A stretch of DNA of 63,357 bases from a virus. The stretch spans positions 1 through 63,357 of the IMG/VR virus record IMGVR_UViG_3300011116_000174; one strand, given 5' to 3'. Positions 1 through 63,357 of this stretch are shown piece by piece (the first letter of the stretch is position 1; every line of letters starts with the position of its first letter). Position numbers and translations under genes: made by a program. The notes under the pieces are model-generated. The model searched no databases. It was given only the letters and a program-made list of their open reading frames with translations, and was not told where the DNA came from.

Positions 1-168
1 CGGCTTGCCCGATCGACCCCGACAAATCAATACCCACAGTGCTACGACCAACCGCCTCGCCGATCACGCTAGGTAGATACACACCCGACGCAACCAGTCT
101 ACGATTCGGACGTCGCCATGTAGCGTTGTCCTTGTCGTTGCAGATGGACGATACAAAGTCTCGCAGGA
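1..168. repeat. Left copy of the terminal overlap
   Basis: These 168 bases match 63190-63357, with mismatches only at 3, 25 and 42. The simplest reading is a circular or circularly permuted genome of about 63,189 bp linearised by assembly, because one reading frame continues through the joint. A true direct terminal repeat would also fit. Confidence 0.9.
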
Positions 169-835
169 CTTCGCGCCAATTCACCTTGGCTTCCATGGCT
201 TCGCTAATTTCTCGCGGGACGTTGCCATTTAGTTTCCCCGCAAGTAGCGCACCTTGTCTCAGTGCTTGATCGACCTCACGAGCGAGTGCTTGTTTCTCGT
301 CCTCGGACATTTCACTGGCACTCTCCCAGTCGTGTTCGTCAAAGCCCTGCCCACCTTCCGTTTGTGAATCGCCATCACCATCGCCTTTTCCACCTTGACC
401 TCCTTGTTGTTGTAGTAGTTTGAATACTTGCCCCGCGTCCATGCCCCGATACTTCTCATCAAGACAACCACCCTCGGGCAACGCAACCATCGTGCCTTGC
501 GGGTCAGAGTCGTGAATCATCAGGTTAATCACATAATCGCATGCCATGTTCGCCAACTGCGGATTCTTCTCATAAAGATGTTTCCATACAGTCGTATGAC
601 GAAATGCTTTGTGCAAGTTCTCGTGCAAGATCAGACCCTTGAGTTCGGTATCCTTCAACTTGTCTACAAACTTACGTCCGTAGAATATGTTGCGCCCATC
701 GGTGCATGCAGTAGGCACACTATCGTCCACCTCGGTGCGCCCGAGCATAAAGATACCCGAATACAAACAATACTTAGGGTCATTCATCAATGCGACGTGC
801 GACTTTTGCACACGTTGTTCAGCAGTTAGTTTCAT
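1..835 (-). CDS. DUF2201-like metallopeptidase/VWA protein, N-terminal part (crosses the junction)
   Basis: The ATG at 835 is preceded by an AAGGAG ribosome-binding site. Translation gives a peptidase-like N-terminal domain with HENLH (an HExxH zinc motif, residues 71-75), a Gly/Gln-rich acidic linker, then the start of a von Willebrand A domain with a DxSGS metal site. The frame runs off position 1 and continues at 63189-62846, for 392 residues in the closed circle. An HExxH domain followed by VWA is the layout of the DUF2201 family, usually encoded beside a MoxR ATPase, which is the next upstream gene here. Its substrate is unknown; MoxR/VWA pairs generally remodel proteins or insert metals. 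Confidence 0.8.
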   Translation of the reverse strand, partial: MKLTAEQRVQKSHVALMNDPKYCLYSGIFMLGRTEVDDSVPTACTDGRNIFYGRKFVDKLKDTELKGLILHENLHKAFRHTTVWKHLYEKNPQLANMACDYVINLMIHDSDPQGTMVALPEGGCLDEKYRGMDAGQVFKLLQQQGGQGGKGDGDGDSQTEGGQGFDEHDWESASEMSEDEKQALAREVDQALRQGALLAGKLNGNVPREISEAMEAKVNWREVLRDFVSSICNDKDNATWRRPNRRLVASGVYLPSVIGEAVGRSTVGIDLSGSIGQA

Positions 836-853
836 AGTTTCTCCTTGTTTGAA

Positions 854-870
854 ATACTGTCAGACAGTAT
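854..870. promoter_or_regulatory. Palindromic operator copy 1
   Basis: Perfect ATACTGTCAGACAGTAT, with the symmetry extending to 853-871. It sits between the MoxR stop (870-872) and the start of the peptidase/VWA gene (835), about 19 bases upstream of that ATG. A dimeric regulator site is inferred. Confidence 0.75.
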
Positions 871-1970
871 TAGAACAACCATTGGTTATCGGTAGCCCAC
901 TTCACAAAGTCCTTGTTGGATACCGCCATGGCTTGTTTGGTAGATGACTTCACGATCGACCGAGCGAACAACGCTTGTAACTCTTTGTCCAACCGATCGG
1001 CATACTTCAACCACTTGGGTAATGTATCTTTGTCCACCCGACTGATTGCAGAGAACACCAAGATACATTTAGCAACCGCGTCATCAGGAACTTTAGCGGA
1101 CGCAGGACTTTCACAGATGGCTTCCCATGTAGGTAACTTGTCCACCACAGTAAAAAATGCTTGCATATCACGACTAGCAGACTCGCCGATCGTGCCCGAC
1201 AACGCGCTGATAGTTACGGACTCGCCCAGTGCGCTACGTTTCTTAGCAATATGACTAGCCTTCTCGAGCGAACGTGGGGTTACAAATGCAGTCTGTCCCG
1301 CCCGAGTAGGATTAAAGATATATGGATTGTCCTTCTGAGCATGGTCAGTATATGACTCAAGCGCATGGGGAAACTGTTTAACCCAAGCGATAATCTCAGG
1401 CGCAATATCGTTATCCAACGCCCAAGCACCCCACGAATCGGGGTCAATACCATCAGCAGTAAACCCCGCGTGTGGCTTACGAACTGTTACAAAACACACA
1501 CGATTCCTTGCATGTGCCTCGAGCGAATCTCCAACACCATCGGTAGATAAGTTAGTCGTGCCGAACACAATGCTACCCTCGGGCAAGTGCATATCACCAA
1601 TGCGTTTCTCGAGCATGAGAGTAAGTAGCACATTCTTGACCGCCTTCATAGCCTTGCCGATCTCGTCGAGCATGACAATCACAGGCTTACCCGATTGGAA
1701 CTTGAACCTAGCGTTAGGCGCAAACTTGGTAACTTTCAAGTCGCTACTCACGTCCTCGGTATACGGCAACGCAAAGTCGCCAAGGTCTAGCAACGTGCAG
1801 TCGATGTATGCCAACTCATAATCGGGAAAGCGTTTAGCCAAGACCTTGAGCATAGATGACTTGCCAATTCCGGGCTCACCTTGACCGATCACAGTAACAT
1901 CAGACCCAACTGTTGCAACCATGTTTGCAAACTCGTTGAGAGATACAGAACTTCCGAACTTAATACTCAT
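870..1970 (-). CDS. MoxR-family AAA+ ATPase
   Basis: A 366-residue AAA+ protein. Walker A is GEPGIGKSS (residues 31-39), Walker B is VIVMLDE (97-103), and a sensor-1-like GTTN is near 137-140. The ATG at 1970 is chosen because AAGGAGAA lies at correct spacing; an upstream extension to 2021 lacks one. MoxR ATPases act with VWA-domain partners as chaperones or metal-insertion motors, and the partner gene follows directly downstream. It has its own consensus promoter (2064-2092) with an operator between promoter and start. Confidence 0.85.
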   Translation of the reverse strand: MSIKFGSSVSLNEFANMVATVGSDVTVIGQGEPGIGKSSMLKVLAKRFPDYELAYIDCTLLDLGDFALPYTEDVSSDLKVTKFAPNARFKFQSGKPVIVMLDEIGKAMKAVKNVLLTLMLEKRIGDMHLPEGSIVFGTTNLSTDGVGDSLEAHARNRVCFVTVRKPHAGFTADGIDPDSWGAWALDNDIAPEIIAWVKQFPHALESYTDHAQKDNPYIFNPTRAGQTAFVTPRSLEKASHIAKKRSALGESVTISALSGTIGESASRDMQAFFTVVDKLPTWEAICESPASAKVPDDAVAKCILVFSAISRVDKDTLPKWLKYADRLDKELQALFARSIVKSSTKQAMAVSNKDFVKWATDNQWLF

Positions 1971-2024
1971 AATAATTCTCCTTGATAAAGTTAAATGAAA
2001 ACAACCAATACCACTTGTCATAAC

Positions 2025-2041
2025 ATACTGTCAGACAGTAT
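2025..2041. promoter_or_regulatory. Palindromic operator copy 2
   Basis: Perfect ATACTGTCAGACAGTAT, here embedded in a 25-bp palindrome (2021-2045). It lies about 12-36 bases downstream of the predicted start of the promoter at 2064-2092, a position where a bound repressor would block initiation or early elongation. Confidence 0.8.
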
Positions 2042-2063
2042 GTTACTTCTACAACATAATACT

Positions 2064-2092
2064 ATTATAAATCTTAATACAACCTATGTCAA
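2064..2092 (-). promoter_or_regulatory. Sigma-70 promoter for the MoxR/VWA genes
   Basis: On the minus strand TTGACA (2092-2087) is followed by a 17-base spacer and TATAAT (2069-2064), a full consensus match. The -35 box overlaps the last codons of the upstream gene, which stops at 2089. The flanks TTGACATAGG and TATAATAGTATTAT are shared with the promoter at 4699-4727. Confidence 0.85.
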
Positions 2093-3006
2093 ACTAGATT
2101 GGTTAGCACCTCACCCGCCTCGACATCAACCACCTTGGTAACATCGTTGGCTTTCTTGCAGATGTATTCAATGCGGGTAATCACTGATTGGGGGCGATAC
2201 TGATACTCACGAATATCACGTCGCTCAGTTCGTGTTGTGCCATCGTGATACTTCTGTTGAAATTCCTCAGTCCGCACAACCCTACTCTCTTGCGAGTTAG
2301 CCCCCATGGTTATCAATACCAACAAGTTTGGATACTCGTCCTCGGTAGCAGTTTGCATAAATCCAAACAACTGTTTTGCTCTACCCTCAGACAAACGATC
2401 GTTCACGTCATAGTAAGAGAATGATTCACCCCTAAATATCACGTTGCTACGCCCCCAATAGTCCTGAGTTCTACTACTATCCACATACTGTTCAACCAAG
2501 TCGCGGGTAATCCAACCATCAGCCAACTTCAACATGTTTCTACAATAGTCGCGGAATCCCTTGATTTGATCTCGGACGTCGCGGGACTTGGTTCGATCAA
2601 CTACACGCTGTTGCAGTTTGGGTATCTCGGCAGGGACGTATTCACCATTGACGTAGTTAAGTAAGAACATCTGTTCCTTGGGTAAGGGATAACTCTTACC
2701 GCCTACCTCAATCCATATAGACCCATAACGCTTAAAGCAACTGATTGCATAGCGACAATGCTTTTCGATAAACGCAGTAGTCAGGGGTGTTGCCCATGTG
2801 TCAATGCGTAGTTCGATTGACCCATCAGGTCTAAACATCACGCACTTGGTGTCATACAACTGCGCGCCATAGTTTTCACCATCTTGCACAACACGTTCCC
2901 AATCCCTACGACGTTCACCGATAGGACGAATATCCTCAGACCTACCTCGGATTGGTTTGGTGTCGTGATACTTGGACTTCATAATGTTATAACGTTCGAT
3001 ACTCAT
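2089..3006 (-). CDS. Hypothetical early protein
   Basis: A 305-residue soluble protein starting MSIERYNIMKSK at 3006, with AAGGAG eight to ten bases upstream. It is rich in Arg, Tyr and Asp, with no signal peptide or membrane segment. I recognise no catalytic motif. It lies between a small membrane protein gene and the MoxR gene in the same orientation. The first residues (MSI) and the leader resemble those of the MoxR gene, suggesting a shared expression cassette. Function unknown. Confidence 0.75.
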   Translation of the reverse strand: MSIERYNIMKSKYHDTKPIRGRSEDIRPIGERRRDWERVVQDGENYGAQLYDTKCVMFRPDGSIELRIDTWATPLTTAFIEKHCRYAISCFKRYGSIWIEVGGKSYPLPKEQMFLLNYVNGEYVPAEIPKLQQRVVDRTKSRDVRDQIKGFRDYCRNMLKLADGWITRDLVEQYVDSSRTQDYWGRSNVIFRGESFSYYDVNDRLSEGRAKQLFGFMQTATEDEYPNLLVLITMGANSQESRVVRTEEFQQKYHDGTTRTERRDIREYQYRPQSVITRIEYICKKANDVTKVVDVEAGEVLTNLV

Positions 3007-3040
3007 AATGCTCTCCTTGAAATTAAAAAGATGTTTATAA

Positions 3041-3057
3041 ATACTGTCAGACAGTAT
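3041..3057. promoter_or_regulatory. Palindromic operator copy 3
   Basis: Perfect ATACTGTCAGACAGTAT about 35 bases upstream of the start at 3006, overlapping the last base of the stop of the upstream gene (3057). No good promoter is visible directly beside it. Confidence 0.75.
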
Positions 3058-3377
3058 TACCTGAACAACCACAATGCCAATGCTATCGGCAAAGCCATAC
3101 CCGCACCGATCCAAAAGAATGTCATAAACAATTCCCCGAACCAATCAACCGCCTCCCGCCAGTCGCTCTTGTGTCGGTATATAGCAGTGGCATACTCCGC
3201 GTCCCTAAACGCTTCACTTGCGCTTCGGTGTGTCCTACCCACCGCGTGTTGCAAGTCGTTAATGTGAACGAGCGTCGCGGGACTACGCAGGTCTATGCCC
3301 TCAACTGTCCCGCAGAACTCGCGCTTGGGTTTGTCTTTTACAAGACGTTGTGTAGATGTAATAGGGTTTACCCTCAT
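3057..3377 (-). CDS. Small C-terminally anchored membrane protein
   Basis: A 106-residue protein. The N-terminal 80 residues are charged, and the C-terminus (about 84-105, LFMTFFWIGAGMALPIALAL) is one long hydrophobic helix, so it is probably tail-anchored in the inner membrane. An AAGGAGAG site precedes the ATG at 3377, which overlaps the upstream stop by four bases (ATGA), indicating translational coupling. Function unknown. Confidence 0.7.
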   Translation of the reverse strand: MRVNPITSTQRLVKDKPKREFCGTVEGIDLRSPATLVHINDLQHAVGRTHRSASEAFRDAEYATAIYRHKSDWREAVDWFGELFMTFFWIGAGMALPIALALWLFR

Positions 3378-3565
3378 TTTTTCTCTCCTTTAATTGCCCT
3401 GAGTTTCGCTTTCGCAATCGCCAATACCGCATAGGCATGGCAGTATTCCTCATACCGCGCCATGCTAAACGGATCGACATCCTTGTTGTGTTCCTTGAGA
3501 GTGTTCTCTAACCTATCAATCTCGCGCAATAGATCGGATACCCTCTCGCCTTTATAAAGTTCCAT
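3374..3565 (-). CDS. Small hypothetical helical protein
   Basis: A 63-residue protein starting MELYKGERVSDLL. The ATG at 3565 is preferred over a TTG at 3571 because GGAGGT lies eight bases upstream and the upstream ORF ends in TAATG. It is predicted helical and charged, with a repeated leucine pattern. Function unknown. Confidence 0.65.
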   Translation of the reverse strand: MELYKGERVSDLLREIDRLENTLKEHNKDVDPFSMARYEEYCHAYAVLAIAKAKLRAIKGEKK

Positions 3566-3666
3566 TACCAATCACCTCCATATAAAAGAAAACCCACTCT
3601 CAACATCAAGAGCAGTATGACCACAAAAAGCACATCACAAAGCGCGTTCCAAAACTTATCGCTCAT
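3565..3666 (-). CDS. 33-residue membrane microprotein
   Basis: The ORF reads MSDKFWNALCDVLFVVILLL and continues to GGDW. It has one hydrophobic helix at about residues 10-30 and a short charged N-terminus. Its stop overlaps the next start (TAATG), and its ATG follows the preceding TGA after one base (TGATATG), so it is coupled on both sides. This coupling is the main support for so short a gene. Confidence 0.55.
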   Translation of the reverse strand: MSDKFWNALCDVLFVVILLLMLRVGFLLYGGDW

Positions 3667-3667
3667 A

Positions 3668-3754
3668 TCAGTCCCCCTTGAATAGTTCAACAACCTTGCA
3701 AACCGCAATTACTACGATAGCAAGAACCATAACTTCACCTAGCATTTCGTTCAT
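3668..3754 (-). CDS. 28-residue membrane microprotein
   Basis: The ORF MNEMLGEVMVLAIVVIAVCK ends VVELFKGD. A single hydrophobic helix covers residues 6-22. A GGAGGT site lies upstream and the ATG overlaps the preceding stop (ATGA at 3751-3754). It is one of two consecutive single-helix microproteins here. Function unknown. Confidence 0.55.
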   Translation of the reverse strand: MNEMLGEVMVLAIVVIAVCKVVELFKGD

Positions 3755-3945
3755 TTCACAATACCTCCTTTGTTATTTATACCTAATAAATCACTACGAT
3801 TAAAGACCGCCACATAGTTAGACTTGTGTAGCGGGACGATACAGAATCTTCGGGACTTGGCTACCTCGTCCCCGCAAGATAAACACGTCTTGTAGCCTAA
3901 CTCGGCTCGGCGACGCGGGACTTTGTTACCACATAAACATACCAT
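3751..3945 (-). CDS. Small zinc-ribbon-like protein
   Basis: A 64-residue protein with CxC near the N-terminus (MVCLCGNKVPRRR) and CLSC about 17 residues later (KTCLSCGDEV), the four-cysteine layout of a small zinc ribbon. A GGAGGTGC site precedes the ATG at 3945. An operator copy lies 17 bases upstream of the start. It may bind nucleic acid, but no family is recognised. Confidence 0.65.
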   Translation of the reverse strand: MVCLCGNKVPRRRAELGYKTCLSCGDEVAKSRRFCIVPLHKSNYVAVFNRSDLLGINNKGGIVK

Positions 3946-3961
3946 AGTGCACCTCCTTAAA

Positions 3962-3978
3962 ATACTGTCAGACAGTAT
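3962..3978. promoter_or_regulatory. Palindromic operator copy 4
   Basis: Perfect ATACTGTCAGACAGTAT in the 37-base gap between the gene ending at 3983 and the start at 3945, immediately upstream of the GGAGGT site. Confidence 0.75.
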
Positions 3979-3982
3979 CGGT

Positions 3983-4204
3983 TTACCATTTGGACTCGTT
4001 GTAGTCCTCGGGGTCGGTATTGCGTAAGTCCTCGTAATCCACGCAATACGTTTCTATCTCCATGGCAAGGGTAGAATCCTCTGCCAAGTCCTCAGACCAA
4101 TCTTCGACTAGCCCATCGTTCCACACCGCGACAACCCGCCACTCCACAATCTCATACAGATTGCCATTCTCCACATCTTTAACTTCTCTCTTTCTGCGTT
4201 GCAT
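3983..4204 (-). CDS. First gene of the leftward early operon, hypothetical
   Basis: A 73-residue acidic protein starting MQRRKREVKD at 4204 with a strong GGAGGTGTGCT ribosome-binding site. The C-terminal half is rich in Asp and Glu and ends YNESKW. It is the first reading frame after about 490 bases of leader from the promoter at 4699-4727, so it should be expressed early and strongly. Function unknown. Confidence 0.7.
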   Translation of the reverse strand: MQRRKREVKDVENGNLYEIVEWRVVAVWNDGLVEDWSEDLAEDSTLAMEIETYCVDYEDLRNTDPEDYNESKW

Positions 4205-4349
4205 AGCACACCTCCTTGTAAAAACCTCAAGCGGACAGACTGTTGCCAATCTGCCCTATGAAATCTCTATTTGTTTGTTTGCCCTCTGCTATTTTCTCGC
4301 AGTCCTGTTTGGGGTTCGGGCATGGGGTGGTTTACTGCGTGTGATTGAA

Positions 4350-4366
4350 ATACTGTCAGACAGTAT
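4350..4366. promoter_or_regulatory. Palindromic operator copy 5
   Basis: Perfect ATACTGTCAGACAGTAT inside the early leader, about 145 bases upstream of the start at 4204. Confidence 0.7.
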
Positions 4367-4597
4367 GGGTCTGTAATGCACCCTGTATATATAGATAGTC
4401 GGTCTAATGTATTTCCTACAATAAATTACACCCGCAAGGATACTGCTCGGTATTCATTGACTTAGTTTGTCGGCTCTAACGGACTTGCTATTTTGAACTG
4501 GCGATACGCAACTTTGTATCTTTCTTCCGCTACTTACAATGGTCTGTATTCCCATAGCCTTAGCATATAGGCAACTGCAACCTACGCCTACCTTGCA

Positions 4598-4636
4598 CTA
4601 GGATTAACCTAGCGTTCTACATATTGTTAAAGAGCA
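4598..4636 (-). promoter_or_regulatory. nut-like antitermination site: boxA plus 15-nt hairpin
   Basis: The minus strand reads TGCTCTTTAACA (4636-4625), identical to the rrn boxA consensus bound by NusB and S10. Twelve bases on there is a 15-nt hairpin with a 5-bp stem CTAGG/CCTAG and a 5-nt loop (4612-4598). A lambda nut site has the same order, boxA then a 15-nt boxB with 5-bp stem and 5-nt loop, but this loop (TTAAT) is not GNRA-like. It lies about 60 bases downstream of the early promoter. Antitermination is inferred. Confidence 0.6.
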
Positions 4637-4637
4637 A

Positions 4638-4654
4638 ATACTGTCAGACAGTAT
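4638..4654. promoter_or_regulatory. Palindromic operator copy 6
   Basis: Perfect ATACTGTCAGACAGTAT inside a 23-bp palindrome (4635-4657), about 40-55 bases downstream of the predicted early start site and touching boxA. Confidence 0.8.
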
Positions 4655-4698
4655 TTGAGTGGCTCGACAACAACTCGCTTTACCCACTCTATAATACT

Positions 4699-4727
4699 AT
4701 TATAAACCTATGTTAGTCCTATGTCAA
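4699..4727 (-). promoter_or_regulatory. Main leftward early promoter (sigma-70)
   Basis: On the minus strand TTGACA (4727-4722), a 17-base spacer and TATAAT (4704-4699) form a full consensus promoter. It points into the early operon, which runs without a strand change across the junction to 44426. It shares TTGACATAGG and TATAATAGTATTAT with the MoxR promoter. Confidence 0.85.
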
Positions 4728-4793
4728 TACCCCTAACTTGGAAACTTGACAGTCAGCGTCCCGCGAAACTCATTCTATAAAGATGTTTGCCAA

Positions 4794-4810
4794 ATACTGT
4801 CGGACAGTAT
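4794..4810. promoter_or_regulatory. Palindromic operator copy 7 (central G)
   Basis: ATACTGTCGGACAGTAT, with both 8-bp arms intact and the central base changed. It lies between the early promoter and the iteron cluster. Confidence 0.7.
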
Positions 4811-4828
4811 TTTGTTTGACAATGTATA

Positions 4829-5188
4829 GCGTGGCGGGACTTTGTTCACTAATTTGTTCACTCTGTTCGGGTTTGTTCACTGGTCAATGAACGGGCGGGA
4901 AGTTAAGCGTGGCGGGACTTCGCGGGATTTGTTGTGTGTTGTTCACTCAAAAAATGAAAATACACGACTTGCCAAAAGGCACTTAGTCCCGCGAAACTTT
5001 ACAATGCGTTCTACCTTTACAATGTCAAGAGAAAATTTATCCCCTGTATACTTTTTGAAAATGAGTGAACAAGTGAACATTTATAATAATAATAAATAAA
5101 ATAGATAGATAGAACAAGAACTTAGCCCTGCTTTGTCCCGAAAAAAGTTTGTTCACTCATGAGTGAACATTGTGAACATTGTGAACAA
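4829..5188. repeat. Iteron-like cluster, candidate replication origin or control region
   Basis: TTGTTCACT occurs at 4842, 4854, 4873, 4939 and 5149. The reverse form AGTGAACA(A/T) occurs at 5064, 5072 and 5162, and TGTGAACA(A/T) at 5171 and 5180. A 14-bp direct repeat GCGTGGCGGGACTT is at 4829 and 4907, and AGTCCCGCGAAA is at 4985 and 5253. An AT-rich tract (about 5079-5115) lies between the two groups. Repeats beside an AT-rich stretch in a gene-free region suit an origin; a regulator array is the alternative. Confidence 0.55.
5150..5169. promoter_or_regulatory. 20-bp perfect palindrome in the iteron cluster
   Basis: TGTTCACTCATGAGTGAACA is perfectly symmetric and made of two head-to-head iteron units. 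A dimeric initiator or repressor could bind it. Confidence 0.6.
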
Positions 5189-5263
5189 AATGGTTGGTGG
5201 CTACTAACATGCTCTCTCCGCCAAAAACTGGTTTCAACTCCACGTCCTGCGTAGTCCCGCGAA

Positions 5264-5280
5264 ATACTGTCAGACAGTAT
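5264..5280. promoter_or_regulatory. Palindromic operator copy 8
   Basis: Perfect ATACTGTCAGACAGTAT directly after an AGTCCCGCGAAA motif. From here to 5462 I see no gene; minus-strand open frames there have no ribosome-binding site. Confidence 0.7.
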
Positions 5281-5462
5281 TTGGGTGTAATTGGGTATCT
5301 TTGTGGGTGCGTGATGTAACGTGAAAGAACTTTATGGAATGAAGCGGGACGACGTGCAACCTGAACGCAACCTACTCGCACCGACCCTCTCTCCCGCGCC
5401 CTCTCCCCAACTCTCCCGCCAACCAGCCCCACCAACCGAGATGACACCAGTTCCCAAAGGGC

Positions 5463-5492
5463 GAAAAAAAACCCCGCCTTTCGGCGGGGCTT
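5463..5492 (-). terminator. Rho-independent terminator of the gene at 5510-5989
   Basis: On the minus strand the stem CCCCGCC/GGCGGGG with an AAAG-type loop is followed by a run of Ts. It lies 18 bases after the stop at 5510. Confidence 0.85.
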
Positions 5493-5509
5493 AGTCCTGC
5501 GGTGTCCTG

Positions 5510-5989
5510 TTACTCGCCGTCGAACTCGTCGAGCGCGTCGATAACGAAAGCCACAAGTTCGGCGTATTGTTCGCGGTATTGCTCAACCGCTTGGCGTAAG
5601 CCCTTGCTAACTGAATCGGCGGGGCTATCCTTAACGATCGACAATTTGACGATCGGCTTGGATTCATTAGCCTTTGTTACCTTCGCGCCCTTCGCGGCGG
5701 GTTTGCGGTAAGCGTTCATGCTAAACGGGACGCCGTCATTGACCGCCTTGCGAAAAGCCGTCGCAAGGTTTTTAATGGTTTGCTCGGCTTTACCCGCTTT
5801 CGATAACACTTCAGTAAAGCGGATCATTACCGCATCTCCGCTTTTAACTGTGCCGAGGGGCTTACCCTTACGTGCCTTGCGTATTGCTTGGCAACCCTTG
5901 TCAATCTCCGCCGTAGCATTACCAGCCACTACAATATTGTTTGCTACGTCAACGCTTAATTGCTCTTGTTTGCTTAACTGAATAGTCAT
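5510..5989 (-). CDS. Hypothetical early protein, monocistronic
   Basis: A 159-residue protein starting MTIQLSKQEQLS with GGAGAATTACT before the ATG at 5989. The N-terminal half is helical and rich in Ala/Lys, the middle (about 105-125) is strongly basic (KPAAKGAKVTK), and the C-terminus is acidic (DALDEFDGE). It has its own promoter (6042-6070) and terminator (5463-5492), which is unusual in this genome. It may be an early DNA-binding or host-takeover protein, but no family is recognised. Confidence 0.7.
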   Translation of the reverse strand: MTIQLSKQEQLSVDVANNIVVAGNATAEIDKGCQAIRKARKGKPLGTVKSGDAVMIRFTEVLSKAGKAEQTIKNLATAFRKAVNDGVPFSMNAYRKPAAKGAKVTKANESKPIVKLSIVKDSPADSVSKGLRQAVEQYREQYAELVAFVIDALDEFDGE

Positions 5990-6041
5990 AGTAATTCTCC
6001 TAATTATGTCGTAAGCGATATTGCCCCGATCCATAAGTGAT

Positions 6042-6070
6042 ACTTTACTCTTATGTTATCGCTATGTCAA
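6042..6070 (-). promoter_or_regulatory. Sigma-70 promoter for the gene at 5510-5989
   Basis: The minus strand has TTGACA (6070-6065), a 17-base spacer and TAAAGT (6047-6042). It shares TTGACATAG with the two other leftward promoters and lies about 50 bases upstream of the start at 5989. Confidence 0.75.
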
Positions 6071-6092
6071 TAGGATTTTGTCAAAAAATCAA

Positions 6093-6109
6093 ATAATGTC
6101 CGACAGTAT
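6093..6109. promoter_or_regulatory. Degenerate operator copy 9
   Basis: ATAATGTCCGACAGTAT differs from the consensus at two positions. It lies upstream of the -35 box of the promoter at 6042-6070, where an activator or weak repressor could bind. Confidence 0.5.
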
Positions 6110-6216
6110 TTCGCGACCCCAACCCCCCAAAATGGCGAGATGTTACTTGGCGTCCGCTCTGCTGCTGTAATGTGCACAAAGGATGTGCTCAAAATAAAAA
6201 TGACCCCCACCCCTAT

Positions 6217-6231
6217 TAGGGTTTTCCCTAG
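6217..6231. repeat. 15-bp hairpin word, copy 1
   Basis: TAGGGTTTTCCCTAG, identical to 16733-16747. Arms of TAGGG/CCCTA flank TTTT. This could be a regulator site or a small RNA hairpin. Confidence 0.45.
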
Positions 6232-6397
6232 GTTTTGTTTCTTATAATATACAAAACACCCCCCTTATGTATATTTTGGGACTCCTACCCCCGGGGGGTA
6301 TATAAAAATTTTAAAATGCCGGTGCCATATTAAAGTAGACTTTAATGACTCATAAATGTTGCATTAACCCACTTAAGGACTTATTTATGATACATTG

Positions 6398-6425
6398 TTG
6401 CAGCGCAGCAATTGTGTGATATACT
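6398..6425 (+). promoter_or_regulatory. Rightward promoter at the head of the late block
   Basis: TTGCAG (6398-6403), a 16-base spacer and TATACT (6420-6425) lie just ahead of the first plus-strand gene. The -35 match is partial. Confidence 0.6.
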
Positions 6426-6448
6426 ACACATTATTTGAGGAGAACCTT

Positions 6449-6676
6449 ATGAAACAAGTACTTACCATCAAAGACTTTATCGACCAGCAGTACGAGTTGC
6501 AAAAGCGCTATGCTGATGTAGCCGACAAGTTTGTTAGCAAGGCTGTAGATTTGATGCCCAAAGCCCCAACTCCTGCCGAAGTTATTGATTCTGCTATGGA
6601 AATCAACAAACTAGCAGCCAAAGTGGTGCAGGATGAACTAACTACAGCGGCTAAAAAGTTCTACGACTTTAAGTAA
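6449..6676 (+). CDS. Small helical protein, first gene of the rightward block
   Basis: A 75-residue protein starting MKQVLTIKDFIDQQ. The ATG at 6449 has GAGGAGAA eight bases upstream; longer starts lack one. It is almost entirely amphipathic helix and ends KKFYDFK. The composition is vaguely phasin-like, but that resemblance is too weak to name it. Separated from the GNAT gene by the structured leader. Confidence 0.7.
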   Translation: MKQVLTIKDFIDQQYELQKRYADVADKFVSKAVDLMPKAPTPAEVIDSAMEINKLAAKVVQDELTTAAKKFYDFK

Positions 6677-6695
6677 TTTTAGGTAAACTAAGTTT

Positions 6696-6787
6696 GGAAG
6701 GCGGTCTGGGCTAGAAGCTCACACCCGCTAACGAATCGACTAGCTGTCTACAGTCTCACGACGCCTTCCATTTTCCAGGGAGGCGTC
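6696..6787 (+). promoter_or_regulatory. Switch-like leader sequestering the GNAT ribosome-binding site
   Basis: The segment GACGCCTTCC (6760-6769) can pair with GGGAGGCGTC (6778-6787), a 10-bp stem with one G-U pair and an 8-nt loop that buries the ribosome-binding site and abuts the ATG at 6788. The same segment can instead pair with GGAAGGCG (6696-6703), 8 perfect bp enclosing 58 nt. The two structures exclude each other, as in translational riboswitches. The enclosed domain has further complementarities (GCTAG/CTAGC, CTGT/ACAG). Ligand or trigger unknown. Confidence 0.6.
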
Positions 6788-7267
6788 ATGAAATTTTCAA
6801 TTCGTAAGGTTGATATTAGAGAACCCGCTAACGTCAATCTGCTATTACATTTGCAAAGAAGGATATTACCGAGTGATCGCTCCTATAAACCTGACCACGG
6901 GCATTGGTGGATTGCCTACGCTGAGTGTGGAAAACCTGTTGGCTTTGGCGGCCTCGTCCGATCTATTCGTTTTAGTGATACTGGGTATCTATGTCGCGCT
7001 GGTGTGCTTGATGCTTTCACTGGTCACGGACTTCAAAAAAGACTGATAGATGCCCGAGTGCGTAAAGCCAAAGAGCTTGGCTGGAACTGGGTCATCACAG
7101 ACACAACAGACAACCCAGCCAGTGCTAACAGCCTCATTAATGCGGGGTTTAAAATTTACACACCTGGAGAACCTTGGTCTTATAAACATAGCATTTATTG
7201 GAAGTACAAGGTCGACCAGTCTGCGTACAAACCCAAAAAATTAAAAAAGTCCTTAGCAACTGTTTGA
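6788..7267 (+). CDS. GNAT-family N-acetyltransferase
   Basis: A 159-residue protein with the GNAT layout. A strand (about 60-80, LCRAGVLDAF) is followed by the acetyl-CoA loop GHGLQKRLID (about 83-92, the Q/RxxGxG/A-type motif A), then the ITDTTDNPASANSLINAGF segment of motif B. It probably transfers an acetyl group from acetyl-CoA to an amine on a protein or small molecule. It lies directly before the terminase genes and behind the structured leader, so its translation may be conditional. Confidence 0.8.
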   Translation: MKFSIRKVDIREPANVNLLLHLQRRILPSDRSYKPDHGHWWIAYAECGKPVGFGGLVRSIRFSDTGYLCRAGVLDAFTGHGLQKRLIDARVRKAKELGWNWVITDTTDNPASANSLINAGFKIYTPGEPWSYKHSIYWKYKVDQSAYKPKKLKKSLATV

Positions 7268-7309
7268 AAACAATATACAATTCGCTCATCGTTGCCACAA
7301 ACCGCACGT

Positions 7310-7930
7310 ATGCCAATTACTATTGAACCTGAATCAGGAATACCGTTCCCTTTCGATACAAACCCGGAAGAGATAGAACAGTTTCGAGAGCGCGCCAAGG
7401 CCGCAGTAGAAACCATTAAAGAAATCATCCATTTGGGTGGGGAGATAGAAATTACTGAAGACGACCGTGCTCAAGCTAGAAGCGCGGCAGTAGGTAATTC
7501 CACAATTAAAGTCAACGAAAAGAACGCAGGTGCGTTAGTACACCTAGAGGCTATTCTTGCCGAATACGACCGCGACTTACTGAATGTCTCCTCCCGCCTG
7601 CGGTCTTACGTAACCAACAAGCTCCTGCTTGAGACGATCGACGAAGATGCCCGTATAAGGATCAAAGCCTTAGAGTTGCTGGGCAAGGTTACGTCCGTCG
7701 GTCTTTTCTCTGAGAACCTAAACGTAGAAGTAAAGCATCGCAAGATCGAAGACATCGACAGCGAGCTAAATGTATTGCTGGAAAAGTACCTTGGAGTTGC
7801 AGAAGTTGTAGACGAAGAGGACGAGTTAGAGTCTTTAAACAAAGAGAAGAGTTTGCTCGAGATGAACGACGAGGAACTTGGACTAGAAGATGTTAAGTCA
7901 GAAGAAATTAGAACTCCTCCAGCAGCATAA
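7310..7930 (+). CDS. terS: Terminase small subunit (putative)
   Basis: A 206-residue protein from the ATG at 7310; a TTG at 7292 would add six residues and neither start has a strong ribosome-binding site. The middle is helical (YVTNKLLLETIDEDARIRIK, then KALELLGKVTSVGLFSE), which is typical of small terminases that use helix-turn-helix elements to recognise phage DNA, and the C-terminus is acidic. Assignment rests on this region and on the 41-base overlap with the large terminase gene. Confidence 0.7.
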   Translation: MPITIEPESGIPFPFDTNPEEIEQFRERAKAAVETIKEIIHLGGEIEITEDDRAQARSAAVGNSTIKVNEKNAGALVHLEAILAEYDRDLLNVSSRLRSYVTNKLLLETIDEDARIRIKALELLGKVTSVGLFSENLNVEVKHRKIEDIDSELNVLLEKYLGVAEVVDEEDELESLNKEKSLLEMNDEELGLEDVKSEEIRTPPAA

Positions 7931-9416
7931 AGACAAGCTGCCTCCAGAGATCAGAGCTAAGCTGGGTGCTTTGTTAGAGGAGCGCGACGAGCTTGAGACC
8001 ACCACACAAGCCCAAAAAGATTTCATGACCTACGTAAATTACGTATGGCCTAGCTTTATCCACGGTAAACATCATGTAAAAATGGCGAAAGCCTTTGAAA
8101 GGGTCGCAAATGGAGAAATTAAACGTCTTATTATTAACATGCCTCCTCGTCATACTAAGTCTGAATTTGCTTCTTACCTGCTTCCTGCGTGGTTCTTGGG
8201 ACGCTTTCCTGGAAAGAAAATTATTCAGACATCTCATACAGCTGAGCTCGCGGTTGGCTTTGGACGTAAAGTCAGAAACCTTGTCGATAGTGACGTCTAT
8301 AAAGACATATTTCCAGACGTTGCGCTACAGGCGGACTCTAAAGCTGCTGGTCGATGGGCAACTAACAAGGGCGGAGAGTATTTTGCTATCGGTGTTGGAG
8401 GCGCTGTTACGGGTAAAGGTGCGGATTTGCTCATTATTGACGACCCTCACTCGGAACAAGAAGCAACCATAGCCGAAACGAACCCCGAAGTCTACGATAA
8501 GACCTACGAATGGTACACATCTGGTCCTCGTCAGCGTCTACAACCGGGCGGGGCTATCGTAATCGTGATGACAAGGTGGTCAAAGAAGGACTTAACCGGT
8601 CAAGTTGTCAAAGCAGCAGCCCAAAGAAGCGGAGAAGACTGGGAAGTTATTGAATTTCCTGCACTTTTGCCGTCTGGGAACCCACTTTGGCCTCAGTTTT
8701 GGTCAAAATTAGAGCTTGAAGCCCTAAAATCTGAACTTCCTAACTCGAAATGGATGGCTCAGTACCAACAACAGCCTACTTCTGACGTAAACGCCATCAT
8801 TAAACGTGAATGGTGGCAGATTTGGGAGGATGATGACCCACCACACTGCGAGTTTTTGATACAAAGCTGGGATACGGCCTTCTTAAAGACACAAAGAAGC
8901 GACTTTTCTGCCTGTACTACGTGGGGAGTTTTCTATAAACCCGACGATACAGGCCGAGATCAGGCAAATATTATCTTGTTGAACGCGTTCAAGGAGCGTA
9001 TGGAGTTCCCAGAACTAAAAGAACGTGCCAGAGAACAGTATGACGAGTGGGAACCAGACGCACTAATTGTCGAAGCCAAGGCTGCGGGTAGTCCGTTGAT
9101 ATTTGAGTTGCGAGCCATGGGTATACCCGTGCAAGAGTTTACGCCTAGTAAGGGTAATGATAAGATAGCAAGACTGAATGCAGTAGCAGATATATTTGCA
9201 AGTGGTAGAGTGTGGGTACCTAACACACATTGGGCGGAAGAACTTGTAGAAGAGGTAGCAAGCTTCCCTTCTGGTGAACATGACGACTTAGTAGACTCTA
9301 TGACTCAGGCGTTATTACGGTACAGAAAAGGCGGCTTCTTACGTCTGCCATCAGACGAAGAAGATGAAGTTAGAGAATTTAAATCCAGACGGCATGCTGG
9401 GTATTACAACGTATAG
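7890..9416 (+). CDS. terL: Terminase large subunit
   Basis: A 508-residue packaging motor. The ATPase has an atypical Walker A MPPRHTKS (residues 84-91) and Walker B LLIIDDP (180-186); the coupling motif TRW is near 228-230. The nuclease domain begins at SWDTA with Asp328, followed by VEAKAAGSPL and ends GEHDDLVDS (about 471-479), supplying the usual RNase-H-like acidic residues. It translocates DNA into the prohead and cuts it. The start lies inside the small terminase gene, so the two are probably translationally coupled. Confidence 0.95.
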   Translation: MLSQKKLELLQQHKDKLPPEIRAKLGALLEERDELETTTQAQKDFMTYVNYVWPSFIHGKHHVKMAKAFERVANGEIKRLIINMPPRHTKSEFASYLLPAWFLGRFPGKKIIQTSHTAELAVGFGRKVRNLVDSDVYKDIFPDVALQADSKAAGRWATNKGGEYFAIGVGGAVTGKGADLLIIDDPHSEQEATIAETNPEVYDKTYEWYTSGPRQRLQPGGAIVIVMTRWSKKDLTGQVVKAAAQRSGEDWEVIEFPALLPSGNPLWPQFWSKLELEALKSELPNSKWMAQYQQQPTSDVNAIIKREWWQIWEDDDPPHCEFLIQSWDTAFLKTQRSDFSACTTWGVFYKPDDTGRDQANIILLNAFKERMEFPELKERAREQYDEWEPDALIVEAKAAGSPLIFELRAMGIPVQEFTPSKGNDKIARLNAVADIFASGRVWVPNTHWAEELVEEVASFPSGEHDDLVDSMTQALLRYRKGGFLRLPSDEEDEVREFKSRRHAGYYNV

Positions 9417-9424
9417 GTACATTT

Positions 9425-11893
9425 ATGTCTATTGAAAAAAGTTTAGCACAAGCCCCGCAAGGCCTAACAGACCTAATCGCGTCCAGCGAACCCGACTTAG
9501 AGATTGAGATCGAGGACCCAGAATCGGTCAAGATCGCGATGGATGGTATAGAGATCGAAATCGAGCCAAGAGAAGAAACAGACGAGGACTTTAATGCTAA
9601 CTTGGCTGAGTACATCGGCGAGAGAGAACTCGTTGAATTAGTTGGCGATTTAATTGGTGACTTTGATAGTGATATCGCGTCCCGCAAAGACTGGATACAA
9701 ACCTACGTTGATGGCTTAGAACTCCTTGGCATGAAGATCGAGGAAAGAACAGAGCCTTGGGAAGGTGCTTGCGGCGTCTACCACCCGATACTAAGTGAGG
9801 CACTTGTTAAGTTCCAAGCAGAGACTATGATGTCGACGTTCCCTGCTTCGGGTCCCGTTAAGACCCAGATCATTGGCAAAGAAACACCAGAGAAAAAAGA
9901 AGCGGCTGAGCGTGTTAAAGATGACATGAACTATCAGCTCATGGATGTGATGCAGGAGTACCGCCCAGAACATGAGAGGATGCTGTGGGGCTTGGGCCTT
10001 GCAGGTAACGCATTTAAGAAAGTGTATGTTGACCCAAGCTTAGATCGGCAAGTCAGTATGTTCGTGCCGGCGGAGGACATTGTGGTACCATACGGGGCTT
10101 CGTCCATCGAGCAAGCCGAGCGAGTCACACATGTGATGCGTAAGACGGAGAACGAGTTAAGGCGTCTCCAAGTTGCCGGGTTTTATCGGGACGTCGACCT
10201 TGGCACGCCAGACAATGTCATGGATGAGGTTGAGAAGAAGATTGCCGAGAAGCTTGGCTTTAGAGCAACTTCAGATGATCGGTATAAAGTTTTGGAGATG
10301 CACGTTGACTTGGACTTGCCGGGTTACGAGCATAAAGATGAAGACGGAAAACCCACAGGCATTGCACTGCCATATGTGGTGACTATTGAGAAGGGCAGCA
10401 ACACCGTCCTATCTATCCGTCGTAATTGGGAGCCAGATGATGAGACTCATCAAAAACGTCAGCACTTCGTTCACTACGGTTATGTACCCGGCTTTGGGTT
10501 CTATTGCTTTGGTCTTATTCATTTGGTCGGTGCATTTGCTAAGTCAGGCACTTCCATTCTCCGCCAGCTCGTTGACGCTGGCTCACTTGCAAACTTGCCA
10601 GGTGGCTTTAAGGCCCGTGGACTGCGTGTTAAAGGCGACGACACCCCGATAAGCCCCGGCGAGTTCCGCGACGTCGACTTACCGTCCGGCGTTATCAAGG
10701 ACAACATCATGACGCTCCCCTACAAGGAGCCGAGTCAAGTTCTTGCTGGGTTACTAAATCAGATCATCGACGAGGGACGTCGCTTTGCTACGGCAGGTGA
10801 TATGAAGGTGAGCGACATGAGCGCTCAGTCCCCAGTTGGGACTACGTTAGCAATTCTGGAGAGAACGTTAAAAGTGATGAGCGCTATTCAGGCGCGGATT
10901 CACTACTCGATGAAGCAAGAGTTTAAGTTACTCAAGCAGATCATCGCCGACTACACACCAGAGGAGTATAGCTATGAACCCGTGGAGGGATCGCCAAGAG
11001 CGAAGAAGGCTGACTACGACAATGTGGAGGTCATTCCTGTCTCGGACCCAAATGCGGCAACGATGGCGCAAAAGATTGTGCAGTACCAAGCAGTCTTACA
11101 ACTGGCGCAGCAGGCTCCACAACTCTACAACTTACCCTTACTACATCGGCAAATGCTCGATGTTTTGGGGATCAAGAATGCGGCAAAACTTATTCCGATG
11201 CAAGAGGACCAAAAGCCCACGGATCCAGTTACGGAGAACATGGATGCGATCCGTAACAAGCCGCTAAAGGCATTTATGTATCAAGACCATCAAGCACACT
11301 TGACTGCGCATACGGCGTTTATGCAAGACCCGTTTACGCAGCAGATGTTGCAACAGAACCCAGCAGGGCAGGCGATTATTGGCGCGATGCAAGCACACAT
11401 GGCAGAGCATTTTGCGTTCAAGTACCGCAACGACATTGAGCAGCAACTTGGGGCACCACTCCCATACAGTGAAGAAACTCCTGACAAAGAAAGAGAAGTT
11501 CTTCCTGAAGAGTACGAGGTACAAATCTCTCGTTTGGTTGCACAAGCAGGTGTTCAGTTATTAACTATGGATCAACAGCAAGCAGCAAAAGCGCAAGCAG
11601 CGCAGCAAGCTGAAGACCCGATCATTCAGATGCAGCAACAAGAGCTTGCACTGAAAGGTCAAGAAATTCAACGTAAAGCGCTAAAGGACCGGACTGATGC
11701 GCAGTTGAGAAACCGTCAGCTTGACATTGAGGAAGAACGCATTGCCTCGACGGAAGAGATTGAGGGTACGAAGTTAGGCGTTAAGTTGGCAAAAGACAAA
11801 GAAGAGCAAGAGTTCCGTCAAGAGTTTGAAGGAACTAAGCTTGGAATTGAGATAGCCAAGGCTAAAGACAAACCGACAAAAGGTAACGAATGA
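9425..11893 (+). CDS. Portal protein
   Basis: An 822-residue protein directly after the large terminase. The core (about 90-600) has portal-like sequence such as EPWEGACGVYHPILSEALVK and GLGLAGNAFKKVYVDP, resembling the long P22-type portals. The C-terminus (about 690-822) is a long Gln/Ala/Lys coiled coil carrying two copies of EGTKLG(V/I)(K/E)(L/I)AK, suited to the barrel of P22-like portals. It forms the dodecameric DNA channel. Its stop overlaps the next start (ATGA). Confidence 0.9.
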   Translation: MSIEKSLAQAPQGLTDLIASSEPDLEIEIEDPESVKIAMDGIEIEIEPREETDEDFNANLAEYIGERELVELVGDLIGDFDSDIASRKDWIQTYVDGLELLGMKIEERTEPWEGACGVYHPILSEALVKFQAETMMSTFPASGPVKTQIIGKETPEKKEAAERVKDDMNYQLMDVMQEYRPEHERMLWGLGLAGNAFKKVYVDPSLDRQVSMFVPAEDIVVPYGASSIEQAERVTHVMRKTENELRRLQVAGFYRDVDLGTPDNVMDEVEKKIAEKLGFRATSDDRYKVLEMHVDLDLPGYEHKDEDGKPTGIALPYVVTIEKGSNTVLSIRRNWEPDDETHQKRQHFVHYGYVPGFGFYCFGLIHLVGAFAKSGTSILRQLVDAGSLANLPGGFKARGLRVKGDDTPISPGEFRDVDLPSGVIKDNIMTLPYKEPSQVLAGLLNQIIDEGRRFATAGDMKVSDMSAQSPVGTTLAILERTLKVMSAIQARIHYSMKQEFKLLKQIIADYTPEEYSYEPVEGSPRAKKADYDNVEVIPVSDPNAATMAQKIVQYQAVLQLAQQAPQLYNLPLLHRQMLDVLGIKNAAKLIPMQEDQKPTDPVTENMDAIRNKPLKAFMYQDHQAHLTAHTAFMQDPFTQQMLQQNPAGQAIIGAMQAHMAEHFAFKYRNDIEQQLGAPLPYSEETPDKEREVLPEEYEVQISRLVAQAGVQLLTMDQQQAAKAQAAQQAEDPIIQMQQQELALKGQEIQRKALKDRTDAQLRNRQLDIEEERIASTEEIEGTKLGVKLAKDKEEQEFRQEFEGTKLGIEIAKAKDKPTKGNE

Positions 11894-12075
11894 CAGAACT
11901 AGAGCTTTTAATTAAGCAGATTGATGATAAGACGAACCAACTCAAGGATGCGGTGATAGTTGGTAGTCTCGATCACATTCAGTATCAAAGACTTTGTGGT
12001 GAAATTCGAGGTCTGTTCACTGCAAAGGGGTACATATTAGACCTCAAAGAACGAATGGAGAACTCAGATGAGTGA
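11890..12075 (+). CDS. Small hypothetical helical protein
   Basis: A 61-residue acidic, helical protein. Its start overlaps the portal stop by four bases, and its end overlaps the GroES-like gene by eight. The tight coupling suggests a role in head assembly. No family recognised. Confidence 0.7.
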   Translation: MTELELLIKQIDDKTNQLKDAVIVGSLDHIQYQRLCGEIRGLFTAKGYILDLKERMENSDE

Positions 12076-12490
12076 AATCCTTATCGGCACAAACCCCGAT
12101 AAACCGCAGATAGTAGGTGCAGTAAATTTTGCAGCAACAAACGAAGAAAAAGCTAGTCAACTACCTGAACCGATGGGCTATCGCATTTTGTGCGCTATTC
12201 CAGAAGTAGAGGATAAGTTTGATAGCGGGATCTTAAAGTCAGACGAAACTGTCCGGCATGACGAGCTCTTAACTACGGTTTTATTTGTAGTCAAGCTAGG
12301 CCCAGATTGCTATCAGGACAAGACACGGTTCCCTAACGGGCCTTGGTGTAAACAAGGTGATTTTATTTTAGTGCGACCAAACGCCGGGACAAGACTGGTT
12401 ATTCACGGGCGTGAGTTCCGCATCATTAACGACGACTCTGTGGAGGCTGTAGTTCAAGACCCCCGCGGGATTACTCGTAAATTTGTCTAA
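12068..12490 (+). CDS. GroES-like co-chaperonin
   Basis: A 140-residue protein with a chaperonin-10-type beta barrel. It has a YRILCAIPEVEDKFDSGILK strand-loop, a mobile-loop-like segment, then WCKQGDFILVRPNAG and EFRIINDDSVEAVV, matching the GroES order of a GD(x)ILV strand and a final (E)Y-I-(D)E-I-A strand. Phage GroES proteins such as T4 gp31 partner host GroEL to fold the capsid protein. The location between portal and scaffold, three genes before the capsid gene, fits that role. No GroEL gene is present. Confidence 0.75.
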   Translation: MSEILIGTNPDKPQIVGAVNFAATNEEKASQLPEPMGYRILCAIPEVEDKFDSGILKSDETVRHDELLTTVLFVVKLGPDCYQDKTRFPNGPWCKQGDFILVRPNAGTRLVIHGREFRIINDDSVEAVVQDPRGITRKFV

Positions 12491-12501
12491 AGGAGTTGTA
12501 A

Positions 12502-13497
12502 ATGGCTGAAAACAAACAAGAAACTATGGAATTTGAGTTTCCGGATGAGGTTGAAGCTAAGGGTAAACCCTTAGAAGAAGTTGCCAAAGCTCTTGCAAAA
12601 GAGGAAGAGCCGGAGATTGAGATTGAGGACGATACCCCACCAGAGGATCGTGGACGTCAACCACTACCCAAGGAAGTAACCGAGCGACTGGAGAAGGATG
12701 AGTTAGACCAGTACGAAGGCGAAACCAAGGAGAAGTTCAAGCAGTTAAAGAAGGTTTGGCATGATGAACGTCGTGCTAAAGAAGCTGCGTATCGCGAGCA
12801 GCAAGAGGCGTTGGCAATCGCTAAGAAGCTTATGGAAGAGAACAAAGCCCTCAAAGCTAAAGTTACTTCTGGGCACGAAGTATTTGCTACCGCAGCTAAA
12901 GAGGCGGCAGATAACGAGCTTGCCTTGGCTAAACGCGACTACAAAGAGGCTTACGAGTCAGGCGATGCAGACAAGATCATCGAAGCTCAAGAGAGAATGA
13001 CGGTTGCAAAGTTTAAAGCTGAGCAACTTAAATTTTACAAATCTGACAGTGAAGCTTTACAAAATCAAGAAAATGATGTACAACTAGCGCAAGAGCAGCC
13101 TAGATACGTGCCTGATCCTAAAGCAAAAGCGTGGCAAGAACGCAATAGCTGGTTCGGTCAAGACGAAGAAATGACTAGTTTAGCCCTCGGGTTACATGAA
13201 AAACTAGTTAAGGAACATGGTATGTCCTACGCTACTACTAACGAGTATTACGACACCATTGACAAAACAATGCGTCGGAGATTCCCAGAGCAATTTGAGG
13301 AGTCTGAAGTAAAGGAAGATGAGCCACAAAAAACTAATCGTCCTAAAGCAAGCACGGTTGTAGCGCCGGCAACACGTAGCACCTCGCCTAAGAAAATTAG
13401 GTTAAGTGGTACGCAGGTCCAACTTGCCAAGAAACTTGGACTAACACCAGAGCAGTACGCCCGTGAACTTACAAAATTGGAGGCCCAAAATGGCTGA
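12502..13497 (+). CDS. Capsid scaffolding protein (putative)
   Basis: A 331-residue, highly charged, mostly helical protein with an acidic N-terminus, a long coiled coil (about 60-200) and a basic C-terminus (KKIRLSGTQVQLAKKLGLTPEQYARELTKLE). This composition and its place between portal and capsid genes are typical of scaffolds; the basic C-terminal helix often contacts the coat protein. AGGAG precedes the ATG. Confidence 0.75.
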   Translation: MAENKQETMEFEFPDEVEAKGKPLEEVAKALAKEEEPEIEIEDDTPPEDRGRQPLPKEVTERLEKDELDQYEGETKEKFKQLKKVWHDERRAKEAAYREQQEALAIAKKLMEENKALKAKVTSGHEVFATAAKEAADNELALAKRDYKEAYESGDADKIIEAQERMTVAKFKAEQLKFYKSDSEALQNQENDVQLAQEQPRYVPDPKAKAWQERNSWFGQDEEMTSLALGLHEKLVKEHGMSYATTNEYYDTIDKTMRRRFPEQFEESEVKEDEPQKTNRPKASTVVAPATRSTSPKKIRLSGTQVQLAKKLGLTPEQYARELTKLEAQNG

Positions 13498-13939
13498 AAA
13501 CAGATTATCGCGTGAGCTTCAAAGCCGCGCAACGACAGAGCGTCCTAAACAGTGGGCGCCCGCAGAGTTGCTCCCAGAGCCCGACAAACAGGCTGGCTAT
13601 GCTTATCGCTGGATTCGCACTTCGACTTTAAATACCGCTGACCCACGGAACTTATCCGCTAAATTGCGTGAAGGCTGGGAGCCAGTGAGTATCGAAGAGC
13701 AACCAAAATTAAAACTGTTAGTCGACCCCAATAGTCGCTTTAAGGACAATATTGAGATCGGCGGATTGCTACTCTGCAAAACCCCAGAGGAGTTTGTTCA
13801 GCAGCGTAATGAACATTACGCAAAGCAAAGCGAATCCCAAACTGAGGCTGTGGACAACAATCTCATGCGCCAGAGTGACCCGCGGATGCCGTTGTTTAAA
13901 GAACGGAAATCTTCGACAAGCTTTGGTAAAGGTAACTAA
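13490..13939 (+). CDS. Hypothetical head protein
   Basis: A 149-residue protein starting MAENRLSREL at 13490, overlapping the scaffold by eight bases, with GGAGG upstream. It contains tryptophan-bearing segments (YAYRWIRTSTLN, REGWEPVS). Conserved beside capsid genes in many phages as far as I recall, but its exact role is unknown. Confidence 0.7.
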   Translation: MAENRLSRELQSRATTERPKQWAPAELLPEPDKQAGYAYRWIRTSTLNTADPRNLSAKLREGWEPVSIEEQPKLKLLVDPNSRFKDNIEIGGLLLCKTPEEFVQQRNEHYAKQSESQTEAVDNNLMRQSDPRMPLFKERKSSTSFGKGN

Positions 13940-13958
13940 ATTTAATTAGGAGTTTTAA

Positions 13959-14573
13959 ATGGCTTATCCTACCGTAGACGGACCCTATGGGTTCAAGCCG
14001 ATCAATCTGATCGGTGGTCAGGTATTTGCTGGTGCAACTCGTCAAATTCCAATTGATTCAGGTTCTGGCACTTCCATTTTTTATGGTGATGTCGTACGTC
14101 TGAATACTGCTGGTACTTTGAGCCGTGTTTCTACCACCGATTCCGCGACCGACGCTGTTGGTATTTTCTTGGGCTGTCAGTTTACTAACCCAACTACCAA
14201 GCAGCTCCTTCAGCAACAATACTATCCAGGCGGCACTGTTGCTTCGGATATCGTTGCTTATGTTTGTGACGATCCTGACACTCTCTTTAAAGTGGCAGTT
14301 CTCTCGTCTTCAACCGCAGTTGGCGGCTTGACCCAGACTGATGTAGGTAACAACGTTGGTATCTTTACCACCGCTGGCTCTACAACTTCTGGTGATTCAA
14401 ACGAAGGTGTACGTAACGCTACCAGCACTTCAGTAACAACTCTGCCATTCCGTATTATTGCGGGTGTTCCGGAGACTGTTAATGCGTCTGGTTCTTTCAC
14501 TGAGGTAATCGTCAAGTTCAACTTTGGCGTCCATACCTATTACAGTGCAACCCCTGTAGCAACCGCAGCATAA
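13959..14573 (+). CDS. Putative head decoration protein
   Basis: A 204-residue, Thr/Ser/Gly/Val-rich beta protein lacking charged helices, beginning AYPTVDGPYGFKPINLIGGQ. Its place immediately before the major capsid gene and its composition suggest a capsid-surface or decoration protein. AGGAG precedes the ATG. Confidence 0.65.
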   Translation: MAYPTVDGPYGFKPINLIGGQVFAGATRQIPIDSGSGTSIFYGDVVRLNTAGTLSRVSTTDSATDAVGIFLGCQFTNPTTKQLLQQQYYPGGTVASDIVAYVCDDPDTLFKVAVLSSSTAVGGLTQTDVGNNVGIFTTAGSTTSGDSNEGVRNATSTSVTTLPFRIIAGVPETVNASGSFTEVIVKFNFGVHTYYSATPVATAA

Positions 14574-14584
14574 GGAGCATATAA

Positions 14585-15499
14585 ATGGCTATTTCACGCG
14601 CACAACTACTGAAAGAGCTGCTCCCAGGCTTGAACGCTTTGTTCGGTCTTGAGTATGCTCGATATGGTGAAGAACACAAAGAGATCTATGAAACTGAGAC
14701 CTCTGAGCGTTCCTTCGAAGAAGAAACCAAATTGTCTGGATTCTCTGCTGCACCAGTCAAAAACGAAGGCTCTGCCATCGCTTATGACAATGCACAAGAG
14801 GCATTTACAGCACGCTACAACCATGAGACCATCGCTCTCGGCTTCTCCCTCACGGAAGAGGCAATCGAGGACAACTTGTATGACAGCCTCTCGGCTCGTT
14901 ATACCAAGGCTTTGGCTCGTGCAATGGCTTATACCAAGCAGGTTAAAGCCGCTGCCGTGTTGAACAACGGTTTCACCAACTCTGCCCAATATTACGGTGG
15001 CGACGGTGTACCTTTGTTTGCAACTAACCATCCTTTGGTTTCTGGTGGTACTAACAGCAACACTCAGTCTACCGCCGCTGATTTGAACGAAACTTCCTTG
15101 GAAGCTGCCGTTATTCAAATCGCTGCTTGGACAGACGAGCGTGGCCTGTTGATCGCCGCTAAACCCAAGAAGTTGATTGTTCCTCCATCACTACAGTTCG
15201 TGGCTACTCGTTTGCTCGAGACACAACTCCGTGTTGGTACGACCGACAACGACATCAACGCTTTGGTAAACAATGGTTCGATCCCAGAAGGTTATGCAAT
15301 TAACCACTTCTTGACCGATCCAAATGCTTACTTCCTCACCACTGACGTTCCAAATGGTATGAAGCATTTCGTTCGTACTCCTTTGAGCAACTCAATGGAC
15401 GGAGACTTTGACACAGGCAACGTACGTTATAAGTCACGCGAGCGTTATAGCTTTGGCTGGTCTGATCCCCTCGGTATGTGGGGAAGCCAAGGAGCATAA
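14585..15499 (+). CDS. Major capsid protein
   Basis: A 304-residue protein with the features of Mu gpT-like/HK97-fold coats: a helical N-terminus, an E-loop region (YETETSERSFEEETKLSGFS), a long spine helix (LYDSLSARYTKALARAMAYTKQVKAAAVLNNGF), and the P-domain segment GVPLFATNHPL. The C-terminus has GDFDTGNVRYKSRERYSFGWSDP. AAGGAG precedes the ATG, and a strong terminator follows the gene, as for a highly expressed coat. Confidence 0.9.
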   Translation: MAISRAQLLKELLPGLNALFGLEYARYGEEHKEIYETETSERSFEEETKLSGFSAAPVKNEGSAIAYDNAQEAFTARYNHETIALGFSLTEEAIEDNLYDSLSARYTKALARAMAYTKQVKAAAVLNNGFTNSAQYYGGDGVPLFATNHPLVSGGTNSNTQSTAADLNETSLEAAVIQIAAWTDERGLLIAAKPKKLIVPPSLQFVATRLLETQLRVGTTDNDINALVNNGSIPEGYAINHFLTDPNAYFLTTDVPNGMKHFVRTPLSNSMDGDFDTGNVRYKSRERYSFGWSDPLGMWGSQGA

Positions 15500-15517
15500 G
15501 GCTTCTGAAGTAACAAG

Positions 15518-15541
15518 ACCCCGCTTCGGCGGGGTTTTTTA
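15518..15541 (+). terminator. Rho-independent terminator after the capsid gene
   Basis: ACCCCGC-TTCG-GCGGGGT followed by TTTTTT. The UUCG tetraloop makes it very stable. Downstream structural genes must be reached by read-through or another promoter. Confidence 0.9.
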
Positions 15542-15550
15542 TTACGTGTT

Positions 15551-15582
15551 ATATTACCCGTATCGTAACTCGGAGGTAATAT
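15551..15582 (+). promoter_or_regulatory. Hairpin over the HNH ribosome-binding site and start codon
   Basis: ATATTACC (15551-15558) pairs perfectly with GGTAATAT (15575-15582). The 3' arm includes the last bases of the GGAGG site and the first two bases of the ATG at 15581. Stem-loops over the ribosome-binding site are known for T4 homing endonucleases such as I-TevI, where they block early translation. Confidence 0.55.
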
Positions 15583-16153
15583 GAACTACCCAAAAACACG
15601 TAAAGAAGCAAAAGAACTAGGGGCTACACACTACTACACAGGGCAACCTTGTTCTCGCGGGCATATAGCTTTGCGTAAAACCAAGGGTGTATGTATAGAG
15701 TGCATGAAAGAAGACTGGGTTAAGGACAACGCCAAACGCGGCTTTAAACCTAAGTCTGAAGCGGCAAAAGAAGCCGGGCGCAGGTATTACGAGCGAAATA
15801 GAGAAATGGTTAAGGCACGCGCGCTTGCTAGAACCCCAGAAGAAAAGAAAGCTTGGAAAAAAACGCATAAGCAACGGCACCCAGAATACTATAACGCACT
15901 AACTAGTTTAAGAAAACGTAGGCACAGAAACGCAACGCCGCCGTGGTTAACCGCAAAACAAAAAACCGAAATTAAACAGCTATATTTAATTGCAATTACT
16001 ATGTCTAATACCACGGGTCAAAGGTATGTAGTAGACCACATAGTTCCTTTACTTGGTAAAGATGTATGTGGACTTCACGTACCTTGGAATATGCAAGTTA
16101 TAACCCAAGAGGAAAACCTCAAAAAGTCAAACAAACTGCTTGCAACTACGTAA
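15581..16153 (+). CDS. HNH endonuclease, probably a free-standing homing nuclease
   Basis: A 190-residue, very basic protein. The C-terminus has VVDHIVPLLGKDVCGLHVPWNMQVITQEENLKKSNK, a typical HNH core: DH, a second His in the GLHVPWN segment, and the terminal Asn/Lys. The N-terminus has a CSRGH...CIEC zinc-binding pattern. It interrupts the late block right after the capsid gene and a terminator, as mobile endonucleases do. No intron halves are visible in the flanking genes. Confidence 0.85.
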   Translation: MNYPKTRKEAKELGATHYYTGQPCSRGHIALRKTKGVCIECMKEDWVKDNAKRGFKPKSEAAKEAGRRYYERNREMVKARALARTPEEKKAWKKTHKQRHPEYYNALTSLRKRRHRNATPPWLTAKQKTEIKQLYLIAITMSNTTGQRYVVDHIVPLLGKDVCGLHVPWNMQVITQEENLKKSNKLLATT

Positions 16154-16175
16154 AAAAGTAGTAATATGGTGAAAA

Positions 16176-16230
16176 CTGGGAAACCAGCTTATTAAACTGT
16201 CCCAGCAGACGCATACACGATTAATAAGCT
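16176..16230 (+). promoter_or_regulatory. Candidate H-type RNA pseudoknot
   Basis: CTGGGA (16176-16181) pairs with TCCCAG (16200-16205), and AGCTTATTAA (16186-16195) pairs with TTAATAAGCT (16221-16230). The interleaved order a-b-a'-b' defines an H-type pseudoknot with 6- and 10-bp stems. It ends 11 bases before the GGAG site of the gene at 16252. Confidence 0.55.
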
Positions 16231-16251
16231 AACTTTGTATGGAGAACTATC

Positions 16252-16722
16252 ATGGGTTTTGCTACTCACTTAGGTCCTTGGCTATTAGGTACCGTTAAAA
16301 ACACTACCGGCACGACTGCCGGCACTATCCGCAACACAGGTTGCACCAACGTAACTCAAAACGCTACCGTAGCTTTTAATACTAGCGCTGCTACTCAAGT
16401 AGCTGTATTGCCTGCTGGCGCTTTGATTACCGAAATCTTTATTCTTCAGACCACCACGTTTACTTCTGGTTCGTCTGGAACGGTTACCGTGCTAATTAAT
16501 GGTACTGCCGCAGCTTCTGCCACCATTACTACTGGTACTGCTGGCGTACTAACGCTAAACGGCACTGCTGGTCAAATGAGCACTTGGTCTAACGTTGGTT
16601 CTACTGATGCAATCGTTACCTTTACCCCAGCTACACTAAGCGCTGGTGCTGGTACTTTGGTAATTCAGTATTCAGTTCGTAACTCTGACGGCGGACAGTT
16701 CCAAACCACGTTTAATAATTAA
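16252..16722 (+). CDS. Putative virion surface/decoration protein
   Basis: A 156-residue beta-rich protein of Thr, Ala, Gly and Val, with repeated TxTxxTxG strands and very few charges. TGGAGAA precedes the ATG. Composition and position in the structural block suggest a decoration or spike component. No family recognised. Confidence 0.65.
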   Translation: MGFATHLGPWLLGTVKNTTGTTAGTIRNTGCTNVTQNATVAFNTSAATQVAVLPAGALITEIFILQTTTFTSGSSGTVTVLINGTAAASATITTGTAGVLTLNGTAGQMSTWSNVGSTDAIVTFTPATLSAGAGTLVIQYSVRNSDGGQFQTTFNN

Positions 16723-16728
16723 TCCAGC

Positions 16729-16750
16729 GGGCTAGGGTTTTCCCTAGTCC
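16729..16750 (+). terminator. Hairpin after the gene at 16252 (weak terminator?)
   Basis: GGGCTAGGG-TTTT-CCCTAGTCC forms a 9-bp stem with one G-U pair. Only scattered Ts follow, so termination would be partial. The core TAGGGTTTTCCCTAG is identical to 6217-6231, which also allows a protein-binding role. Confidence 0.45.
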
Positions 16751-16774
16751 ACTTTAACTTTTTGGAGATTAATT

Positions 16775-17089
16775 ATGGCGATGCAAACTGATGTACAAGC
16801 CTCAGCACCGTTAACTGCTACCGGGCAAGTTACCAACAATGCCGGCACGCCTGCTAATTTAGCGCGTATCCGCATGAAGGGCTTATATGTTGTGCCTGGT
16901 ACTTTAGCTGGTTCTGTTGTTTTTAGAGACAACGGAGCAAGTGGCGATATTCTTTTGACCCTAAATACCCCAGCCGTAGCAAATGCTGGTGCGTATAGCG
17001 TTATTATTCCAGGAGAAGGCATTCTGGTTGAAACCAACCTACATGGAACCGTAACTAATACGGCTTCTGTAGTTGTCTTTTACGGATAA
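16775..17089 (+). CDS. Putative small structural protein
   Basis: A 104-residue beta-rich protein (MAMQTDVQASAPLTATGQV) ending TNTASVVVFYG, with TTGGAG upstream. Its composition resembles the preceding gene product. A virion surface component is inferred from context only. Confidence 0.6.
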   Translation: MAMQTDVQASAPLTATGQVTNNAGTPANLARIRMKGLYVVPGTLAGSVVFRDNGASGDILLTLNTPAVANAGAYSVIIPGEGILVETNLHGTVTNTASVVVFYG

Positions 17090-17092
17090 AAA

Positions 17093-17863
17093 ATGTCAGA
17101 ACCAATGCAAGCACAAGGTTCATTTAATTTAGTAGGTAGGAAGATCATGCTTGGTCTTCCCGCTTATGACTTTAAAGTATCAGTAAAACTAGCTATTTCA
17201 CTAGCCCAGTTTTGCGTAGAGGCACCTAAACACGGGGTTCAAATTCAGATCTGTAATATCTCTGGATGCTCCGTAGTTTCCCGTGTTCGTAACCTGATTG
17301 CTAAAGATTTCCTAGCTTCAGATTGCACAGACCTAATGTTTATTGACTCTGATATTAACTTTAATGCAGAGGACATCTTTCGCTTAATGGCTTGGAACAC
17401 CGACCCTAAGAAGGGTATTGTTGGTGGAGTTCCCGTTGCTCGTAAGAAACAAAAGACATATATATCTACATTAGAGCAAGATGCTGATGGCGGTATTTAT
17501 ATGAACGCTTATGGATTGGTAAAGGCTAAACGGATTGCGACCGCTTTCATGCTGATTCGTAGAGAAGTATTTGAGACTCTCAGAGATAATCATCCCGAGT
17601 GGAAATATCATGATGACCGAGTAGAAAACGGACATCCCGACAAGTTTTGTTATTCCTTCTTTGACTTTAAATCTACGCCAGAAGGCTATGTTGGTGAAGA
17701 CTACACATTCTGCGATCGTGCTACAGCGCATGGATATGAAGTCTGGATTGATCCAACAATTAAGTTAAATCACATGGGCATTACTGAGTTTGAAGGTTCG
17801 TTTGGGGAAGATTATCTATACCCAATGTTACGCCCAGTAGACGCTAAGAAGGATGTCGCATAA
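17093..17863 (+). CDS. Glycosyltransferase (GT-A fold, putative)
   Basis: A 256-residue protein with a nucleotide-sugar-binding pattern: RVRNLIAKDFLASDCTDLMF followed by IDSDINF (the DxD motif, about residues 84-86), then GGVPVARKK and a C-terminal GEDYTFCDRATAHGYEVWIDP typical of the acceptor side. It lacks a signal peptide and so acts in the cytoplasm, possibly on phage or host glycans. Its stop overlaps the next ATG. Placement among structural genes hints at virion-protein glycosylation. Confidence 0.7.
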   Translation: MSEPMQAQGSFNLVGRKIMLGLPAYDFKVSVKLAISLAQFCVEAPKHGVQIQICNISGCSVVSRVRNLIAKDFLASDCTDLMFIDSDINFNAEDIFRLMAWNTDPKKGIVGGVPVARKKQKTYISTLEQDADGGIYMNAYGLVKAKRIATAFMLIRREVFETLRDNHPEWKYHDDRVENGHPDKFCYSFFDFKSTPEGYVGEDYTFCDRATAHGYEVWIDPTIKLNHMGITEFEGSFGEDYLYPMLRPVDAKKDVA

Positions 17864-18183
17864 TGGCTAAAACTCCTGCATGGCAACGCAAAGAAGGCAA
17901 AAACCCTAGCGGCGGTTTAAATGCTAAAGGTAGAGCTTCTTATAACGCAGCCAATCCCGGTAAACCCGGGTTAAAGCGCCCACAACCAGAAGGCGGCGCA
18001 AGACGGGACTCTTTTTGTGCCCGTATGAAAGGGATGAAAAAGAAACTTACTTCCGCTAAAACGGCTAATGATCCAAACTCGCGGATCAATAAAAGCCTTC
18101 GTGCTTGGAATTGCAAAGAAGGCGGTTCAGTTCGTGGCAGTGGATGCGAAATTCGTGGAAAAACTAAAGGTAAGATTGTATGA
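17863..18183 (+). CDS. Small basic protein (DUF6321-like)
   Basis: A 106-residue Lys/Arg/Gly-rich protein with TPAWQRKEGKNPSGGLNAKG, then SFCARMKGMKKK and RAWNCKEGG. I recall this pattern from a domain of unknown function in phage structural blocks. The charge suggests DNA or RNA binding. One-base overlap with the glycosyltransferase gene. Confidence 0.75.
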   Translation: MAKTPAWQRKEGKNPSGGLNAKGRASYNAANPGKPGLKRPQPEGGARRDSFCARMKGMKKKLTSAKTANDPNSRINKSLRAWNCKEGGSVRGSGCEIRGKTKGKIV

Positions 18184-18365
18184 AAGAACATTTAAGCGAG
18201 GGGACAAAGCACGTTTTAGACGGGCTATCCGTTATAACTGTATTAGGAGCTCTTGTGCAAATATTGCCAGCAGTAGCAGCTTTGTTTACGATTGTATGGA
18301 CCGGTATTCGTATTTACGAAACTGACACAGTTCAGAGGTTAATTAAACGTGCCAAGCGTAAGTAA
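18180..18365 (+). CDS. Small single-helix membrane protein, holin-like
   Basis: A 61-residue protein with a polar N-terminus (MKEHLSEGTKHVLDG), a hydrophobic stretch (about 17-45, VITVLGALVQILPAVAALFTIVWTG) and a basic tail (KRAKRK). This resembles small class II/III holins. The lysis cassette proper is at 30911-31866, so this could be an accessory holin or a tail membrane component. Confidence 0.6.
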   Translation: MKEHLSEGTKHVLDGLSVITVLGALVQILPAVAALFTIVWTGIRIYETDTVQRLIKRAKRK

Positions 18366-18693
18366 AAAACAACACAATTTTATGGCTGCGGTGGCTAAAA
18401 ACCCAGCGTTTGCCAAAAAAGTAGGAGTACCTCGCTCTGTCGGTGAGGAATTTTTAACTGCCGATAAGGGCAAAAAATTTAATAAAGGTGGAGCTATGAA
18501 ACACGAAGATATTGCAAAAGACAAACCTATGATGAAAAAAGTCGCTAAGGCCGAAGTCAAGATGCATGAAAAGAAAATGCACAAGATGGCTAGTGGTGGC
18601 AAAGTTGGTCAGCTTTCCAAAGCCGACGGCTGTGCTAAAAAAGGTAAGTCCAAAGGTACCATGGTCAAAATGAACAAAGGCGGATACTGCTAA
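18349..18693 (+). CDS. Small basic protein (DUF3008-like)
   Basis: A 114-residue Lys-rich protein opening MPSVSKKQHNFMAAVAKNPA, a motif common in phage head regions, and continuing with Met/Lys/His-rich repeats (KMHEKKMHKMASGGK). It overlaps the previous gene by 17 bases and ends on the next ATG. Probably nucleic-acid binding. Confidence 0.7.
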   Translation: MPSVSKKQHNFMAAVAKNPAFAKKVGVPRSVGEEFLTADKGKKFNKGGAMKHEDIAKDKPMMKKVAKAEVKMHEKKMHKMASGGKVGQLSKADGCAKKGKSKGTMVKMNKGGYC

Positions 18694-18968
18694 TGAGACC
18701 CTCTCGTGGAATGGGGGATATACTCCCTTCCAAAATGCCCGGTAAAAAAGTTATTAAGCGTAAAGACAAACCGCAAGATGTCGAAGTTTATAAAGAAGGC
18801 GGTAATGTTAATACTGCCGGTAATTATACAAAACCCGGCTTACGCAAACGGATTGTCGCGCAAGTAAAAGCAGCGGCAACTCATGGTACTGGCGCAGGAC
18901 AGTGGTCTGCTAGAAAAGCACAACTTGTAGCAAAAAAATATAAGGCGGCTGGCGGTGGTTATAAATGA
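18693..18968 (+). CDS. Small basic protein
   Basis: A 91-residue protein (MRPSRGMGDILPSKMPGKKV) with GLRKRIVAQVKAAATHGTGAGQWSARKAQLVAKKYKAAGGGYK. The GQWSARKAQLLAKxYK pattern is familiar from phage genomes, though not functionally assigned. Coupled on both sides by overlaps. Confidence 0.7.
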   Translation: MRPSRGMGDILPSKMPGKKVIKRKDKPQDVEVYKEGGNVNTAGNYTKPGLRKRIVAQVKAAATHGTGAGQWSARKAQLVAKKYKAAGGGYK

Positions 18969-19216
18969 CTGGATTAGCAAAATCGCAACGTTCTTTAAAG
19001 GCTTGGGGAGACCAAAAGTGGACGACCAAGTCGGGAAAAAAGTCGTCCGAAACCGGCGAGCGATACTTGCCAAAAAAAGCGATCGAGTCGCTAAGCCCGC
19101 AGGAGTACGCAGCGACGACAAGAGCAAAGCGGGCGGGAAAGCGCCAAGGAAAACAGTTCGTAGCACAGCCACCAAAAATAAGGCAAAAAGTAAAGCCTTA
19201 CCGAAAGGTTAAGTAA
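18965..19216 (+). CDS. Small basic protein (DUF5872-like)
   Basis: An 83-residue protein with WTTKSGKKSSETGERYLPKK and LSPQEYAATTRAKRAGKRQGKQF, matching what I recall of DUF5872. It is preferred over the overlapping frame 18955-19212 because of this motif and the ATGA overlap with the gene before. Confidence 0.75.
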   Translation: MTGLAKSQRSLKAWGDQKWTTKSGKKSSETGERYLPKKAIESLSPQEYAATTRAKRAGKRQGKQFVAQPPKIRQKVKPYRKVK

Positions 19217-20148
19217 TGTCTACATCGGGTACAACCACATTTAATTTAGACCTCAACAATCTTATAGAAGAAGCTTTTGAGCGTTGTGGTACTGAACTCC
19301 GTACGGGTTACGACATGCGTACCGCACGCAGGTCTTTAAATTTACTTACTATTGAGTGGGCTAACCGCGGTATTAACTTATGGACTATTGAACAGGGCCA
19401 GATACCGATGGTAACTGGGCAGGCTATTTATCCTGTTCCAGCGAATACTATTGACTTGTTAGACCATGTGGTGCGTCAAAACAATGGCGTAACAAGCAAT
19501 CAAATAGACATTAATATTAGCCGTATTTCGGAGTCTACTTATTCTACGATCCCGAATAAATTAACTACTGGACGCCCTATTCAAGTTTGGTTTAACCGCC
19601 AGTCTGGGCAGTCTAATTCGACCGCTGTATATTTGGCACAGTCAATTAACTCAACGGATACATCAATTACAGTTAGCGATGCCAGCAACCTTCCGATTGG
19701 CGGGTTTGTGAAGATTGACAACGAAACAATTAGCTACGCTAATGTTATTGGAAATGTTTTAACCAACTGCTATCGTGGTCAGAATGGGACAACCGCTGCG
19801 AGTCATACGGCTGGTGTGAACACTCTTTTAACAGTACAGAATCTTCCTTCAATTAATGTTTGGCCTACCCCAGATGCCGGCGGCGGTCCATATACATTTG
19901 TGTATTGGAGGCTACGTAGAGTTCAAGATGCAGGATCTAATGGGACAGTAGAGCCAGATATTCCGTTCCGTTTACTACCCTGCATGGTGTCTGGTTTGGC
20001 GTTTTATTTGGCGCAGAAGCTACCAGAAGGCCAAGCCCGGTTACAGTTTTTGAAGCAAGAATACGAGGAGCAGTGGCTCATGGCTTCTACGGAGGACAGA
20101 GAGAAAGCCGCTTCTAGGTTCGTTCCTAGGACGACATTCTATGCCTAA
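19216..20148 (+). CDS. Head-tail connector/tail accessory factor (P22 gp4-like, putative)
   Basis: A 310-residue protein. The N-terminal helical part (NLIEEAFERCGTELRTGYDMRTARRSLNLLTIEWANRGINLWTIEQ) is typical of gp4-type packaged-DNA stabilisation proteins, followed by a beta insertion (about 120-215) and a C-terminal helix-rich end (RLLPCMVSGLAFYLAQKLP). In P22 this protein sits below the portal ring and begins tail assembly. This supports a short-tailed virion. Confidence 0.75.
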   Translation: MSTSGTTTFNLDLNNLIEEAFERCGTELRTGYDMRTARRSLNLLTIEWANRGINLWTIEQGQIPMVTGQAIYPVPANTIDLLDHVVRQNNGVTSNQIDINISRISESTYSTIPNKLTTGRPIQVWFNRQSGQSNSTAVYLAQSINSTDTSITVSDASNLPIGGFVKIDNETISYANVIGNVLTNCYRGQNGTTAASHTAGVNTLLTVQNLPSINVWPTPDAGGGPYTFVYWRLRRVQDAGSNGTVEPDIPFRLLPCMVSGLAFYLAQKLPEGQARLQFLKQEYEEQWLMASTEDREKAASRFVPRTTFYA

Positions 20149-20563
20149 TAAATTTAGTAGTGGTAAGTTTGCGATTGCCGAATGTGATAGATGTGGACAA
20201 CGGTATAAGCTAAAAGAACTTAGAAAATTAGTTGTAAAGCAGCAGATAAAGAATATTAAGGTTTGCCCCAGCTGCTGGGACCCCGATCAGCCACAGTTAT
20301 CGCTAGGTTTATATCCTGTCGACGACCCACAAGCTGTACGGGAGCCTAGACCTGATGTAAGCTATAAGGTGTCTGGAACAAGTGGTTTACAAATTAACGG
20401 GACTAATGACAACACAGAACAAGGTGTTGGCTACCCGGAAGGCGGTAGTAGGGTATTTCAGTGGGGGTGGAACCCGGTTGGTGGGGCTAGAGATGATGGG
20501 CTAACACCAAACGATCTTGCCCCTAGCTGCTTGGTGGGTAGTGTAACGGTATCAATAACGTAA
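20141..20563 (+). CDS. Zinc-ribbon structural-region protein
   Basis: A 140-residue protein with a zinc ribbon at the N-terminus: CDRCG near residue 15 and CPSCWD near 43. A Pro/Gly-rich C-terminus follows (SRVFQWGWNPVGG). It overlaps the connector gene by eight bases. Possibly a neck component or a nucleic-acid-binding accessory. Confidence 0.65.
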   Translation: MPNKFSSGKFAIAECDRCGQRYKLKELRKLVVKQQIKNIKVCPSCWDPDQPQLSLGLYPVDDPQAVREPRPDVSYKVSGTSGLQINGTNDNTEQGVGYPEGGSRVFQWGWNPVGGARDDGLTPNDLAPSCLVGSVTVSIT

Positions 20564-20573
20564 GGAGTTTCAA

Positions 20574-20774
20574 ATGTATAAACGGGATGCAGACGGTGTA
20601 GCCAAAAAGGGCAAAACCGAAGGTAAAAATTTAGGTAATAGCGGCCCAACAGCCCCTATTGAGAAAGCTAAGACCGCTAAACACGGTGTTAGCTCTGCGG
20701 CTATGAAGCAAATGGGTCGCAATCTTGCTCGTGTAGCTAACCAAGGTATGAAGAAAGCCGGAAGGGGTCGTTAA
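20574..20774 (+). CDS. Small basic protein
   Basis: A 66-residue Lys/Gly-rich protein (MYKRDADGVAKKGKTEGKNL) ending KKAGRGR, with AAGGAG upstream. One of a set of short basic proteins in this stretch. Confidence 0.65.
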   Translation: MYKRDADGVAKKGKTEGKNLGNSGPTAPIEKAKTAKHGVSSAAMKQMGRNLARVANQGMKKAGRGR

Positions 20775-20776
20775 TC

Positions 20777-21034
20777 ATGGCTAAATTTAGCGCAAAAATG
20801 ATGGGTAAAGAAGTTGGCGATGCTGGCGTTTACGCCAAACCACATACTATGGCTGGTAAAGAAATTACTACCGCCGAAGACGCTGTGGTTAAAAAAGGCA
20901 ACCAATCCAATGAGTTGCGTCCATCTATTGGTAATGTTTTTATTAGCCAACCAGAGACCAAGACGTCTGGTATTAAGCAACGCGGTCATGGCGCAGCTAC
21001 CAAAGGCTATACCTCTAGAGGCCCAATGGCATGA
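20777..21034 (+). CDS. Small hypothetical protein
   Basis: An 85-residue protein starting MAKFSAKMMGKEVGDAGVYA and ending GYTSRGPMA, rich in Lys and Gly. It starts just after the previous stop and overlaps the next start by four bases (ATGA). Confidence 0.65.
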   Translation: MAKFSAKMMGKEVGDAGVYAKPHTMAGKEITTAEDAVVKKGNQSNELRPSIGNVFISQPETKTSGIKQRGHGAATKGYTSRGPMA

Positions 21035-21690
21035 ATTACACGCAGTTAACGGCTGCAATCAAAGGGTTTGCTGAGAACGACTTCCCAGCAACAGTAGGTT
21101 CGTTTACGTCCGCTGACCAGATTGCTAGGTTTGTCCAGCTTGCTGAGCAACGTATATACAATACGGTGCAAATGCCTGCTTTCCGTAAGAACGTTACGGG
21201 AAACATGACTACTGGAAACAAATATCTAGCTACTCCCACCGACTGGTTAGCAACGTTTAGCCTTGCGGTAATTAATGCGGCAAACGAGTATCACTACCTT
21301 TTGAACAAAGACGTTAACTTTATCCGTGAATCCTATCCCGACACGGACGCGGCATTTTATGCAGAGCCTCAGTATTACGCTATTTTTGACAACAACACCT
21401 TTATTTTAGGTCCTACCCCAGACGCTAACTATGCGGTAGAATTACATTATTTTTACTACCCACAGTCTATTGTTACTGCCGGTACGTCTTGGCTTGGAGA
21501 TAATTTCGACTCAGTTCTTTTGTATGGCGCACTCTTGGAAGCTGCCGCATTCATGAAGTCTGACGCAGATTCTGTCGCTTTATATAAAGCTCGCTATGAT
21601 GACGCTATGGCAGAGCTTAAGCAGTTGGGTGATGCGAAGGATCGTCAAGATTCTTATCGTAGTGGTCAAGTGAGGTACCCAGTTAAATGA
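21031..21690 (+). CDS. Phage adaptor/connector protein (putative)
   Basis: A 219-residue protein with FVQLAEQRIYNTVQMPAFRKN, YLATPTDWLATFSLAV, and a C-terminal YGALLEAAAFMKSDADSVALYKARYDDAMAELKQ. This sequence style is that of the phage adaptor family seen in podoviruses. It probably forms part of the ring between portal and nozzle. Coupled to its neighbours by short overlaps. Confidence 0.75.
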   Translation: MNYTQLTAAIKGFAENDFPATVGSFTSADQIARFVQLAEQRIYNTVQMPAFRKNVTGNMTTGNKYLATPTDWLATFSLAVINAANEYHYLLNKDVNFIRESYPDTDAAFYAEPQYYAIFDNNTFILGPTPDANYAVELHYFYYPQSIVTAGTSWLGDNFDSVLLYGALLEAAAFMKSDADSVALYKARYDDAMAELKQLGDAKDRQDSYRSGQVRYPVK

Positions 21691-21974
21691 TTAGCGTACA
21701 AGGATTAGGCGAGTCTAGCGGCATCCAAGTCTTTACTAAAGACCATGGCGGCTTTACTCCAGAGGAGTTAGCTGAGCGGGCATTAGACAAAATTATTCAG
21801 GTAGGGGATCAGTCTCACCCTTTGGTTCGGGAGCAAGCAATTGCTTTTAGAAATCATATTCGGGAAGTACTAGTCTTTTATATGAATGAAGCGGTAAAAT
21901 TTGATCGTGTAACACTAGCTTATAAGCTAAGAGAAGCTGGTCATCCTGAATTAATTAAACTTTTAAACGAATAG
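21687..21974 (+). CDS. Small hypothetical protein
   Basis: A 95-residue protein with FTPEELAERALDKIIQVGDQ and HIREVLVFYMNEAVKFDRVT. Similar short helical proteins accompany podoviral connector genes, but I cannot assign a role. It overlaps the adaptor gene by four bases. Confidence 0.7.
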   Translation: MISVQGLGESSGIQVFTKDHGGFTPEELAERALDKIIQVGDQSHPLVREQAIAFRNHIREVLVFYMNEAVKFDRVTLAYKLREAGHPELIKLLNE

Positions 21975-21984
21975 GAGAACTATC

Positions 21985-22422
21985 GTGGCTTTTACTGGAA
22001 ATTTCATGTGCACCAGCTTCAAAGTAGAGCTGATGCAGGGCGTTCACAACTTTACAGCTAGTACTGGTAATACCTTTAAATTGGCTATGTATGACAATAA
22101 CGCATCGTTTACCGCTGCGACCACTGCTTATACAAGCTCTAACGAGGTGGCTAACTCTGGTACATATTCCGCTGGTGGTGGTACGTTGACTAACATTACC
22201 CCAACTTCTTCGGGTACAACTGCATTTACCGACTTTGCTGACTTATCGTTTACGTCTGCGACCATTACTGCATATGGCGCTATGATTTATAACGACACCG
22301 CAGCTGGTAATCCATCGGTATGTATTTTAGATTTTGGTGGTGCTAAGACCTCTACTAACGGTACGTTTACGATTGTTTTCCCAACAGCAGACGCAAGCAA
22401 CGCAATTATTCGTATTGCTTAG
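21985..22422 (+). CDS. Putative structural protein
   Basis: A 145-residue beta-rich protein with a GTG start preceded by AGGAGAA. It contains NTFKLAMYDNNASFTAATTAY and ends SNAIIRIA. Composition resembles tail-associated beta proteins. No family assigned. Confidence 0.65.
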   Translation: MAFTGNFMCTSFKVELMQGVHNFTASTGNTFKLAMYDNNASFTAATTAYTSSNEVANSGTYSAGGGTLTNITPTSSGTTAFTDFADLSFTSATITAYGAMIYNDTAAGNPSVCILDFGGAKTSTNGTFTIVFPTADASNAIIRIA

Positions 22423-22432
22423 GAATGGCTAG

Positions 22433-23464
22433 GTGGCAACCTATTCTGGCTGGGGCAGAGGTGCTTGGAGTGCTGGACCATGGGGCGAGGACTACACTGA
22501 TGTAGAAGTCCCTCTTGGCGGCTGGGGTTATGGTGGCTGGGGGCAAAATCCCTGGGGTGAAAATAGTGGTGGTGTAGTAGCAAATGGGCAAGTAGGCTCA
22601 GTAACTGTACAAACCACCGTAGATGTAGTAGTAAACGTAACAGGCGTTGCTGGCACTGGACAAGTTGGAAGCGTAACCGTAACGGGTGCGTCAGTAGTAG
22701 AAGATGTAACTGGAGTAAGCGGTACAGGGCAGGTAGGATCAGTAAATGCTCAAGCTGGTGCGGATGTCCCAGTTTCTGGTCTACAGGCTTCTGGAAGCGT
22801 AGGTTCAGTCACTATAACGGCTGGGGCAAATATAAATGTCACGGGCGTAGCAGGAACGGTATTTGTAGGAACAGTAACAGTATCAAGTACGGTAGACGTA
22901 GATGTTACTGGATTGGCGGCAACGGGCAGTGTTGGTAGTGTAACAGTCGCTGGCGCTGCGGTAGTAAACGTAACAGGCGTTGTAGGGACCGTAGTACAAG
23001 GCTCCGTAACTGTAGAAGCAGCAGCAAATGCTCCAGTCACAGGGCTTCAGGCTACAGGTAGCGTTGGCAGCGTAACCGTACAAGAAGGTACGGATGTTGG
23101 CGTAACTGGAGTTTCTGGAACGGTAGATGTCGGTAGCGTAGCAGTTACGGGCGGTAGTTCTGTAGATTTAACGGGCGTAGAGGCAACGGCAACTACGGCT
23201 CAGGTAAACGTAATTACTGGGCAGAATATTGATGTCACAGGATTACAGGCAATAGGCAGTGTTGGAAGTATTGCGGTAGTCATTGGAGCAGTAGTAAGCG
23301 TAACAGGCGTACAGGCAGTTGGAGAGGTAGGAAGTGTATTAATTTGGCAGGTAATTGATGACGGACAAACACCAAATTGGGTAACTATAAATGACTCGCA
23401 ATCAGGCACTTGGAATGATATTATTGACACACAATCACCCAACTGGGTGGAGATAGCGGCATAA
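22433..23464 (+). CDS. Repeat-rich fibrous virion protein
   Basis: A 343-residue protein from a GTG start. It has a Trp/Gly-rich N-terminus (SGWGRGAWSAGPWGED), then about eleven 22-residue repeats (residues 69-302) of consensus VTGVxGTGxVGSVTVxxxxxVx, then a C-terminal PNWV/GTWN tandem. Alternating Val and Thr/Gly with a fixed period suggests a beta-solenoid or triple beta-spiral shaft. It is probably a tail fibre or spike component. The GTG frame excludes a nearby ATG that hits a stop. Confidence 0.65.
   Translation: MATYSGWGRGAWSAGPWGEDYTDVEVPLGGWGYGGWGQNPWGENSGGVVANGQVGSVTVQTTVDVVVNVTGVAGTGQVGSVTVTGASVVEDVTGVSGTGQVGSVNAQAGADVPVSGLQASGSVGSVTITAGANINVTGVAGTVFVGTVTVSSTVDVDVTGLAATGSVGSVTVAGAAVVNVTGVVGTVVQGSVTVEAAANAPVTGLQATGSVGSVTVQEGTDVGVTGVSGTVDVGSVAVTGGSSVDLTGVEATATTAQVNVITGQNIDVTGLQAIGSVGSIAVVIGAVVSVTGVQAVGEVGSVLIWQVIDDGQTPNWVTINDSQSGTWNDIIDTQSPNWVEIAA
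22637..23338 (+). repeat. 66-bp degenerate tandem repeats
   Basis: About eleven units of 66 bp (the first 69 bp) encode the 22-residue repeats. DNA identity between units is moderate, with GTAACAGGCGT-like words recurring, so the conservation is mainly at protein level. Confidence 0.75.
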
Positions 23465-23474
23465 AGGATAGACT

Positions 23475-24185
23475 ATGGCATCGACTTATTCAGCACTAAA
23501 AATCGAGCTTATCGGTACAGGCGACCAGTCTGGGACTTGGGGTACAACCACTAATACAAACTTAGGAACTGCGTTAGAAGAAGCCATTACTGGCTCTGCC
23601 GATGTAACCTTTGCCAGTGGAACAGTTACTTTAACCCTCACAGACACCAACGCCAGCCAAACAGCCCGTAATCTACGGCTTAACTTAACAGGCACTTCTG
23701 GCGGTGCGCAGAACCTTATCGTCCCAGCTATCGAGAAACTGTATCTCGTAAACAATGGATGTGCGGATACCATCACTATTAAAAACTCCACAGGCTCTGG
23801 CGTTGCCGTTCCTGCTGGTAAGTCCATGTTTGTATTCAACAATGGTACAGACGTATTAAACGCAATTAGCTATGTAACTGCTCTGGCAACCGCAACTGCT
23901 ACGATTACTGGCGGTACAATCTCTGGGATTACTCAGTTAGACGTAGCTGGTACATCAGCCGCTGGAGCTAATCTTAAGCTCTATGAAGACACAGATAACG
24001 GTACAAACTATGTATCGTTAAAAGCAGCAGACAATATTGCATCAAATATTACCTTTACCTTACCAAGCGCAGATGGTTCTAGTGGTCAGGCTTTAGTTAC
24101 AAACGGTTCAGGGACTTTGAGCTTTGGTTCAGCAGGTATTTCAACAGGTAAGGCAATCGCTATGGCGATGATTTTCGGATATTAA
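23475..24185 (+). CDS. Putative tail fibre/structural protein
   Basis: A 236-residue protein. The N-terminus STYSALKIELIGTGDQSGTWGTTTNTN is common at the start of phage tail fibre-like proteins. A beta-rich body follows, ending in an amphipathic GKAIAMAMIFGY. The position among tail genes supports a fibre or baseplate-like role. Confidence 0.7.
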   Translation: MASTYSALKIELIGTGDQSGTWGTTTNTNLGTALEEAITGSADVTFASGTVTLTLTDTNASQTARNLRLNLTGTSGGAQNLIVPAIEKLYLVNNGCADTITIKNSTGSGVAVPAGKSMFVFNNGTDVLNAISYVTALATATATITGGTISGITQLDVAGTSAAGANLKLYEDTDNGTNYVSLKAADNIASNITFTLPSADGSSGQALVTNGSGTLSFGSAGISTGKAIAMAMIFGY

Positions 24186-24197
24186 TGGAGCGATCAA

Positions 24198-24575
24198 ATG
24201 GCAAATCCTAATATAGTCAACGTAACATCAATCTACGGTAACACTACGTATGTTGCTTTAAGCACTACAAGTGCGACTACCCTTCTATCCAATGCTGCTT
24301 CTAGTGGCTTGGTTTATAAGGTAGATAACATTGTGGTATCTAACGTCAACGGCTCAACTGCCGCTAACGTCACGGTATCGGTTAACTCAGCCGCTGCGGG
24401 TGGCGGTACAGCCTATCGACTGGCGTACCAAATCTCCGTTCCTGCTGGTGCATCATTGATCGTAACCGACAAATCAACCGCATTTTATTTAATGGAGAAT
24501 CAGTCCGTAGTGATTACAGCGGGAACAGCTAACTATTTAGAAGCCGTTCTTTCCTACGAAAACATTAGCAGCTAA
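24198..24575 (+). CDS. Putative structural protein
   Basis: A 125-residue beta-rich protein (ANPNIVNVTSIYGNTTYVAL) ending EAVLSYENISS, with GGAGCGATCAA before the ATG. Looks like a small virion surface protein of one jelly-roll size. No family assigned. Confidence 0.65.
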   Translation: MANPNIVNVTSIYGNTTYVALSTTSATTLLSNAASSGLVYKVDNIVVSNVNGSTAANVTVSVNSAAAGGGTAYRLAYQISVPAGASLIVTDKSTAFYLMENQSVVITAGTANYLEAVLSYENISS

Positions 24576-24584
24576 GAGGCTTAG

Positions 24585-27071
24585 ATGTCTGATCGCTACA
24601 AAGGCGCAATACTTTCGCCAACTGCTCCTACTGTCACACCCCAGTCGGCTGGCGGTATTTACACGTCTAGCCAACAGCTACAGTATCAGGGACAGGGAGT
24701 TTGGCCCACCGCTTTTAATAATCCTATAAACAATTCGTTACGCTTTCGGGCTAGTGCCAGTGCTTTTTTAAACAGGACTCCTGCTAGTGCTGGTAATCGT
24801 AGAACTTGGACTTATTCTGTATGGGTTAAAAGAGGAGCCTTAGGCGGGAACATAACATTGCTTGATGCGGGCAGACCTAATAACCCTTGGACAGCTTTTT
24901 ATTTTTCAGATGGTGACGGGGTTGCTGGGCTTAATACTTTAGCTTTTGCTACCACCGCTGGTACTCAGCCTGGAACACATACCAATGCTACATTTAGAGA
25001 TGTTTCTGCCTGGTATCATTTTGTTCTTGCTGTAGATACCACTCAAGCCACAGCAGCAGATAGAGTAAAAATTTGGGTAAATAATGTTGCTCAAACTTTC
25101 TCATATACAAACTATCCATCACAAAATTACGATACTTACGTAAACAGCACAACTTCCCATAGTATCGGTGCTTTATCCAATGGTGGCGCATCAAACCATT
25201 TTGATGGCTACATGACCGAAATAAACCTTATTGACGGGGCAGCCCTAACCCCCTCTTCGTTCGGCACAACCGATGCCTATGGTATCTGGCAACCTATCCC
25301 ATACACAGGTGCGTATGGTACGAATGGATTTTATTTACCATTTACAGACAACTCCGCCCTCACGACTAGCTCAAATGTTGGCTTAGGTAAAGACTTCTCT
25401 GGTAATGGAAACTACTGGACAACCAATGGTATAAGCATTACCGCTGGCTCCACATACGACAGTATGAAGGATGTGCCGACCAACACGAACTCGAATACGG
25501 CTAATTATTGTGTGATGAATCCATTAAATCTTCCTAAAGGTGGAACACTATCAAATGGAAATCTTTTATGGACAGCCCCATCTGCTGAAGGTCAAGCTGT
25601 TGGAACAATGTATGCTTCTAGCGGTAAGTTTTATTGGGAGATGGTATTAAATACTGCTGGTGCTGGATGTGCTTTTGGTATTGCAAGCATTACTACAGAT
25701 ATTAACAATATTAATTTAACTGCTGGTTCTTATGTTTATTACACAAATGGTAATAAATACAATGGTGGTTCTGGCTCTGCTTATGGTGCAACATTTACTA
25801 ATGGTGATATTATTGGTGTTGCATTAGACCTTGATGCTGGAACACTTGTTTTTTATAAAAACAATACAAGTCAAGGGACTGCATTTACTGGTTTGTCAGG
25901 AACTTTTACTGCCTTAATTTATGACGGAACAAGTGCAAGCACACCTACATATACAGCAAACTTCGGTCAACGCCCATTTAGCTACACACCCCCAACAGGT
26001 TTTTATCCGTTAAACACATATAACCTCCCAACGCCTACGATATTGGAAGGCGGGGAGTATATGAATGTTGTTACTTGGACTGGGACTGGAACAAGCTCAG
26101 GTCGCTCCATTACTGGTGTTGGGTTTCAGCCTGATTTTGTTTGGGGTAAGCCAAGAAGTCTTGCCTATACCCATAGCTTATCTGATGCAGTAAGAGGGGC
26201 TAATAAAAGATTAAATAGTGGGTCAACATCCGCAGAAGATACTAACTTCCAATACGGCTACACCTCCTCTTTTGATACCGATGGGTTTACTACAACTTCT
26301 GGTTCATCAAGTAATGAAAACTGGAACACTACTAACGAAACATTCGTAGCATGGAACTGGAAAGCGTCTAACGCTGCTGGAGTATCCAACACCCAAGGCA
26401 CAATAACCTCAACCGTCTCCGCAAACACAACCGCTGGATTTAGTATTGTTACTTATACAGGTAATGGTTCAAATTCAACTATCGGTCATGGTCTTGGTGT
26501 TGCTCCGTCATTCATTATTGCTAAAGCAAGAAACTCAGCACAAAGGTGGACTGTTTACACAGGCGCATTAGGTAATGCTTACTATGGTTATTTAAATGAA
26601 ACCTTTGCTTTTGACACAGCTAATGGAAGTTTAAGATGGAATACTGCACCTACAAGCTCTGTATTTGGTGTCGGAACTTCTGTTGATGTAAATAACAATA
26701 CAACCACTTATGTAGCCTACTGCTTTGCCCAAGTCGCTGGTTACTCTGCCTTTGGGTCTTACACGGGTAACGGGTCAAGCGATGGTGTGTTTGTGTACCT
26801 TGGATTTAGGGCAAGATACTTGATGATTAAATGCTCTAGTAGCACAGGTGGTTGGGTATTGCTAGATACTGCTAGAGACCCATATAACGATGTAGATAAT
26901 TATTTATATGCAAATTCATCTGCGGCTGATGCTGGTTCTTCAAACGTTTTGGACATTAATGCTAACGGCTTTAAAATAAGAAATTCGTGGACCGACATTA
27001 ATGGAAGCGGGACAACATACATCTACGCAGCTTTCGCAGAAAACCCCTTCAAGATTGCTAGGGCAAGATAA
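24585..27071 (+). CDS. Large tail protein with LamG-like and SPRY-like domains (paralogue 1)
   Basis: An 828-residue protein. After a short Pro-rich N-terminus (about 1-45) it has a LamG/concanavalin-like lectin domain (about 55-220, RRTWTYSVWVKRG...AWYHFVLAVDTTQ), a SPRY-like domain (about 340-475, SGKFYWEMVL...GDIIGVALDLDAGTLVFYKN...NFGQRPFSYTPP), and a C-terminal region (about 500-828) with GFQPDFVWGK and YTGNGS motifs, recalled as DUF7483. Lectin-like domains suggest receptor binding. It is a tandem paralogue of the next gene, whose ATG overlaps its stop. Confidence 0.75.
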   Translation: MSDRYKGAILSPTAPTVTPQSAGGIYTSSQQLQYQGQGVWPTAFNNPINNSLRFRASASAFLNRTPASAGNRRTWTYSVWVKRGALGGNITLLDAGRPNNPWTAFYFSDGDGVAGLNTLAFATTAGTQPGTHTNATFRDVSAWYHFVLAVDTTQATAADRVKIWVNNVAQTFSYTNYPSQNYDTYVNSTTSHSIGALSNGGASNHFDGYMTEINLIDGAALTPSSFGTTDAYGIWQPIPYTGAYGTNGFYLPFTDNSALTTSSNVGLGKDFSGNGNYWTTNGISITAGSTYDSMKDVPTNTNSNTANYCVMNPLNLPKGGTLSNGNLLWTAPSAEGQAVGTMYASSGKFYWEMVLNTAGAGCAFGIASITTDINNINLTAGSYVYYTNGNKYNGGSGSAYGATFTNGDIIGVALDLDAGTLVFYKNNTSQGTAFTGLSGTFTALIYDGTSASTPTYTANFGQRPFSYTPPTGFYPLNTYNLPTPTILEGGEYMNVVTWTGTGTSSGRSITGVGFQPDFVWGKPRSLAYTHSLSDAVRGANKRLNSGSTSAEDTNFQYGYTSSFDTDGFTTTSGSSSNENWNTTNETFVAWNWKASNAAGVSNTQGTITSTVSANTTAGFSIVTYTGNGSNSTIGHGLGVAPSFIIAKARNSAQRWTVYTGALGNAYYGYLNETFAFDTANGSLRWNTAPTSSVFGVGTSVDVNNNTTTYVAYCFAQVAGYSAFGSYTGNGSSDGVFVYLGFRARYLMIKCSSSTGGWVLLDTARDPYNDVDNYLYANSSAADAGSSNVLDINANGFKIRNSWTDINGSGTTYIYAAFAENPFKIARAR
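26433..26467 (+). repeat. 35-bp identical segment shared by the two tail paralogues
   Basis: This exact 35-bp segment recurs at 28970-29004, encoding AGFSIVTYTGNG in both. Identity at DNA level amid diverged flanks suggests recent gene conversion or selection. Confidence 0.75.
26711..26740 (+). repeat. 30-bp identical segment shared by the two tail paralogues
   Basis: This 30-bp segment recurs at 29251-29280 and encodes VAYCFAQVAG in both paralogues. Confidence 0.75.
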
Positions 27072-29608
27072 TGAGTAAACGATATCCAGGCGGAATACTC
27101 CGCAAGACTCCTCCGACACCAAGCCAGACATCTGCTCAAGGTATTTGGGATATGGCGTCCGTCACTCAGGCGGTTAAGGAGAATACTTGGCCCATCGCTG
27201 GCGTCCCTGATCCAATTAGTAAGTCCTTGCGGTTTAGAGCAAGCGCTTCTGCTTATTTAGGCAGAACTCCAACTAGTGTTGGGAATCGTAGAACTTGGAC
27301 TTTTTCTACTTGGATTAAATTAGGGGAAATTGCGGCAAGCAACGGAACTATTTTTGCGGCTGGAACTGCAAGTGGTGAAACAACCAGATTTTATTTACGC
27401 TATACAGGAAGTCAGTTTCAAACTGGATATGGAAGCCAAAACTTAGATACTACGTCAGCAGTTTATCGAGACCCTTCTGCTTGGTATCATTTAGTATTGG
27501 CTGTAGATACAACACAAGCAACCGCTGCAAACCGTTTAAAAATATATGTAAATGGGGTTCAACAAGCGGTTTCAACTAGTGTTAACTATACTCAAAACGT
27601 TGATACTGCCGTTAATAATTCGGTAACCCACTCTATCGCTAGAGATCATATAATTCCTGGCGGGTATTTTGATGGGTATTTAACCGAAACATACTTAATT
27701 GACGGTCAAGCCCTAACCCCATCATCCTTTGGCTCTACTAACGACCAGACAGGCGTATGGCAACCCATCGCTTACACAGGTACATACGGAACCAACGGCT
27801 TTTACTTGCCGTTCTCCAACACCGCCTCGACCACCACGCTAGGCTACGACTTCTCAGGTAACTCCAACAACTGGACAACCAACAATATCTCATTGACCAG
27901 CGGTACTACCTATGACTCGATGGTAGACGTGCCAACCCAGTGGATACCCTACAACACAGCGGGCGACACAGGAGCGTTGTTTAGGGGGAATTACTGTGTG
28001 TTGAATCCTTTAGCATCTCGGTCTGTTGGAACAATGCAAAATGGTAATTTAACTTGGAAAAAGTCTGATGCGGCTGGAGATAATTATTGCTGTGCATCAA
28101 GTATTTCTATTCCGTCTTCAGGAAAATGGTATTGGGAAGTAACTATTACTGATGGTGCTTCGGGTGCAAATTGTATTGGAATTATCCCTAGCACATCTAC
28201 AACACAGCAAACAGCCAATACTATTCCTGGTGATTTTGGCATAACAACAAATGCTTTTGGATATTATTCTGACGGCACTAAACGAAATAGTGGGTCATCT
28301 ACTGCTTATGGCAATTCATTTACAACTGGCGATATTATTGGTGTTGCAGTAGATACCACCAACGGCAAAATATGGTGGTCTAAGAATGGCACATGGCAAG
28401 CAAGTGGTGACCCTGCGGCTGGCACAAATGCCGCCTTTACTACATTGTCAGGAAGTTATTATGCCGCTAGTTCTGTTCGCTATAATGGCAATCAACATGA
28501 TTACAATTTTGGACAACGGTCATTTAGCTACACCTTACCATCAGGCTTTGTAACACTAAACACACTTAACTTATCTACTCCTACTATTGGTGCTACTGCA
28601 TCTACTCAGGCTAATGATTACTTTAACGCAACGCTTTATACTGGCAATAACTCAACACAAAGCGTAACAGGAGTCGGATTCCAGCCAGATTTTGTATGGA
28701 TTAAAGAAAGAGATGCAGTAGAAGATCACTTTTTATTTGATTCTGTAAGAGGTGCAACTAATTTTCTTAGATCAAACACAACCGATGCTCAGGGAACATT
28801 AGCAAACTATTTAACAGCATTTAACTCTGATGGTTTTTCTCTTGGCAATGGTGGCGGTGTTAATGGTGCAAGTGATTTGTATGTTTCATGGAACTGGAGA
28901 GCATCTAACGCCACAGCCGTAACCAACACAGCAGGCTCTATTACATCTACAGTAAGTGCTAATACGACTGCTGGATTTAGTATTGTTACTTATACAGGTA
29001 ATGGAACAAATGGTGCAACAGTAGGGCATGGTTTAGGTGTTTCACCTAGTATGATTATTGGAAAAATAAGAAGCACTACTGGTGATTGGTATGTGTGGCA
29101 AACGGCTATGGGCGATAATTTTATGAAACTAAACACAACTGCAGCCCAACTCGCATCTACCGCAAACGGAGTATATAACACAGCAAGTTTTAGTTCTACT
29201 GTGTTTGCACTTGGTTCTAGTATTGCCATGAATGCAAGCGGTGGAACTTTTGTAGCCTACTGCTTTGCCCAAGTCGCTGGCTATTCCGCATTTGGTAGCT
29301 ATACAGGCAATGGCTCTAGTGATGGTCCTTTTATATTTACTGGGTTTAGGCCCGCATTCGTGTTAACGAAGTGTTCAAGCACTACAGGCAACTGGATGAT
29401 TACAGATGATGCAAGAAACCCATCTAACCTTGCTGGTGAAATATTAATGCCAAACAATGCAGATACAGAATACAGCCAAGATGGTATTGATATGCTTTCT
29501 AACGGGTTTAAACTAAGAGCTTCCACAAGTAACAGAAACTCAAATGGTGCTACTTACATCTACATGGCTTTTGCCGAATCACCCTTTAAATACGCACTCG
29601 CCCGCTAA
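27071..29608 (+). CDS. Large tail protein with LamG-like and SPRY-like domains (paralogue 2)
   Basis: An 845-residue protein with the same domain order as the previous gene: LamG-like (RRTWTFSTWIKLG...AWYHLVLAVDTTQ), SPRY-like (SGKWYWEVTITDGASGANCIG...GDIIGVAVDTTNGKIWWSKNG...NFGQRSFSYTLP), then GFQPDFVWIKERDAVEDHFL and the YTGNGS region. Both copies end in A(F)AE(N/S)PFK(I/Y)A(R/L)AR. The pair probably provides two receptor-binding variants or two parts of one spike. Confidence 0.75.
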   Translation: MSKRYPGGILRKTPPTPSQTSAQGIWDMASVTQAVKENTWPIAGVPDPISKSLRFRASASAYLGRTPTSVGNRRTWTFSTWIKLGEIAASNGTIFAAGTASGETTRFYLRYTGSQFQTGYGSQNLDTTSAVYRDPSAWYHLVLAVDTTQATAANRLKIYVNGVQQAVSTSVNYTQNVDTAVNNSVTHSIARDHIIPGGYFDGYLTETYLIDGQALTPSSFGSTNDQTGVWQPIAYTGTYGTNGFYLPFSNTASTTTLGYDFSGNSNNWTTNNISLTSGTTYDSMVDVPTQWIPYNTAGDTGALFRGNYCVLNPLASRSVGTMQNGNLTWKKSDAAGDNYCCASSISIPSSGKWYWEVTITDGASGANCIGIIPSTSTTQQTANTIPGDFGITTNAFGYYSDGTKRNSGSSTAYGNSFTTGDIIGVAVDTTNGKIWWSKNGTWQASGDPAAGTNAAFTTLSGSYYAASSVRYNGNQHDYNFGQRSFSYTLPSGFVTLNTLNLSTPTIGATASTQANDYFNATLYTGNNSTQSVTGVGFQPDFVWIKERDAVEDHFLFDSVRGATNFLRSNTTDAQGTLANYLTAFNSDGFSLGNGGGVNGASDLYVSWNWRASNATAVTNTAGSITSTVSANTTAGFSIVTYTGNGTNGATVGHGLGVSPSMIIGKIRSTTGDWYVWQTAMGDNFMKLNTTAAQLASTANGVYNTASFSSTVFALGSSIAMNASGGTFVAYCFAQVAGYSAFGSYTGNGSSDGPFIFTGFRPAFVLTKCSSTTGNWMITDDARNPSNLAGEILMPNNADTEYSQDGIDMLSNGFKLRASTSNRNSNGATYIYMAFAESPFKYALAR

Positions 29609-29632
29609 CAATTTTTTACAGGAGCAAATAAC

Positions 29633-30244
29633 ATGAGTAACTTTGCAGTAGTACAAAACGGACAAGTAGTACAGATTGTCCCCTTAGATGTACCGTTCAC
29701 CGTAGGAACTAAGACCTATTCAGGTTCGTTCTTGCGTTCTTCAACCCCTGCCGAAAAGCTACAAGCTGGCGTTTGGGAAATCATTCATGGCGCACGCCCT
29801 GACGATAAGTATTACTGGGTCTCTGGTCCTACCTATCGTGTGAATGAAACCAACAGCACCGTAGAAGCGACTTATTCTGGCACGGCTAAATTGCTTGACG
29901 ACCGTGAAGAGTCTGACGAGAATGGCAACCCACTATACGTTCAAGAGTACGACCCAACCGCTAACAACGGTCAAGGCGGCATGGTTAACACCACCGAGCG
30001 TCTAGTGACCAAAGGTCTGAAGTCTAACGAGATTGCCGCAGTTAAATCTGCCGCTGGTTCGCTCTTGGCATCGACTGACTGGATGATTATTCGCAAGGTT
30101 GAGCGTAATGTGGATGTCCCTGCAAGCGTAACCGCCTATCGTGCAGCCGTAGTTGCTGAAGCCGACCGTTTAGAAGCAGCGATTGCTGCTGTTACTGACG
30201 TTGATGCCTTAGCTGCGATCAAGGCAAACTGGCCCAAAGCATGA
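29633..30244 (+). CDS. Tail fibre assembly-like protein (putative)
   Basis: A 203-residue protein: an N-terminal beta part (NFAVVQNGQVVQIVPLDVPFTV) and a C-terminal helical part (SLLASTDWMIIRKVERNVDV...RAAVVAEADRLEAAIAA). The LLAxTDWxxxRxxE segment is typical of tail fibre assembly and DUF4376-type proteins encoded after fibre genes. Probably a fibre chaperone or cap. Confidence 0.7.
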   Translation: MSNFAVVQNGQVVQIVPLDVPFTVGTKTYSGSFLRSSTPAEKLQAGVWEIIHGARPDDKYYWVSGPTYRVNETNSTVEATYSGTAKLLDDREESDENGNPLYVQEYDPTANNGQGGMVNTTERLVTKGLKSNEIAAVKSAAGSLLASTDWMIIRKVERNVDVPASVTAYRAAVVAEADRLEAAIAAVTDVDALAAIKANWPKA

Positions 30245-30450
30245 AAGCCGTATACGAAGCTCAACTAGTGGATGGGCAAGTACAGCCTAAGCACGAGGTT
30301 GAGATCGTGTGCGCAGCGTGTGGATATGACTTAGATGAGGCGGAGTTGACCGCAGACACTTGCTCCGACTGTGGGACTCCCCTTAACCTAAAACAGCATA
30401 TCTCCATTCATGCTACGTCCGTTCCTGCCGCTGGCGGAGAGGTGTTTTAA
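30241..30450 (+). CDS. Small zinc-ribbon protein
   Basis: A 69-residue protein with CAACG at about 24-28 and CSDCG at about 41-45, forming a rubredoxin-like zinc knuckle. It overlaps the preceding gene by four bases (ATGA). Function unknown. Confidence 0.7.
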   Translation: MKAVYEAQLVDGQVQPKHEVEIVCAACGYDLDEAELTADTCSDCGTPLNLKQHISIHATSVPAAGGEVF

Positions 30451-30458
30451 ATTGAGAT

Positions 30459-30911
30459 ATGGCAGACGAATTGGGGTTATCGGCTGGTGCTAAAGGCATC
30501 AGCGAAGGAATTAAGGTCGGCAGAGATGCTGGCAAAGAGATTGGTAAGAACATCGAGGATGTTCAGAAGGAGGCAGTAGATTTAGCAAGGCAGAAGGCAA
30601 ACCAAAAGATACGGGAGCGCAGAGAAGCCGAGCTAAGAAAAGAACGTGCAATATACAAAGCCCTTGAGGAGTACCGTCACCGCAAGAAGATTACGGATGA
30701 AGAGTACAAATTGAGGGTTGATTTTATAAAGCAGCATGGTACGAAAGAGTGGGAAAAGGTTATACAGATCAAAGCCGAGATTGAGAAACTAGAGAAGGCA
30801 GACCAAGAGTTTTTTGATGCGGAGTTGGCAAAGGTTAAATGGGTGCAGTTCTGGTGCTTTTTGGCGGCAGCTTGGATTGCTTATTACATAGTATGGGGGT
30901 CTAAACAATAA
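30459..30911 (+). CDS. Coiled-coil, C-terminally anchored membrane protein in the lysis cassette
   Basis: A 150-residue protein with a Lys/Glu-rich coiled coil (about 40-120) and one transmembrane helix at the C-terminus (WVQFWCFLAAAWIAYYIVWG). It overlaps the holin gene by one base. A spanin-like or holin-accessory role is possible, but the topology (membrane anchor at the C-terminus) is not that of a classical inner-membrane spanin. Confidence 0.6.
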   Translation: MADELGLSAGAKGISEGIKVGRDAGKEIGKNIEDVQKEAVDLARQKANQKIRERREAELRKERAIYKALEEYRHRKKITDEEYKLRVDFIKQHGTKEWEKVIQIKAEIEKLEKADQEFFDAELAKVKWVQFWCFLAAAWIAYYIVWGSKQ

Positions 30912-31393
30912 TGCTTACACTAATATCTACCACGCTATCCTTCCTGATGGGAGGACTACCTAAGCTCCTAGACTTCTTCCAAGACAAGGGCGACAAGAAG
31001 CATGAACTTGCCATGGCTGCTATGCAGATGGAACGGGAACTCAAACTCATGGAGGCTGGCTACGCAGCCCAAGCCCGTGTAGAAGAGATCCGCACAGAGC
31101 AGGTAGCGATGGAGACTCAGGCTCAAGAACGTCAAGCCCTGTACGCACACGACATCGAGATTGGTAAGGGTGCATCCCAGTGGGTCATTAACCTGCGTGC
31201 CTCAGTCCGCCCAGTCGTAACCTATCTGTTTGTCCTCCTATTAATCGTAGTAGACATCGCCTCTATTTGGTGGGCATGGTCTACGGGAGCCGCTTTTGCT
31301 GAGTCGGTAACGATGATTTTTGACAGTGACGAGATGCAGATTTTGGCGTCTATTATTGCTTTCTGGTTTGGTACACAGGCATTTAAGAAGTGA
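30911..31393 (+). CDS. Holin (3TM family, putative)
   Basis: A 160-residue protein with an N-terminal hydrophobic segment (LTLISTTLSFLMGGLPKLLDFF), a charged helical middle, and two C-terminal membrane helices (PVVTYLFVLLLIVVDIASIWWAW and ILASIIAFWFGTQAF). This matches the three-helix holins also found in gene-transfer agents. It would permeabilise the inner membrane for the endolysin encoded next. GTG/TGA overlap with that gene. Confidence 0.75.
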   Translation: MLTLISTTLSFLMGGLPKLLDFFQDKGDKKHELAMAAMQMERELKLMEAGYAAQARVEEIRTEQVAMETQAQERQALYAHDIEIGKGASQWVINLRASVRPVVTYLFVLLLIVVDIASIWWAWSTGAAFAESVTMIFDSDEMQILASIIAFWFGTQAFKK

Positions 31394-31866
31394 ACGTAAG
31401 CGATAAAGCCATCAAAATGATTAAGCACCATGAGGGTGTACGGCAGAAGCCTTATCGTTGTCCAGCTAAGTTATGGACGATTGGGGTAGGCCATGTTTTG
31501 TACCCCCGACAGGCTCAGGTCAAGTTTGAAGAACGAGATGCTTATCCACTAGAAGAACGAGACAACCGAACATTCTCCATGGAGGAAGTCGATGGAATAC
31601 TTAGGGATGATCTTAACCGCTTTGAACGAGGTGTTGAACGCTTCTGTCCTGTCAAGCTCACTCAAGGTCAGTTCGATGCTCTTGTTAGCTTTAGCTTTAA
31701 TCTTGGGCTTGGAACACTACAGCGCTCAACCCTCCGTCAGAAGGTTATTCGTGGCGATATGGAAGGGGCGGCGGAAGAGTTCTTGAAGTATACGATGGCT
31801 GGCGGTAAAGTACTAAGAGGGTTAGTAACCCGCAGAAATGATGAACGTGCCTTATTCTTGAGTTAA
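31390..31866 (+). CDS. Endolysin, GH24 lysozyme
   Basis: A 158-residue T4-type lysozyme with GTG start. Glu15 is in HHEGVRQKPY, Cys24 replaces the catalytic Asp of T4 lysozyme, and Thr30 is in WTIGVGH. An E-C-T triad is known in many GH24 endolysins. The rest carries FDALVSFSFNLGLGTL and RRNDERALFLS, the usual family landmarks. It lacks a signal peptide, so it depends on the holin. It cleaves the peptidoglycan sugar backbone. Confidence 0.9.
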   Translation: MNVSDKAIKMIKHHEGVRQKPYRCPAKLWTIGVGHVLYPRQAQVKFEERDAYPLEERDNRTFSMEEVDGILRDDLNRFERGVERFCPVKLTQGQFDALVSFSFNLGLGTLQRSTLRQKVIRGDMEGAAEEFLKYTMAGGKVLRGLVTRRNDERALFLS

Positions 31867-31867
31867 T

Positions 31868-33739
31868 ATGCCATTACAGAAACTACAATTTAAGCCGGGC
31901 GTTAATCGGGACCAGACCAACTATACCAACGAAGGTGGTTGGTTTGAGTGCGATAAAGTACGCTTTCGTTCAGGATACCCACAAAAGTTAGGCGGCTGGT
32001 TACGCTACGGCACATTTACGATTATCGGGGTCTGCCGTCAGATGTTTAATTGGGTGACTACTCTTAGTGATAACTTCCTTGCGATGGGAACTAGCAAAAA
32101 GGTCTACCTAGAGGCTGGAACTGAGGTCTATGACATCACCCCCCTACAGCATACTTCTACGACCCTAGGGGCTGCTGCGGGTCCGTTTACGGCTACTTCA
32201 GGCTCTCCTACGCTGACAGTCTCCTACTCAACGGATACCGCCTACGACCCAGAGGTAGGGAACTATGTAACGTATTCAGGTGCAGCTAGTCTGGGTGGGG
32301 CTATTACCGCAGATGTCTTAAATAAAGCATTTGGCTATGAGATTCTGACCGTTAATACAGCCGCAAAAACCTATACCATTAATGTAGGAGTAAACGCCAA
32401 TGGCTCTGATACTGGTAAAGGCGGGGCAACCGTTACAGCCAAATACGACATTGATGTCGGTTATGATATAGATACCTACGGCTACGGTTGGGGTGCTGGT
32501 GCTTGGGGTCGTTTAGGTTGGGGTTCTGGAGCAGTTACTCCAGTTGTTTTACAGCAACGGGATTGGTTCTTCAATAACTTTGATAACGACTTAGTGATGA
32601 ATATCCGTAACGGTCCAATTTATTACTGGGAGCGTTCTGCTGGTATCACTTCTCGTGCAGCATTACTGTCTGCTACAACCATTAATGGCGTGGCTCCAGC
32701 CGATGTTCCGGCAGAAGCTACTGAAATTCTAGTATCTCAGAATGATAAACACCTGTTGGCTTTTGGTGCAACCCCCTATGGTGGCGGTACATTTGACCCA
32801 TTATTAATCCGTTGGGCTACACAAGACCAGCCTAATGTCTGGACTCCTCTAACTACTAATTCAGCAGGATTTTTACGGCTTTCCCGTGGTTCTAAGATTG
32901 TTTGTGCCATAACAACTCGCCAAGAGATTCTGGTTTATACCGAGGGAACGCTTAATTCATTACAGTTTTTAGGCACAGCAGATGTGTTTGGAATTCAGGA
33001 ACTTGCAGATAACATTTCGATTATTAGCCCAAGGGCCGTATCTGTAGTAAATAACGTAGCCTACTGGATGGGTAAAGATAAGTTCTATGCTTATTCTGGA
33101 CGGGTGGAGACGCTTCCGTCTACTTTAAGAAACCACGTTTTTACTAATCTTAACTTTGCTCAAGCAGACCAGATTGTTTCTGGCACTAACGAAGGATGGA
33201 ATGAGATTTGGTGGTTCTACCCAACGGCTAATAGCCAAGTAAATGATGCCTATGTGGTCTATAACCACTTGGAAAAAATCTGGTACTACGGCACAATCCA
33301 TCGCACTGCATGGCTAGATTCTCCTGTTAGGGAATACCCTCAAGCGGTTGGCGACTATAAGCTCTATAACCATGAGCAAGGAACAAATGACGATAATCTG
33401 CCAATGACAGCAACTATTTCATCTTCGGACTTTGACCTTGTAGATGGGGATCAGTTTATTTTGACGAAACGAATCATCCCAGACCTGAGCTTCTCTGGGT
33501 CTACTGCCAATACCCCAACGGCTACGATGTATATAAAACCAAGGAATTTCCCTGGCAGTGCTTATTCAAATATTGATTCTGATAACGTGATTGAGACCTC
33601 GGTAGATGTATATACCGAACAGATATTTTTGCGGGCTAGGGCGCGCCAGATGGCTATCGAGATTGAGTCTACAGAATTAGATGTTCAGTGGCAGTTGGGT
33701 AGTCCTCGTTTAGACGGTAGACCAGATGGAAGACGCTAA
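31868..33739 (+). CDS. Tail nozzle/hub-like protein (putative)
   Basis: A 623-residue beta-rich protein opening LQKLQFKPGVNRDQTNYTNEGGWFECDKVRFRSG, followed by WRYGTF-like and propeller-like segments (NDKHLLAFG, VNNVAYWMGKDKFYAYSGR, EIWWFYPTANSQVNDAYVVYN). Such sequences typify podoviral nozzle proteins of the gp10/gp12 kind, which close the tail tip. The next gene starts at its stop. Confidence 0.7.
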   Translation: MPLQKLQFKPGVNRDQTNYTNEGGWFECDKVRFRSGYPQKLGGWLRYGTFTIIGVCRQMFNWVTTLSDNFLAMGTSKKVYLEAGTEVYDITPLQHTSTTLGAAAGPFTATSGSPTLTVSYSTDTAYDPEVGNYVTYSGAASLGGAITADVLNKAFGYEILTVNTAAKTYTINVGVNANGSDTGKGGATVTAKYDIDVGYDIDTYGYGWGAGAWGRLGWGSGAVTPVVLQQRDWFFNNFDNDLVMNIRNGPIYYWERSAGITSRAALLSATTINGVAPADVPAEATEILVSQNDKHLLAFGATPYGGGTFDPLLIRWATQDQPNVWTPLTTNSAGFLRLSRGSKIVCAITTRQEILVYTEGTLNSLQFLGTADVFGIQELADNISIISPRAVSVVNNVAYWMGKDKFYAYSGRVETLPSTLRNHVFTNLNFAQADQIVSGTNEGWNEIWWFYPTANSQVNDAYVVYNHLEKIWYYGTIHRTAWLDSPVREYPQAVGDYKLYNHEQGTNDDNLPMTATISSSDFDLVDGDQFILTKRIIPDLSFSGSTANTPTATMYIKPRNFPGSAYSNIDSDNVIETSVDVYTEQIFLRARARQMAIEIESTELDVQWQLGSPRLDGRPDGRR

Positions 33740-35127
33740 TGGATTGCACACCGTACAACGTCAGGGCGCCCTCGTTACCATTACCCACGCCCGAATACAA
33801 TCAATCCCAACAAGACCAATTTCAGTATGCCCTACGCCTCTACTTTAACCGTCTTGATAACTATTTAACTGAGCTAAGTGCGTGTATTAATATGAGCGGA
33901 ACTATTACAGACCCAACTTATGTAACCTTCCCGCCTACTAACGTAGACGCTTTTAACCGTCTAAACGTAGCGCAGCCCTATACGCTATTTGACAGCCAGA
34001 ACCGCTTTGCGATTGACAATCAGTTTGATACTTCAACTGCATCGGGTGGTTCTACAACCTACCTACCTAATGAGTCTACGGTTCAATTAGGCGTTACAAC
34101 TACTAGTGGCTCTGAGGTAGTCCGCCAGTCTTACCGCAACATGCCGTACCAGCCAGGTAAGGGATTAGGGCTATTGGCAACCTTTACGATGAACCAAGGA
34201 AAGACGGGTCTTCGGCAACGGGTGGGGTACTTTAACACTCAGAACGGGGTATTTTTCCAGCAAAACGACACTACCCTAGCGTTTGTTATGCGGTCTTACA
34301 CTAGTGGTGCGCCTGTCGATACAACTATTACCCAAGCCAACTGGAACGGGGATAAGTTAGACGGCACAGGAGCGAGTGGTAGGACTATTGACGTAACCAA
34401 AACCCAGATTCTAGCGATTGACTTTGAGTGGCTAGGGGTAGGGGATGTACGGTGCGGGTTCTTTATTGATGGTCAGTTTGTAATCTGCCATACCTTCCAC
34501 AACGATAACGTCAATACTGCCGTCTACATGACCACGGCTATCCTGCCTGTACGGTACGAGATTAGGAATACGGCTGCTACGGCTTCTAGTTCTTCTATGA
34601 AACAGATCTGCTCAACTGTCTATTCTTCGGGCGGGTACGAACAAACATCTATTGACCATGTGGCTAGGCGAACCACCATCTTTAATAACATTACTACCGC
34701 AGCAACCTTCTTCCCCATTGTCTCTATAAGACTAGCTTCAACGGCTTTAGGGGCGGTAGTCTTACCTAACCGCATCCAGTTTTTGCCCACAACCAGCCAA
34801 AACTATGAGGTGGCTTTACTTAAGAACCCAACTTTGACGGGTGCTACTTGGGCGGCTGCTGTGCCATCGGACGCAAACGTAGAGTTTGACGTTGCAGCTA
34901 CGGCTATTTCTAACGTTGGAACTATTGTACAAACTGACTATGTAACTGCATCTGGTAGTGCTGGTGTAGGTAATACAAGTGAACCAACAGGATACAACTG
35001 GGATTTGCAGCTAGGAGCATCTCTGGCAGGTGTTAGCGATATATACACTTTAGCCGTCAGGACGGTATCTGGCGCTACTAATGGAGACGGTGTAGGCTCA
35101 ATTAGCTTCTATGATTTAACGCAATAA
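33739..35127 (+). CDS. Hypothetical structural protein
   Basis: A 462-residue protein. The N-terminal 50 residues are helical (YNQSQQDQFQYALRLYFNRLDNYLTEL); the remainder is beta-rich with FRVG-like strands (VGDVRCGFFIDGQFVICHTFHND). This may be a second jelly-roll/lectin-type tail component. No family assigned. Confidence 0.65.
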   Translation: MDCTPYNVRAPSLPLPTPEYNQSQQDQFQYALRLYFNRLDNYLTELSACINMSGTITDPTYVTFPPTNVDAFNRLNVAQPYTLFDSQNRFAIDNQFDTSTASGGSTTYLPNESTVQLGVTTTSGSEVVRQSYRNMPYQPGKGLGLLATFTMNQGKTGLRQRVGYFNTQNGVFFQQNDTTLAFVMRSYTSGAPVDTTITQANWNGDKLDGTGASGRTIDVTKTQILAIDFEWLGVGDVRCGFFIDGQFVICHTFHNDNVNTAVYMTTAILPVRYEIRNTAATASSSSMKQICSTVYSSGGYEQTSIDHVARRTTIFNNITTAATFFPIVSIRLASTALGAVVLPNRIQFLPTTSQNYEVALLKNPTLTGATWAAAVPSDANVEFDVAATAISNVGTIVQTDYVTASGSAGVGNTSEPTGYNWDLQLGASLAGVSDIYTLAVRTVSGATNGDGVGSISFYDLTQ

Positions 35128-35166
35128 CATGATAAACTTAACCCCAAATAACCCCATGAGGTTTTT

Positions 35167-36621
35167 ATGAATTACAATTCCAAGGGCGGGCAGCCGCACG
35201 GACTAAAAGCTATTGCTCAAGAACTCACCCGTTACGGACGTAACGGAGATACTATTCTTGCGCACATTAACCCAGACGAAGCGGCTTTACTTAAAAAGCT
35301 AGGGGGTTCTGGAAGCATCAATCCGGTTACGGGTTTACCCGAATATTTTTGGAAATCGGTTACTAGGGCAATTGCTGCACCATTTAGGGCAGTAAATGAA
35401 GTAGTTAAGGCCGTTCCTGTTATTGGCCCCGCTATTGACAAGGGGCTGGTAAGTTTAGATAAAGCCGTTGGTAGCGCTATTCCGGGGGGCTGGAATACTC
35501 TTGCCCAGACCGCTTTGGCATTTACTCCTCTTGGTCTACCGGCTAAAGTAGGTCTTGCTGCCCTAGGTGGTAGCGGCGCTCTTGGACCAAAAGGCAAGTT
35601 TAATTTTCAAAAAGCACTATTAAGTGGCGCTTTAGCTTATGGTGCCAATCAACTAGCCGAAGGGCTTCAGGCTGCTGGCGGTCCTGGAGCTGACGCTTCT
35701 GTAACAGATGTTGCTTCTAAATTAGGTGTAGAAGGTGTTTCTACTGCTCCCACCGATGCAGCGGCAATGTTAGCTAAACAGGCTGAAGGTCTTGGTCCAG
35801 AAGGTTTACGAAATATTGCTTCTAGTGCAAGTTACGCGGGAGCGCCTACTAATGTAGACGTGTTTAGTGGTTTAGCTGGTACACAAGGTGCTATTCCTGT
35901 TACTGCCTCCCAACAAGCAGCCCCCGGATTTTTTGACAAAATTGCCTCATCAGACTTTGTTACTCAAACAGGTGAAAATTTATCCGCTGCTGGACAAGGT
36001 ATCAAAAACCTTACTGGATTTGGTAGCGGCGCAAAAGCCGCAGCGTCTGCGTTTACTGGTCCAGTAACCGCTGGCGGCATGACTGCTTTAGGTATTGGTG
36101 CTATGGGCCTCATGCAGCTTAATGAGCAAGAGAAGATGTTAAACGAGCAGCTTGCGTCCGGTACTATTGCTCAATCTGAATACGATGCAAACATGGCACG
36201 GATTAATGAAGCAAGAGCTCGCGCTGAACAAGCAGTTCGCGAGAACCCATATCAGTTTGCTGCTGGTGGCTCTATTGACGATGAGCCCGGTATGGATAGC
36301 GCACGCGGCATAGACCCAGGCAATTTACAAAAAGGTCTTTTTGGTTTAGGTTACGCTACGGGCGGGCAACCAAGATTTTTGTCGGGTGGCGGTGATGGAA
36401 TGAGCGATTCTATCCAAGCTACTATTAACGACAAACAACCAGCCAGACTTGCCGACGGCGAATTTGTTATTCCTGCCGATGTAGTATCTAATTTAGGAAA
36501 TGGCTCCTCTAAAGCAGGAGCTAAGCGTTTATATGGAATGATGGATCGGGTGCGTAAAGCCCGCACCGGAACTACCAAACAGGCTAAAGCGATTAACCCC
36601 GCTAAAGTAATGCCAGCTTAA
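35167..36621 (+). CDS. Internal virion/tail protein with conserved C-terminal module
   Basis: A 484-residue Ala/Gly-rich protein. Residues 65-215 are low-complexity helical, and a hydrophobic stretch (TAGGMTALGIGAMGLMQLNEQ) precedes a charged helix. The C-terminus GMSDSIQATINDKQPARLADGEFVIPADVVSNLGNG...RMYGMMDRVRKARTG-like is a module I recall from environmental podoviruses. It probably belongs to the set ejected with DNA. Confidence 0.65.
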   Translation: MNYNSKGGQPHGLKAIAQELTRYGRNGDTILAHINPDEAALLKKLGGSGSINPVTGLPEYFWKSVTRAIAAPFRAVNEVVKAVPVIGPAIDKGLVSLDKAVGSAIPGGWNTLAQTALAFTPLGLPAKVGLAALGGSGALGPKGKFNFQKALLSGALAYGANQLAEGLQAAGGPGADASVTDVASKLGVEGVSTAPTDAAAMLAKQAEGLGPEGLRNIASSASYAGAPTNVDVFSGLAGTQGAIPVTASQQAAPGFFDKIASSDFVTQTGENLSAAGQGIKNLTGFGSGAKAAASAFTGPVTAGGMTALGIGAMGLMQLNEQEKMLNEQLASGTIAQSEYDANMARINEARARAEQAVRENPYQFAAGGSIDDEPGMDSARGIDPGNLQKGLFGLGYATGGQPRFLSGGGDGMSDSIQATINDKQPARLADGEFVIPADVVSNLGNGSSKAGAKRLYGMMDRVRKARTGTTKQAKAINPAKVMPA

Positions 36622-36630
36622 GGATAAATT

Positions 36631-37530
36631 ATGCCAGTACAAACAACTACAGTCACAGGCCAACAGGCAATCCCAACCGAGTTAATGCCGTACTTTACAG
36701 GTACGGGCGGTGTTGCTGGTCTATTACCTAAAGCCCAAGAAATTTTTTCAAAAGATTACGCTACACAATATGGTACGCCGTTACAAGAAGCCGGCTTAGC
36801 TGGTACTGGGCGTGTAGCACCTATGTCTGCTATGCAACAACAAGTTGGTACACAGCTTGGTGCGATGGGTACTCCCGGACAATTTCAAACAGGTTATGGC
36901 GCGGCTGGTATGGGTCTAGGTGCTTTGGGCTCATTAATTAGCCCCGAGATGACTCAGCAATACATGTCTCCATACGTGCAAAACGTCATTGATGTAAACA
37001 AAGCCGAAGCTTTGCGTGATGCACAAAAGGGATTATTAGCTGGTAATCTTGCTGCGGCGCGTCAAGGTACTTATGGTGGCGCTCGTCAGCTATTGGCACA
37101 GACTGAGCAAGAGCGTAACCTGCAAACTAAGCTTGGTCAAATCCAAGCACAAGGTATGCAGTCTGCGTTTGAAGCCGCACAGAAAGCTCAACTCGGTTCC
37201 GCGGCGGCCTACGGCTCTCTGGGAGACGTCTTAACTCGTAGTGGTACAGCCCAACAAGCGTCGGATATTGATCGACTCAAGACGATGGGCGCTTACGGCG
37301 ACCTACAACGTGCTCTTGAGCAACAACAGATTGATGCTCGCTATCAAGACTTCCTTACCCGGATTGGCTACCCACAAGAGCAACTTGGTAAAATGGCTGA
37401 CATCTTGCGTGGTGTACCTATTGCTAAGGTTGGTGAGAGCACAACAACGACAACCCCACCCCCCAGCTTTGCTAGTCAGTTAGCTGGTATGGGACTAACC
37501 GGCTTGTCTTTATACAACATGTTTAAGTAA
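36631..37530 (+). CDS. Internal virion/ejection protein (putative)
   Basis: A 299-residue Ala/Gln/Gly-rich helical protein (SPYVQNVIDVNKAEALRDAQKGLLAGNLAAARQGTYGGAR region) with a short hydrophobic C-terminus (FASQLAGMGLTGLSLYNMFK). Composition and place between similar proteins suggest an ejectosome component. Confidence 0.6.
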   Translation: MPVQTTTVTGQQAIPTELMPYFTGTGGVAGLLPKAQEIFSKDYATQYGTPLQEAGLAGTGRVAPMSAMQQQVGTQLGAMGTPGQFQTGYGAAGMGLGALGSLISPEMTQQYMSPYVQNVIDVNKAEALRDAQKGLLAGNLAAARQGTYGGARQLLAQTEQERNLQTKLGQIQAQGMQSAFEAAQKAQLGSAAAYGSLGDVLTRSGTAQQASDIDRLKTMGAYGDLQRALEQQQIDARYQDFLTRIGYPQEQLGKMADILRGVPIAKVGESTTTTTPPPSFASQLAGMGLTGLSLYNMFK

Positions 37531-37539
37531 GAGATAACT

Positions 37540-38970
37540 ATGAGCATACTTGGCGCACTCAAACAAATGAAGCAACAAACAGGCTCGCTAGATGAGCTTG
37601 CTGGTCTGCCACAAGCTATGATTATGCAGATGGCGCGCAACGGGCAGATACCCAAAGAGCAGGTATTGCCAATACTTAACCGTAAAGCAGAACTAGCTAA
37701 TGCTTCAGCCAAGACTCAAGCAACACGACAAGCGGGCGGTCAACCTACCGTTCTTGAGCAAATACTTGCTGCACCACAACAGCAACCACAAGAAATGGCA
37801 GACGCCGGTGTTGCACAGTTACCGATTCGTGAAGATATGTATAACGAGCAGCGTATGGCTGGTGGTGGTATTGTTGCTTTCCAAAATAACGAAGATCAGC
37901 CTGTAGATGAGAATATGCCAACTACAGATGAGACCAACCCATACTTGCGTCGTAGCCAAGGTGTGTACGAAGCAGGTCGTCAGTTGTTTAACCCAAGAAA
38001 CTACAACCCGTTTGCCAAGGCAAGCGATCTATATCAAGCTTATCAGCAAAATATTGGGCAGCCTTTTGCTGGTGCCGTTAATCGGTTTATCAATGAAACC
38101 CCTGAGCAACAAGCAGATCGTTTTCGCCGCGCCTCACAAACCCGGGAAAATATTGGTAAGCGTGTAGCTGGTGTTCCTACTACTTCTGAAGAAGTACGTC
38201 GTTTAGCCCCCGCAGAAAAAATTATTGGTAGCGAGCAAAAACTATTTGAGGATGAAGCTGCGGCTAAAGCTGCAAAACCAAAAAACGCCCCAACAGTAGA
38301 TGCTGCGGGCAACATTGTTCCAAACGTTAACGCTTCTAAAACTAAACAAGCAGCTGCAGCTGCCGCAAACGCCGTTGGAGACGCTACTGGCGCCCCTAAA
38401 CCAAGCATATATGAAGAGATGCTTTTAAAACAAGGTGAAGACGCCGCTAAAGCACGACAGGAAGCCAAATACATGCGGCTGCTCGAAGCGGGACTTGGCA
38501 TCATGGGCGGTACATCCCCATATGCCTTTACTAATATTGGTCAGGGCGCTATTGGTGCCGCTAAAGGCTACGCTGAAGATATCAAAGGATTCCGTACAGA
38601 AGAACGCGAACGCGCTAAGACTCTTGGTGCTTTAAGCATGGAGAAAGAAAAGATTGCTGCAGATCGCGAAAGAACAGCTATGCTTGAGCGTCGATATAAG
38701 GAAATGGCTGACGTAGACCGCCAAAAGATTGGGGTTATGTCTGCGCAAAATAGAGACGAAAAAACAGCGCGTTTAGTGGGTCAAGCATTTAATACCCTTA
38801 TGAGCGAGTACAAAACTAGACTTGATCGCGGAGAAGTTACTCCGTCCGATTTATACTTACAAGCACAACAAATGGTAAGTTCAAGTTTAGGTACAAACGT
38901 AGGGGGCGCAGCGGCGGCTCCGGCTAATCCAACCTTTTCTTGGTCTTCGTTAAACACAAAGGCTAAGTAA
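37540..38970 (+). CDS. Internal virion/ejection protein (putative)
   Basis: A 476-residue helical, Ala/Gln/Lys-rich protein (MSILGALKQMKQQTGSLDEL) with a central GLGIMGGTSPYAFTNIGQGA segment and a long coiled coil after it (AKGYAEDIKGFRTEERERAK). Similar segments occur in ejection proteins. It ends on the start of the 1795-residue gene (one-base overlap). Confidence 0.6.
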   Translation: MSILGALKQMKQQTGSLDELAGLPQAMIMQMARNGQIPKEQVLPILNRKAELANASAKTQATRQAGGQPTVLEQILAAPQQQPQEMADAGVAQLPIREDMYNEQRMAGGGIVAFQNNEDQPVDENMPTTDETNPYLRRSQGVYEAGRQLFNPRNYNPFAKASDLYQAYQQNIGQPFAGAVNRFINETPEQQADRFRRASQTRENIGKRVAGVPTTSEEVRRLAPAEKIIGSEQKLFEDEAAAKAAKPKNAPTVDAAGNIVPNVNASKTKQAAAAAANAVGDATGAPKPSIYEEMLLKQGEDAAKARQEAKYMRLLEAGLGIMGGTSPYAFTNIGQGAIGAAKGYAEDIKGFRTEERERAKTLGALSMEKEKIAADRERTAMLERRYKEMADVDRQKIGVMSAQNRDEKTARLVGQAFNTLMSEYKTRLDRGEVTPSDLYLQAQQMVSSSLGTNVGGAAAAPANPTFSWSSLNTKAK

Positions 38971-41900
38971 TGCCATACAACGTTAGGCTTCCTGACGGAA
39001 GAATTGTTTCGGACATCCCCGACGATGTATCGAAAGAAGATGCTAGAAAGAAAATTCTAGAGTCTTTTCCTGACCTTGCCGCAAAACAAAAACGCGGTTG
39101 GGGCGAAGCTCTAACTGACGTTGGTGCTAGTCTTGCAACGGGTGTAGGACAATTAGCTCAGCTGCCCGGACAGGTCGCCGAACTTACCGGTATCTCCAAA
39201 CCAGAAGAACGAGACACAGGCCTACAAGGTTTGGGTAGAAGATTAGAAGCTTTTGGAGAAGAAGTTAAATCTCCAATACTAAAAGGCAAAGAAACTATGC
39301 GTGCGCAAAAAATTGCGCAAGCCGAGGGGTTTATTCCTGAGTTTACAACTGCCATTAAAGAAACAGTACGCGATCCCGCGTTGCTTACGTCGTTTTTCAC
39401 CGAACAACTACCTAATTTAGTTGGTTCATTTGGTGGTGGTATGTTAGCTCGCGGCGCTACTAAAGCGCTGATGTCTGACACTATTAAGACATCTCTAGGT
39501 AAAGCCGGTGCAGAAAAAGTTTTAGGTAAAGCTGGGGTATCAGGTGCCGTTGGTACCGGTGCAGTTATGCAGGGTGCTGATATTGGCGCGGATACTTACG
39601 AAACTATTTATACCCAATTACGCGAGCAAGGCGTTCCTGATGACGAAGCTAACGGTATTGCACTATCTAAAGCACGGGTAGCAGCTATTGAGGCTGCCGG
39701 ACTATCTATTGGTACTGCGTTTTTACCCGGCGGCACTACTATTGAACGCGCATTGGCTGGTAAAGGTTTGCCTCGTGCCGGTGGGTTTACCCGCGGTCTT
39801 GTAGGCGAAGCCGCTTCCGAGGCTATTGAAGAAGGCGGTGGTGCATTTGCTAAACAAGTTGGTGTACAAGAAGTATTTCCCGAGACTGACTTACTAAAAG
39901 GTGTTGGTGCTGCAGCAGGTTTCGGTGCATTAGGCGGTGCGTTATTTGGTGGCCCCGCTGGTGCATTTAACGCTCGTGCAGTAAAAGAAGCACAAGTTAC
40001 GGCAGCAGAAACTAATCAACCACAGCAGGTAGTTTTGCAGTTGCCATACGACGAGAGGGTATCTGCTCCGACGACATTTGGTACCGTGCCGATGATTGTC
40101 TATCCCGACGGTACTACGGCTTTTCAAAGCGAAGCTGGTCCAATACCTACGTCTGAATTAAGTGAAGAAGAATTTACTAAAAAGTTTGCTCCACAAACAG
40201 TACCAAATGTAATAGGGCAAAAAGATTTGGATGCTATGGGGCTAGACAAAGCCAAGGGTGTAGCATTTAATAAACTTAAAAAAGCTATTTTAGATAAAGA
40301 CATAAGCGACCCGGCACAGGCACAGGAAGTAAAAGAAGCAATTGAGGCTTATGGGCAACGTAAAACAGTTAGCAATAAGGTTACTCCTAAGCTTGAGGCT
40401 TTCTTATCGCGTCCTGAGTTTCAAGAACCTGCTAAAGTAGAAGAAACAATTGAACCAATTGTAGAGCCCAAAAAGCGGGCTAAAAAAGTTAAAGAAGCTA
40501 TTCCCGCGGAAGAACAAGCCGCATTACAAGCCGAGCTAGAAGCAGAGCTTGCCCAACCGGAGACGACAGATGTTAGACGGCCTACTGAAGTTATCGCCCG
40601 AACAGATGAGTCGGGCATTCCAGTGCTTAGCGAGCGAGGAGAACCCGCCGCCGGAGTTACAGAAACTGAACGACGAGGAATGGTTACTCCTGAGCGTCCT
40701 ATTGGACGGGCTATTACAGGAGAGGGACCAGTCGAGCGTACATTAGAAACGCCCGCTGTAGAACTAAACCCACGCCAAGAAAAAGAATTTCAACAAGCAG
40801 CGGCTAAATACATTCAACAAACTAAGTCTCCTGAGCAGGCTTTAGAGTATTTGGCTGGAGATTTATACGCGAGAGAAAACCTAACACAGGCTAATCGCTT
40901 CAAACGTGGTCTATCTCCCGAACAAATGGAGATTGTTAACCGCAAGATAGCGGAACTTAAACAATACGAAGCTCGGGGTAATGTATCTTTGTCTCGTCGT
41001 AATGCTGAACAAAAGCTACGCCGGGCTGAGTTGGCTCAAAACGAAGAAGCTATTGCCGCTGCTCAAGAAGAACTTAAGAAGATCAAAGCTAAGATGCCCA
41101 AGGTAGAGCGGGACGACGTCTATGGCGGAGTAACCCCACGACTTGTTATGGCAGTAGAGCGCGGCAATACTCGTGCTGCACTGCAAGAAATTATTGATAA
41201 TGACTCAGGCGCTTATAACATCTTAGAAAAGCTAGTGGCAAAACGCCTACTGGCTGTTCGCGCTACGCTACCTAATATTGAAGTAGCGACCAAAGAACAA
41301 ATCGGTGCAGATGGTGAGTACAACCCATTTACTGATACCGTACGAATTGCCCAAGGAGAGATTGACTCGCATACTGTATTGCATGAGCTAACACATGGCT
41401 ACTTGCACTCAATTATTCAAAAATATGAGGCGGGTGCATTTAACAAAGGTGTTGCAGACTTAGATCGTATCTATAAGTATGTGTTGCAAGAGCGACCAGA
41501 CTTGGCAAATATGTATGGCATGACCAACCTCTCTGAGTTTGCGTCAGAAGCTATGTCTAACCGTGAGTTCCAACGTGAACTAGCACAGATACCTACACAG
41601 CGGGGTAACATATTTACTGAGTTTGCTCGTGCTGTATTACGTGCCTTAGGTCTTAGCCCAACTGAAAAACTCAGCGCATTAGCAGATACCTTAATAGCCG
41701 CAGATCGTAGTTTGGCGTTTGGTCGCAAAATTCAAGAAGACGTAGTGACCGGTAAAGAAACCATACCTACGGCACAAGTATCCCGTTATGACTCAATAGA
41801 AGCCGCTGCTGGTTATACCGGCAAACGTCCTGAGAAGACCCAACCATTCCAAATTCGTAAGATAACGCCTGTTGAAGCTAAGCAAGGACTCAACAAGTTC

Positions 41901-44357
41901 TTAAATAAAACTGAGACCATGTGGTTCTCGTCAGATGCGGCTTTGTCTAACAGAATTAGACAAGAATTAGAAGCAGCCGGAACTAACTGGGAAACTATTA
42001 AAGAGCAGATGTTTAAGATTAGTACCTCCCAAGCTACGCATGCTGAGGCGGTGGCTATGAAGTTCTTAGAGCAAGGTAACGTTGAGTACGACACCGAAGC
42101 CTTTAAATGGGCGGCTAAAGACGACAAGAATAACTGGAAGAGCCTGATCCAAGATATTTCTGCTTTGGCTGGGAAGTATGGGGTATCAACAGAAAAGATG
42201 AGTGATTATGCGCATCAGGCGTTTGTTGCCGAGCGTTTGCAGGGATTAAGCAAAAATAAGAAACAGTTTTACAGTCACAAGAGCGCCGAGCAAATTAAAG
42301 CTGGCTTAGAGTGGTTTAACGAGTTCCCCGAACTAAAAGAGCTTCGTAACAAGTGGAACGCTATCCGTAAGAACGCTATGGATGTAGCCGTGCAGTCTGG
42401 TCTGTATAACAAAGCACAAGCAGAAGAACTGCTTGATGCTATGGACTACGTCCCGTTTTACCGTGTTGAGCAACTCGAAGCTAAAGCCGGTCCCAAGGAG
42501 TTTGGTCGCGGCTTACTAGACTTTGCTAAGAATTACAAAATCCGTGGTAGCGAAGATGAAGTATCTAACGTGTTTGATAACATGGAGCGTTGGATTAGTT
42601 ATACCGTTTCTCGGTCGGTCAAGAATAAGACCGCCCTCAATATGTATGACATCGCCAAGCAACTGATGCCCGACGAAGTCAAAGACTTACGCCAAGACGA
42701 GCGTGTACGTCGTGACCAAAACGTAGTGGACTTATGGGTTGATGGTAATCGCCGTAAGGTAGAGTTTAAAGACCCAATGTTTATCTATGCCTTCCAAGGC
42801 ATGGAGCCTGTCGTATTGCCATCATTAAAAATTTGGGCACAAGCGGCAAATATGTTACGTAAGAATATCGTGCTTATTCCGTTCTTCTCAGTCAGTCAGC
42901 TATCGCAGGACTCCTTTGCGGCTATGTTGTCGTCAGGCTTGAAGCGTCCGTTTAAGTTACCACTAGAAGTAGCTAAAGAGTTTACAAAGACGTTGATGGG
43001 TACAAGTCAGGCTGCCGCCGCTTTGAACAAGTATGGTGCAGTGGGTATTAAAGACTACTCCGCAGTTATCGCCCGTAACGAGGCAGAGATTGCTGCAGGA
43101 CTTAAAAAGCCAAGTAATTGGCAGAAGGTATTGTCGCCACTTGAGCGTATCGCTATGGCATCAGATAACGCTGTGCGTCAGGCTGTATACAATTTAACAC
43201 TCGAAGAGGGTGGGGATAAGGCTACGGCTGTGGAGCGTGCCTTTGAGATTATTAACTTTAAGCGTAGCGGCGCTAGTGGCTACGTGCAGATTTTGCGTCA
43301 GGTTATTCCGTTCTTTGGTGCGTATCTCCAAGCACAGAACGTAGTCTATAAAACCCTGACTGGCAGGAGCATTTCCCCATCGCAGAAGAAAGAAGCTCAG
43401 CGTATTTTGCTTAGCAACGCGGCAAAAATTGCTGCTCTGGCATTTGTATATACCGCCCTTGTTAGCGATGACGAAGATTATCAAAACATGGACCCAACCA
43501 TCCGTGATAGACACTTAATCATCCCAGGAACTGGCTTCATGTTACCGCTTCGTACCGATATATTCCTCTTCCCCAAACTTACGGCTGAGTATGCGTATCA
43601 GTACCTAACTGATGCAGGTTACACCGACGGTAAGAAGATGCGTAGAGGTATGGCTGATGCAGTGGCTAACGCTATCCTTAGCCCAACCGTAGCACCGCAG
43701 GTAGCTAAGCCGGCCCTTGAAGTATTTGCAAACTACAACACGTTTACAGGTAGGCCGATCATTGGGCAAGGCTTGGAGAACTTACCGACCGCGCAACAAT
43801 ATTCTAACTACACATCTGAGTTAGCCAAGATATTAGGTAAAGCGGGAATTATAGCGCCGGTCAATATTGACCATTTAATCAGAGGTTATTTTGGTACTAC
43901 TGGTGGGTTGTTCCTATCGGGTACAAACTGGATGATTAACGCCGGTCAAGACATACCCGCACCTGAAAAGACCATGCAAGATGCCTTGGCTACGTTCCCC
44001 GGACTTAGTGCGTTCTTCTATCGTGAGTACGGTAGTGCCGCTAAGAACGACTTCTATGAACTACGCACCGAAGTAGATAAGGCAGTTAACGGCTTTAACC
44101 GCATGAAGAAACGCGGGCAGATTGAAGAAGCCAAAGAGTTTATGGAAGAGAAGAAAGATTTATTGGGTCTTCGTAGCCAAGTTAATGCAATTAACAATCA
44201 GCTGGCGAAGATTCGTGCTCGTGAAAACGAGATATATGAAGCCCCTGAGTCGCAGATGTCTGCCGAGCGTAAGGGCGAGGAACTTAGAAAACTTCGTGAA
44301 CTAGAAAAGAAAGCCCTCGAGCAAGTTTACGACCTACGCCAAAGGGCTGGGTTTTAA
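38970..44357 (+). CDS. Giant internal virion protein with HELTH metallopeptidase motif
   Basis: A 1795-residue protein, the largest here. It opens with a short module MPYNVRLPDGRIVSDIPDDV. Gly/Ala-rich helical segments follow (about 120-340), then an acidic linker, then a region with VLHELTHGYLH (H805, E806, H809) and NLSEFASEAMSN about 50 residues later, whose glutamates (856, 860) could be the third zinc ligand. The last 500 residues include QVIPFFGAYLQAQNVVYK, recalled from large polyvalent-protein domains (LPD38-like). It is probably ejected into the cell; a peptidase could process virion or host proteins. Confidence 0.7.
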   Translation: MPYNVRLPDGRIVSDIPDDVSKEDARKKILESFPDLAAKQKRGWGEALTDVGASLATGVGQLAQLPGQVAELTGISKPEERDTGLQGLGRRLEAFGEEVKSPILKGKETMRAQKIAQAEGFIPEFTTAIKETVRDPALLTSFFTEQLPNLVGSFGGGMLARGATKALMSDTIKTSLGKAGAEKVLGKAGVSGAVGTGAVMQGADIGADTYETIYTQLREQGVPDDEANGIALSKARVAAIEAAGLSIGTAFLPGGTTIERALAGKGLPRAGGFTRGLVGEAASEAIEEGGGAFAKQVGVQEVFPETDLLKGVGAAAGFGALGGALFGGPAGAFNARAVKEAQVTAAETNQPQQVVLQLPYDERVSAPTTFGTVPMIVYPDGTTAFQSEAGPIPTSELSEEEFTKKFAPQTVPNVIGQKDLDAMGLDKAKGVAFNKLKKAILDKDISDPAQAQEVKEAIEAYGQRKTVSNKVTPKLEAFLSRPEFQEPAKVEETIEPIVEPKKRAKKVKEAIPAEEQAALQAELEAELAQPETTDVRRPTEVIARTDESGIPVLSERGEPAAGVTETERRGMVTPERPIGRAITGEGPVERTLETPAVELNPRQEKEFQQAAAKYIQQTKSPEQALEYLAGDLYARENLTQANRFKRGLSPEQMEIVNRKIAELKQYEARGNVSLSRRNAEQKLRRAELAQNEEAIAAAQEELKKIKAKMPKVERDDVYGGVTPRLVMAVERGNTRAALQEIIDNDSGAYNILEKLVAKRLLAVRATLPNIEVATKEQIGADGEYNPFTDTVRIAQGEIDSHTVLHELTHGYLHSIIQKYEAGAFNKGVADLDRIYKYVLQERPDLANMYGMTNLSEFASEAMSNREFQRELAQIPTQRGNIFTEFARAVLRALGLSPTEKLSALADTLIAADRSLAFGRKIQEDVVTGKETIPTAQVSRYDSIEAAAGYTGKRPEKTQPFQIRKITPVEAKQGLNKFLNKTETMWFSSDAALSNRIRQELEAAGTNWETIKEQMFKISTSQATHAEAVAMKFLEQGNVEYDTEAFKWAAKDDKNNWKSLIQDISALAGKYGVSTEKMSDYAHQAFVAERLQGLSKNKKQFYSHKSAEQIKAGLEWFNEFPELKELRNKWNAIRKNAMDVAVQSGLYNKAQAEELLDAMDYVPFYRVEQLEAKAGPKEFGRGLLDFAKNYKIRGSEDEVSNVFDNMERWISYTVSRSVKNKTALNMYDIAKQLMPDEVKDLRQDERVRRDQNVVDLWVDGNRRKVEFKDPMFIYAFQGMEPVVLPSLKIWAQAANMLRKNIVLIPFFSVSQLSQDSFAAMLSSGLKRPFKLPLEVAKEFTKTLMGTSQAAAALNKYGAVGIKDYSAVIARNEAEIAAGLKKPSNWQKVLSPLERIAMASDNAVRQAVYNLTLEEGGDKATAVERAFEIINFKRSGASGYVQILRQVIPFFGAYLQAQNVVYKTLTGRSISPSQKKEAQRILLSNAAKIAALAFVYTALVSDDEDYQNMDPTIRDRHLIIPGTGFMLPLRTDIFLFPKLTAEYAYQYLTDAGYTDGKKMRRGMADAVANAILSPTVAPQVAKPALEVFANYNTFTGRPIIGQGLENLPTAQQYSNYTSELAKILGKAGIIAPVNIDHLIRGYFGTTGGLFLSGTNWMINAGQDIPAPEKTMQDALATFPGLSAFFYREYGSAAKNDFYELRTEVDKAVNGFNRMKKRGQIEEAKEFMEEKKDLLGLRSQVNAINNQLAKIRARENEIYEAPESQMSAERKGEELRKLRELEKKALEQVYDLRQRAGF

Positions 44358-44385
44358 AAAAGAACCCCGCAGGAAGTGGCGGGGC
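44355..44385 (-). terminator. Terminator at the end of the leftward operon
   Basis: On the minus strand GCCCCGC-loop-GCGGGG is followed by TTCTTTTTT. It overlaps the stop of the plus-strand giant gene, at the convergent end of both blocks. On the plus strand no T-run follows. Confidence 0.75.
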
Positions 44386-44425
44386 TAAGTCCTCGTGCTT
44401 TTTGAGGAGAAGAGTGACTTAATTA

Positions 44426-44626
44426 TCACTCAACCCTCCATATTCGCAAGCCATATAGACCCTTTTCTATAACTTCTTTACAGATAATCTTATAGCCCCA
44501 CCGCTCTGCTTCAGCTTTTAAAGTTTTGCAGTGGGTTTTCCGGTCTAAACAAGGGACAAATAAAGACTGCCCCGGCTCAAACTTCTTCCACGGAATCAGC
44601 ACTATCAGATTCAGGATCTTCAGCAT
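44426..44626 (-). CDS. Small hypothetical protein, last gene of the early operon
   Basis: A 66-residue frame ending YGLRIWRVE, with FEPGQSLFVPCLDRKTHCKTLKAEAERWGYKI. It overlaps the primase-helicase gene by 50 bases. The true start may be internal, since the first 12 residues lie in that overlap and no ribosome-binding site decides it. The conserved-looking core supports a real gene. Confidence 0.55.
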   Translation of the reverse strand: MLKILNLIVLIPWKKFEPGQSLFVPCLDRKTHCKTLKAEAERWGYKIICKEVIEKGLYGLRIWRVE

Positions 44627-47444
44627 TTAAGAACTTGTCTTCACGGAAAAAGTCTAGCTTGGTAGCATCAAACATAAAGGCCGGTACGTTTACTTCCGCA
44701 CCCATAATAGTGCCGGCAGTCATACGCTTGCGCTTAGTGCCAAGGAACGCCTTGTTCTTCCTGTGCATTGACAACGACTCGTCAACGTTGAGTTGCATCT
44801 TGGCACATTCGGCTCGGTATTCCTTAGCCACTACAAACAATAGCTTTGTGTCGGGCTCGTAGCGGATAGTAAGTGCGCCTTTGGGTTCTCGGATAGGTCC
44901 GGTTTCCAGTCCGGTTTTTCCGTCTTTCTTACCGTTAATCGTAAGAGTCTCATGGAACTTGCGATTAATGAACCCACCCAAGAAGTCGCTACTTTCAAGC
45001 ATCAGCATCTTGTTCTGATGCCTAGAATCTTTAATGTGCTGAATAATATACTTCAGAACCGGCTTGTGGTCAATATCGTGTAGTCCAAGGTTCTTGGAAA
45101 TAATCCCGCCTACGATAGCAATCGTAGACATAGCCGACCAGTAGCGCTCATGCGATTTAATCTCCGCGGCTTGCTCTATCTTGGACTGCATCGTGCCAAT
45201 AAACGTGATTACTTCGGGCAAGTGGCTAACAATGTATTGGATGTATGGGAATACAGCGTGCCCATAATTGTCATACAGCCGGTTAAAGTGTTTGCGAGAC
45301 CATTCAGGATCATCATTAGGATCGTTGAAGATATGCAACTCCATAATACGCATCAGTTCGCCTTCGGGAAATGCCTTGATAGATAGCAAGTCATCCCGCA
45401 ACGACCGGTTGGACGTTGTAATTAATCCTGTTGCCCACTTCGTATGATTGACGCGCTCTGCGTTTTCTTGTGAACGCATACGGTTCTTGGCGCGACCTTC
45501 GGTAATGTCATACGTTAGGTTTGACTTTTGGTCTGCGGGCATATTGGTCATCTCGTCAAACAAAATTGGTATGTTTTGGAACGTGCCAATACGCTGAAGC
45601 TTTTGGTTGTAGGTATCTTTGACCCGCATCAATGAGTCTTTGGGGTGTCCGTAGATACTACCAATAGCGTGCAGGATAGTCGTCTTACCTGATCCTGAAC
45701 CTTGCGACTTAAGACTTAATAGATAGCCCTCTAAGTTAGTAAATTTAAGCAGGACGTTGCCAAACCCCATGAACAAAGCAAATGCTTTGGCTTCCATGTG
45801 ATCTCGAGAATAGGCATTAATAACATCTTTCCATATGTGGAAGTCGCCCTTTTGCCTAAACATTGGCACAAGTTCTAATGTAGTTGCCGTGGGTGGGCTA
45901 TATTTAATTTCCGTAGCCGTGATCTCTTTGTCGCCAAGAATAAAGGCGCTATCGTCAGACAACCACCCAAATTGCTTGCGTGCTAATTCTGCTTCTGAAC
46001 TAGCTTGCAGTTCTTCTACCCATCTAGTTATGTAAGCCATCAGTGTTTCCTGTTTCTTTCCTAAAACCGCTACGCCCTTTTCAGCAATAGCATCCCTAAA
46101 TCTATCTTTGGATAGCACCGCAGTCAAAGGCATGATGAACTCACGAACACCGTCCTTTGGTAAGTGCAGTCTTAATAAAATACATTCACCCTTATCGGGA
46201 TCGTGCATACGCTTGACTACATAAAAGTCGTATGCGTAGACAAGCGCATCTTCGTCTTCATCCGTATCGGGGTTTTTACTGCGTACGTACACCCCTCCAA
46301 CCTTGCCTCGGAAGAAAGGGTATGGGTACTTTGGGATTGTGTATTCCTTGAGTTCGTTTGTTGCCTTTTCTTTCTCGACAACCACGCTTTCTTCTTCGGC
46401 TTCCGCAATCTCCTTACCAAGTTGGATTGGCGAGGTAATTTTGTGCGGGCATCCTTGGCACAATTTAGGATTGATCTTCTTAAATGTAGCGCAGGTATAC
46501 GGTCCTTTAGTATCGTTTGCTTTCTTCTCTGTTGTGTATTTGGAATAGTCGGGGTGATTCTTAGAGATTATGTGTATTGCCTTTTCCCCATCTACACAAG
46601 CATGGGCAATACTAAGTCCCGCTCTCCATAAGGGTTCTTCTATCGAATCTTGGTTTTCATAGATATTAACTATCTGTGGGCATCCTTCACCTTCCAAGCT
46701 TTTAATTAGTATCGTCTTAAACCTAGACTGGCTATTACCCATCAGTGCCATGGTCAGCGCATCCATCTCCCTAGGGATAAATGGCTTGCCTTTCATTCCA
46801 GCAAAGATATCTTGCTCTTGTGTTGTTTCTGTGTCAGATACTTTTAAAAGATCTTTGAAAACAGAGTTAGCTACCAGGGAACCTGAAATCAGCACCTCAA
46901 CAGGTATGGGCGTCTCGTCCTTAAAGTTGAACGTATTGGGAATACGCAGGATGCGGGCTACGTCAGCCGTAACTACTGGGTCAGCCTTCAAGTCATAGAC
47001 GTCGCAGAGAAGCTTAAATGCCTCGGCATGGGGCTTCCATTGTTCCTTTGGCATAGGCTCTTCTAAAGCCCAGTAAACGTGCAATCCACGCCCTGAATTC
47101 ACTACCGTAGGCTTAGGCAACCCAAGCTTCTTAACAAACGCTTTGAGCGCTTTCATGCCCTCTTCTTGGGTTTCGTAAGGCTTGCCCTGCCCACAATCCA
47201 AATCTATAAAGAAGGACTTCAACGCTACGGCATTAGCGTTTACCCTACCCCCCTTGGGGTCTGCAAATGATGCTAATGCAAAGTATGTTTCATATCCGTC
47301 GTTTGCTAATGCGTTACCTAATCTTTCTAACTCTTCTATTGACGCGACCAATTTTTGTCTTGGTGCGCCGTCTTTCTTCAATCCAACCACGCAGTATTGT
47401 CCTGTTGGTGGGAGGATTTGTTGCAAAAATATATTCGTTAACAT
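44577..47444 (-). CDS. Primase-helicase (AEP-like primase plus DUF927-type helicase)
   Basis: A 955-residue replication protein. The N-terminus has archaeo-eukaryotic primase motifs: FFIDLDCG (78-85), GRGLHVYW (119-126, catalytic His122) and ADPVVTADVARILRIPNT. A cysteine cluster follows (C318, C329, C332). The C-terminal half is a DUF927-like ATPase with Walker A GSGSGKTT (582-589) and Walker B ILFDE (627-631). It should unwind the fork and make primers, as bifunctional phage primase-helicases do. ATG at 47444 with AAAGG upstream. Confidence 0.85.
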   Translation of the reverse strand: MLTNIFLQQILPPTGQYCVVGLKKDGAPRQKLVASIEELERLGNALANDGYETYFALASFADPKGGRVNANAVALKSFFIDLDCGQGKPYETQEEGMKALKAFVKKLGLPKPTVVNSGRGLHVYWALEEPMPKEQWKPHAEAFKLLCDVYDLKADPVVTADVARILRIPNTFNFKDETPIPVEVLISGSLVANSVFKDLLKVSDTETTQEQDIFAGMKGKPFIPREMDALTMALMGNSQSRFKTILIKSLEGEGCPQIVNIYENQDSIEEPLWRAGLSIAHACVDGEKAIHIISKNHPDYSKYTTEKKANDTKGPYTCATFKKINPKLCQGCPHKITSPIQLGKEIAEAEEESVVVEKEKATNELKEYTIPKYPYPFFRGKVGGVYVRSKNPDTDEDEDALVYAYDFYVVKRMHDPDKGECILLRLHLPKDGVREFIMPLTAVLSKDRFRDAIAEKGVAVLGKKQETLMAYITRWVEELQASSEAELARKQFGWLSDDSAFILGDKEITATEIKYSPPTATTLELVPMFRQKGDFHIWKDVINAYSRDHMEAKAFALFMGFGNVLLKFTNLEGYLLSLKSQGSGSGKTTILHAIGSIYGHPKDSLMRVKDTYNQKLQRIGTFQNIPILFDEMTNMPADQKSNLTYDITEGRAKNRMRSQENAERVNHTKWATGLITTSNRSLRDDLLSIKAFPEGELMRIMELHIFNDPNDDPEWSRKHFNRLYDNYGHAVFPYIQYIVSHLPEVITFIGTMQSKIEQAAEIKSHERYWSAMSTIAIVGGIISKNLGLHDIDHKPVLKYIIQHIKDSRHQNKMLMLESSDFLGGFINRKFHETLTINGKKDGKTGLETGPIREPKGALTIRYEPDTKLLFVVAKEYRAECAKMQLNVDESLSMHRKNKAFLGTKRKRMTAGTIMGAEVNVPAFMFDATKLDFFREDKFLNAEDPESDSADSVEEV

Positions 47445-47526
47445 AATCGCCTTTAACCGTCAAAAATGGATGGGCAGGAGTGGACGGCGATACACTCTCT
47501 TCGGGTGCTACCCTAGCCCCCCAGTA

Positions 47527-47763
47527 CTACTTAATCATCAATTTATCAACAAGCTTTTGCATCTTTTCTTGGTGCTTCTGTGGGACATTAGTTTTACCAC
47601 GAAACCAAGAATAGACTGTCATGCGTGAAACATCAAAGAAGGTGGCTACGTCGGATACAGGAATATCCTTTTTAATACAAGCACTTCCGAATAACACACC
47701 AATCTTTGATTTGTCGGCACTATTCACTTCGTTAATAAACGTAACCGAATAGCCTTTGGACAT
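47527..47763 (-). CDS. Helix-turn-helix DNA-binding protein
   Basis: A 78-residue protein whose centre VSDVATFFDVSRMTVYSWFRGKTNVP is a clear helix-turn-helix (recognition helix SRMTVYSWFRG). It is a candidate regulator of the phage operators or of replication genes. The 82-base gap before the primase-helicase gene contains its downstream ribosome-binding site and no promoter I can see. Confidence 0.75.
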   Translation of the reverse strand: MSKGYSVTFINEVNSADKSKIGVLFGSACIKKDIPVSDVATFFDVSRMTVYSWFRGKTNVPQKHQEKMQKLVDKLMIK

Positions 47764-47766
47764 GGT

Positions 47767-48666
47767 CTACTCCTCGTCATCCCAATCGGCAAGAACCTTA
47801 CTCAAGTCTTTCTTGGGTGCGGGCTCTTCCTTCTTAGTTGCACGTTTAGTAGGCTCTTCTACTTCTTCCGGCTCTTCGACTTTGGCTTGTGCTTTTGGCG
47901 CAGGCTCGGCTTTAGGGGCAGGTGCTTCTAGCTTGGGCGTTGCATCTGTCTTAGGTTTAGGAACAACCATGGTAATTGCACGCATAGCTGACTCGCTCTT
48001 GCCTTGCTCGATAGCTACGGCGATTTCGTTGGATTCCAAAAAGCGCACTGGCTTGAATGTAATCTTAGGAGTGGAGGATGCCGTATCAAACCGCATCTCA
48101 GTTACTACCGCAGTAATCGGAACGCTCTTAGCGCCAATCATCTTTGCATACATTTGCAAAGGCCATTTACCTGCTTCGCCCTCACCAAAAATAGATGTGG
48201 CAGGTAGGGTTAATTGGAACACGTCGCCACCAATATCGTTATCTAGCACAACTGCAATACGCTGACTGTATCGGCAAGCACGGCTATCGCCCTGTCCTGA
48301 ACCTTTGATGTTTTGTGGACAGCTTGCACAACTCTTAGCTTGTGGTTCGGCAATACTATTGTCGGGGAAATCTCCGTTAGCAGACCAACAATCAGGAGGT
48401 CCGGATTGTCCCTTCTTGTATACACCTGCGTAATATGTGCGGGATACCTTTGAGGAAGCCGCGACAATTACAACATTCAGCGAACGCTCTTCTTTAATGG
48501 CTACTTCCTTACCATTAATCAACAAGCGCCATACACCGCCTTCGATAGAAATACGCTTGCTTCCACCGCCGGTATCGCCCATCAGGGCTTTAGTAGTGTC
48601 GTCAAGTTCGGCAACTTTAAGGTGCGCCGGCAACCCTCCATCTAACATAGCAAGTTCGTTGCTCAT
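47767..48666 (-). CDS. SSB-like replication protein with acidic tail (putative)
   Basis: A 299-residue protein starting MSNELAMLDGGLP at 48666, with GGAGAAGATA upstream. A beta-rich core (about 35-205) includes CASCPQNIKGSGQGDSRACRY, a possible zinc site. A Pro/Ala/Lys linker leads to an acidic C-terminus (SKVLADWDDEE). An OB-like core plus acidic tail is the style of phage single-stranded DNA-binding proteins such as T7 gp2.5, and the gene lies among replication genes. No sequence homology was tested. Confidence 0.55.
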   Translation of the reverse strand: MSNELAMLDGGLPAHLKVAELDDTTKALMGDTGGGSKRISIEGGVWRLLINGKEVAIKEERSLNVVIVAASSKVSRTYYAGVYKKGQSGPPDCWSANGDFPDNSIAEPQAKSCASCPQNIKGSGQGDSRACRYSQRIAVVLDNDIGGDVFQLTLPATSIFGEGEAGKWPLQMYAKMIGAKSVPITAVVTEMRFDTASSTPKITFKPVRFLESNEIAVAIEQGKSESAMRAITMVVPKPKTDATPKLEAPAPKAEPAPKAQAKVEEPEEVEEPTKRATKKEEPAPKKDLSKVLADWDDEE

Positions 48667-48678
48667 TATCTTCTCCAT

Positions 48679-49059
48679 TTATTTACGACGAATAACCGCA
48701 GTGAACTGACGGTCAACCTGTAGCCCCGGTGGTAATAGATCGGGGTTTTCCTCAAGGAACGCAGACATCGTTGATTGCGCTATACGCTTTTCTAATAAAT
48801 CAACGGCATCGTGCTTCTTAAGAAAATCATAGAACGAACTCCAATCGCTCGTCCAATATCTTTTGCTGACTTTACGAGAGACAGTGCCAAACTCTGTGCG
48901 CAAACTTTCTGCGCCAGTAGCTTTGCAAATCTCAAGTAATTCAGACTCAATTATTTTTTGTTGTTCTTCAAGATCGTCGTCCTGCTTTTTAAGTTCAGCA
49001 CGTTTATCACGAATCTTGATGTAGGTTTTAACTAGCTTATCAGCCGTAATATTTTCCAT
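48679..49059 (-). CDS. Hypothetical replication-region protein
   Basis: A 126-residue protein starting MENITADKLVKTYIKIRDKR at 49059 with GGAGAAGAG upstream. The N-terminal half is a coiled coil; the C-terminal half has SKRYWTSDWSSFYDFLKKHDAVDLLEKRIAQ and GLQVDRQFTAVIRRK. It resembles coiled-coil accessory proteins beside phage recombination genes, but I cannot name it. Confidence 0.7.
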   Translation of the reverse strand: MENITADKLVKTYIKIRDKRAELKKQDDDLEEQQKIIESELLEICKATGAESLRTEFGTVSRKVSKRYWTSDWSSFYDFLKKHDAVDLLEKRIAQSTMSAFLEENPDLLPPGLQVDRQFTAVIRRK

Positions 49060-49085
49060 ACTCTTCTCCATATAGTTATACCTAT

Positions 49086-49114
49086 AATTTAGTACCAATA
49101 TTTGACTTTGTCAA
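49086..49114 (-). promoter_or_regulatory. Internal early promoter (sigma-70, probable)
   Basis: Minus strand TTGACA (49114-49109), a 17-base spacer and TAAATT (49091-49086), overlapping the end of the helicase gene and 27 bases upstream of the start at 49059. It would boost expression of the SSB-like, HTH and primase genes. Confidence 0.6.
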
Positions 49115-50658
49115 GAGTCCTCCAAAATATTTTTATAAAGGTCAATCATCTGTGTGTGAATATCAATCTTAGACTGCAACATCTTGTACATTTTCTTTTC
49201 GACCGGCGAGCCTTGTAGATGCACGACTGTGGTGGGGTTGCGTTGTCCCGCACGATGCACGCGAGCGTTAGCTTGTAGATAAGTTTCTACCGATGTAATA
49301 GGGGAAAACCATACCACTACGTTTGCTTCAGTCAGCGTTACACCATGAGAAGCCGCTTGTGGTTGTATTACAAGCACTCTTGGGTTGGGTGTTTCTTGGA
49401 ACTGCTTAAATATTTCTGTGCGTTTGGTAGGTGGCACGTCGCCATTAATAATTTCTGTTGTTATTTTGCTACGCTTTAGTTCTTCGGTAATAATCTCAAT
49501 AGCATGGCGATACGGTACAAATACCAAAACTTTATGGCTTGCTTCTTCTATAACTTCTTTTAGTTCATTGATACGACTAGAAGCGTCAAACTCCACGACT
49601 TCGCCGTTGTCTGAATATACTGCACCGCAAGATAATTGTAATAACTTGTTTAGGTTAGCCGCCGCATTTACTGTTGTGATCTGCTCACCCGCGGCAAGGG
49701 CTATCATGTTCTTACGGATGATCTCGTAGTATTTCATCTGCTGTGCCGTAAGCGGAATATCCCTAGTAACATAGGTCATATCAGGTAAATCTAAACAATC
49801 TTCTTTTGTAAACCGTATTGCAGGTTGCAATATATCGTGAACTATCTTTTCTGAGTTTGGTTTCGGAACCCACTTAAACTGCGTAATCTTGTGCATTACA
49901 GTGTCGCGGAACGAACCAAAGAATCGCGGGACGCCGCTAGGGTTTATCAGTTTGGCTAATCCGTAAGCATCCGTGGGGGATTGGGATGCGGGTGTTCCTG
50001 TCAGCATCCATAACCATGTGTTTGGTTTAAGTATAGAGTTCAACGTTTTCCATCTTGTAGTCGAAACTGTTTTATACGCGTTTGCTTCGTCCACGACAAT
50101 TAGGTCAAACCCTCCTTGCTCAACTGCCTCTTTTATGATTCCTAATCCGTCAAAGTTACATATGACAAATTCTGAACCACTATTGACGGCTTGAATCCGC
50201 TTTTCTCTTGAGTAGCTATGAGCAACGGAACATGTGCGGTGCATGGCAAACTTAAACAAATCGTCTTGCCAAGCCGATTGCATAATGGATAGTGGGCATA
50301 ACACGAGCACGCGTTTGATAACGCCTAGCTTCATTAAATAATCAGCCGCCCAAATTACGCTACCGGTTTTGCCTGTGCCTTGCTCATTAAAGCAATAGGC
50401 ACGGCGGTGTAGGGTTAGGAATGAGGCGGTTTCTTTTTGGTGATCGAACGGTTTATACAAACCGGGCCACTCGTAGTGAGCAGTAATTGGGGACGGTACG
50501 TTTTTTATCTTTAGGTTTTTTAATACTTGGGACTCTTCGATGCCCCACTTAACAACTACTTCCCCGCTATCTAACATTCTGCTCTTAGGGATAACCGTCA
50601 GTATGCGGTTTGGGTCTTTGACTTTTAGTAATAATGCTTTGTTTTCTATTATTTGCAC
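49111..50658 (-). CDS. SNF2-type DNA helicase/translocase
   Basis: A 515-residue superfamily 2 ATPase. Walker A is EQGTGKT (residues 92-98), the Walker B box is DEAN (190-193, usually DEAH), motif III is LTGTPASQS, and the C-terminal lobe has QANARVHRAGQ (motif VI). The GTG at 50658 is preferred because GGAG lies six bases upstream; a GTG at 50706 would add 16 residues within a hairpin. It probably remodels forks or recombination intermediates. Confidence 0.85.
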   Translation of the reverse strand: MQIIENKALLLKVKDPNRILTVIPKSRMLDSGEVVVKWGIEESQVLKNLKIKNVPSPITAHYEWPGLYKPFDHQKETASFLTLHRRAYCFNEQGTGKTGSVIWAADYLMKLGVIKRVLVLCPLSIMQSAWQDDLFKFAMHRTCSVAHSYSREKRIQAVNSGSEFVICNFDGLGIIKEAVEQGGFDLIVVDEANAYKTVSTTRWKTLNSILKPNTWLWMLTGTPASQSPTDAYGLAKLINPSGVPRFFGSFRDTVMHKITQFKWVPKPNSEKIVHDILQPAIRFTKEDCLDLPDMTYVTRDIPLTAQQMKYYEIIRKNMIALAAGEQITTVNAAANLNKLLQLSCGAVYSDNGEVVEFDASSRINELKEVIEEASHKVLVFVPYRHAIEIITEELKRSKITTEIINGDVPPTKRTEIFKQFQETPNPRVLVIQPQAASHGVTLTEANVVVWFSPITSVETYLQANARVHRAGQRNPTTVVHLQGSPVEKKMYKMLQSKIDIHTQMIDLYKNILEDS

Positions 50659-50864
50659 TCTCTTCTCCGACGACAAATCGCTCAAAACACATGTTTTGAG
50701 TTGCACCTTACGGGTGCTAGTCGGCTATCTCTCTGCCCAAGGAGGGAAGTCGTATCTGCGAAAGATCAGATCAACTAACTGGCAACGATAACTGATATGG
50801 TTATTTGGGCTATGAGAACCCTGTCGCTATCACTCATACCTTACTTCACGACATCACTACAACA
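50659..50864 (-). other. Structured leader before the helicase gene
   Basis: A 206-base gap without a gene. On the minus strand it contains GCACC-CGTAA-GGTGC and then a stem CTCAAAACA/TGTTTTGAG (50681-50700) just before the helicase ribosome-binding site. It may control expression. No promoter seen. Confidence 0.5.
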
Positions 50865-51182
50865 TCAAACCTTCTTTTTACGCTCTCTCTTACTTACTTC
50901 AGAAACTAAATTGCCTTGCGAATCTCTTTTAAAGGAACGATTCTTAGCCGGTGTGGTGATATACACACCATGTTTATTAGAACCACCCTTGTCTAATGCT
51001 TTTTTGTGGGCTACGTCTTTGCCCTCACGTGCGTCAGCTTTGCCGTTGCCATTTGCATCTTTACCGTTTTTATCAATAGCACGACGAGCACGTTGGCGCT
51101 CCATGCGGTTCTCGTGTTCGCCCCTTGCTTTTTGCAAGGCATATTCCCTTTTATAGGGTCTTGGTGATTTAGTGTATGGCAT
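50865..51182 (-). CDS. HNH-like small basic protein
   Basis: A 105-residue, very basic protein. The segment GKDVAHKKALDKGGSNKHGVYITTPAKNRSFK resembles the core of small phage HNH proteins (DHKxPLSxGG...N), with Ala-His in place of Asp-His. It may be an active nuclease or a degenerate one. Its ATG overlaps the stop of the upstream gene (TAATG). Confidence 0.6.
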   Translation of the reverse strand: MPYTKSPRPYKREYALQKARGEHENRMERQRARRAIDKNGKDANGNGKADAREGKDVAHKKALDKGGSNKHGVYITTPAKNRSFKRDSQGNLVSEVSKRERKKKV

Positions 51183-51850
51183 TAGTGTTGTTTCCCATTA
51201 TGTTCGCAGTCGGTTACTGGACACCAACCCTTACAGGAAAAGTTTGGCTTTTTATTCCAAACGTTGCTCTCAATCGCTCCCTCTAAGCGCTTGGTATCTT
51301 CTAGCCACTTGCTCCAATACACCCCTTCGTTATCCTGCTCAAAGTTGGCTTTTATAAAGTCGTTGGCTACTACAAATAGTAACCCAGCTTTGACTTTTTT
51401 GACTTGCGGATAGTGCTTGAATACTGCCAAAGCAAGTAGTTCTAGCTGATCGGTTTCGGCAAATTTTGCCTTTCCGGTTTTATAATCAATAACATACGCA
51501 CGATCCTCTTGGATAATCAAAAGGTCAGCCACCCCGCGCCACCAAACATCCTTGGCAAAAAAGGTGCAGGGCTTCAAATCATAGGTCAGCCCTAACCGTT
51601 CTTCGCACAATTTCTCGCCGGGGATGTCTTTGAGTTTGTCGAGATGGTCTTGCATAAAGCTAAACTGCTCGGGGATTGGTGTGCCTTTTCCAATGTAGTT
51701 TTCGGCGGCTTTATGAACTTCATTACCATAGACCAAGTGTTCGCCAAGCGGTTCCGTAATATCTTTAACTACTTTTAGCCGATAGTATCGGTGCGGGCAC
51801 TGCTTAAATAAACTAAGCGACGAGTACGACCATGTATATTTGTTTGTCAT
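51182..51850 (-). CDS. PD-(D/E)XK nuclease with a Cas4/AddB-like Fe-S cluster
   Basis: A 222-residue protein. Nuclease motifs: His46 (GNEVHKAAE), Asp109 (GVADLLII), then IDYKTGK (Asp122, Lys124) and QLELLA (Gln135). Cys18 (QCPHRYY) plus Cys206, Cys210 and Cys215 at the C-terminus form the split four-cysteine site that binds a 4Fe-4S cluster in Cas4, AddB and Exo5. It is likely a DNA exonuclease in recombination or end processing, working with the neighbouring helicase. Confidence 0.8.
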   Translation of the reverse strand: MTNKYTWSYSSLSLFKQCPHRYYRLKVVKDITEPLGEHLVYGNEVHKAAENYIGKGTPIPEQFSFMQDHLDKLKDIPGEKLCEERLGLTYDLKPCTFFAKDVWWRGVADLLIIQEDRAYVIDYKTGKAKFAETDQLELLALAVFKHYPQVKKVKAGLLFVVANDFIKANFEQDNEGVYWSKWLEDTKRLEGAIESNVWNKKPNFSCKGWCPVTDCEHNGKQH

Positions 51851-51930
51851 TTGTTTTTCCAAAAGATTGCTGAAAGCACTCCAAGTATTGCTAAAAATAA
51901 TAGCGTTCCTAAAACTATGTAGTAGACCAT
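51847..51930 (-). CDS. 27-residue membrane microprotein
   Basis: The ORF MVYYIVLGTLLFLAILGVLS ends AIFWKNK and is a single hydrophobic helix. Its start touches the upstream stop (TAAATG) and its stop overlaps the nuclease ATG (ATGA), so it is coupled on both sides. Confidence 0.5.
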   Translation of the reverse strand: MVYYIVLGTLLFLAILGVLSAIFWKNK

Positions 51931-52233
51931 TTAGCACCTACTGTCGTCAAGCTTTTTCTTTTTCTTCTTGTATATTTTTTTAAGCATCTCTTCTCTATAT
52001 GCTTTAGCTTCGTCCGTAGCATACTCGTCAAGTTGCGCAATCTTTTTATATTCGTCAAATAACTTTTCGCAATACAGGTCAAGGGTATACTCGACCGCAA
52101 TTAGTTGATTTGCCATTTCGTCTTCTGTCATGACCTCGGGGTGATCCATATAGCGCCACAACAACGTCTGAATTTGTTGTTTGACTGTCCAAAGGTTATG
52201 TATGTGTGTTTCTAAATCTGTAATACTCTTCAT
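51931..52233 (-). CDS. Small hypothetical helical protein
   Basis: A 100-residue charged, helical protein (SITDLETHIHNLWTVKQQIQ) ending in a poly-Lys stretch (KKIYKKKKKKLDDSRC). Its ATG overlaps the stop of the sigma-like gene. No family recognised. Confidence 0.7.
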   Translation of the reverse strand: MKSITDLETHIHNLWTVKQQIQTLLWRYMDHPEVMTEDEMANQLIAVEYTLDLYCEKLFDEYKKIAQLDEYATDEAKAYREEMLKKIYKKKKKKLDDSRC

Positions 52234-52409
52234 TAGTCTCTCCCAAAAAAGTCTTTCATAGTGTAACCACGCTTCTTTAAAGCAATTCTAAGTTTGCGCA
52301 GAGCGTTCTTTTCTAAATCAGCCACCGCCGCACGAGATACTCCCAACACCTCTGCTACTTCCTGCTGTGTCATATTGGGTTGTGGTGGTTTATTTTTCTT
52401 GTCCTGCAT
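52233..52409 (-). CDS. Sigma-70 region 4-like microprotein
   Basis: A 58-residue protein: a Pro-rich N-terminus, then MTQQEVAEVLGVSRAAVADL and EKNALRKLRIALKKRG. This is the helix-turn-helix of sigma region 4.2, where the end of the recognition helix is followed by ALRKLR. No region 2 is present, so it cannot melt promoters alone; it could redirect host polymerase as an appropriator or anti-sigma mimic. TAATG coupling to the next gene. Confidence 0.65.
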   Translation of the reverse strand: MQDKKNKPPQPNMTQQEVAEVLGVSRAAVADLEKNALRKLRIALKKRGYTMKDFFGRD

Positions 52410-52554
52410 TTTTCGCTAATACCGTTAATAGTCTAAGTTCTGCTAGTGTATTTAGTGCATGCTCCTCTGCTTCTTTGTATTCCTTATCTCTCATCGCCTC
52501 TTCGTATAATTTTAAATTTCGTTTTGCCTCTAGTAAAAAAGACGAGTATTCCAT
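52390..52554 (-). CDS. Small hypothetical helical protein
   Basis: A 54-residue helical protein (MEYSSFLLEAKRNLKLYEEA) ending VLAKNAGQEK. It overlaps the sigma-like gene by 20 bases and starts at the polymerase stop (TGATG). Supported mainly by this coupling. Confidence 0.5.
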   Translation of the reverse strand: MEYSSFLLEAKRNLKLYEEAMRDKEYKEAEEHALNTLAELRLLTVLAKNAGQEK

Positions 52555-54395
52555 CAACAATCTCCGTAACTATATCCATAACTTGCTTCACAATTTAAAG
52601 GCAAAGTATCCGCCCACGTTGGTCTCCAACGCATACATTCCATCACGTATTGAAGGGCTTCCTCTTTCTCTTCTTCTTTTGCGATACAGGCAACGGCATC
52701 ATGCACCGTTAAAACTACCCTATATCGTTGGCTTATTTTAATCATTTGTTCAGCAATCACACAACGCGCCACTGCTTGACAAATGTTCTCAATTACTTTA
52801 CCGCCGTAAAGCTTTACCATACCGCGTCTTGTCGGGTATTCAAATTGGGTATTACCCTGAGGGTCTGTAACTTTATCAATACCTTCGTAGCGTTGCCATA
52901 ACCCACTGGGTAATAAAAACCCTGCTTTGTATGGGTCAAATCCAACTACATCAGGCACACCCAAAGAGCATGCTTGCTTAGATATTATGGCGTCTAAGCA
53001 TCTACCCGCTTGTTTCCATAGTTCGGGTATCTTTCCGTAAGTCGCCCGATAAATTTGTATAATGTGGCTCGCTTCATCTTCCGGTATATCGACTCCGAAT
53101 GTTTTAAGTTGGGCTTGGAACTTCTTACCGCCCATGCCGTATCCGGCGCCGAGAATCGTCGTTTTACCCACAAACCTCTCTGCCGTAGATATTTCTGAGA
53201 CATCCTTGCTATATATAGCAGATGCCATGATTTTGTATACGTCCTCGCCATTCTCAAATGCCTCCACCAAATCTGTTTGTCCTGCTAACCACGCAACCGT
53301 TCGCGCTTCAATCTGCGACGAGTCTGCATCAATAACCACATACCCTTCGGGGGCGCATATGGCTTTCTTTAATTTGTTTGCGTTTGCCCCGCGACTAGGT
53401 AAGTTTTGTAGATTAATTTTGTCATCACCGCCCCACCGCCCAGTGTGCGCCGCGTAATATTTAATCGGTACAGGTAACTTCCCACGCTTGGCTATATCAA
53501 TAAAGCGTTGTGTGCGCGTCTCTTCAAGCGTAGTCTTGTTGCCCAATCTTGCTTCGACCAAAGCCTGAACGCGAGGATCAGGATGTGATGCCAGTTGCTT
53601 GAACGCTTCGTCGGTCTTAGCAAATGCCCACGCTTCCTTGCCAGTGCGCGCACTGATCTTTGTAGGGGGGTCTACACCCAAAGACTTTAATATATCTGCA
53701 AACTTCTCGTTTGACATCAGCGTATCTTTGTCTGCCACGCACGCTAGTAGTAGGGCTTCCTTTTTGTTTTTAGTATCCTCTAAGTGTTGCTCAAGTAGTG
53801 GTAGGTTTAGTTCCAGTACCGGTTCAATAAACATCTTTAGAGTTGTGTCGATTACCTTGAGTTCTTTCATAGGAAAGCCACCACCAATCCCAGGCAACAT
53901 AAGTATGTTAAACAACGTGTATGTCAAATCCACATCGTTCCTACAATACTCACCATAGGCATCTATCTCTGACTGGGTAAAGTTGTTACGGCGTTTGCCC
54001 ATAGCATTTATCACTTCCGTGCCTTTTTCGCCGATGTTATAACGTTCAGCTAATACTTTAAGACTACCGCCCGCCTCAACACCATGGGTAGCACGAGCCA
54101 TACAAAGTGTATCGAGCCAACCCTTCGGTTTGATACCATAGCGCCAAGATAAAATAGCGCCATCAAACTGAGTGTTGTGCGCTAGGACTAGGCAGTTCTT
54201 CCAGTCATATAGTTTGGCAAAGCGGGACTCGGTCATGTGTTTGTTGTCATACCAAACAGTTTCGCCGTCGTCTTCTTTCACCGCTACACCGATAACCTCA
54301 AACCGATCATCGCGAATGTACTCCTCGGTCGTCAATCGCGACAAAGAATATTCTCTGTCGTAATACGTTTCAAAATCTACCGTTAATATTTTCAT
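52554..54395 (-). CDS. polA: DNA polymerase, family A, with 3'-5' exonuclease
   Basis: A 613-residue replicative polymerase. The exonuclease has the DEDDy set: Asp7 and Glu9 (DFETYY), Asp78 (NTQFDG), Tyr150 and Asp154 (YCRND). Polymerase motif A is DSSQIEAR (Asp358), motif B runs from Lys411 to Tyr419 (KTTILGAGYG), and motif C is VHDAV (Asp566). The residue matching E. coli Pol I Phe762 is Leu415. There is no 5'-3' exonuclease domain. Its start overlaps the upstream gene by four bases. Confidence 0.95.
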   Translation of the reverse strand: MKILTVDFETYYDREYSLSRLTTEEYIRDDRFEVIGVAVKEDDGETVWYDNKHMTESRFAKLYDWKNCLVLAHNTQFDGAILSWRYGIKPKGWLDTLCMARATHGVEAGGSLKVLAERYNIGEKGTEVINAMGKRRNNFTQSEIDAYGEYCRNDVDLTYTLFNILMLPGIGGGFPMKELKVIDTTLKMFIEPVLELNLPLLEQHLEDTKNKKEALLLACVADKDTLMSNEKFADILKSLGVDPPTKISARTGKEAWAFAKTDEAFKQLASHPDPRVQALVEARLGNKTTLEETRTQRFIDIAKRGKLPVPIKYYAAHTGRWGGDDKINLQNLPSRGANANKLKKAICAPEGYVVIDADSSQIEARTVAWLAGQTDLVEAFENGEDVYKIMASAIYSKDVSEISTAERFVGKTTILGAGYGMGGKKFQAQLKTFGVDIPEDEASHIIQIYRATYGKIPELWKQAGRCLDAIISKQACSLGVPDVVGFDPYKAGFLLPSGLWQRYEGIDKVTDPQGNTQFEYPTRRGMVKLYGGKVIENICQAVARCVIAEQMIKISQRYRVVLTVHDAVACIAKEEEKEEALQYVMECMRWRPTWADTLPLNCEASYGYSYGDC

Positions 54396-54625
54396 TTGTC
54401 TAACATGTCATCAACAAGGCACTGAGACAATACTTGTGCCAATCCAACCCTATGCGACTTGCGCTCCTCTTGTTCGTCAGTCGTGTAAATAAAAAGAGAG
54501 TCATCTTTGTGCATAGCGATTCCAACAAAGCTAACTATCTCACCATTTTCAAATTCTTTCAATAGGGTTTTCAATGATGAATAAACATCTTCTCGTTTTC
54601 TATTAATTGATACTATATTTGCCAT
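54392..54625 (-). CDS. Small hypothetical protein before the polymerase gene
   Basis: A 77-residue protein starting MANIVSINRKREDVYSSLKT at 54625 with AAGGAGAAAAG upstream. It has ENGEIVSFVGIAMHKDDSLFIYTTDEQ and ends VDDMLDK. It resembles small phage proteins with a single alpha/beta unit, but no function is known. It lies directly downstream of the gene-free periodic tract. Confidence 0.7.
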   Translation of the reverse strand: MANIVSINRKREDVYSSLKTLLKEFENGEIVSFVGIAMHKDDSLFIYTTDEQEERKSHRVGLAQVLSQCLVDDMLDK

Positions 54626-54649
54626 TTCTTTTCTCCTTGATATCCTCAC

Positions 54650-55290
54650 CCGACCACACCTAGACTCGCATCACCGCACCGTTCCATACCTTACCGAAAA
54701 ATCCATACCATGCCTTACATGACCTTCGCCATACAGCGCCTAGCCGAGCCACGAACTCCTTGCCATAACTCACCCCGCCGTATCGTACCGAACCGAGCCA
54801 TGCCCGAGCGCGAACTCCTTGCCTGACTGAATCCCGCCACTCCTAGCTATAACATGCCGAACCTAGAACTCCGTGTCTTACCAAACTTCGCCGTGCCCGA
54901 CCATGCCGAGCCGTACCGCGCTAGAACCACGATACCCAAACCTTGCCGATCCCAACTTCACCGCACCACACCTCGCCCCGCCTAGTGGGAACCGCAATAC
55001 CCTTGCCAAACCGGGCACGAACTGAACTCACCATGCCCAACCCTGAACTCCTCACTACACCGCACCTTACCCAACCATGCCTCTACTAACCATGAATCCC
55101 TTACCTCACCAGTACAAACCTCGCACCGCCCGACCCGACCTAACCGCATCGCGCATCACCAAAAAATCCATACCGAACCTTTCCTCACCCGACCAGACCC
55201 CGCCGTAGCTAGTCAAGAAGCCCAAGCCTTGCCCTGCCGGATCGGGACAGACCGATCCATGCCGGGACGCGCCATACACTACCGGAGCCT
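54650..55290. repeat. Gene-free tract with degenerate 5-base periodicity
   Basis: About 640 bases with no gene. On the plus strand CC recurs every five bases over long runs (for example accgc accgt tccat acctt), with occasional phase slips; on the transcribed minus strand this reads as GGTNN-type pentamers. The word GAACTCC recurs at 54753, 54812, 54866 and 55045, and AAAAATCCATACC appears near both ends. A 7-bp hairpin GGATCGG/CCGATCC lies at 55239-55258. Origin and role unknown. Confidence 0.75.
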
Positions 55291-55300
55291 GATGCCCTAG

Positions 55301-55912
55301 TTATGCTACTTTTTTGAGTGGCATTTTTACCGCTGCGAACTTTTTAACTTCATAGCGACCATGACGTGGTCTCCAATCGCCGATGCCAACGTAAGAACCC
55401 GCGTCTTCAACCCAACGCTTTAACTGCGCTTCGTTTGCTACGTCTGAGTTAATAGATACTTTGAACTTAGCAGTCCAGTCTTTGAAGTGCGGACGAGTGC
55501 GCATAACCTTTGCCATACCAACACGCACCGCAACACAGATACGATGGTCTTCGCTCTCAACCAACTGATCGACAGTCATTGTTCCGCCTTCGTATGTAAA
55601 CGTAGCATCGGTATCTACAAACATACCTGATAATGCCAATTTACCTTCCTTGCTTTTCTTAGCGCCTTCGACAAGCACCGACTCAAGCACACGACTTGGG
55701 ACAATTACTTCGTTCTTTTTGTTTAGGTATAACCCTGCACGATACTCGATGTTTGCCATAGCTTCATAGTCTGTATCGGTTTTCTTGCGCTTGCTACTAA
55801 TTTCTTTCATAGCTTTGCTAAACGGATTAAGCGGGTCTGCCGTTTGTCCGTTGTGCATAATCAATGAATCACCGCTTAATTCAACTTCATATTGTGTGTA
55901 GCCTTTTGGCAT
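55301..55912 (-). CDS. Conserved hypothetical early protein
   Basis: A 203-residue soluble protein starting MPKGYTQYEVELSGDSLIMH, with ribosome-binding site GAGGAGAGTAAC, and a C-terminal VEDAGSYVGIGDWRPRHGRYEVKKFAAVK. The GIGDWRP(R/K)xGRF motif is one I associate with widespread phage proteins of unknown role. It is followed by the periodic tract. Confidence 0.7.
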   Translation of the reverse strand: MPKGYTQYEVELSGDSLIMHNGQTADPLNPFSKAMKEISSKRKKTDTDYEAMANIEYRAGLYLNKKNEVIVPSRVLESVLVEGAKKSKEGKLALSGMFVDTDATFTYEGGTMTVDQLVESEDHRICVAVRVGMAKVMRTRPHFKDWTAKFKVSINSDVANEAQLKRWVEDAGSYVGIGDWRPRHGRYEVKKFAAVKMPLKKVA

Positions 55913-55934
55913 GTTACTCTCCTCTTTATTTAAA

Positions 55935-56351
55935 TTATGGACGTCGTGATCGTTTGATCTCTTTCGTCCGCACAGTTTTAGGAACTTTTACCTTCCTCTT
56001 TTTTGGCTTGGAAGATTGTTTTGGTTTAATCTCCCTAGTCAAAACCTTTCGCAACGTCTGATCGCCAAGCGCCCGACGTCTACTTCTAATTGATTCCGTA
56101 ATCCCATCATGACAAGACTCGCATAACATAATCACGTCGTTGATAGTTTCCTCACCCCATGTGTCGTAGTGTCGATGATGTAACTCCATAGCGTATTCTT
56201 CGCTTGACCGCCAACATGTTCCGCACTGATACATTTGTTGTAGCGCTTTTAGGTTACGCAACTGAAACCAATGATCGGGATTTGGGTGGGACTTCGCGGG
56301 ACGTAGGACTTTATGTCCGTCGATCTCCCTAACTCTTTTCAATTGAGTCAT
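55935..56351 (-). CDS. HNH endonuclease
   Basis: A 138-residue protein with CGTCWRSSEEYAMELHHRHYDTWGEETINDVIMLCESCHD: two CxxC pairs (zinc) bracket the HH...N/D...H active-site pattern of HNH nucleases. A strongly basic C-terminus follows. It overlaps the gene upstream by 23 bases. Likely a DNA-nicking or cutting enzyme in phage DNA metabolism. Confidence 0.8.
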   Translation of the reverse strand: MTQLKRVREIDGHKVLRPAKSHPNPDHWFQLRNLKALQQMYQCGTCWRSSEEYAMELHHRHYDTWGEETINDVIMLCESCHDGITESIRSRRRALGDQTLRKVLTREIKPKQSSKPKKRKVKVPKTVRTKEIKRSRRP

Positions 56352-56643
56352 ACTTTAGCCTTCCAAATACTGTTGTACTGCCCAAACTTAACTTTTGGGT
56401 ATGTCTTGCTCTTTTAAGTGCTTCATCAAAAGGGTCATCCTCTTCTGCATGTAACAACTCTTTCATAACATCTCTAGTAAATTCGTCCGCCACTAACTTG
56501 CGTGCTTCATCGGTAAGTGGTTTTAGTTCGTTAGGAATGTATTCGTTATATTCAGCCAAAAGCGGAACCCACCTACCGCCCTTCATAAACTCCTCGGGGT
56601 GTGTCTTGATACGCTCGAGCAATAACCGGACGCCCTCGTTCAT
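56329..56643 (-). CDS. Hypothetical protein
   Basis: A 104-residue protein (MNEGVRLLLERIKTHPEEFM) with EYIPNELKPLTDEARKLVADEF and an acidic middle. ATG overlaps the upstream stop by four bases. No family recognised. Confidence 0.7.
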   Translation of the reverse strand: MNEGVRLLLERIKTHPEEFMKGGRWVPLLAEYNEYIPNELKPLTDEARKLVADEFTRDVMKELLHAEEDDPFDEALKRARHTQKLSLGSTTVFGRLKYDSIEKS

Positions 56644-56918
56644 AAGATTTCCTCAAGGTCTTTTAGTCTTGCGCCCTCGGTTACATACTTGACCCGAGCA
56701 TCGCTATCGCATGGTGTTAGCTTTACCAATTTCTTTTTGACAAGCTTCTTGGTCAGGCGCGAGTGCAAGTTTGCCGGCGATCCCAAGTGCTTACAGTCTT
56801 CCAACACGTTGGTTACTCGCTCGTTCATACCCACACCAAGCAACATTAAATCAATACTATCTATACCGAACTTGGCATGCACCATGTTTAGTGTGTTCCC
56901 TATTTTTTCTACCTTCAT
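56640..56918 (-). CDS. Winged-helix-like regulator (putative)
   Basis: A 92-residue protein. SPANLHSRLTKKLVKKKLVKLTPCDSDARVKYVTEGARLKDLEEIL looks like the recognition helix, wing and C-terminal helix of MarR-type proteins. Candidate for early gene control. Overlaps its upstream neighbour by four bases. Confidence 0.6.
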   Translation of the reverse strand: MKVEKIGNTLNMVHAKFGIDSIDLMLLGVGMNERVTNVLEDCKHLGSPANLHSRLTKKLVKKKLVKLTPCDSDARVKYVTEGARLKDLEEIL

Positions 56919-57145
56919 CTTACTTTCCTATACTTAATTGGTATTGTGCCGTCCGTATGTAATACAACTTTGCCGTCTTGCAACAACTCTTTTAAATACC
57001 TGCCCGCCGTATACTTATGAACGCGTAGATACTTTGCTACTTCGCTTATTGTTTTTGGGTTTCCCTTTAATAGCCGTAGCACTTGCGCGTGTCTTACGCG
57101 CTTCGGCTCTTTTACGCATTTCGATACCCTTCTTCGCGTTTTCAT
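56915..57145 (-). CDS. Winged helix-turn-helix protein
   Basis: A 76-residue basic protein. The core RLLKGNPKTISEVAKYLRVHKYTAGRYLKELLQDGKVVLHTDG is a typical winged helix (helix 2, recognition helix, wing). The first 44 codons lie inside the gene at 57015-57281 in another frame, so the true start may be internal, though no better site is visible. Confidence 0.65.
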   Translation of the reverse strand: MKTRRRVSKCVKEPKRVRHAQVLRLLKGNPKTISEVAKYLRVHKYTAGRYLKELLQDGKVVLHTDGTIPIKYRKVR

Positions 57146-57281
57146 TTTGTTTTAGGTAATCCTTAATAATTGCTATAAATCCCTCTTGCACTAGAAACTG
57201 CAAGCCCTCTTTATCAAAGTCAAGCGTAACAACCCCCGACCCATCTTTGTTTTCTCTAACCATCGTGGCTTCAATTTTCAC
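57015..57281 (-). CDS. Small hypothetical protein overlapping the winged-helix gene
   Basis: An 88-residue protein from a GTG at 57281 with GGAGAAAAC upstream. It has a compact domain (MVRENKDGSGVVTLDFDKEG) and a long basic tail. It shares 131 bases with the winged-helix gene in a different frame, an unusually large overlap for this genome. Confidence 0.6.
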   Translation of the reverse strand: MKIEATMVRENKDGSGVVTLDFDKEGLQFLVQEGFIAIIKDYLKQNENAKKGIEMRKRAEARKTRASATAIKGKPKNNKRSSKVSTRS

Positions 57282-57540
57282 GTTTTCTCCTCTCGATTTC
57301 TCGTTTAACATACCAAACTGCTTTTTCCAAATCCTCAATCGCATCGCCTTTTAAGTCGGCGCGCCATATGTATTTCATCGCGTTGCCCAAACAAAAACTC
57401 ATGTGTTCTGTAATTTGTATACAGTCAATCCCACTGGGGTGCGACGTGTAATGCTTGGGATTATTTACGTTGTCAATAACCGCGTCTTCATAGCCCGGAT
57501 GATATGGTGCTTCTTCAACTTTTTTTTGATATTCATTCAT
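57271..57540 (-). CDS. DUF3310 protein
   Basis: An 89-residue protein with NPKHYTSHPSGIDCIQITEHMSF, LGNAMKYIWRADLKGD and EDLEKAVWYVKREIER, the full DUF3310 signature. The family is widespread in phages (relatives are sometimes annotated as nucleotide kinase) but has no proven function. Overlaps both neighbours slightly. Confidence 0.85.
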   Translation of the reverse strand: MNEYQKKVEEAPYHPGYEDAVIDNVNNPKHYTSHPSGIDCIQITEHMSFCLGNAMKYIWRADLKGDAIEDLEKAVWYVKREIERRKREN

Positions 57541-57763
57541 TTGATTTTTGTTCTTTCAACTTTGATTTTAAAACTTTGTTTTCCATAATTAGGTGGTCAA
57601 TTATTTTGAGATGTTCGGCGTGCCGGTCTTCCATTACTTTGACCATTCTTTCAAATTGATGTTGCCAACCCTGCATACTCGAGACTAACTGTTTAGAGTG
57701 ATACCAAACAAAGTCTTTAGTGATGCCCTCTACTGTTACGTTGTCTTTTATTTCATCAATCAT
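57533..57763 (-). CDS. Small coiled-coil protein
   Basis: A 76-residue helical protein (MIDEIKDNVTVEGITKDFVW) with a C-terminal coiled coil (IIDHLIMENKVLKSKLKEQ). Overlaps the DUF3310 gene by eight bases and the upstream gene by four. Function unknown. Confidence 0.65.
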   Translation of the reverse strand: MIDEIKDNVTVEGITKDFVWYHSKQLVSSMQGWQHQFERMVKVMEDRHAEHLKIIDHLIMENKVLKSKLKEQKSNE

Positions 57764-57960
57764 TTAATCCCATGCCTCCTTCTTCTTTGTGCGGTTGCCC
57801 GATTGTTTCTTTGTACTGCCATACCAAGTTCTTTTGTTTCTTCATCGTAAGCCCACACAACATCATGGACTAACCCACAATCACAACAAGCCAATCTATA
57901 CAGTTCACCTAAAGGCACAACAAACCCCTCTCCGTCAGTTCTTTGTATGTATCGGGTCAT
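57760..57960 (-). CDS. Small hypothetical protein with CxxC
   Basis: A 66-residue protein starting MTRYIQRTDGEGFVVPLGEL, with LACCDCGLVHDV and ending RRRRHGIK. GAGGTCAAGA precedes the ATG. The DNA of its last codons (ending RHGIK) matches that of the gene at 58220-58450 (17-bp word CATTTAATCCCATGCCT). Confidence 0.65.
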   Translation of the reverse strand: MTRYIQRTDGEGFVVPLGELYRLACCDCGLVHDVVWAYDEETKELGMAVQRNNRATAQRRRRHGIK

Positions 57961-58223
57961 TCTTGACCTCTTGTTAATGCTTGATGATATCCTTCTAAAA
58001 ACCACGCCCTTGCACATTCTATGTTTGATTGATTACTTGTATCTAATGAATCCCAAACGGCAGTAGCTTCATCGCATATATCACTCCATGACCTATTTTT
58101 ATTGTTTGTTTGTGTGTCTAATTGGTCATAATGTCGCTGAATCATGTGTAAGTCTTTTTCCAACTCCGCTATTCGGTCTGCTTGTAGCTTTACTAACTCA
58201 TTGATTTCGTCATTGTCAGTCAT
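57957..58223 (-). CDS. Coiled-coil protein with QADRIAELEK module
   Basis: An 88-residue protein: MTDNDEINELVKLQADRIAE, a coiled coil, then CARAWFLEGYHQALTRGQE. The module LQADRIAELEK is shared with the next upstream gene through a 32-bp exact DNA repeat. Function unknown. Confidence 0.65.
   Translation of the reverse strand: MTDNDEINELVKLQADRIAELEKDLHMIQRHYDQLDTQTNNKNRSWSDICDEATAVWDSLDTSNQSNIECARAWFLEGYHQALTRGQE
58154..58185. repeat. 32-bp direct repeat, copy 1
   Basis: Identical to 58312-58343. Both encode QADRIAELEK on the minus strand in neighbouring genes. Confidence 0.85.
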
Positions 58224-58450
58224 TTAATCCCATGCCTTTCTTTTAATAAAGATTTAGCAACATCTTGGTATTCATAATCCATAGCATTTACTGTAGCTAT
58301 CCAATCTAAGGCTTTTTCCAACTCCGCTATTCGGTCTGCTTGTTGGCGAAGCATATTGGCAACCTCTTGCATCCAATTAACATTAAAACCTTTTTGTTTT
58401 TCAGCGTTGTAATGTTCCATAACTTCATCTGCTAGTTCGTATGCGTTCAT
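58220..58450 (-). CDS. Coiled-coil protein with QADRIAELEK module (paralogue)
   Basis: A 76-residue protein (MNAYELADEVMEHYNAEKQK) with MLRQQADRIAELEKALDWIA and ending KERHGIK. It shares its centre with the gene at 57957 and its end with the gene at 57760, so it looks like a mosaic of reused modules. ATGA overlap with the upstream microORF. Confidence 0.65.
   Translation of the reverse strand: MNAYELADEVMEHYNAEKQKGFNVNWMQEVANMLRQQADRIAELEKALDWIATVNAMDYEYQDVAKSLLKERHGIK
58312..58343. repeat. 32-bp direct repeat, copy 2
   Basis: Identical to 58154-58185; see the gene at 58220-58450. Confidence 0.85.
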
Positions 58451-58518
58451 TCTTTCCCTTTCGGTAAAGTTTGCTTAGTGTTGCCCACATCTTGAGCATT
58501 ATTTCCCGATCGGTTCAT
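58447..58518 (-). CDS. 23-residue microORF
   Basis: MNRSGNNAQDVGNTKQTLPK ends GKE. Its ATG overlaps the upstream stop (TAATG) and its stop overlaps the next ATG (ATGA). It may act only as a translational coupler. Confidence 0.4.
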   Translation of the reverse strand: MNRSGNNAQDVGNTKQTLPKGKE

Positions 58519-58682
58519 TACCATTTCTCCGACAATAATTCATCAACACGTTTACGCAACGCAGTGTTTTCCTCTTTCAATCTGTTCAGTTCCTCTTGAA
58601 CAATCTGTATCTGTTTACGCAACATCAACTCTGTATCTTCCACATCTTGCAACCACCCAAAAAACGGTATCGGCTCATTCAT
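58518..58682 (-). CDS. Small coiled-coil protein
   Basis: A 54-residue protein (MNEPIPFFGWLQDVEDTELM) with a leucine-zipper-like stretch QIVQEELNRLKEENTALRKR. Overlaps the VRR-NUC gene by eight bases. Probably dimeric; function unknown. Confidence 0.55.
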   Translation of the reverse strand: MNEPIPFFGWLQDVEDTELMLRKQIQIVQEELNRLKEENTALRKRVDELLSEKW

Positions 58683-59025
58683 CATCTGTCCCCTTTAACA
58701 AATCAAAAAACGCACCGACGTCTTTCTGTTCCCGCTTGTGCAACACGTTTAGAAATGTCTTTAGCGTTTCAATCCCATTCTCATTAACCGCAATAGCATA
58801 GCCACCTGCACTAGATATATCCATCAGGTTCTTTTCTTGAAGCCCAGTTGGTTTACCTTTGCCTGCCTTGCACTCGATACCGACAAACTTACCGCCGATA
58901 CAAGCGACAAGGTCAGGCACTCCTGATCTACCATACCCACCAGTAGCGGGCATGAAGTAGTAAGCGCCGACCTCGGCTAGTAACTTCTTTACCTTGTCTT
59001 TGACTTTTTTCTCAGGCGTTGTCAT
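58675..59025 (-). CDS. VRR-NUC domain nuclease
   Basis: A 116-residue protein with the VRR-NUC/PD-(D/E)XK core: GRSGVPDLVACIGGKFVGIECKAGKG (catalytic Asp, Glu and Lys) and a following TGLQEKNL helix with the conserved Gln. Stand-alone VRR-NUC phage proteins act as structure-specific nucleases or Holliday-junction resolvases. No ribosome-binding site stands out before the ATG at 59025. Confidence 0.85.
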   Translation of the reverse strand: MTTPEKKVKDKVKKLLAEVGAYYFMPATGGYGRSGVPDLVACIGGKFVGIECKAGKGKPTGLQEKNLMDISSAGGYAIAVNENGIETLKTFLNVLHKREQKDVGAFFDLLKGTDDE

Positions 59026-59034
59026 AAACTTCTT

Positions 59035-59178
59035 TCAGCATCCAATTGGACGGAACGGCCCATCAGTTCTGATGTCCCAACAACATGTCCCACCGCTTGG
59101 GCTACGCTCACACTTGATTTGTGCTTGCACGTTCCATGACAACATACCAACAACTAATACTAATAATGCTTTTTTCAT
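59035..59178 (-). CDS. Secreted Cys-rich peptide (putative)
   Basis: A 47-residue ORF with AAGGAGAGTGAA before the ATG. MKKALLVLVVGMLSWNVQAQ is a textbook signal peptide (KK, hydrophobic core, AQA-Q cleavage), giving a 27-residue mature peptide with four cysteines (IKCERSPSGGTCCWDIRTDG, then PFRPIGC). It could form two disulfides in the periplasm. Function unknown. Confidence 0.6.
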   Translation of the reverse strand: MKKALLVLVVGMLSWNVQAQIKCERSPSGGTCCWDIRTDGPFRPIGC

Positions 59179-59399
59179 TTCACTCTCCTTTTAGGTTTTA
59201 CTGCAACAATACCCGCTTCCTCGGGTTCTTTTGGTTCGCGCGCTTTCATCATCTGATCGGCATACTCATACGCAGTTAAGGACGCAGACTCCGTATCCTC
59301 ACCGCCATACTTAACTATGATCCCGACCAAAGCCAAGCCCGCAAACACATCTCTCAACATCTCTTTATCTTGTTCGCTCAAAATAAAGCCTCCCCACAA
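59175..59399 (-). CDS. Small hypothetical protein
   Basis: A 74-residue protein with MLRDVFAGLALVGIIVKYGG and SLTAYEYADQMMKARE, a pattern recalled from many small phage proteins (ADQMLxAR). Start uncertain: ATG at 59399 overlaps the upstream gene by 22 bases. Function unknown. Confidence 0.65.
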   Translation of the reverse strand: MWGGFILSEQDKEMLRDVFAGLALVGIIVKYGGEDTESASLTAYEYADQMMKAREPKEPEEAGIVAVKPKRRVK

Positions 59400-59560
59400 A
59401 TACGCATAGCCAGTGCGTATGGTGTTTCAACCTCGCGCTTGACCGATTTAACTACAACAAGTTTCATATCTTCCTTACCTTCCATAAAGCGTTCGGCTTC
59501 GTCTTTCCAATTAAAAATCCGTAATAGTCCCATGTCGTCGTGCACTTGATAACTTCTCAT
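59378..59560 (-). CDS. Small hypothetical protein
   Basis: A 60-residue protein (MRSYQVHDDMGLLRIFNWKD) with EAERFMEGKEDMKLVVVKS. It overlaps the upstream gene by 50 bases. Function unknown. Confidence 0.6.
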   Translation of the reverse strand: MRSYQVHDDMGLLRIFNWKDEAERFMEGKEDMKLVVVKSVKREVETPYALAMRICGEALF

Positions 59561-59873
59561 GGAAATCCCCCCATTCGTTTGGTGTTACGTCTATATAAAA
59601 ACTATCCGGGCTCAACCACTTGCCTATGCCTTCCACATAGCCGCGTTCACCATGCACTTTAAGTATGGCGACCTTGTCAGTAATAAACGCAGGTAGGTGT
59701 TCTACCTTGCACGAAACTACTGGGGGTATAAACATCTTGCCCCCCAACATGTGAACTTCATCGTGCCCGATAAATTGAACTCGGATAGTGGCGGGACGGT
59801 CTTTGAAAGAATTAAGCAATCGCCTAACGTCTTCATCAAACCGCCGTCTTTTCTCCACGTCGGATTTAAACAC
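59511..59873 (-). CDS. Hypothetical protein
   Basis: A 120-residue protein from a GTG at 59873 with AAGGAGTAAGG upstream. It is a mixed alpha/beta protein (RPATIRVQFIGHDEVHMLGG). An inverted repeat (59886-59931) lies directly upstream of it. No family recognised. Confidence 0.65.
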   Translation of the reverse strand: MFKSDVEKRRRFDEDVRRLLNSFKDRPATIRVQFIGHDEVHMLGGKMFIPPVVSCKVEHLPAFITDKVAILKVHGERGYVEGIGKWLSPDSFYIDVTPNEWGDFHEKLSSARRHGTITDF

Positions 59874-59885
59874 CCTTACTCCTTA

Positions 59886-59931
59886 ATTTTGTAATATGTC
59901 TAATGATTGTAACTACACTAAATTACAAAAT
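59886..59931. promoter_or_regulatory. Spaced 10-bp inverted repeat
   Basis: ATTTTGTAAT (59886-59895) and ATTACAAAAT (59922-59931) are perfect complements 26 bases apart, filling the gap between two early genes. A regulator site or weak RNA hairpin. Confidence 0.5.
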
Positions 59932-59934
59932 CAA

Positions 59935-60735
59935 CTACACATACACAAAATATTTTTGGTGTTTACCCTTATATCCAACCTCGGGAATAATTTGCTCGTC
60001 GCCCATAATCTTTAGTAAGGCTATGGCATCTCTATGTTTCTCGGGTAGAGCGTCAGCACTAGGCAATTCGGCTTGAACTCCGTCGTGGGTTATATAAATA
60101 ACCTTCTCATCGCGGAACATAATCGAGTCAGCTTTAGCTTTTATGCTCTTACGACGTTGATTTTCTTGCCATTCAGGAAACTTCTCGACCATACGCTTAA
60201 ACGCTTCAGTCTTGAACGTAACACCCAAACTTAAAAGATGTTGTAGTTCTTCAGCCACTTCGTTTGCACCGGGTCTAAACATCCACTGCAAGCTATCGCT
60301 CTCGTCCCTCCAATTTGCATGTGCTTTGAGCGCGTTGTTGCGTTCTTCGGCAACCAACTCAATCCATTCAAACGGCTTAACAAACTCCAAGATATGTTTG
60401 ATAGCTTTCTTTGGGTCTTTACTCCGTTTTGACCTATGCTCGTCCCTGTTCCAAGCATGAAAACGATCATTCTGAATCTTGCGGGACGTCGTAACATACT
60501 CTTTGTCATTACGAGAACCCCAAGCCCACCGCACAGTGCCGACCGCACCAACCTCTTTCTCATCAAAGCGCGGGTCTCTGAATATCAGTGTCCAAAACTC
60601 AGGGTTATTTGCGTCTTGCTTTGCTGATACTGTCAGACAGTATTGCAACTTGTTGTGCTTTATCATCAGATCGTCCAACAAAACCTTGATCGGTTCTGAT
60701 AACACATTTGTGTCAATATTAACTTGTTGTAGCAT
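59935..60735 (-). CDS. Hypothetical early protein
   Basis: A 266-residue soluble protein (MLQQVNIDTNVLSEPIKVLL) with WTLIFRDPRFDEKEVGAVGT and a helical C-terminal half ending VGYKGKHQKYFVYV. It carries operator copy 10 within its coding sequence (LQYCLTVSAKQ). No motif recognised. The ATG at 60735 overlaps its upstream neighbour by 17 bases. Confidence 0.7.
   Translation of the reverse strand: MLQQVNIDTNVLSEPIKVLLDDLMIKHNKLQYCLTVSAKQDANNPEFWTLIFRDPRFDEKEVGAVGTVRWAWGSRNDKEYVTTSRKIQNDRFHAWNRDEHRSKRSKDPKKAIKHILEFVKPFEWIELVAEERNNALKAHANWRDESDSLQWMFRPGANEVAEELQHLLSLGVTFKTEAFKRMVEKFPEWQENQRRKSIKAKADSIMFRDEKVIYITHDGVQAELPSADALPEKHRDAIALLKIMGDEQIIPEVGYKGKHQKYFVYV
60627..60643. promoter_or_regulatory. 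Palindromic operator copy 10 (inside a gene)
   Basis: Perfect ATACTGTCAGACAGTAT inside the coding region of 59935-60735, near its start. A roadblock role or attachment site is possible. Confidence 0.6.
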
Positions 60736-61135
60736 GATCTTCCTCCTTGATAACTTTGTCTAAATCTTCGTCCAACACACCTGTTTCCAACGACTTCACT
60801 ACATACGGATACTCTAAGTCCCAACCCATTTCTCCATAAGCGTCCTCAGAAACGTCCTCCATGTTCTCGCCCGACCTTGCAAACCTGCACGCAAACTCCT
60901 CGTCATAGGCTTCTGCCATGTTTAGTATTTCGGCAAACGCTTTGTCTGATTCGTCATACCACTTCCAATAGCTATGCTTAAACATAATGTATTTACGCTT
61001 TTGGCGATCCTCAAAGTAATACATGTTGTCGAGCATTTCTTTTAGTGTGTCGTCTGCCTTTATCCTCATCAGTGATATAAACTTCTCGGGCTCTTTAACT
61101 TGTAGGCAAAATGCCACCTCGCTTCTATACCCCAT
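60719..61135 (-). CDS. Conserved hypothetical protein (MGYRSEV type)
   Basis: A 138-residue acidic protein opening MGYRSEVAFCLQVKEPEKFI and containing FKHSYWKWYDESDKAFAEIL. The MGYRS(D/E)V opening recurs in phage and bacterial proteins of unknown function, as I recall. Overlaps the neighbouring genes slightly. Confidence 0.7.
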   Translation of the reverse strand: MGYRSEVAFCLQVKEPEKFISLMRIKADDTLKEMLDNMYYFEDRQKRKYIMFKHSYWKWYDESDKAFAEILNMAEAYDEEFACRFARSGENMEDVSEDAYGEMGWDLEYPYVVKSLETGVLDEDLDKVIKEEDHATTS

Positions 61136-61331
61136 CTTTGACCTCCACTAATCTAGCGTCGCCATCTTCATCCAAAACTGCTTTTGCCTTACCTTCGGCG
61201 ATCAATTTAATTGACATACCCAAAAGCAATATTGCTCTAGTTCTGTTCTCAGCACGCTCTTTGAAATAGAACATAAAACCAGTCATGACCGCGCCCCATA
61301 TCAAACTAATTAGAACAATAAGATCACTCAT
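61125..61331 (-). CDS. Small membrane protein
   Basis: A 68-residue protein with an N-terminal membrane helix (SDLIVLISLIWGAVMTGFMFYF) and a charged cytoplasmic tail containing a second moderately hydrophobic stretch (AILLLGMSIKLIAEG). Coupled by short overlaps to both neighbours. Confidence 0.65.
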   Translation of the reverse strand: MSDLIVLISLIWGAVMTGFMFYFKERAENRTRAILLLGMSIKLIAEGKAKAVLDEDGDARLVEVKDGV

Positions 61332-61506
61332 ACTTCCTCCTTGTTAGTCGTTCACATAACTTCACTACATCAGGCGGGTCTTTCTTGGTTACTTCGCCAC
61401 ACGCATAGACTGTTTTGTAATCTAGCGCATACTCGACAGACGTCTTGATTATTAAGACCTTAGTCCAAAGTAACAAGAACACACCCACCAGAATGAAGAA
61501 CTTCAT
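61324..61506 (-). CDS. Small membrane or exported protein
   Basis: A 60-residue protein with an N-terminal hydrophobic segment (MKFFILVGVFLLLWTKVLII) and a polar C-terminus with two cysteines (YACGEVTKKDPPDVVKLCER). It could be membrane-anchored with a periplasmic disulfide-bonded loop. Function unknown. Confidence 0.6.
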   Translation of the reverse strand: MKFFILVGVFLLLWTKVLIIKTSVEYALDYKTVYACGEVTKKDPPDVVKLCERLTRRKYE

Positions 61507-61507
61507 T

Positions 61508-62347
61508 TCAGAACATGTTTAGAATTTCATCAACCTTGGACTTCACGTTACTTCTGATTGCTTCGCTCTCGCGAATATCCTCGGGCTCAACCCCTGCCAA
61601 TGCCTTCTCTAACTTCTGCCGAGCTTCCTCTAACTTGGGGTCATTGGTAACGTTCAGGCTAGTAAGCAGTGAGCATAGCTCGGTAGCATTGGTAATAGTG
61701 CTATCCCAAAACTTCTTTTTATTCTCGTCCGTATAGTCCATACGATCACTCAAATGCTTGAGCGTATCGTGCAGACGAGTCCATGCGTCCTTCATAGCCT
61801 CGGCTAGTTTGGTCTCATAGTAGGATTTGTATTGTTGTTGTAGTTCAGCTTTAGCCTGTTCCTCAACATCTATTCTGAAATCCCCCGCGTCAGGCACAGG
61901 GCAGAACACATACTTAAATCCAAACTTACCACGCAAACTATCTGCGTCAGGATATTCCCCTCGGTCAAACAAATTGCCGAGCGTAAAGGCGGAAGTTGAT
62001 ACCAGTTGCGGATACTCTTGCAGAAACTCATCAACCGCTTGGTTATACTGTTGCTCAAAGTTGTTGAGCGTTGCCTTATATGCAAAGAAGTTTTTCATTG
62101 GCAACAACCGACTACCGCCATCACTCCATGGCAACGTGTTGTTATAGTTCCAAGTGCGGACAGCAGATACGATCTTCTGTATCTTTTCTAACTTGTCTGT
62201 CCCTGCCAATAACTTCTTATGGTAGTTACCCGCACGCGCCTTCGTGCCTTTACTTGCGTCTACTTCTTCGGATACTTTCTTATCCATCTTGCGACCAGTC
62301 CACACCGAAATGTTTAGGTCTACTAACATCGCTGAGTTGCTAATCAT
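61508..62347 (-). CDS. DUF3150-like protein
   Basis: A 279-residue protein with LVDLNISVWTGRKMDKKVSE, then FFAYKATLNNFEQQYNQAVDEFLQEYPQLV and helical C-terminal segments. This matches my recollection of DUF3150, a phage family repeatedly found near MoxR ATPase and VWA genes, as here. GGAGAATTACT precedes the ATG at 62347. It may be a third component of that complex. Confidence 0.7.
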   Translation of the reverse strand: MISNSAMLVDLNISVWTGRKMDKKVSEEVDASKGTKARAGNYHKKLLAGTDKLEKIQKIVSAVRTWNYNNTLPWSDGGSRLLPMKNFFAYKATLNNFEQQYNQAVDEFLQEYPQLVSTSAFTLGNLFDRGEYPDADSLRGKFGFKYVFCPVPDAGDFRIDVEEQAKAELQQQYKSYYETKLAEAMKDAWTRLHDTLKHLSDRMDYTDENKKKFWDSTITNATELCSLLTSLNVTNDPKLEEARQKLEKALAGVEPEDIRESEAIRSNVKSKVDEILNMF

Positions 62348-62637
62348 AGTAATTCTCCTTGTGTTGTATTCAAAAGTTTTGCTACTGAGTGTGCTTCGTG
62401 CTTGGTCAAATTGTCAGATACGATTAGTGTTTTATCAATACCATCCCTGTCATATGCTTTTGGCACATTAAGTTTGGCGCAAGGTTTATATACTGTTGTC
62501 AATGAAGAAAGCCAATTCCACTGTTCTTTTTCTTTTATCTTAAACTCAACCACCTCAATCACACACCAATTTTTGTAGTGGGTTTTGTCAATCGCGTTTT
62601 CCTTCCTACGCTTTTCCCACCATGGTTTCTTTAACAT
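62344..62637 (-). CDS. Hypothetical protein
   Basis: A 97-residue protein (MLKKPWWEKRRKENAIDKTH) with a compact alpha/beta core (WCVIEVVEFKIKEKEQWNWL) and TLIVSDNLTKHEAHSVAKLLN. Its stop overlaps the DUF3150 start by four bases. Function unknown. Confidence 0.65.
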   Translation of the reverse strand: MLKKPWWEKRRKENAIDKTHYKNWCVIEVVEFKIKEKEQWNWLSSLTTVYKPCAKLNVPKAYDRDGIDKTLIVSDNLTKHEAHSVAKLLNTTQGELL

Positions 62638-62832
62638 TTATTCCTCCATAGGCACGATCCTCATCTTTAACTTAATACTGTCAGACAGTATTTGGTCTGC
62701 CAATATCTCGATAGCATTTGAGTGTGTGAGTTCTACACCCAAGTCCTGTTCCATCTTAGCCTTCGCCTTACGGAACTTCTCTTTTGCTTCAACCTTCAAC
62801 ATCAATGTTTCAAATCCATTAGCCTTCGCCAT
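62638..62832 (-). CDS. Small hypothetical protein
   Basis: A 64-residue protein starting MAKANGFETLMLKVEAKEKF at 62832; AAGGAG lies seven bases upstream, which excludes an ATG two codons earlier. It encodes operator copy 11 (QILSDSIKLK). Mostly helical; function unknown. Confidence 0.65.
   Translation of the reverse strand: MAKANGFETLMLKVEAKEKFRKAKAKMEQDLGVELTHSNAIEILADQILSDSIKLKMRIVPMEE
62675..62691. promoter_or_regulatory. Palindromic operator copy 11 (inside a gene)
   Basis: Perfect ATACTGTCAGACAGTAT within 62638-62832, about 40 bases upstream of the start at 62637. Confidence 0.65.
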
Positions 62833-62845
62833 AGTCATTCTCCTT

Positions 62846-63357
62846 TTATTCACCAACATGTATAGAAATACCGCAGTCAGCAGTAATGTTCTTGCTTGTA
62901 ATACCCCAAAACACAGGGTGCGCCCAACGTCCCCAACTAGATACATAACCATCGGTCAGCATGATTACGCACTCGGGTCTCATCTTATGTTCCAAGATGT
63001 AGTCAGATACACACGATGGATCAGTGCCACCACCGCCCTTGGGTTTAGTCGAACTCATCAGGGACTCATACTCGCCACGCTCATACTTCTCGTGTTGGCA
63101 TACCGCAGTATCCCAATACAACAAGTCGATACCCTCGGGCTGAACGTGATTGCAGATTGACAACAACTCGCCAAGGAACTGCCCGATCTCGTCTTGCCCG
63201 ATCGACCCCGACATATCAATACCCACAGTGATACGACCAACCGCCTCGCCGATCACGCTAGGTAGATACACACCCGACGCAACCAGTCTACGATTCGGAC
63301 GTCGCCATGTAGCGTTGTCCTTGTCGTTGCAGATGGACGATACAAAGTCTCGCAGGA
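62846..63357 (-). CDS. DUF2201-like metallopeptidase/VWA protein, C-terminal part
   Basis: This is the rest of the gene that starts at 835, joined through the terminal overlap. It holds the VWA domain: the MIDAS motif DMSGS, a conserved threonine in the GGGGTDP loop, and a later MLTDG strand, so all three MIDAS loops are present and metal binding is plausible. The GTG at 63271 is not a real start because the frame is open upstream. The gene ends 13 bases before the next minus-strand start at 62832. Confidence 0.8.
   Translation of the reverse strand, partial: LRDFVSSICNDKDNATWRRPNRRLVASGVYLPSVIGEAVGRITVGIDMSGSIGQDEIGQFLGELLSICNHVQPEGIDLLYWDTAVCQHEKYERGEYESLMSSTKPKGGGGTDPSCVSDYILEHKMRPECVIMLTDGYVSSWGRWAHPVFWGITSKNITADCGISIHVGE
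63190..63357. repeat. Right copy of the terminal overlap
   Basis: Partner of the repeat at 1-168. This copy encodes the better metal-site sequence (GIDMSGSIG), whereas the left copy reads GIDLSGSIG and has two more substitutions. All three differences lie in the first 42 bases of the left copy, as expected if that contig end is error-prone or comes from a variant. Confidence 0.9.

What the first reader, a model, noticed from the sequence alone, without database searches (positions are those of the whole stretch)
54650..55290. 640-base non-coding tract with degenerate pentamer periodicity
In a genome where most genes overlap, this tract has no gene, yet shows CC every five bases over long runs with phase slips, read as GGTNN on the transcribed strand. 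Repeated words (GAACTCC four times, AAAAATCCATACC twice) show it grew by duplication and drift. The transcript would be G-rich and carry several AGGAG-like sites (complements of GAACTCCT), so it might be a structural RNA, an anti-Shine-Dalgarno sponge, a protein-loading array, an R-loop-prone segment or a mobile repeat.
Basis: seen in the sequence. Interest (0 to 1): 0.75.

Follow-up and report, generated by a model that had tools for sequence, protein, structure and literature searches.

The report
VIPR guide-RNA array in a phage
The odd five-base pattern is a string of eleven RNA guides that, with the neighbouring CRISPR-like (RAMP) protein, lets this phage recognise and probably silence genes of rival phages and prophages, a system first described only in April 2026 (VIPR).

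Summary
The 54640-55290 tract has a strong lag-5 CC periodicity (z = 9 against dinucleotide shuffles) and no gene. It is the guide-RNA array of a VIPR system (Viral Interference Programmable Repeat, preprint of April 2026). The 203-aa gene beside it is Vipr: 33% identical to phage SUSP1 Vipr, profile match to PDB 36pp at E = 1e-41, and a Cas7/Csm3 fold in the AlphaFold model. On the transcribed strand the tract parses into eleven guides of 9-13 YNNGG repeats. Read by VIPR's one-base-skip rule, guide 3 matches 12 of 13 dinucleotides in integrase genes of five viral contigs and most of 24 bacterial genomes. Guide 11 matches 11 of 11 in DNA polymerase genes of other phages. Other skip lengths and shuffled guides give no such matches. 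Relatives swap guides while the NN positions stay constrained. The array lacks the structured tail of SUSP1 guides, and the conserved neighbour is an HNH gene, not vap1. It is a new member of a very recently known kind, possibly a distinct subtype.

The parts
54640..55290 (-). vrRNA (guide) array, 11 guides of 9-13 YNNGG repeats separated by 4-nt RNWT punctuation
   Evidence: lag-5 z = 9.2; parse
55301..55912 (-). vipr gene: RAMP (Cas7-like) protein, 203 aa, phrog_4652
   Evidence: BLASTP vs SUSP1 Vipr 33%/176 aa E 8e-37; PDB 36pp_D E 1.3e-41; AlphaFold pLDDT 92.9; Foldseek Csm3/Cas7
55935..56351 (-). HNH endonuclease gene, 138 aa, candidate vipr-accessory protein
   Evidence: PF01844 E 1.2e-5; homologue upstream of vipr in relatives L002-L015 and in L021, L117, L049
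55218..55281 (-). guide 1 (10 or more repeats; 5' end uncertain)
55164..55217 (-). guide 2 (10 repeats); no target found
55095..55163 (-). guide 3 (13 repeats): predicted target = tyrosine integrase C-terminus EAAYRRGDLLEK
55046..55094 (-). guide 4 (9 repeats); target not searched in the large collections
54997..55045 (-). guide 5 (9 repeats); target not searched in the large collections
54932..54996 (-). guide 6 (11 repeats, one slip); weak 8/11 match to a tRNA-Ser 5' end
54867..54931 (-). guide 7 (12 repeats, one slip); only chance-like hits
54813..54866 (-). guide 8 (10 repeats); target not searched in the large collections
54754..54812 (-). guide 9 (11 repeats); only chance-like hits
54699..54753 (-). 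guide 10 (9-10 repeats, one slip); no hit
54640..54698 (-). guide 11 (11 repeats): predicted target = family-A DNA polymerase N-terminus SKMTAEEYVRD of other phages
54309..54341 (-). homologous site in the phage's own DNA polymerase gene (52554-54395); only 7 of 11 dinucleotides match guide 11
54392..54625 (-). 77-aa ORF downstream of the array; its ribosome-binding site abuts the array's end
   Evidence: sequence

Best explanation
The tract is the guide-RNA (vrRNA) array of a phage-borne VIPR system, presumably transcribed together with the upstream vipr gene. Each unit of 9-13 YNNGG repeats is presumed to be coated by Vipr (RAMP) subunits that hold GGY and present the two variable bases. Those dinucleotides pair with target DNA with one base skipped between them. 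Bound Vipr would then block transcription or, if the HNH protein is a true partner, might allow cutting. The two window guides for which targets were found point at competitors: integrases of prophages or satellites (guide 3) and DNA polymerases of other phages (guide 11). Shown here: the array, its anatomy, homology of Vipr, and the one-base-skip match to targets in sequence. Inferred from the preprint: RNA-protein complex, DNA binding, repression. Guessed: the role of HNH.
For: Periodicity. Vipr homology to SUSP1 Vipr and PDB 36pp. RAMP fold: the 50 best PDB hits are CRISPR Csm/Cmr/type VII chains. 88 of 120 array-bearing contigs carry a vipr homologue, mostly directly adjacent (16 of the 120 had been fetched by the gene, the rest by DNA pattern alone). 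Eleven units of 9-13 repeats, within the published 9-16. Guide 3: 5 viral contigs at 12/13 dinucleotides, 4 of 5 outside the search core, all integrases; 24 genomes, all the same integrase motif with the skipped base at codon position 3. Guide 11: 11/11 in four related contigs, DNA polymerase, in frame. Independent guides of relatives hit a second integrase motif, TFRDWAAEETD, up to 11/11 under skip 1; guides reaching 8 or more matches: skip 0 4, skip 1 13, skip 2 2, skip 3 4, shuffled 3.3. Among homologous guides Y changes most and 116 of 122 changes are C/T, while NN change about half as often. Whole guides are kept, lost or replaced between near-identical phages.
Against: No expression or binding data here. 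Of six window guides scanned against the viral collection, four gave no convincing target (2 and 10: no hits; 7 and 9: chance-like). Integrase and polymerase motifs are conserved, so hits in many genomes are not independent. The structured 3' tail described for SUSP1 guides is absent and so is vap1.
Confidence: 0.95

Rival explanations
1. G-rich structural or G-quadruplex RNA/DNA element (for example an R-loop or replication element), with the pentamers only spacing GG pairs.
For: GG every five bases fits two-tier quadruplexes; the tract lies in the replication-gene region.
Against: No excess folding energy (z -0.95; quadruplexes not modelled). Does not explain the Vipr linkage, the NN constraint with free Y, or the in-frame target matches.
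Confidence: 0.03
2. Degenerate minisatellite that grew by slippage and drift, with no function.
For: Tandem lattice with slips; repeated words.
Against: Tandem Repeats Finder finds no array; copies share only GGY; whole units swap between relatives; more than 100 viral contigs of about 40-70% GC have the same lattice, most next to the same gene.
Confidence: 0.01
3. A VIPR array whose complex cleaves rather than only represses its targets, through the HNH protein.
For: HNH gene directly upstream of vipr in close relatives and three more distant ones; the preprint says types III-V carry predicted nucleases or helicases.
Against: The preprint links the nuclease types to host defence, not to lytic phages; phage HNH genes are often independent homing genes; no contact was tested.
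Confidence: 0.3
4. A VIPR array whose guides have mostly lost their targets (relic).
For: Several guides have no target in the collections; many pentamers have only one G.
Against: Guides 3 and 11 match through pentamers with a broken GG; NN constraint persists; guide turnover among sisters.
Confidence: 0.05

Closest known systems
VIPR of Escherichia phage SUSP1 (type II; PMC13142463; Vipr NC_028808 28474-29061; PDB 36pp)
   Same: Homologous Vipr (33%), YNNGG guides of 9-16 repeats, one-base-skip reading, targets in competing mobile elements, guides beside the gene.
   Different: The window array is one continuous block of 11 guides with only 4-nt punctuation and no structured tail; the partner gene is HNH, not vap1 (phrog_5926), and BLASTP finds no relation between the two partners.
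Class 1 CRISPR-Cas (Csm3/Cas7 backbone, crRNA arrays)
   Same: RAMP fold, periodic grip on guide RNA (by analogy), modular arrays with unit turnover.
   Different: No identical repeats, no adaptation genes among the neighbours examined, guide read as gapped dinucleotides, phage-borne.
VIPR modules of isolated phages (Felixounavirus wV8, Mycobacterium LittleE, Gordonia MakoManhole, Pseudomonas Medea1)
   Same: phrog_4652 gene plus pentamer guides.
   Different: Fewer guides there, interleaved with longer structured repeats; the second gene is phrog_5926.

Membership tests
VIPR | Vipr protein homologous to the founding member | tested here: met
   BLASTP 33% over 176 aa, E 8e-37; same PHROG 4652; PDB 36pp 'SUSP1 Vipr protein' E 1.3e-41
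VIPR | RAMP fold with glycine-rich loop | tested here: met
   AlphaFold pLDDT 92.9; Foldseek best hits Csm/Cmr RAMPs, E 3.5e-6; near-invariant G172, G176, R181, P182, G185. Thumb not examined.
VIPR | Guide of 9-16 YNNGG repeats, GGY kept and NN variable | tested here: met
   Window guides 9-13 repeats; over 145 guides Y 96% pyrimidine, G positions 87-88%, NN near even
VIPR | Targets recognised by dinucleotides with one skipped base | tested here: met
   By sequence only: guides 3 and 11 and guides of relatives. Binding not testable here.
VIPR | Invariable, structured 3' tail on each guide (described for type II) | tested here: not met
   Only a 4-nt RNWT word between guides. This excludes filing it as type II; the preprint mentions other array layouts whose details (fig. 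S18) could not be read
VIPR | vipr-accessory (vap) gene next to vipr | tested here: inconclusive
   HNH gene conserved upstream; not related to vap1; match to vap2-6 could not be checked
VIPR | Guide RNAs expressed and bound by Vipr | not testable with these tools
   needs small-RNA sequencing and pull-down
CRISPR-Cas | Array of near-identical repeats and unique spacers with adaptation genes | tested here: not met
   No direct-repeat array found; neighbours are HNH, a small ORF and DNA polymerase

The most novel reading that the evidence does not exclude
This lineage is a distinct VIPR subtype: tail-less arrays in which a fixed 5k+4 phase slip alone separates up to eleven guides, carried by a lytic phage with an HNH partner, and aimed at once at integrases of resident prophages or satellites and at the replication polymerase of rival lytic phages.
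Probability: 0.4. Interest if true: 0.75.

Novelty: new member of a known kind. Interest (0 to 1): 0.7.

Why it matters
VIPR is the proposed ancestor of CRISPR and is known from one preprint. This case is an independent computational confirmation of its one-base-skip code in another phage group, reached from raw sequence. It adds two kinds of target with clear logic (integrases, a rival's DNA polymerase), shows guide turnover between near-identical phages, and shows that the code tolerates C/T change at Y while NN is kept. The minimal punctuation suggests guides can be packed at about one per 55 bases, and the pattern scan shows such arrays are common in viral contigs and easy to find.

Tried and rejected
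Rfam (no hit), tRNA (none) and Tandem Repeats Finder (no array). DNA-level search of isolated phages (no match). RNA folding of the whole tract (no excess structure). Target scans with guide 2 (0 hits), guide 10 (0 hits), guide 9 (9 hits, at most 1 of 3 flanking dinucleotides) and guide 7 (6 hits, at most 1 of 4 flanking): treated as no target found and used as a chance baseline. Guide 6 against a tRNA-Ser gene (8/11): left as a weak lead, since one such hit among 87 guides could be chance. Self-avoidance at the phage's own polymerase (7/11, against 9/11 in sister L002, which lacks guide 11): only suggestive, because the whole 5' end of that gene is divergent and other relatives without the guide also score 7/11. 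The many skip-3 matches are most likely guide arrays matching themselves in the contigs of relatives added just before, and were discarded.

Full report
Observation. On the + strand of 54640-55290, CC dinucleotides recur every five bases: 56 pairs at lag 5 against 19.5 +/- 4.0 in dinucleotide shuffles, with peaks at every multiple of five up to 30. No ORF over 60 aa lies there. Genes on both sides are on the minus strand, so the RNA reads YNNGG.

What sits beside it. Upstream is a 203-aa gene of a PHROG of unknown function, 4652, then an HNH gene. Downstream are a 77-aa ORF and a family-A DNA polymerase. All 16 viral contigs found with the 203-aa gene carry the same kind of array next to it. 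Together with the 16 gene-found relatives, 120 contigs besides the window pass the array criterion, and 88 of them carry a homologue of this gene, mostly directly before or after the array and on the same strand. Those without one are mostly weak signals or arrays near a contig end. The gene is also in 130 isolated phage records, including Felixounavirus, Mycobacterium LittleE and Gordonia Trine; in most of those inspected, the non-coding gaps beside the gene pair hold pentamer runs interleaved with longer repeats that look structured.

Identification. A literature search found one paper (PMC13142463, bioRxiv 2026.04.26.720920): VIPR systems, with a RAMP protein Vipr and guide RNAs (vrRNAs) of 9-16 YNNGG repeats. 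The NN dinucleotides read double-stranded DNA with one base skipped between them; the founding case is phage SUSP1. No other paper in the library names the system. The window protein is homologous to SUSP1 Vipr (33% over 176 aa, E 8e-37) and the family profile finds PDB 36pp 'SUSP1 Vipr protein' at E 1.3e-41. The AlphaFold model (pLDDT 92.9) matches CRISPR RAMP chains, the first 50 hits all being from Csm, Cmr or type VII complexes.

Anatomy of the array. A parser for the YNNGG lattice gives eleven guides of 9-13 repeats. Boundaries are a 4-nt word RNWT (AGTT, ATTT, GTAT, GATT and so on), so that spacing between boundaries is 49, 54, 59 or 69 bases, that is 5k+4, with a few one-base slips. This explains the phase slips and the repeated GAACTCC, which is the reverse complement of GG-AGTT-C. 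Over 145 guides of the window and its relatives, Y is a pyrimidine in 96%, the two G positions are G in 87-88%, and NN are near even. Across 121 arrays from many phages, gaps between pentamer runs are dominated by lengths that are 4 modulo 5, so the slip looks like a general boundary mark. No long tail like that of SUSP1 is present. The last unit runs up to the ribosome-binding site of the 77-aa ORF.

Guides behave as modules. The near-identical sister contig L002 shares several of the window's guides and has lost or replaced others. In homologous guides, with the tested repeat left out of the matching, Y differs in 17.6% of comparisons (116 of 122 are C/T), N1 in 8.5%, N2 in 11.0%, G1 in 9.2% and G2 in 7.8%. 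Related sequences are not independent, so these figures are descriptive.

Targets. Read as NNx codons, guide 3 spells [FL][DE]AAYRRG[DE][FL]L[DE][KN]. A scan of viral contigs with its eight central dinucleotides gave nine hits; five contigs match 12 of 13 dinucleotides, including four of five outside the search core. All five are tyrosine integrases (three of them near-identical), with the skipped base at codon position 3. The other four hits look like chance. An eleven-dinucleotide scan of bacterial genomes gave 24 hits, every one the same integrase motif, 22 of them in an open integrase-like frame, in Pseudomonadota with many Burkholderiales. Guide 11 matches 11 of 11 dinucleotides in four related 45-kb viral contigs and 10 of 11 in two others. 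In the four contigs and in one of the two (L207) the site is in frame near the N-terminus of a DNA polymerase homologous to the window's own. The four contigs show neither integrase nor vipr. Guides of relatives, never used for fetching, hit a second integrase motif, TFRDWAAEETD, at 11/11, 10/12 and 9/10. Matches of eight or more dinucleotides in the integrase loci occur for 13 guides under skip 1, against 4, 2 and 4 under skip 0, 2 and 3, and 3.3 for shuffled guides; this count includes the guide 3 family by which the loci were fetched. Guides 7 and 9 gave only chance-like hits and guides 2 and 10 none, which serves as a baseline.

Mechanism. Shown: anatomy, homology, code-consistent targets. 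Inferred from the preprint's experiments on SUSP1: Vipr binds the guides, the complex binds DNA and represses transcription. The window record has no recognisable tyrosine integrase and so is probably from a lytic phage; silencing the integrase of a resident prophage or satellite, and the polymerase of a rival phage, would favour it in a shared cell. The HNH gene directly upstream is conserved beside vipr in close relatives and in three more distant ones, and is unrelated to vap1 by BLASTP. It may be an accessory nuclease, or an independent homing gene.

Limits. The record is a metagenomic viral contig and its host is unknown; the closest isolates by terminase are phage DSL-LC04 and Pelagibacter phages. 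The preprint's types could not be compared because supplements are not readable here. The integrase motifs are conserved, so the number of genomes hit is not a count of independent events.

Noticed in passing
L138:2885-3235, L139:6143-6506, L140:5520-5560: In actinobacteriophage VIPR loci the pentamer runs alternate with tRNA T-arm-like hairpins (for example GGGGTTCGACTCC), perhaps the guide tails or a processing signal.
   Followed up: partly
window 54932-54996: Guide 6 dinucleotides match eight in a row the 5' end of a tRNA-Ser gene in Comamonas (L176:6146-6235); could be an attachment-site target or chance.
   Followed up: partly
window 54309-54341: The phage's own polymerase matches guide 11 at only 7 of 11 dinucleotides, the sister L002 without that guide at 9 of 11; possible self-escape, not proven.
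   Followed up: partly
L139:4980-6506: In Mycobacterium phage LittleE the VIPR module sits on the opposite strand inside the tail gene block, beside the tape measure gene, as a mobile cassette would.
   Followed up: no
window 4900-5510: About 600 bases with short direct repeats (GTGAACA) and a terminator-like hairpin near 5470-5492, close to the change of gene direction; possible regulatory or origin region.
   Followed up: no
L025:8230-8667, L019:3967-4729 (strand with GG pentamers): Arrays with another layout: units separated by 30-50 nt conserved words (for example GGTATAAGTTTTTAAGAGG in L025) instead of the 4-nt slip.
   Followed up: no
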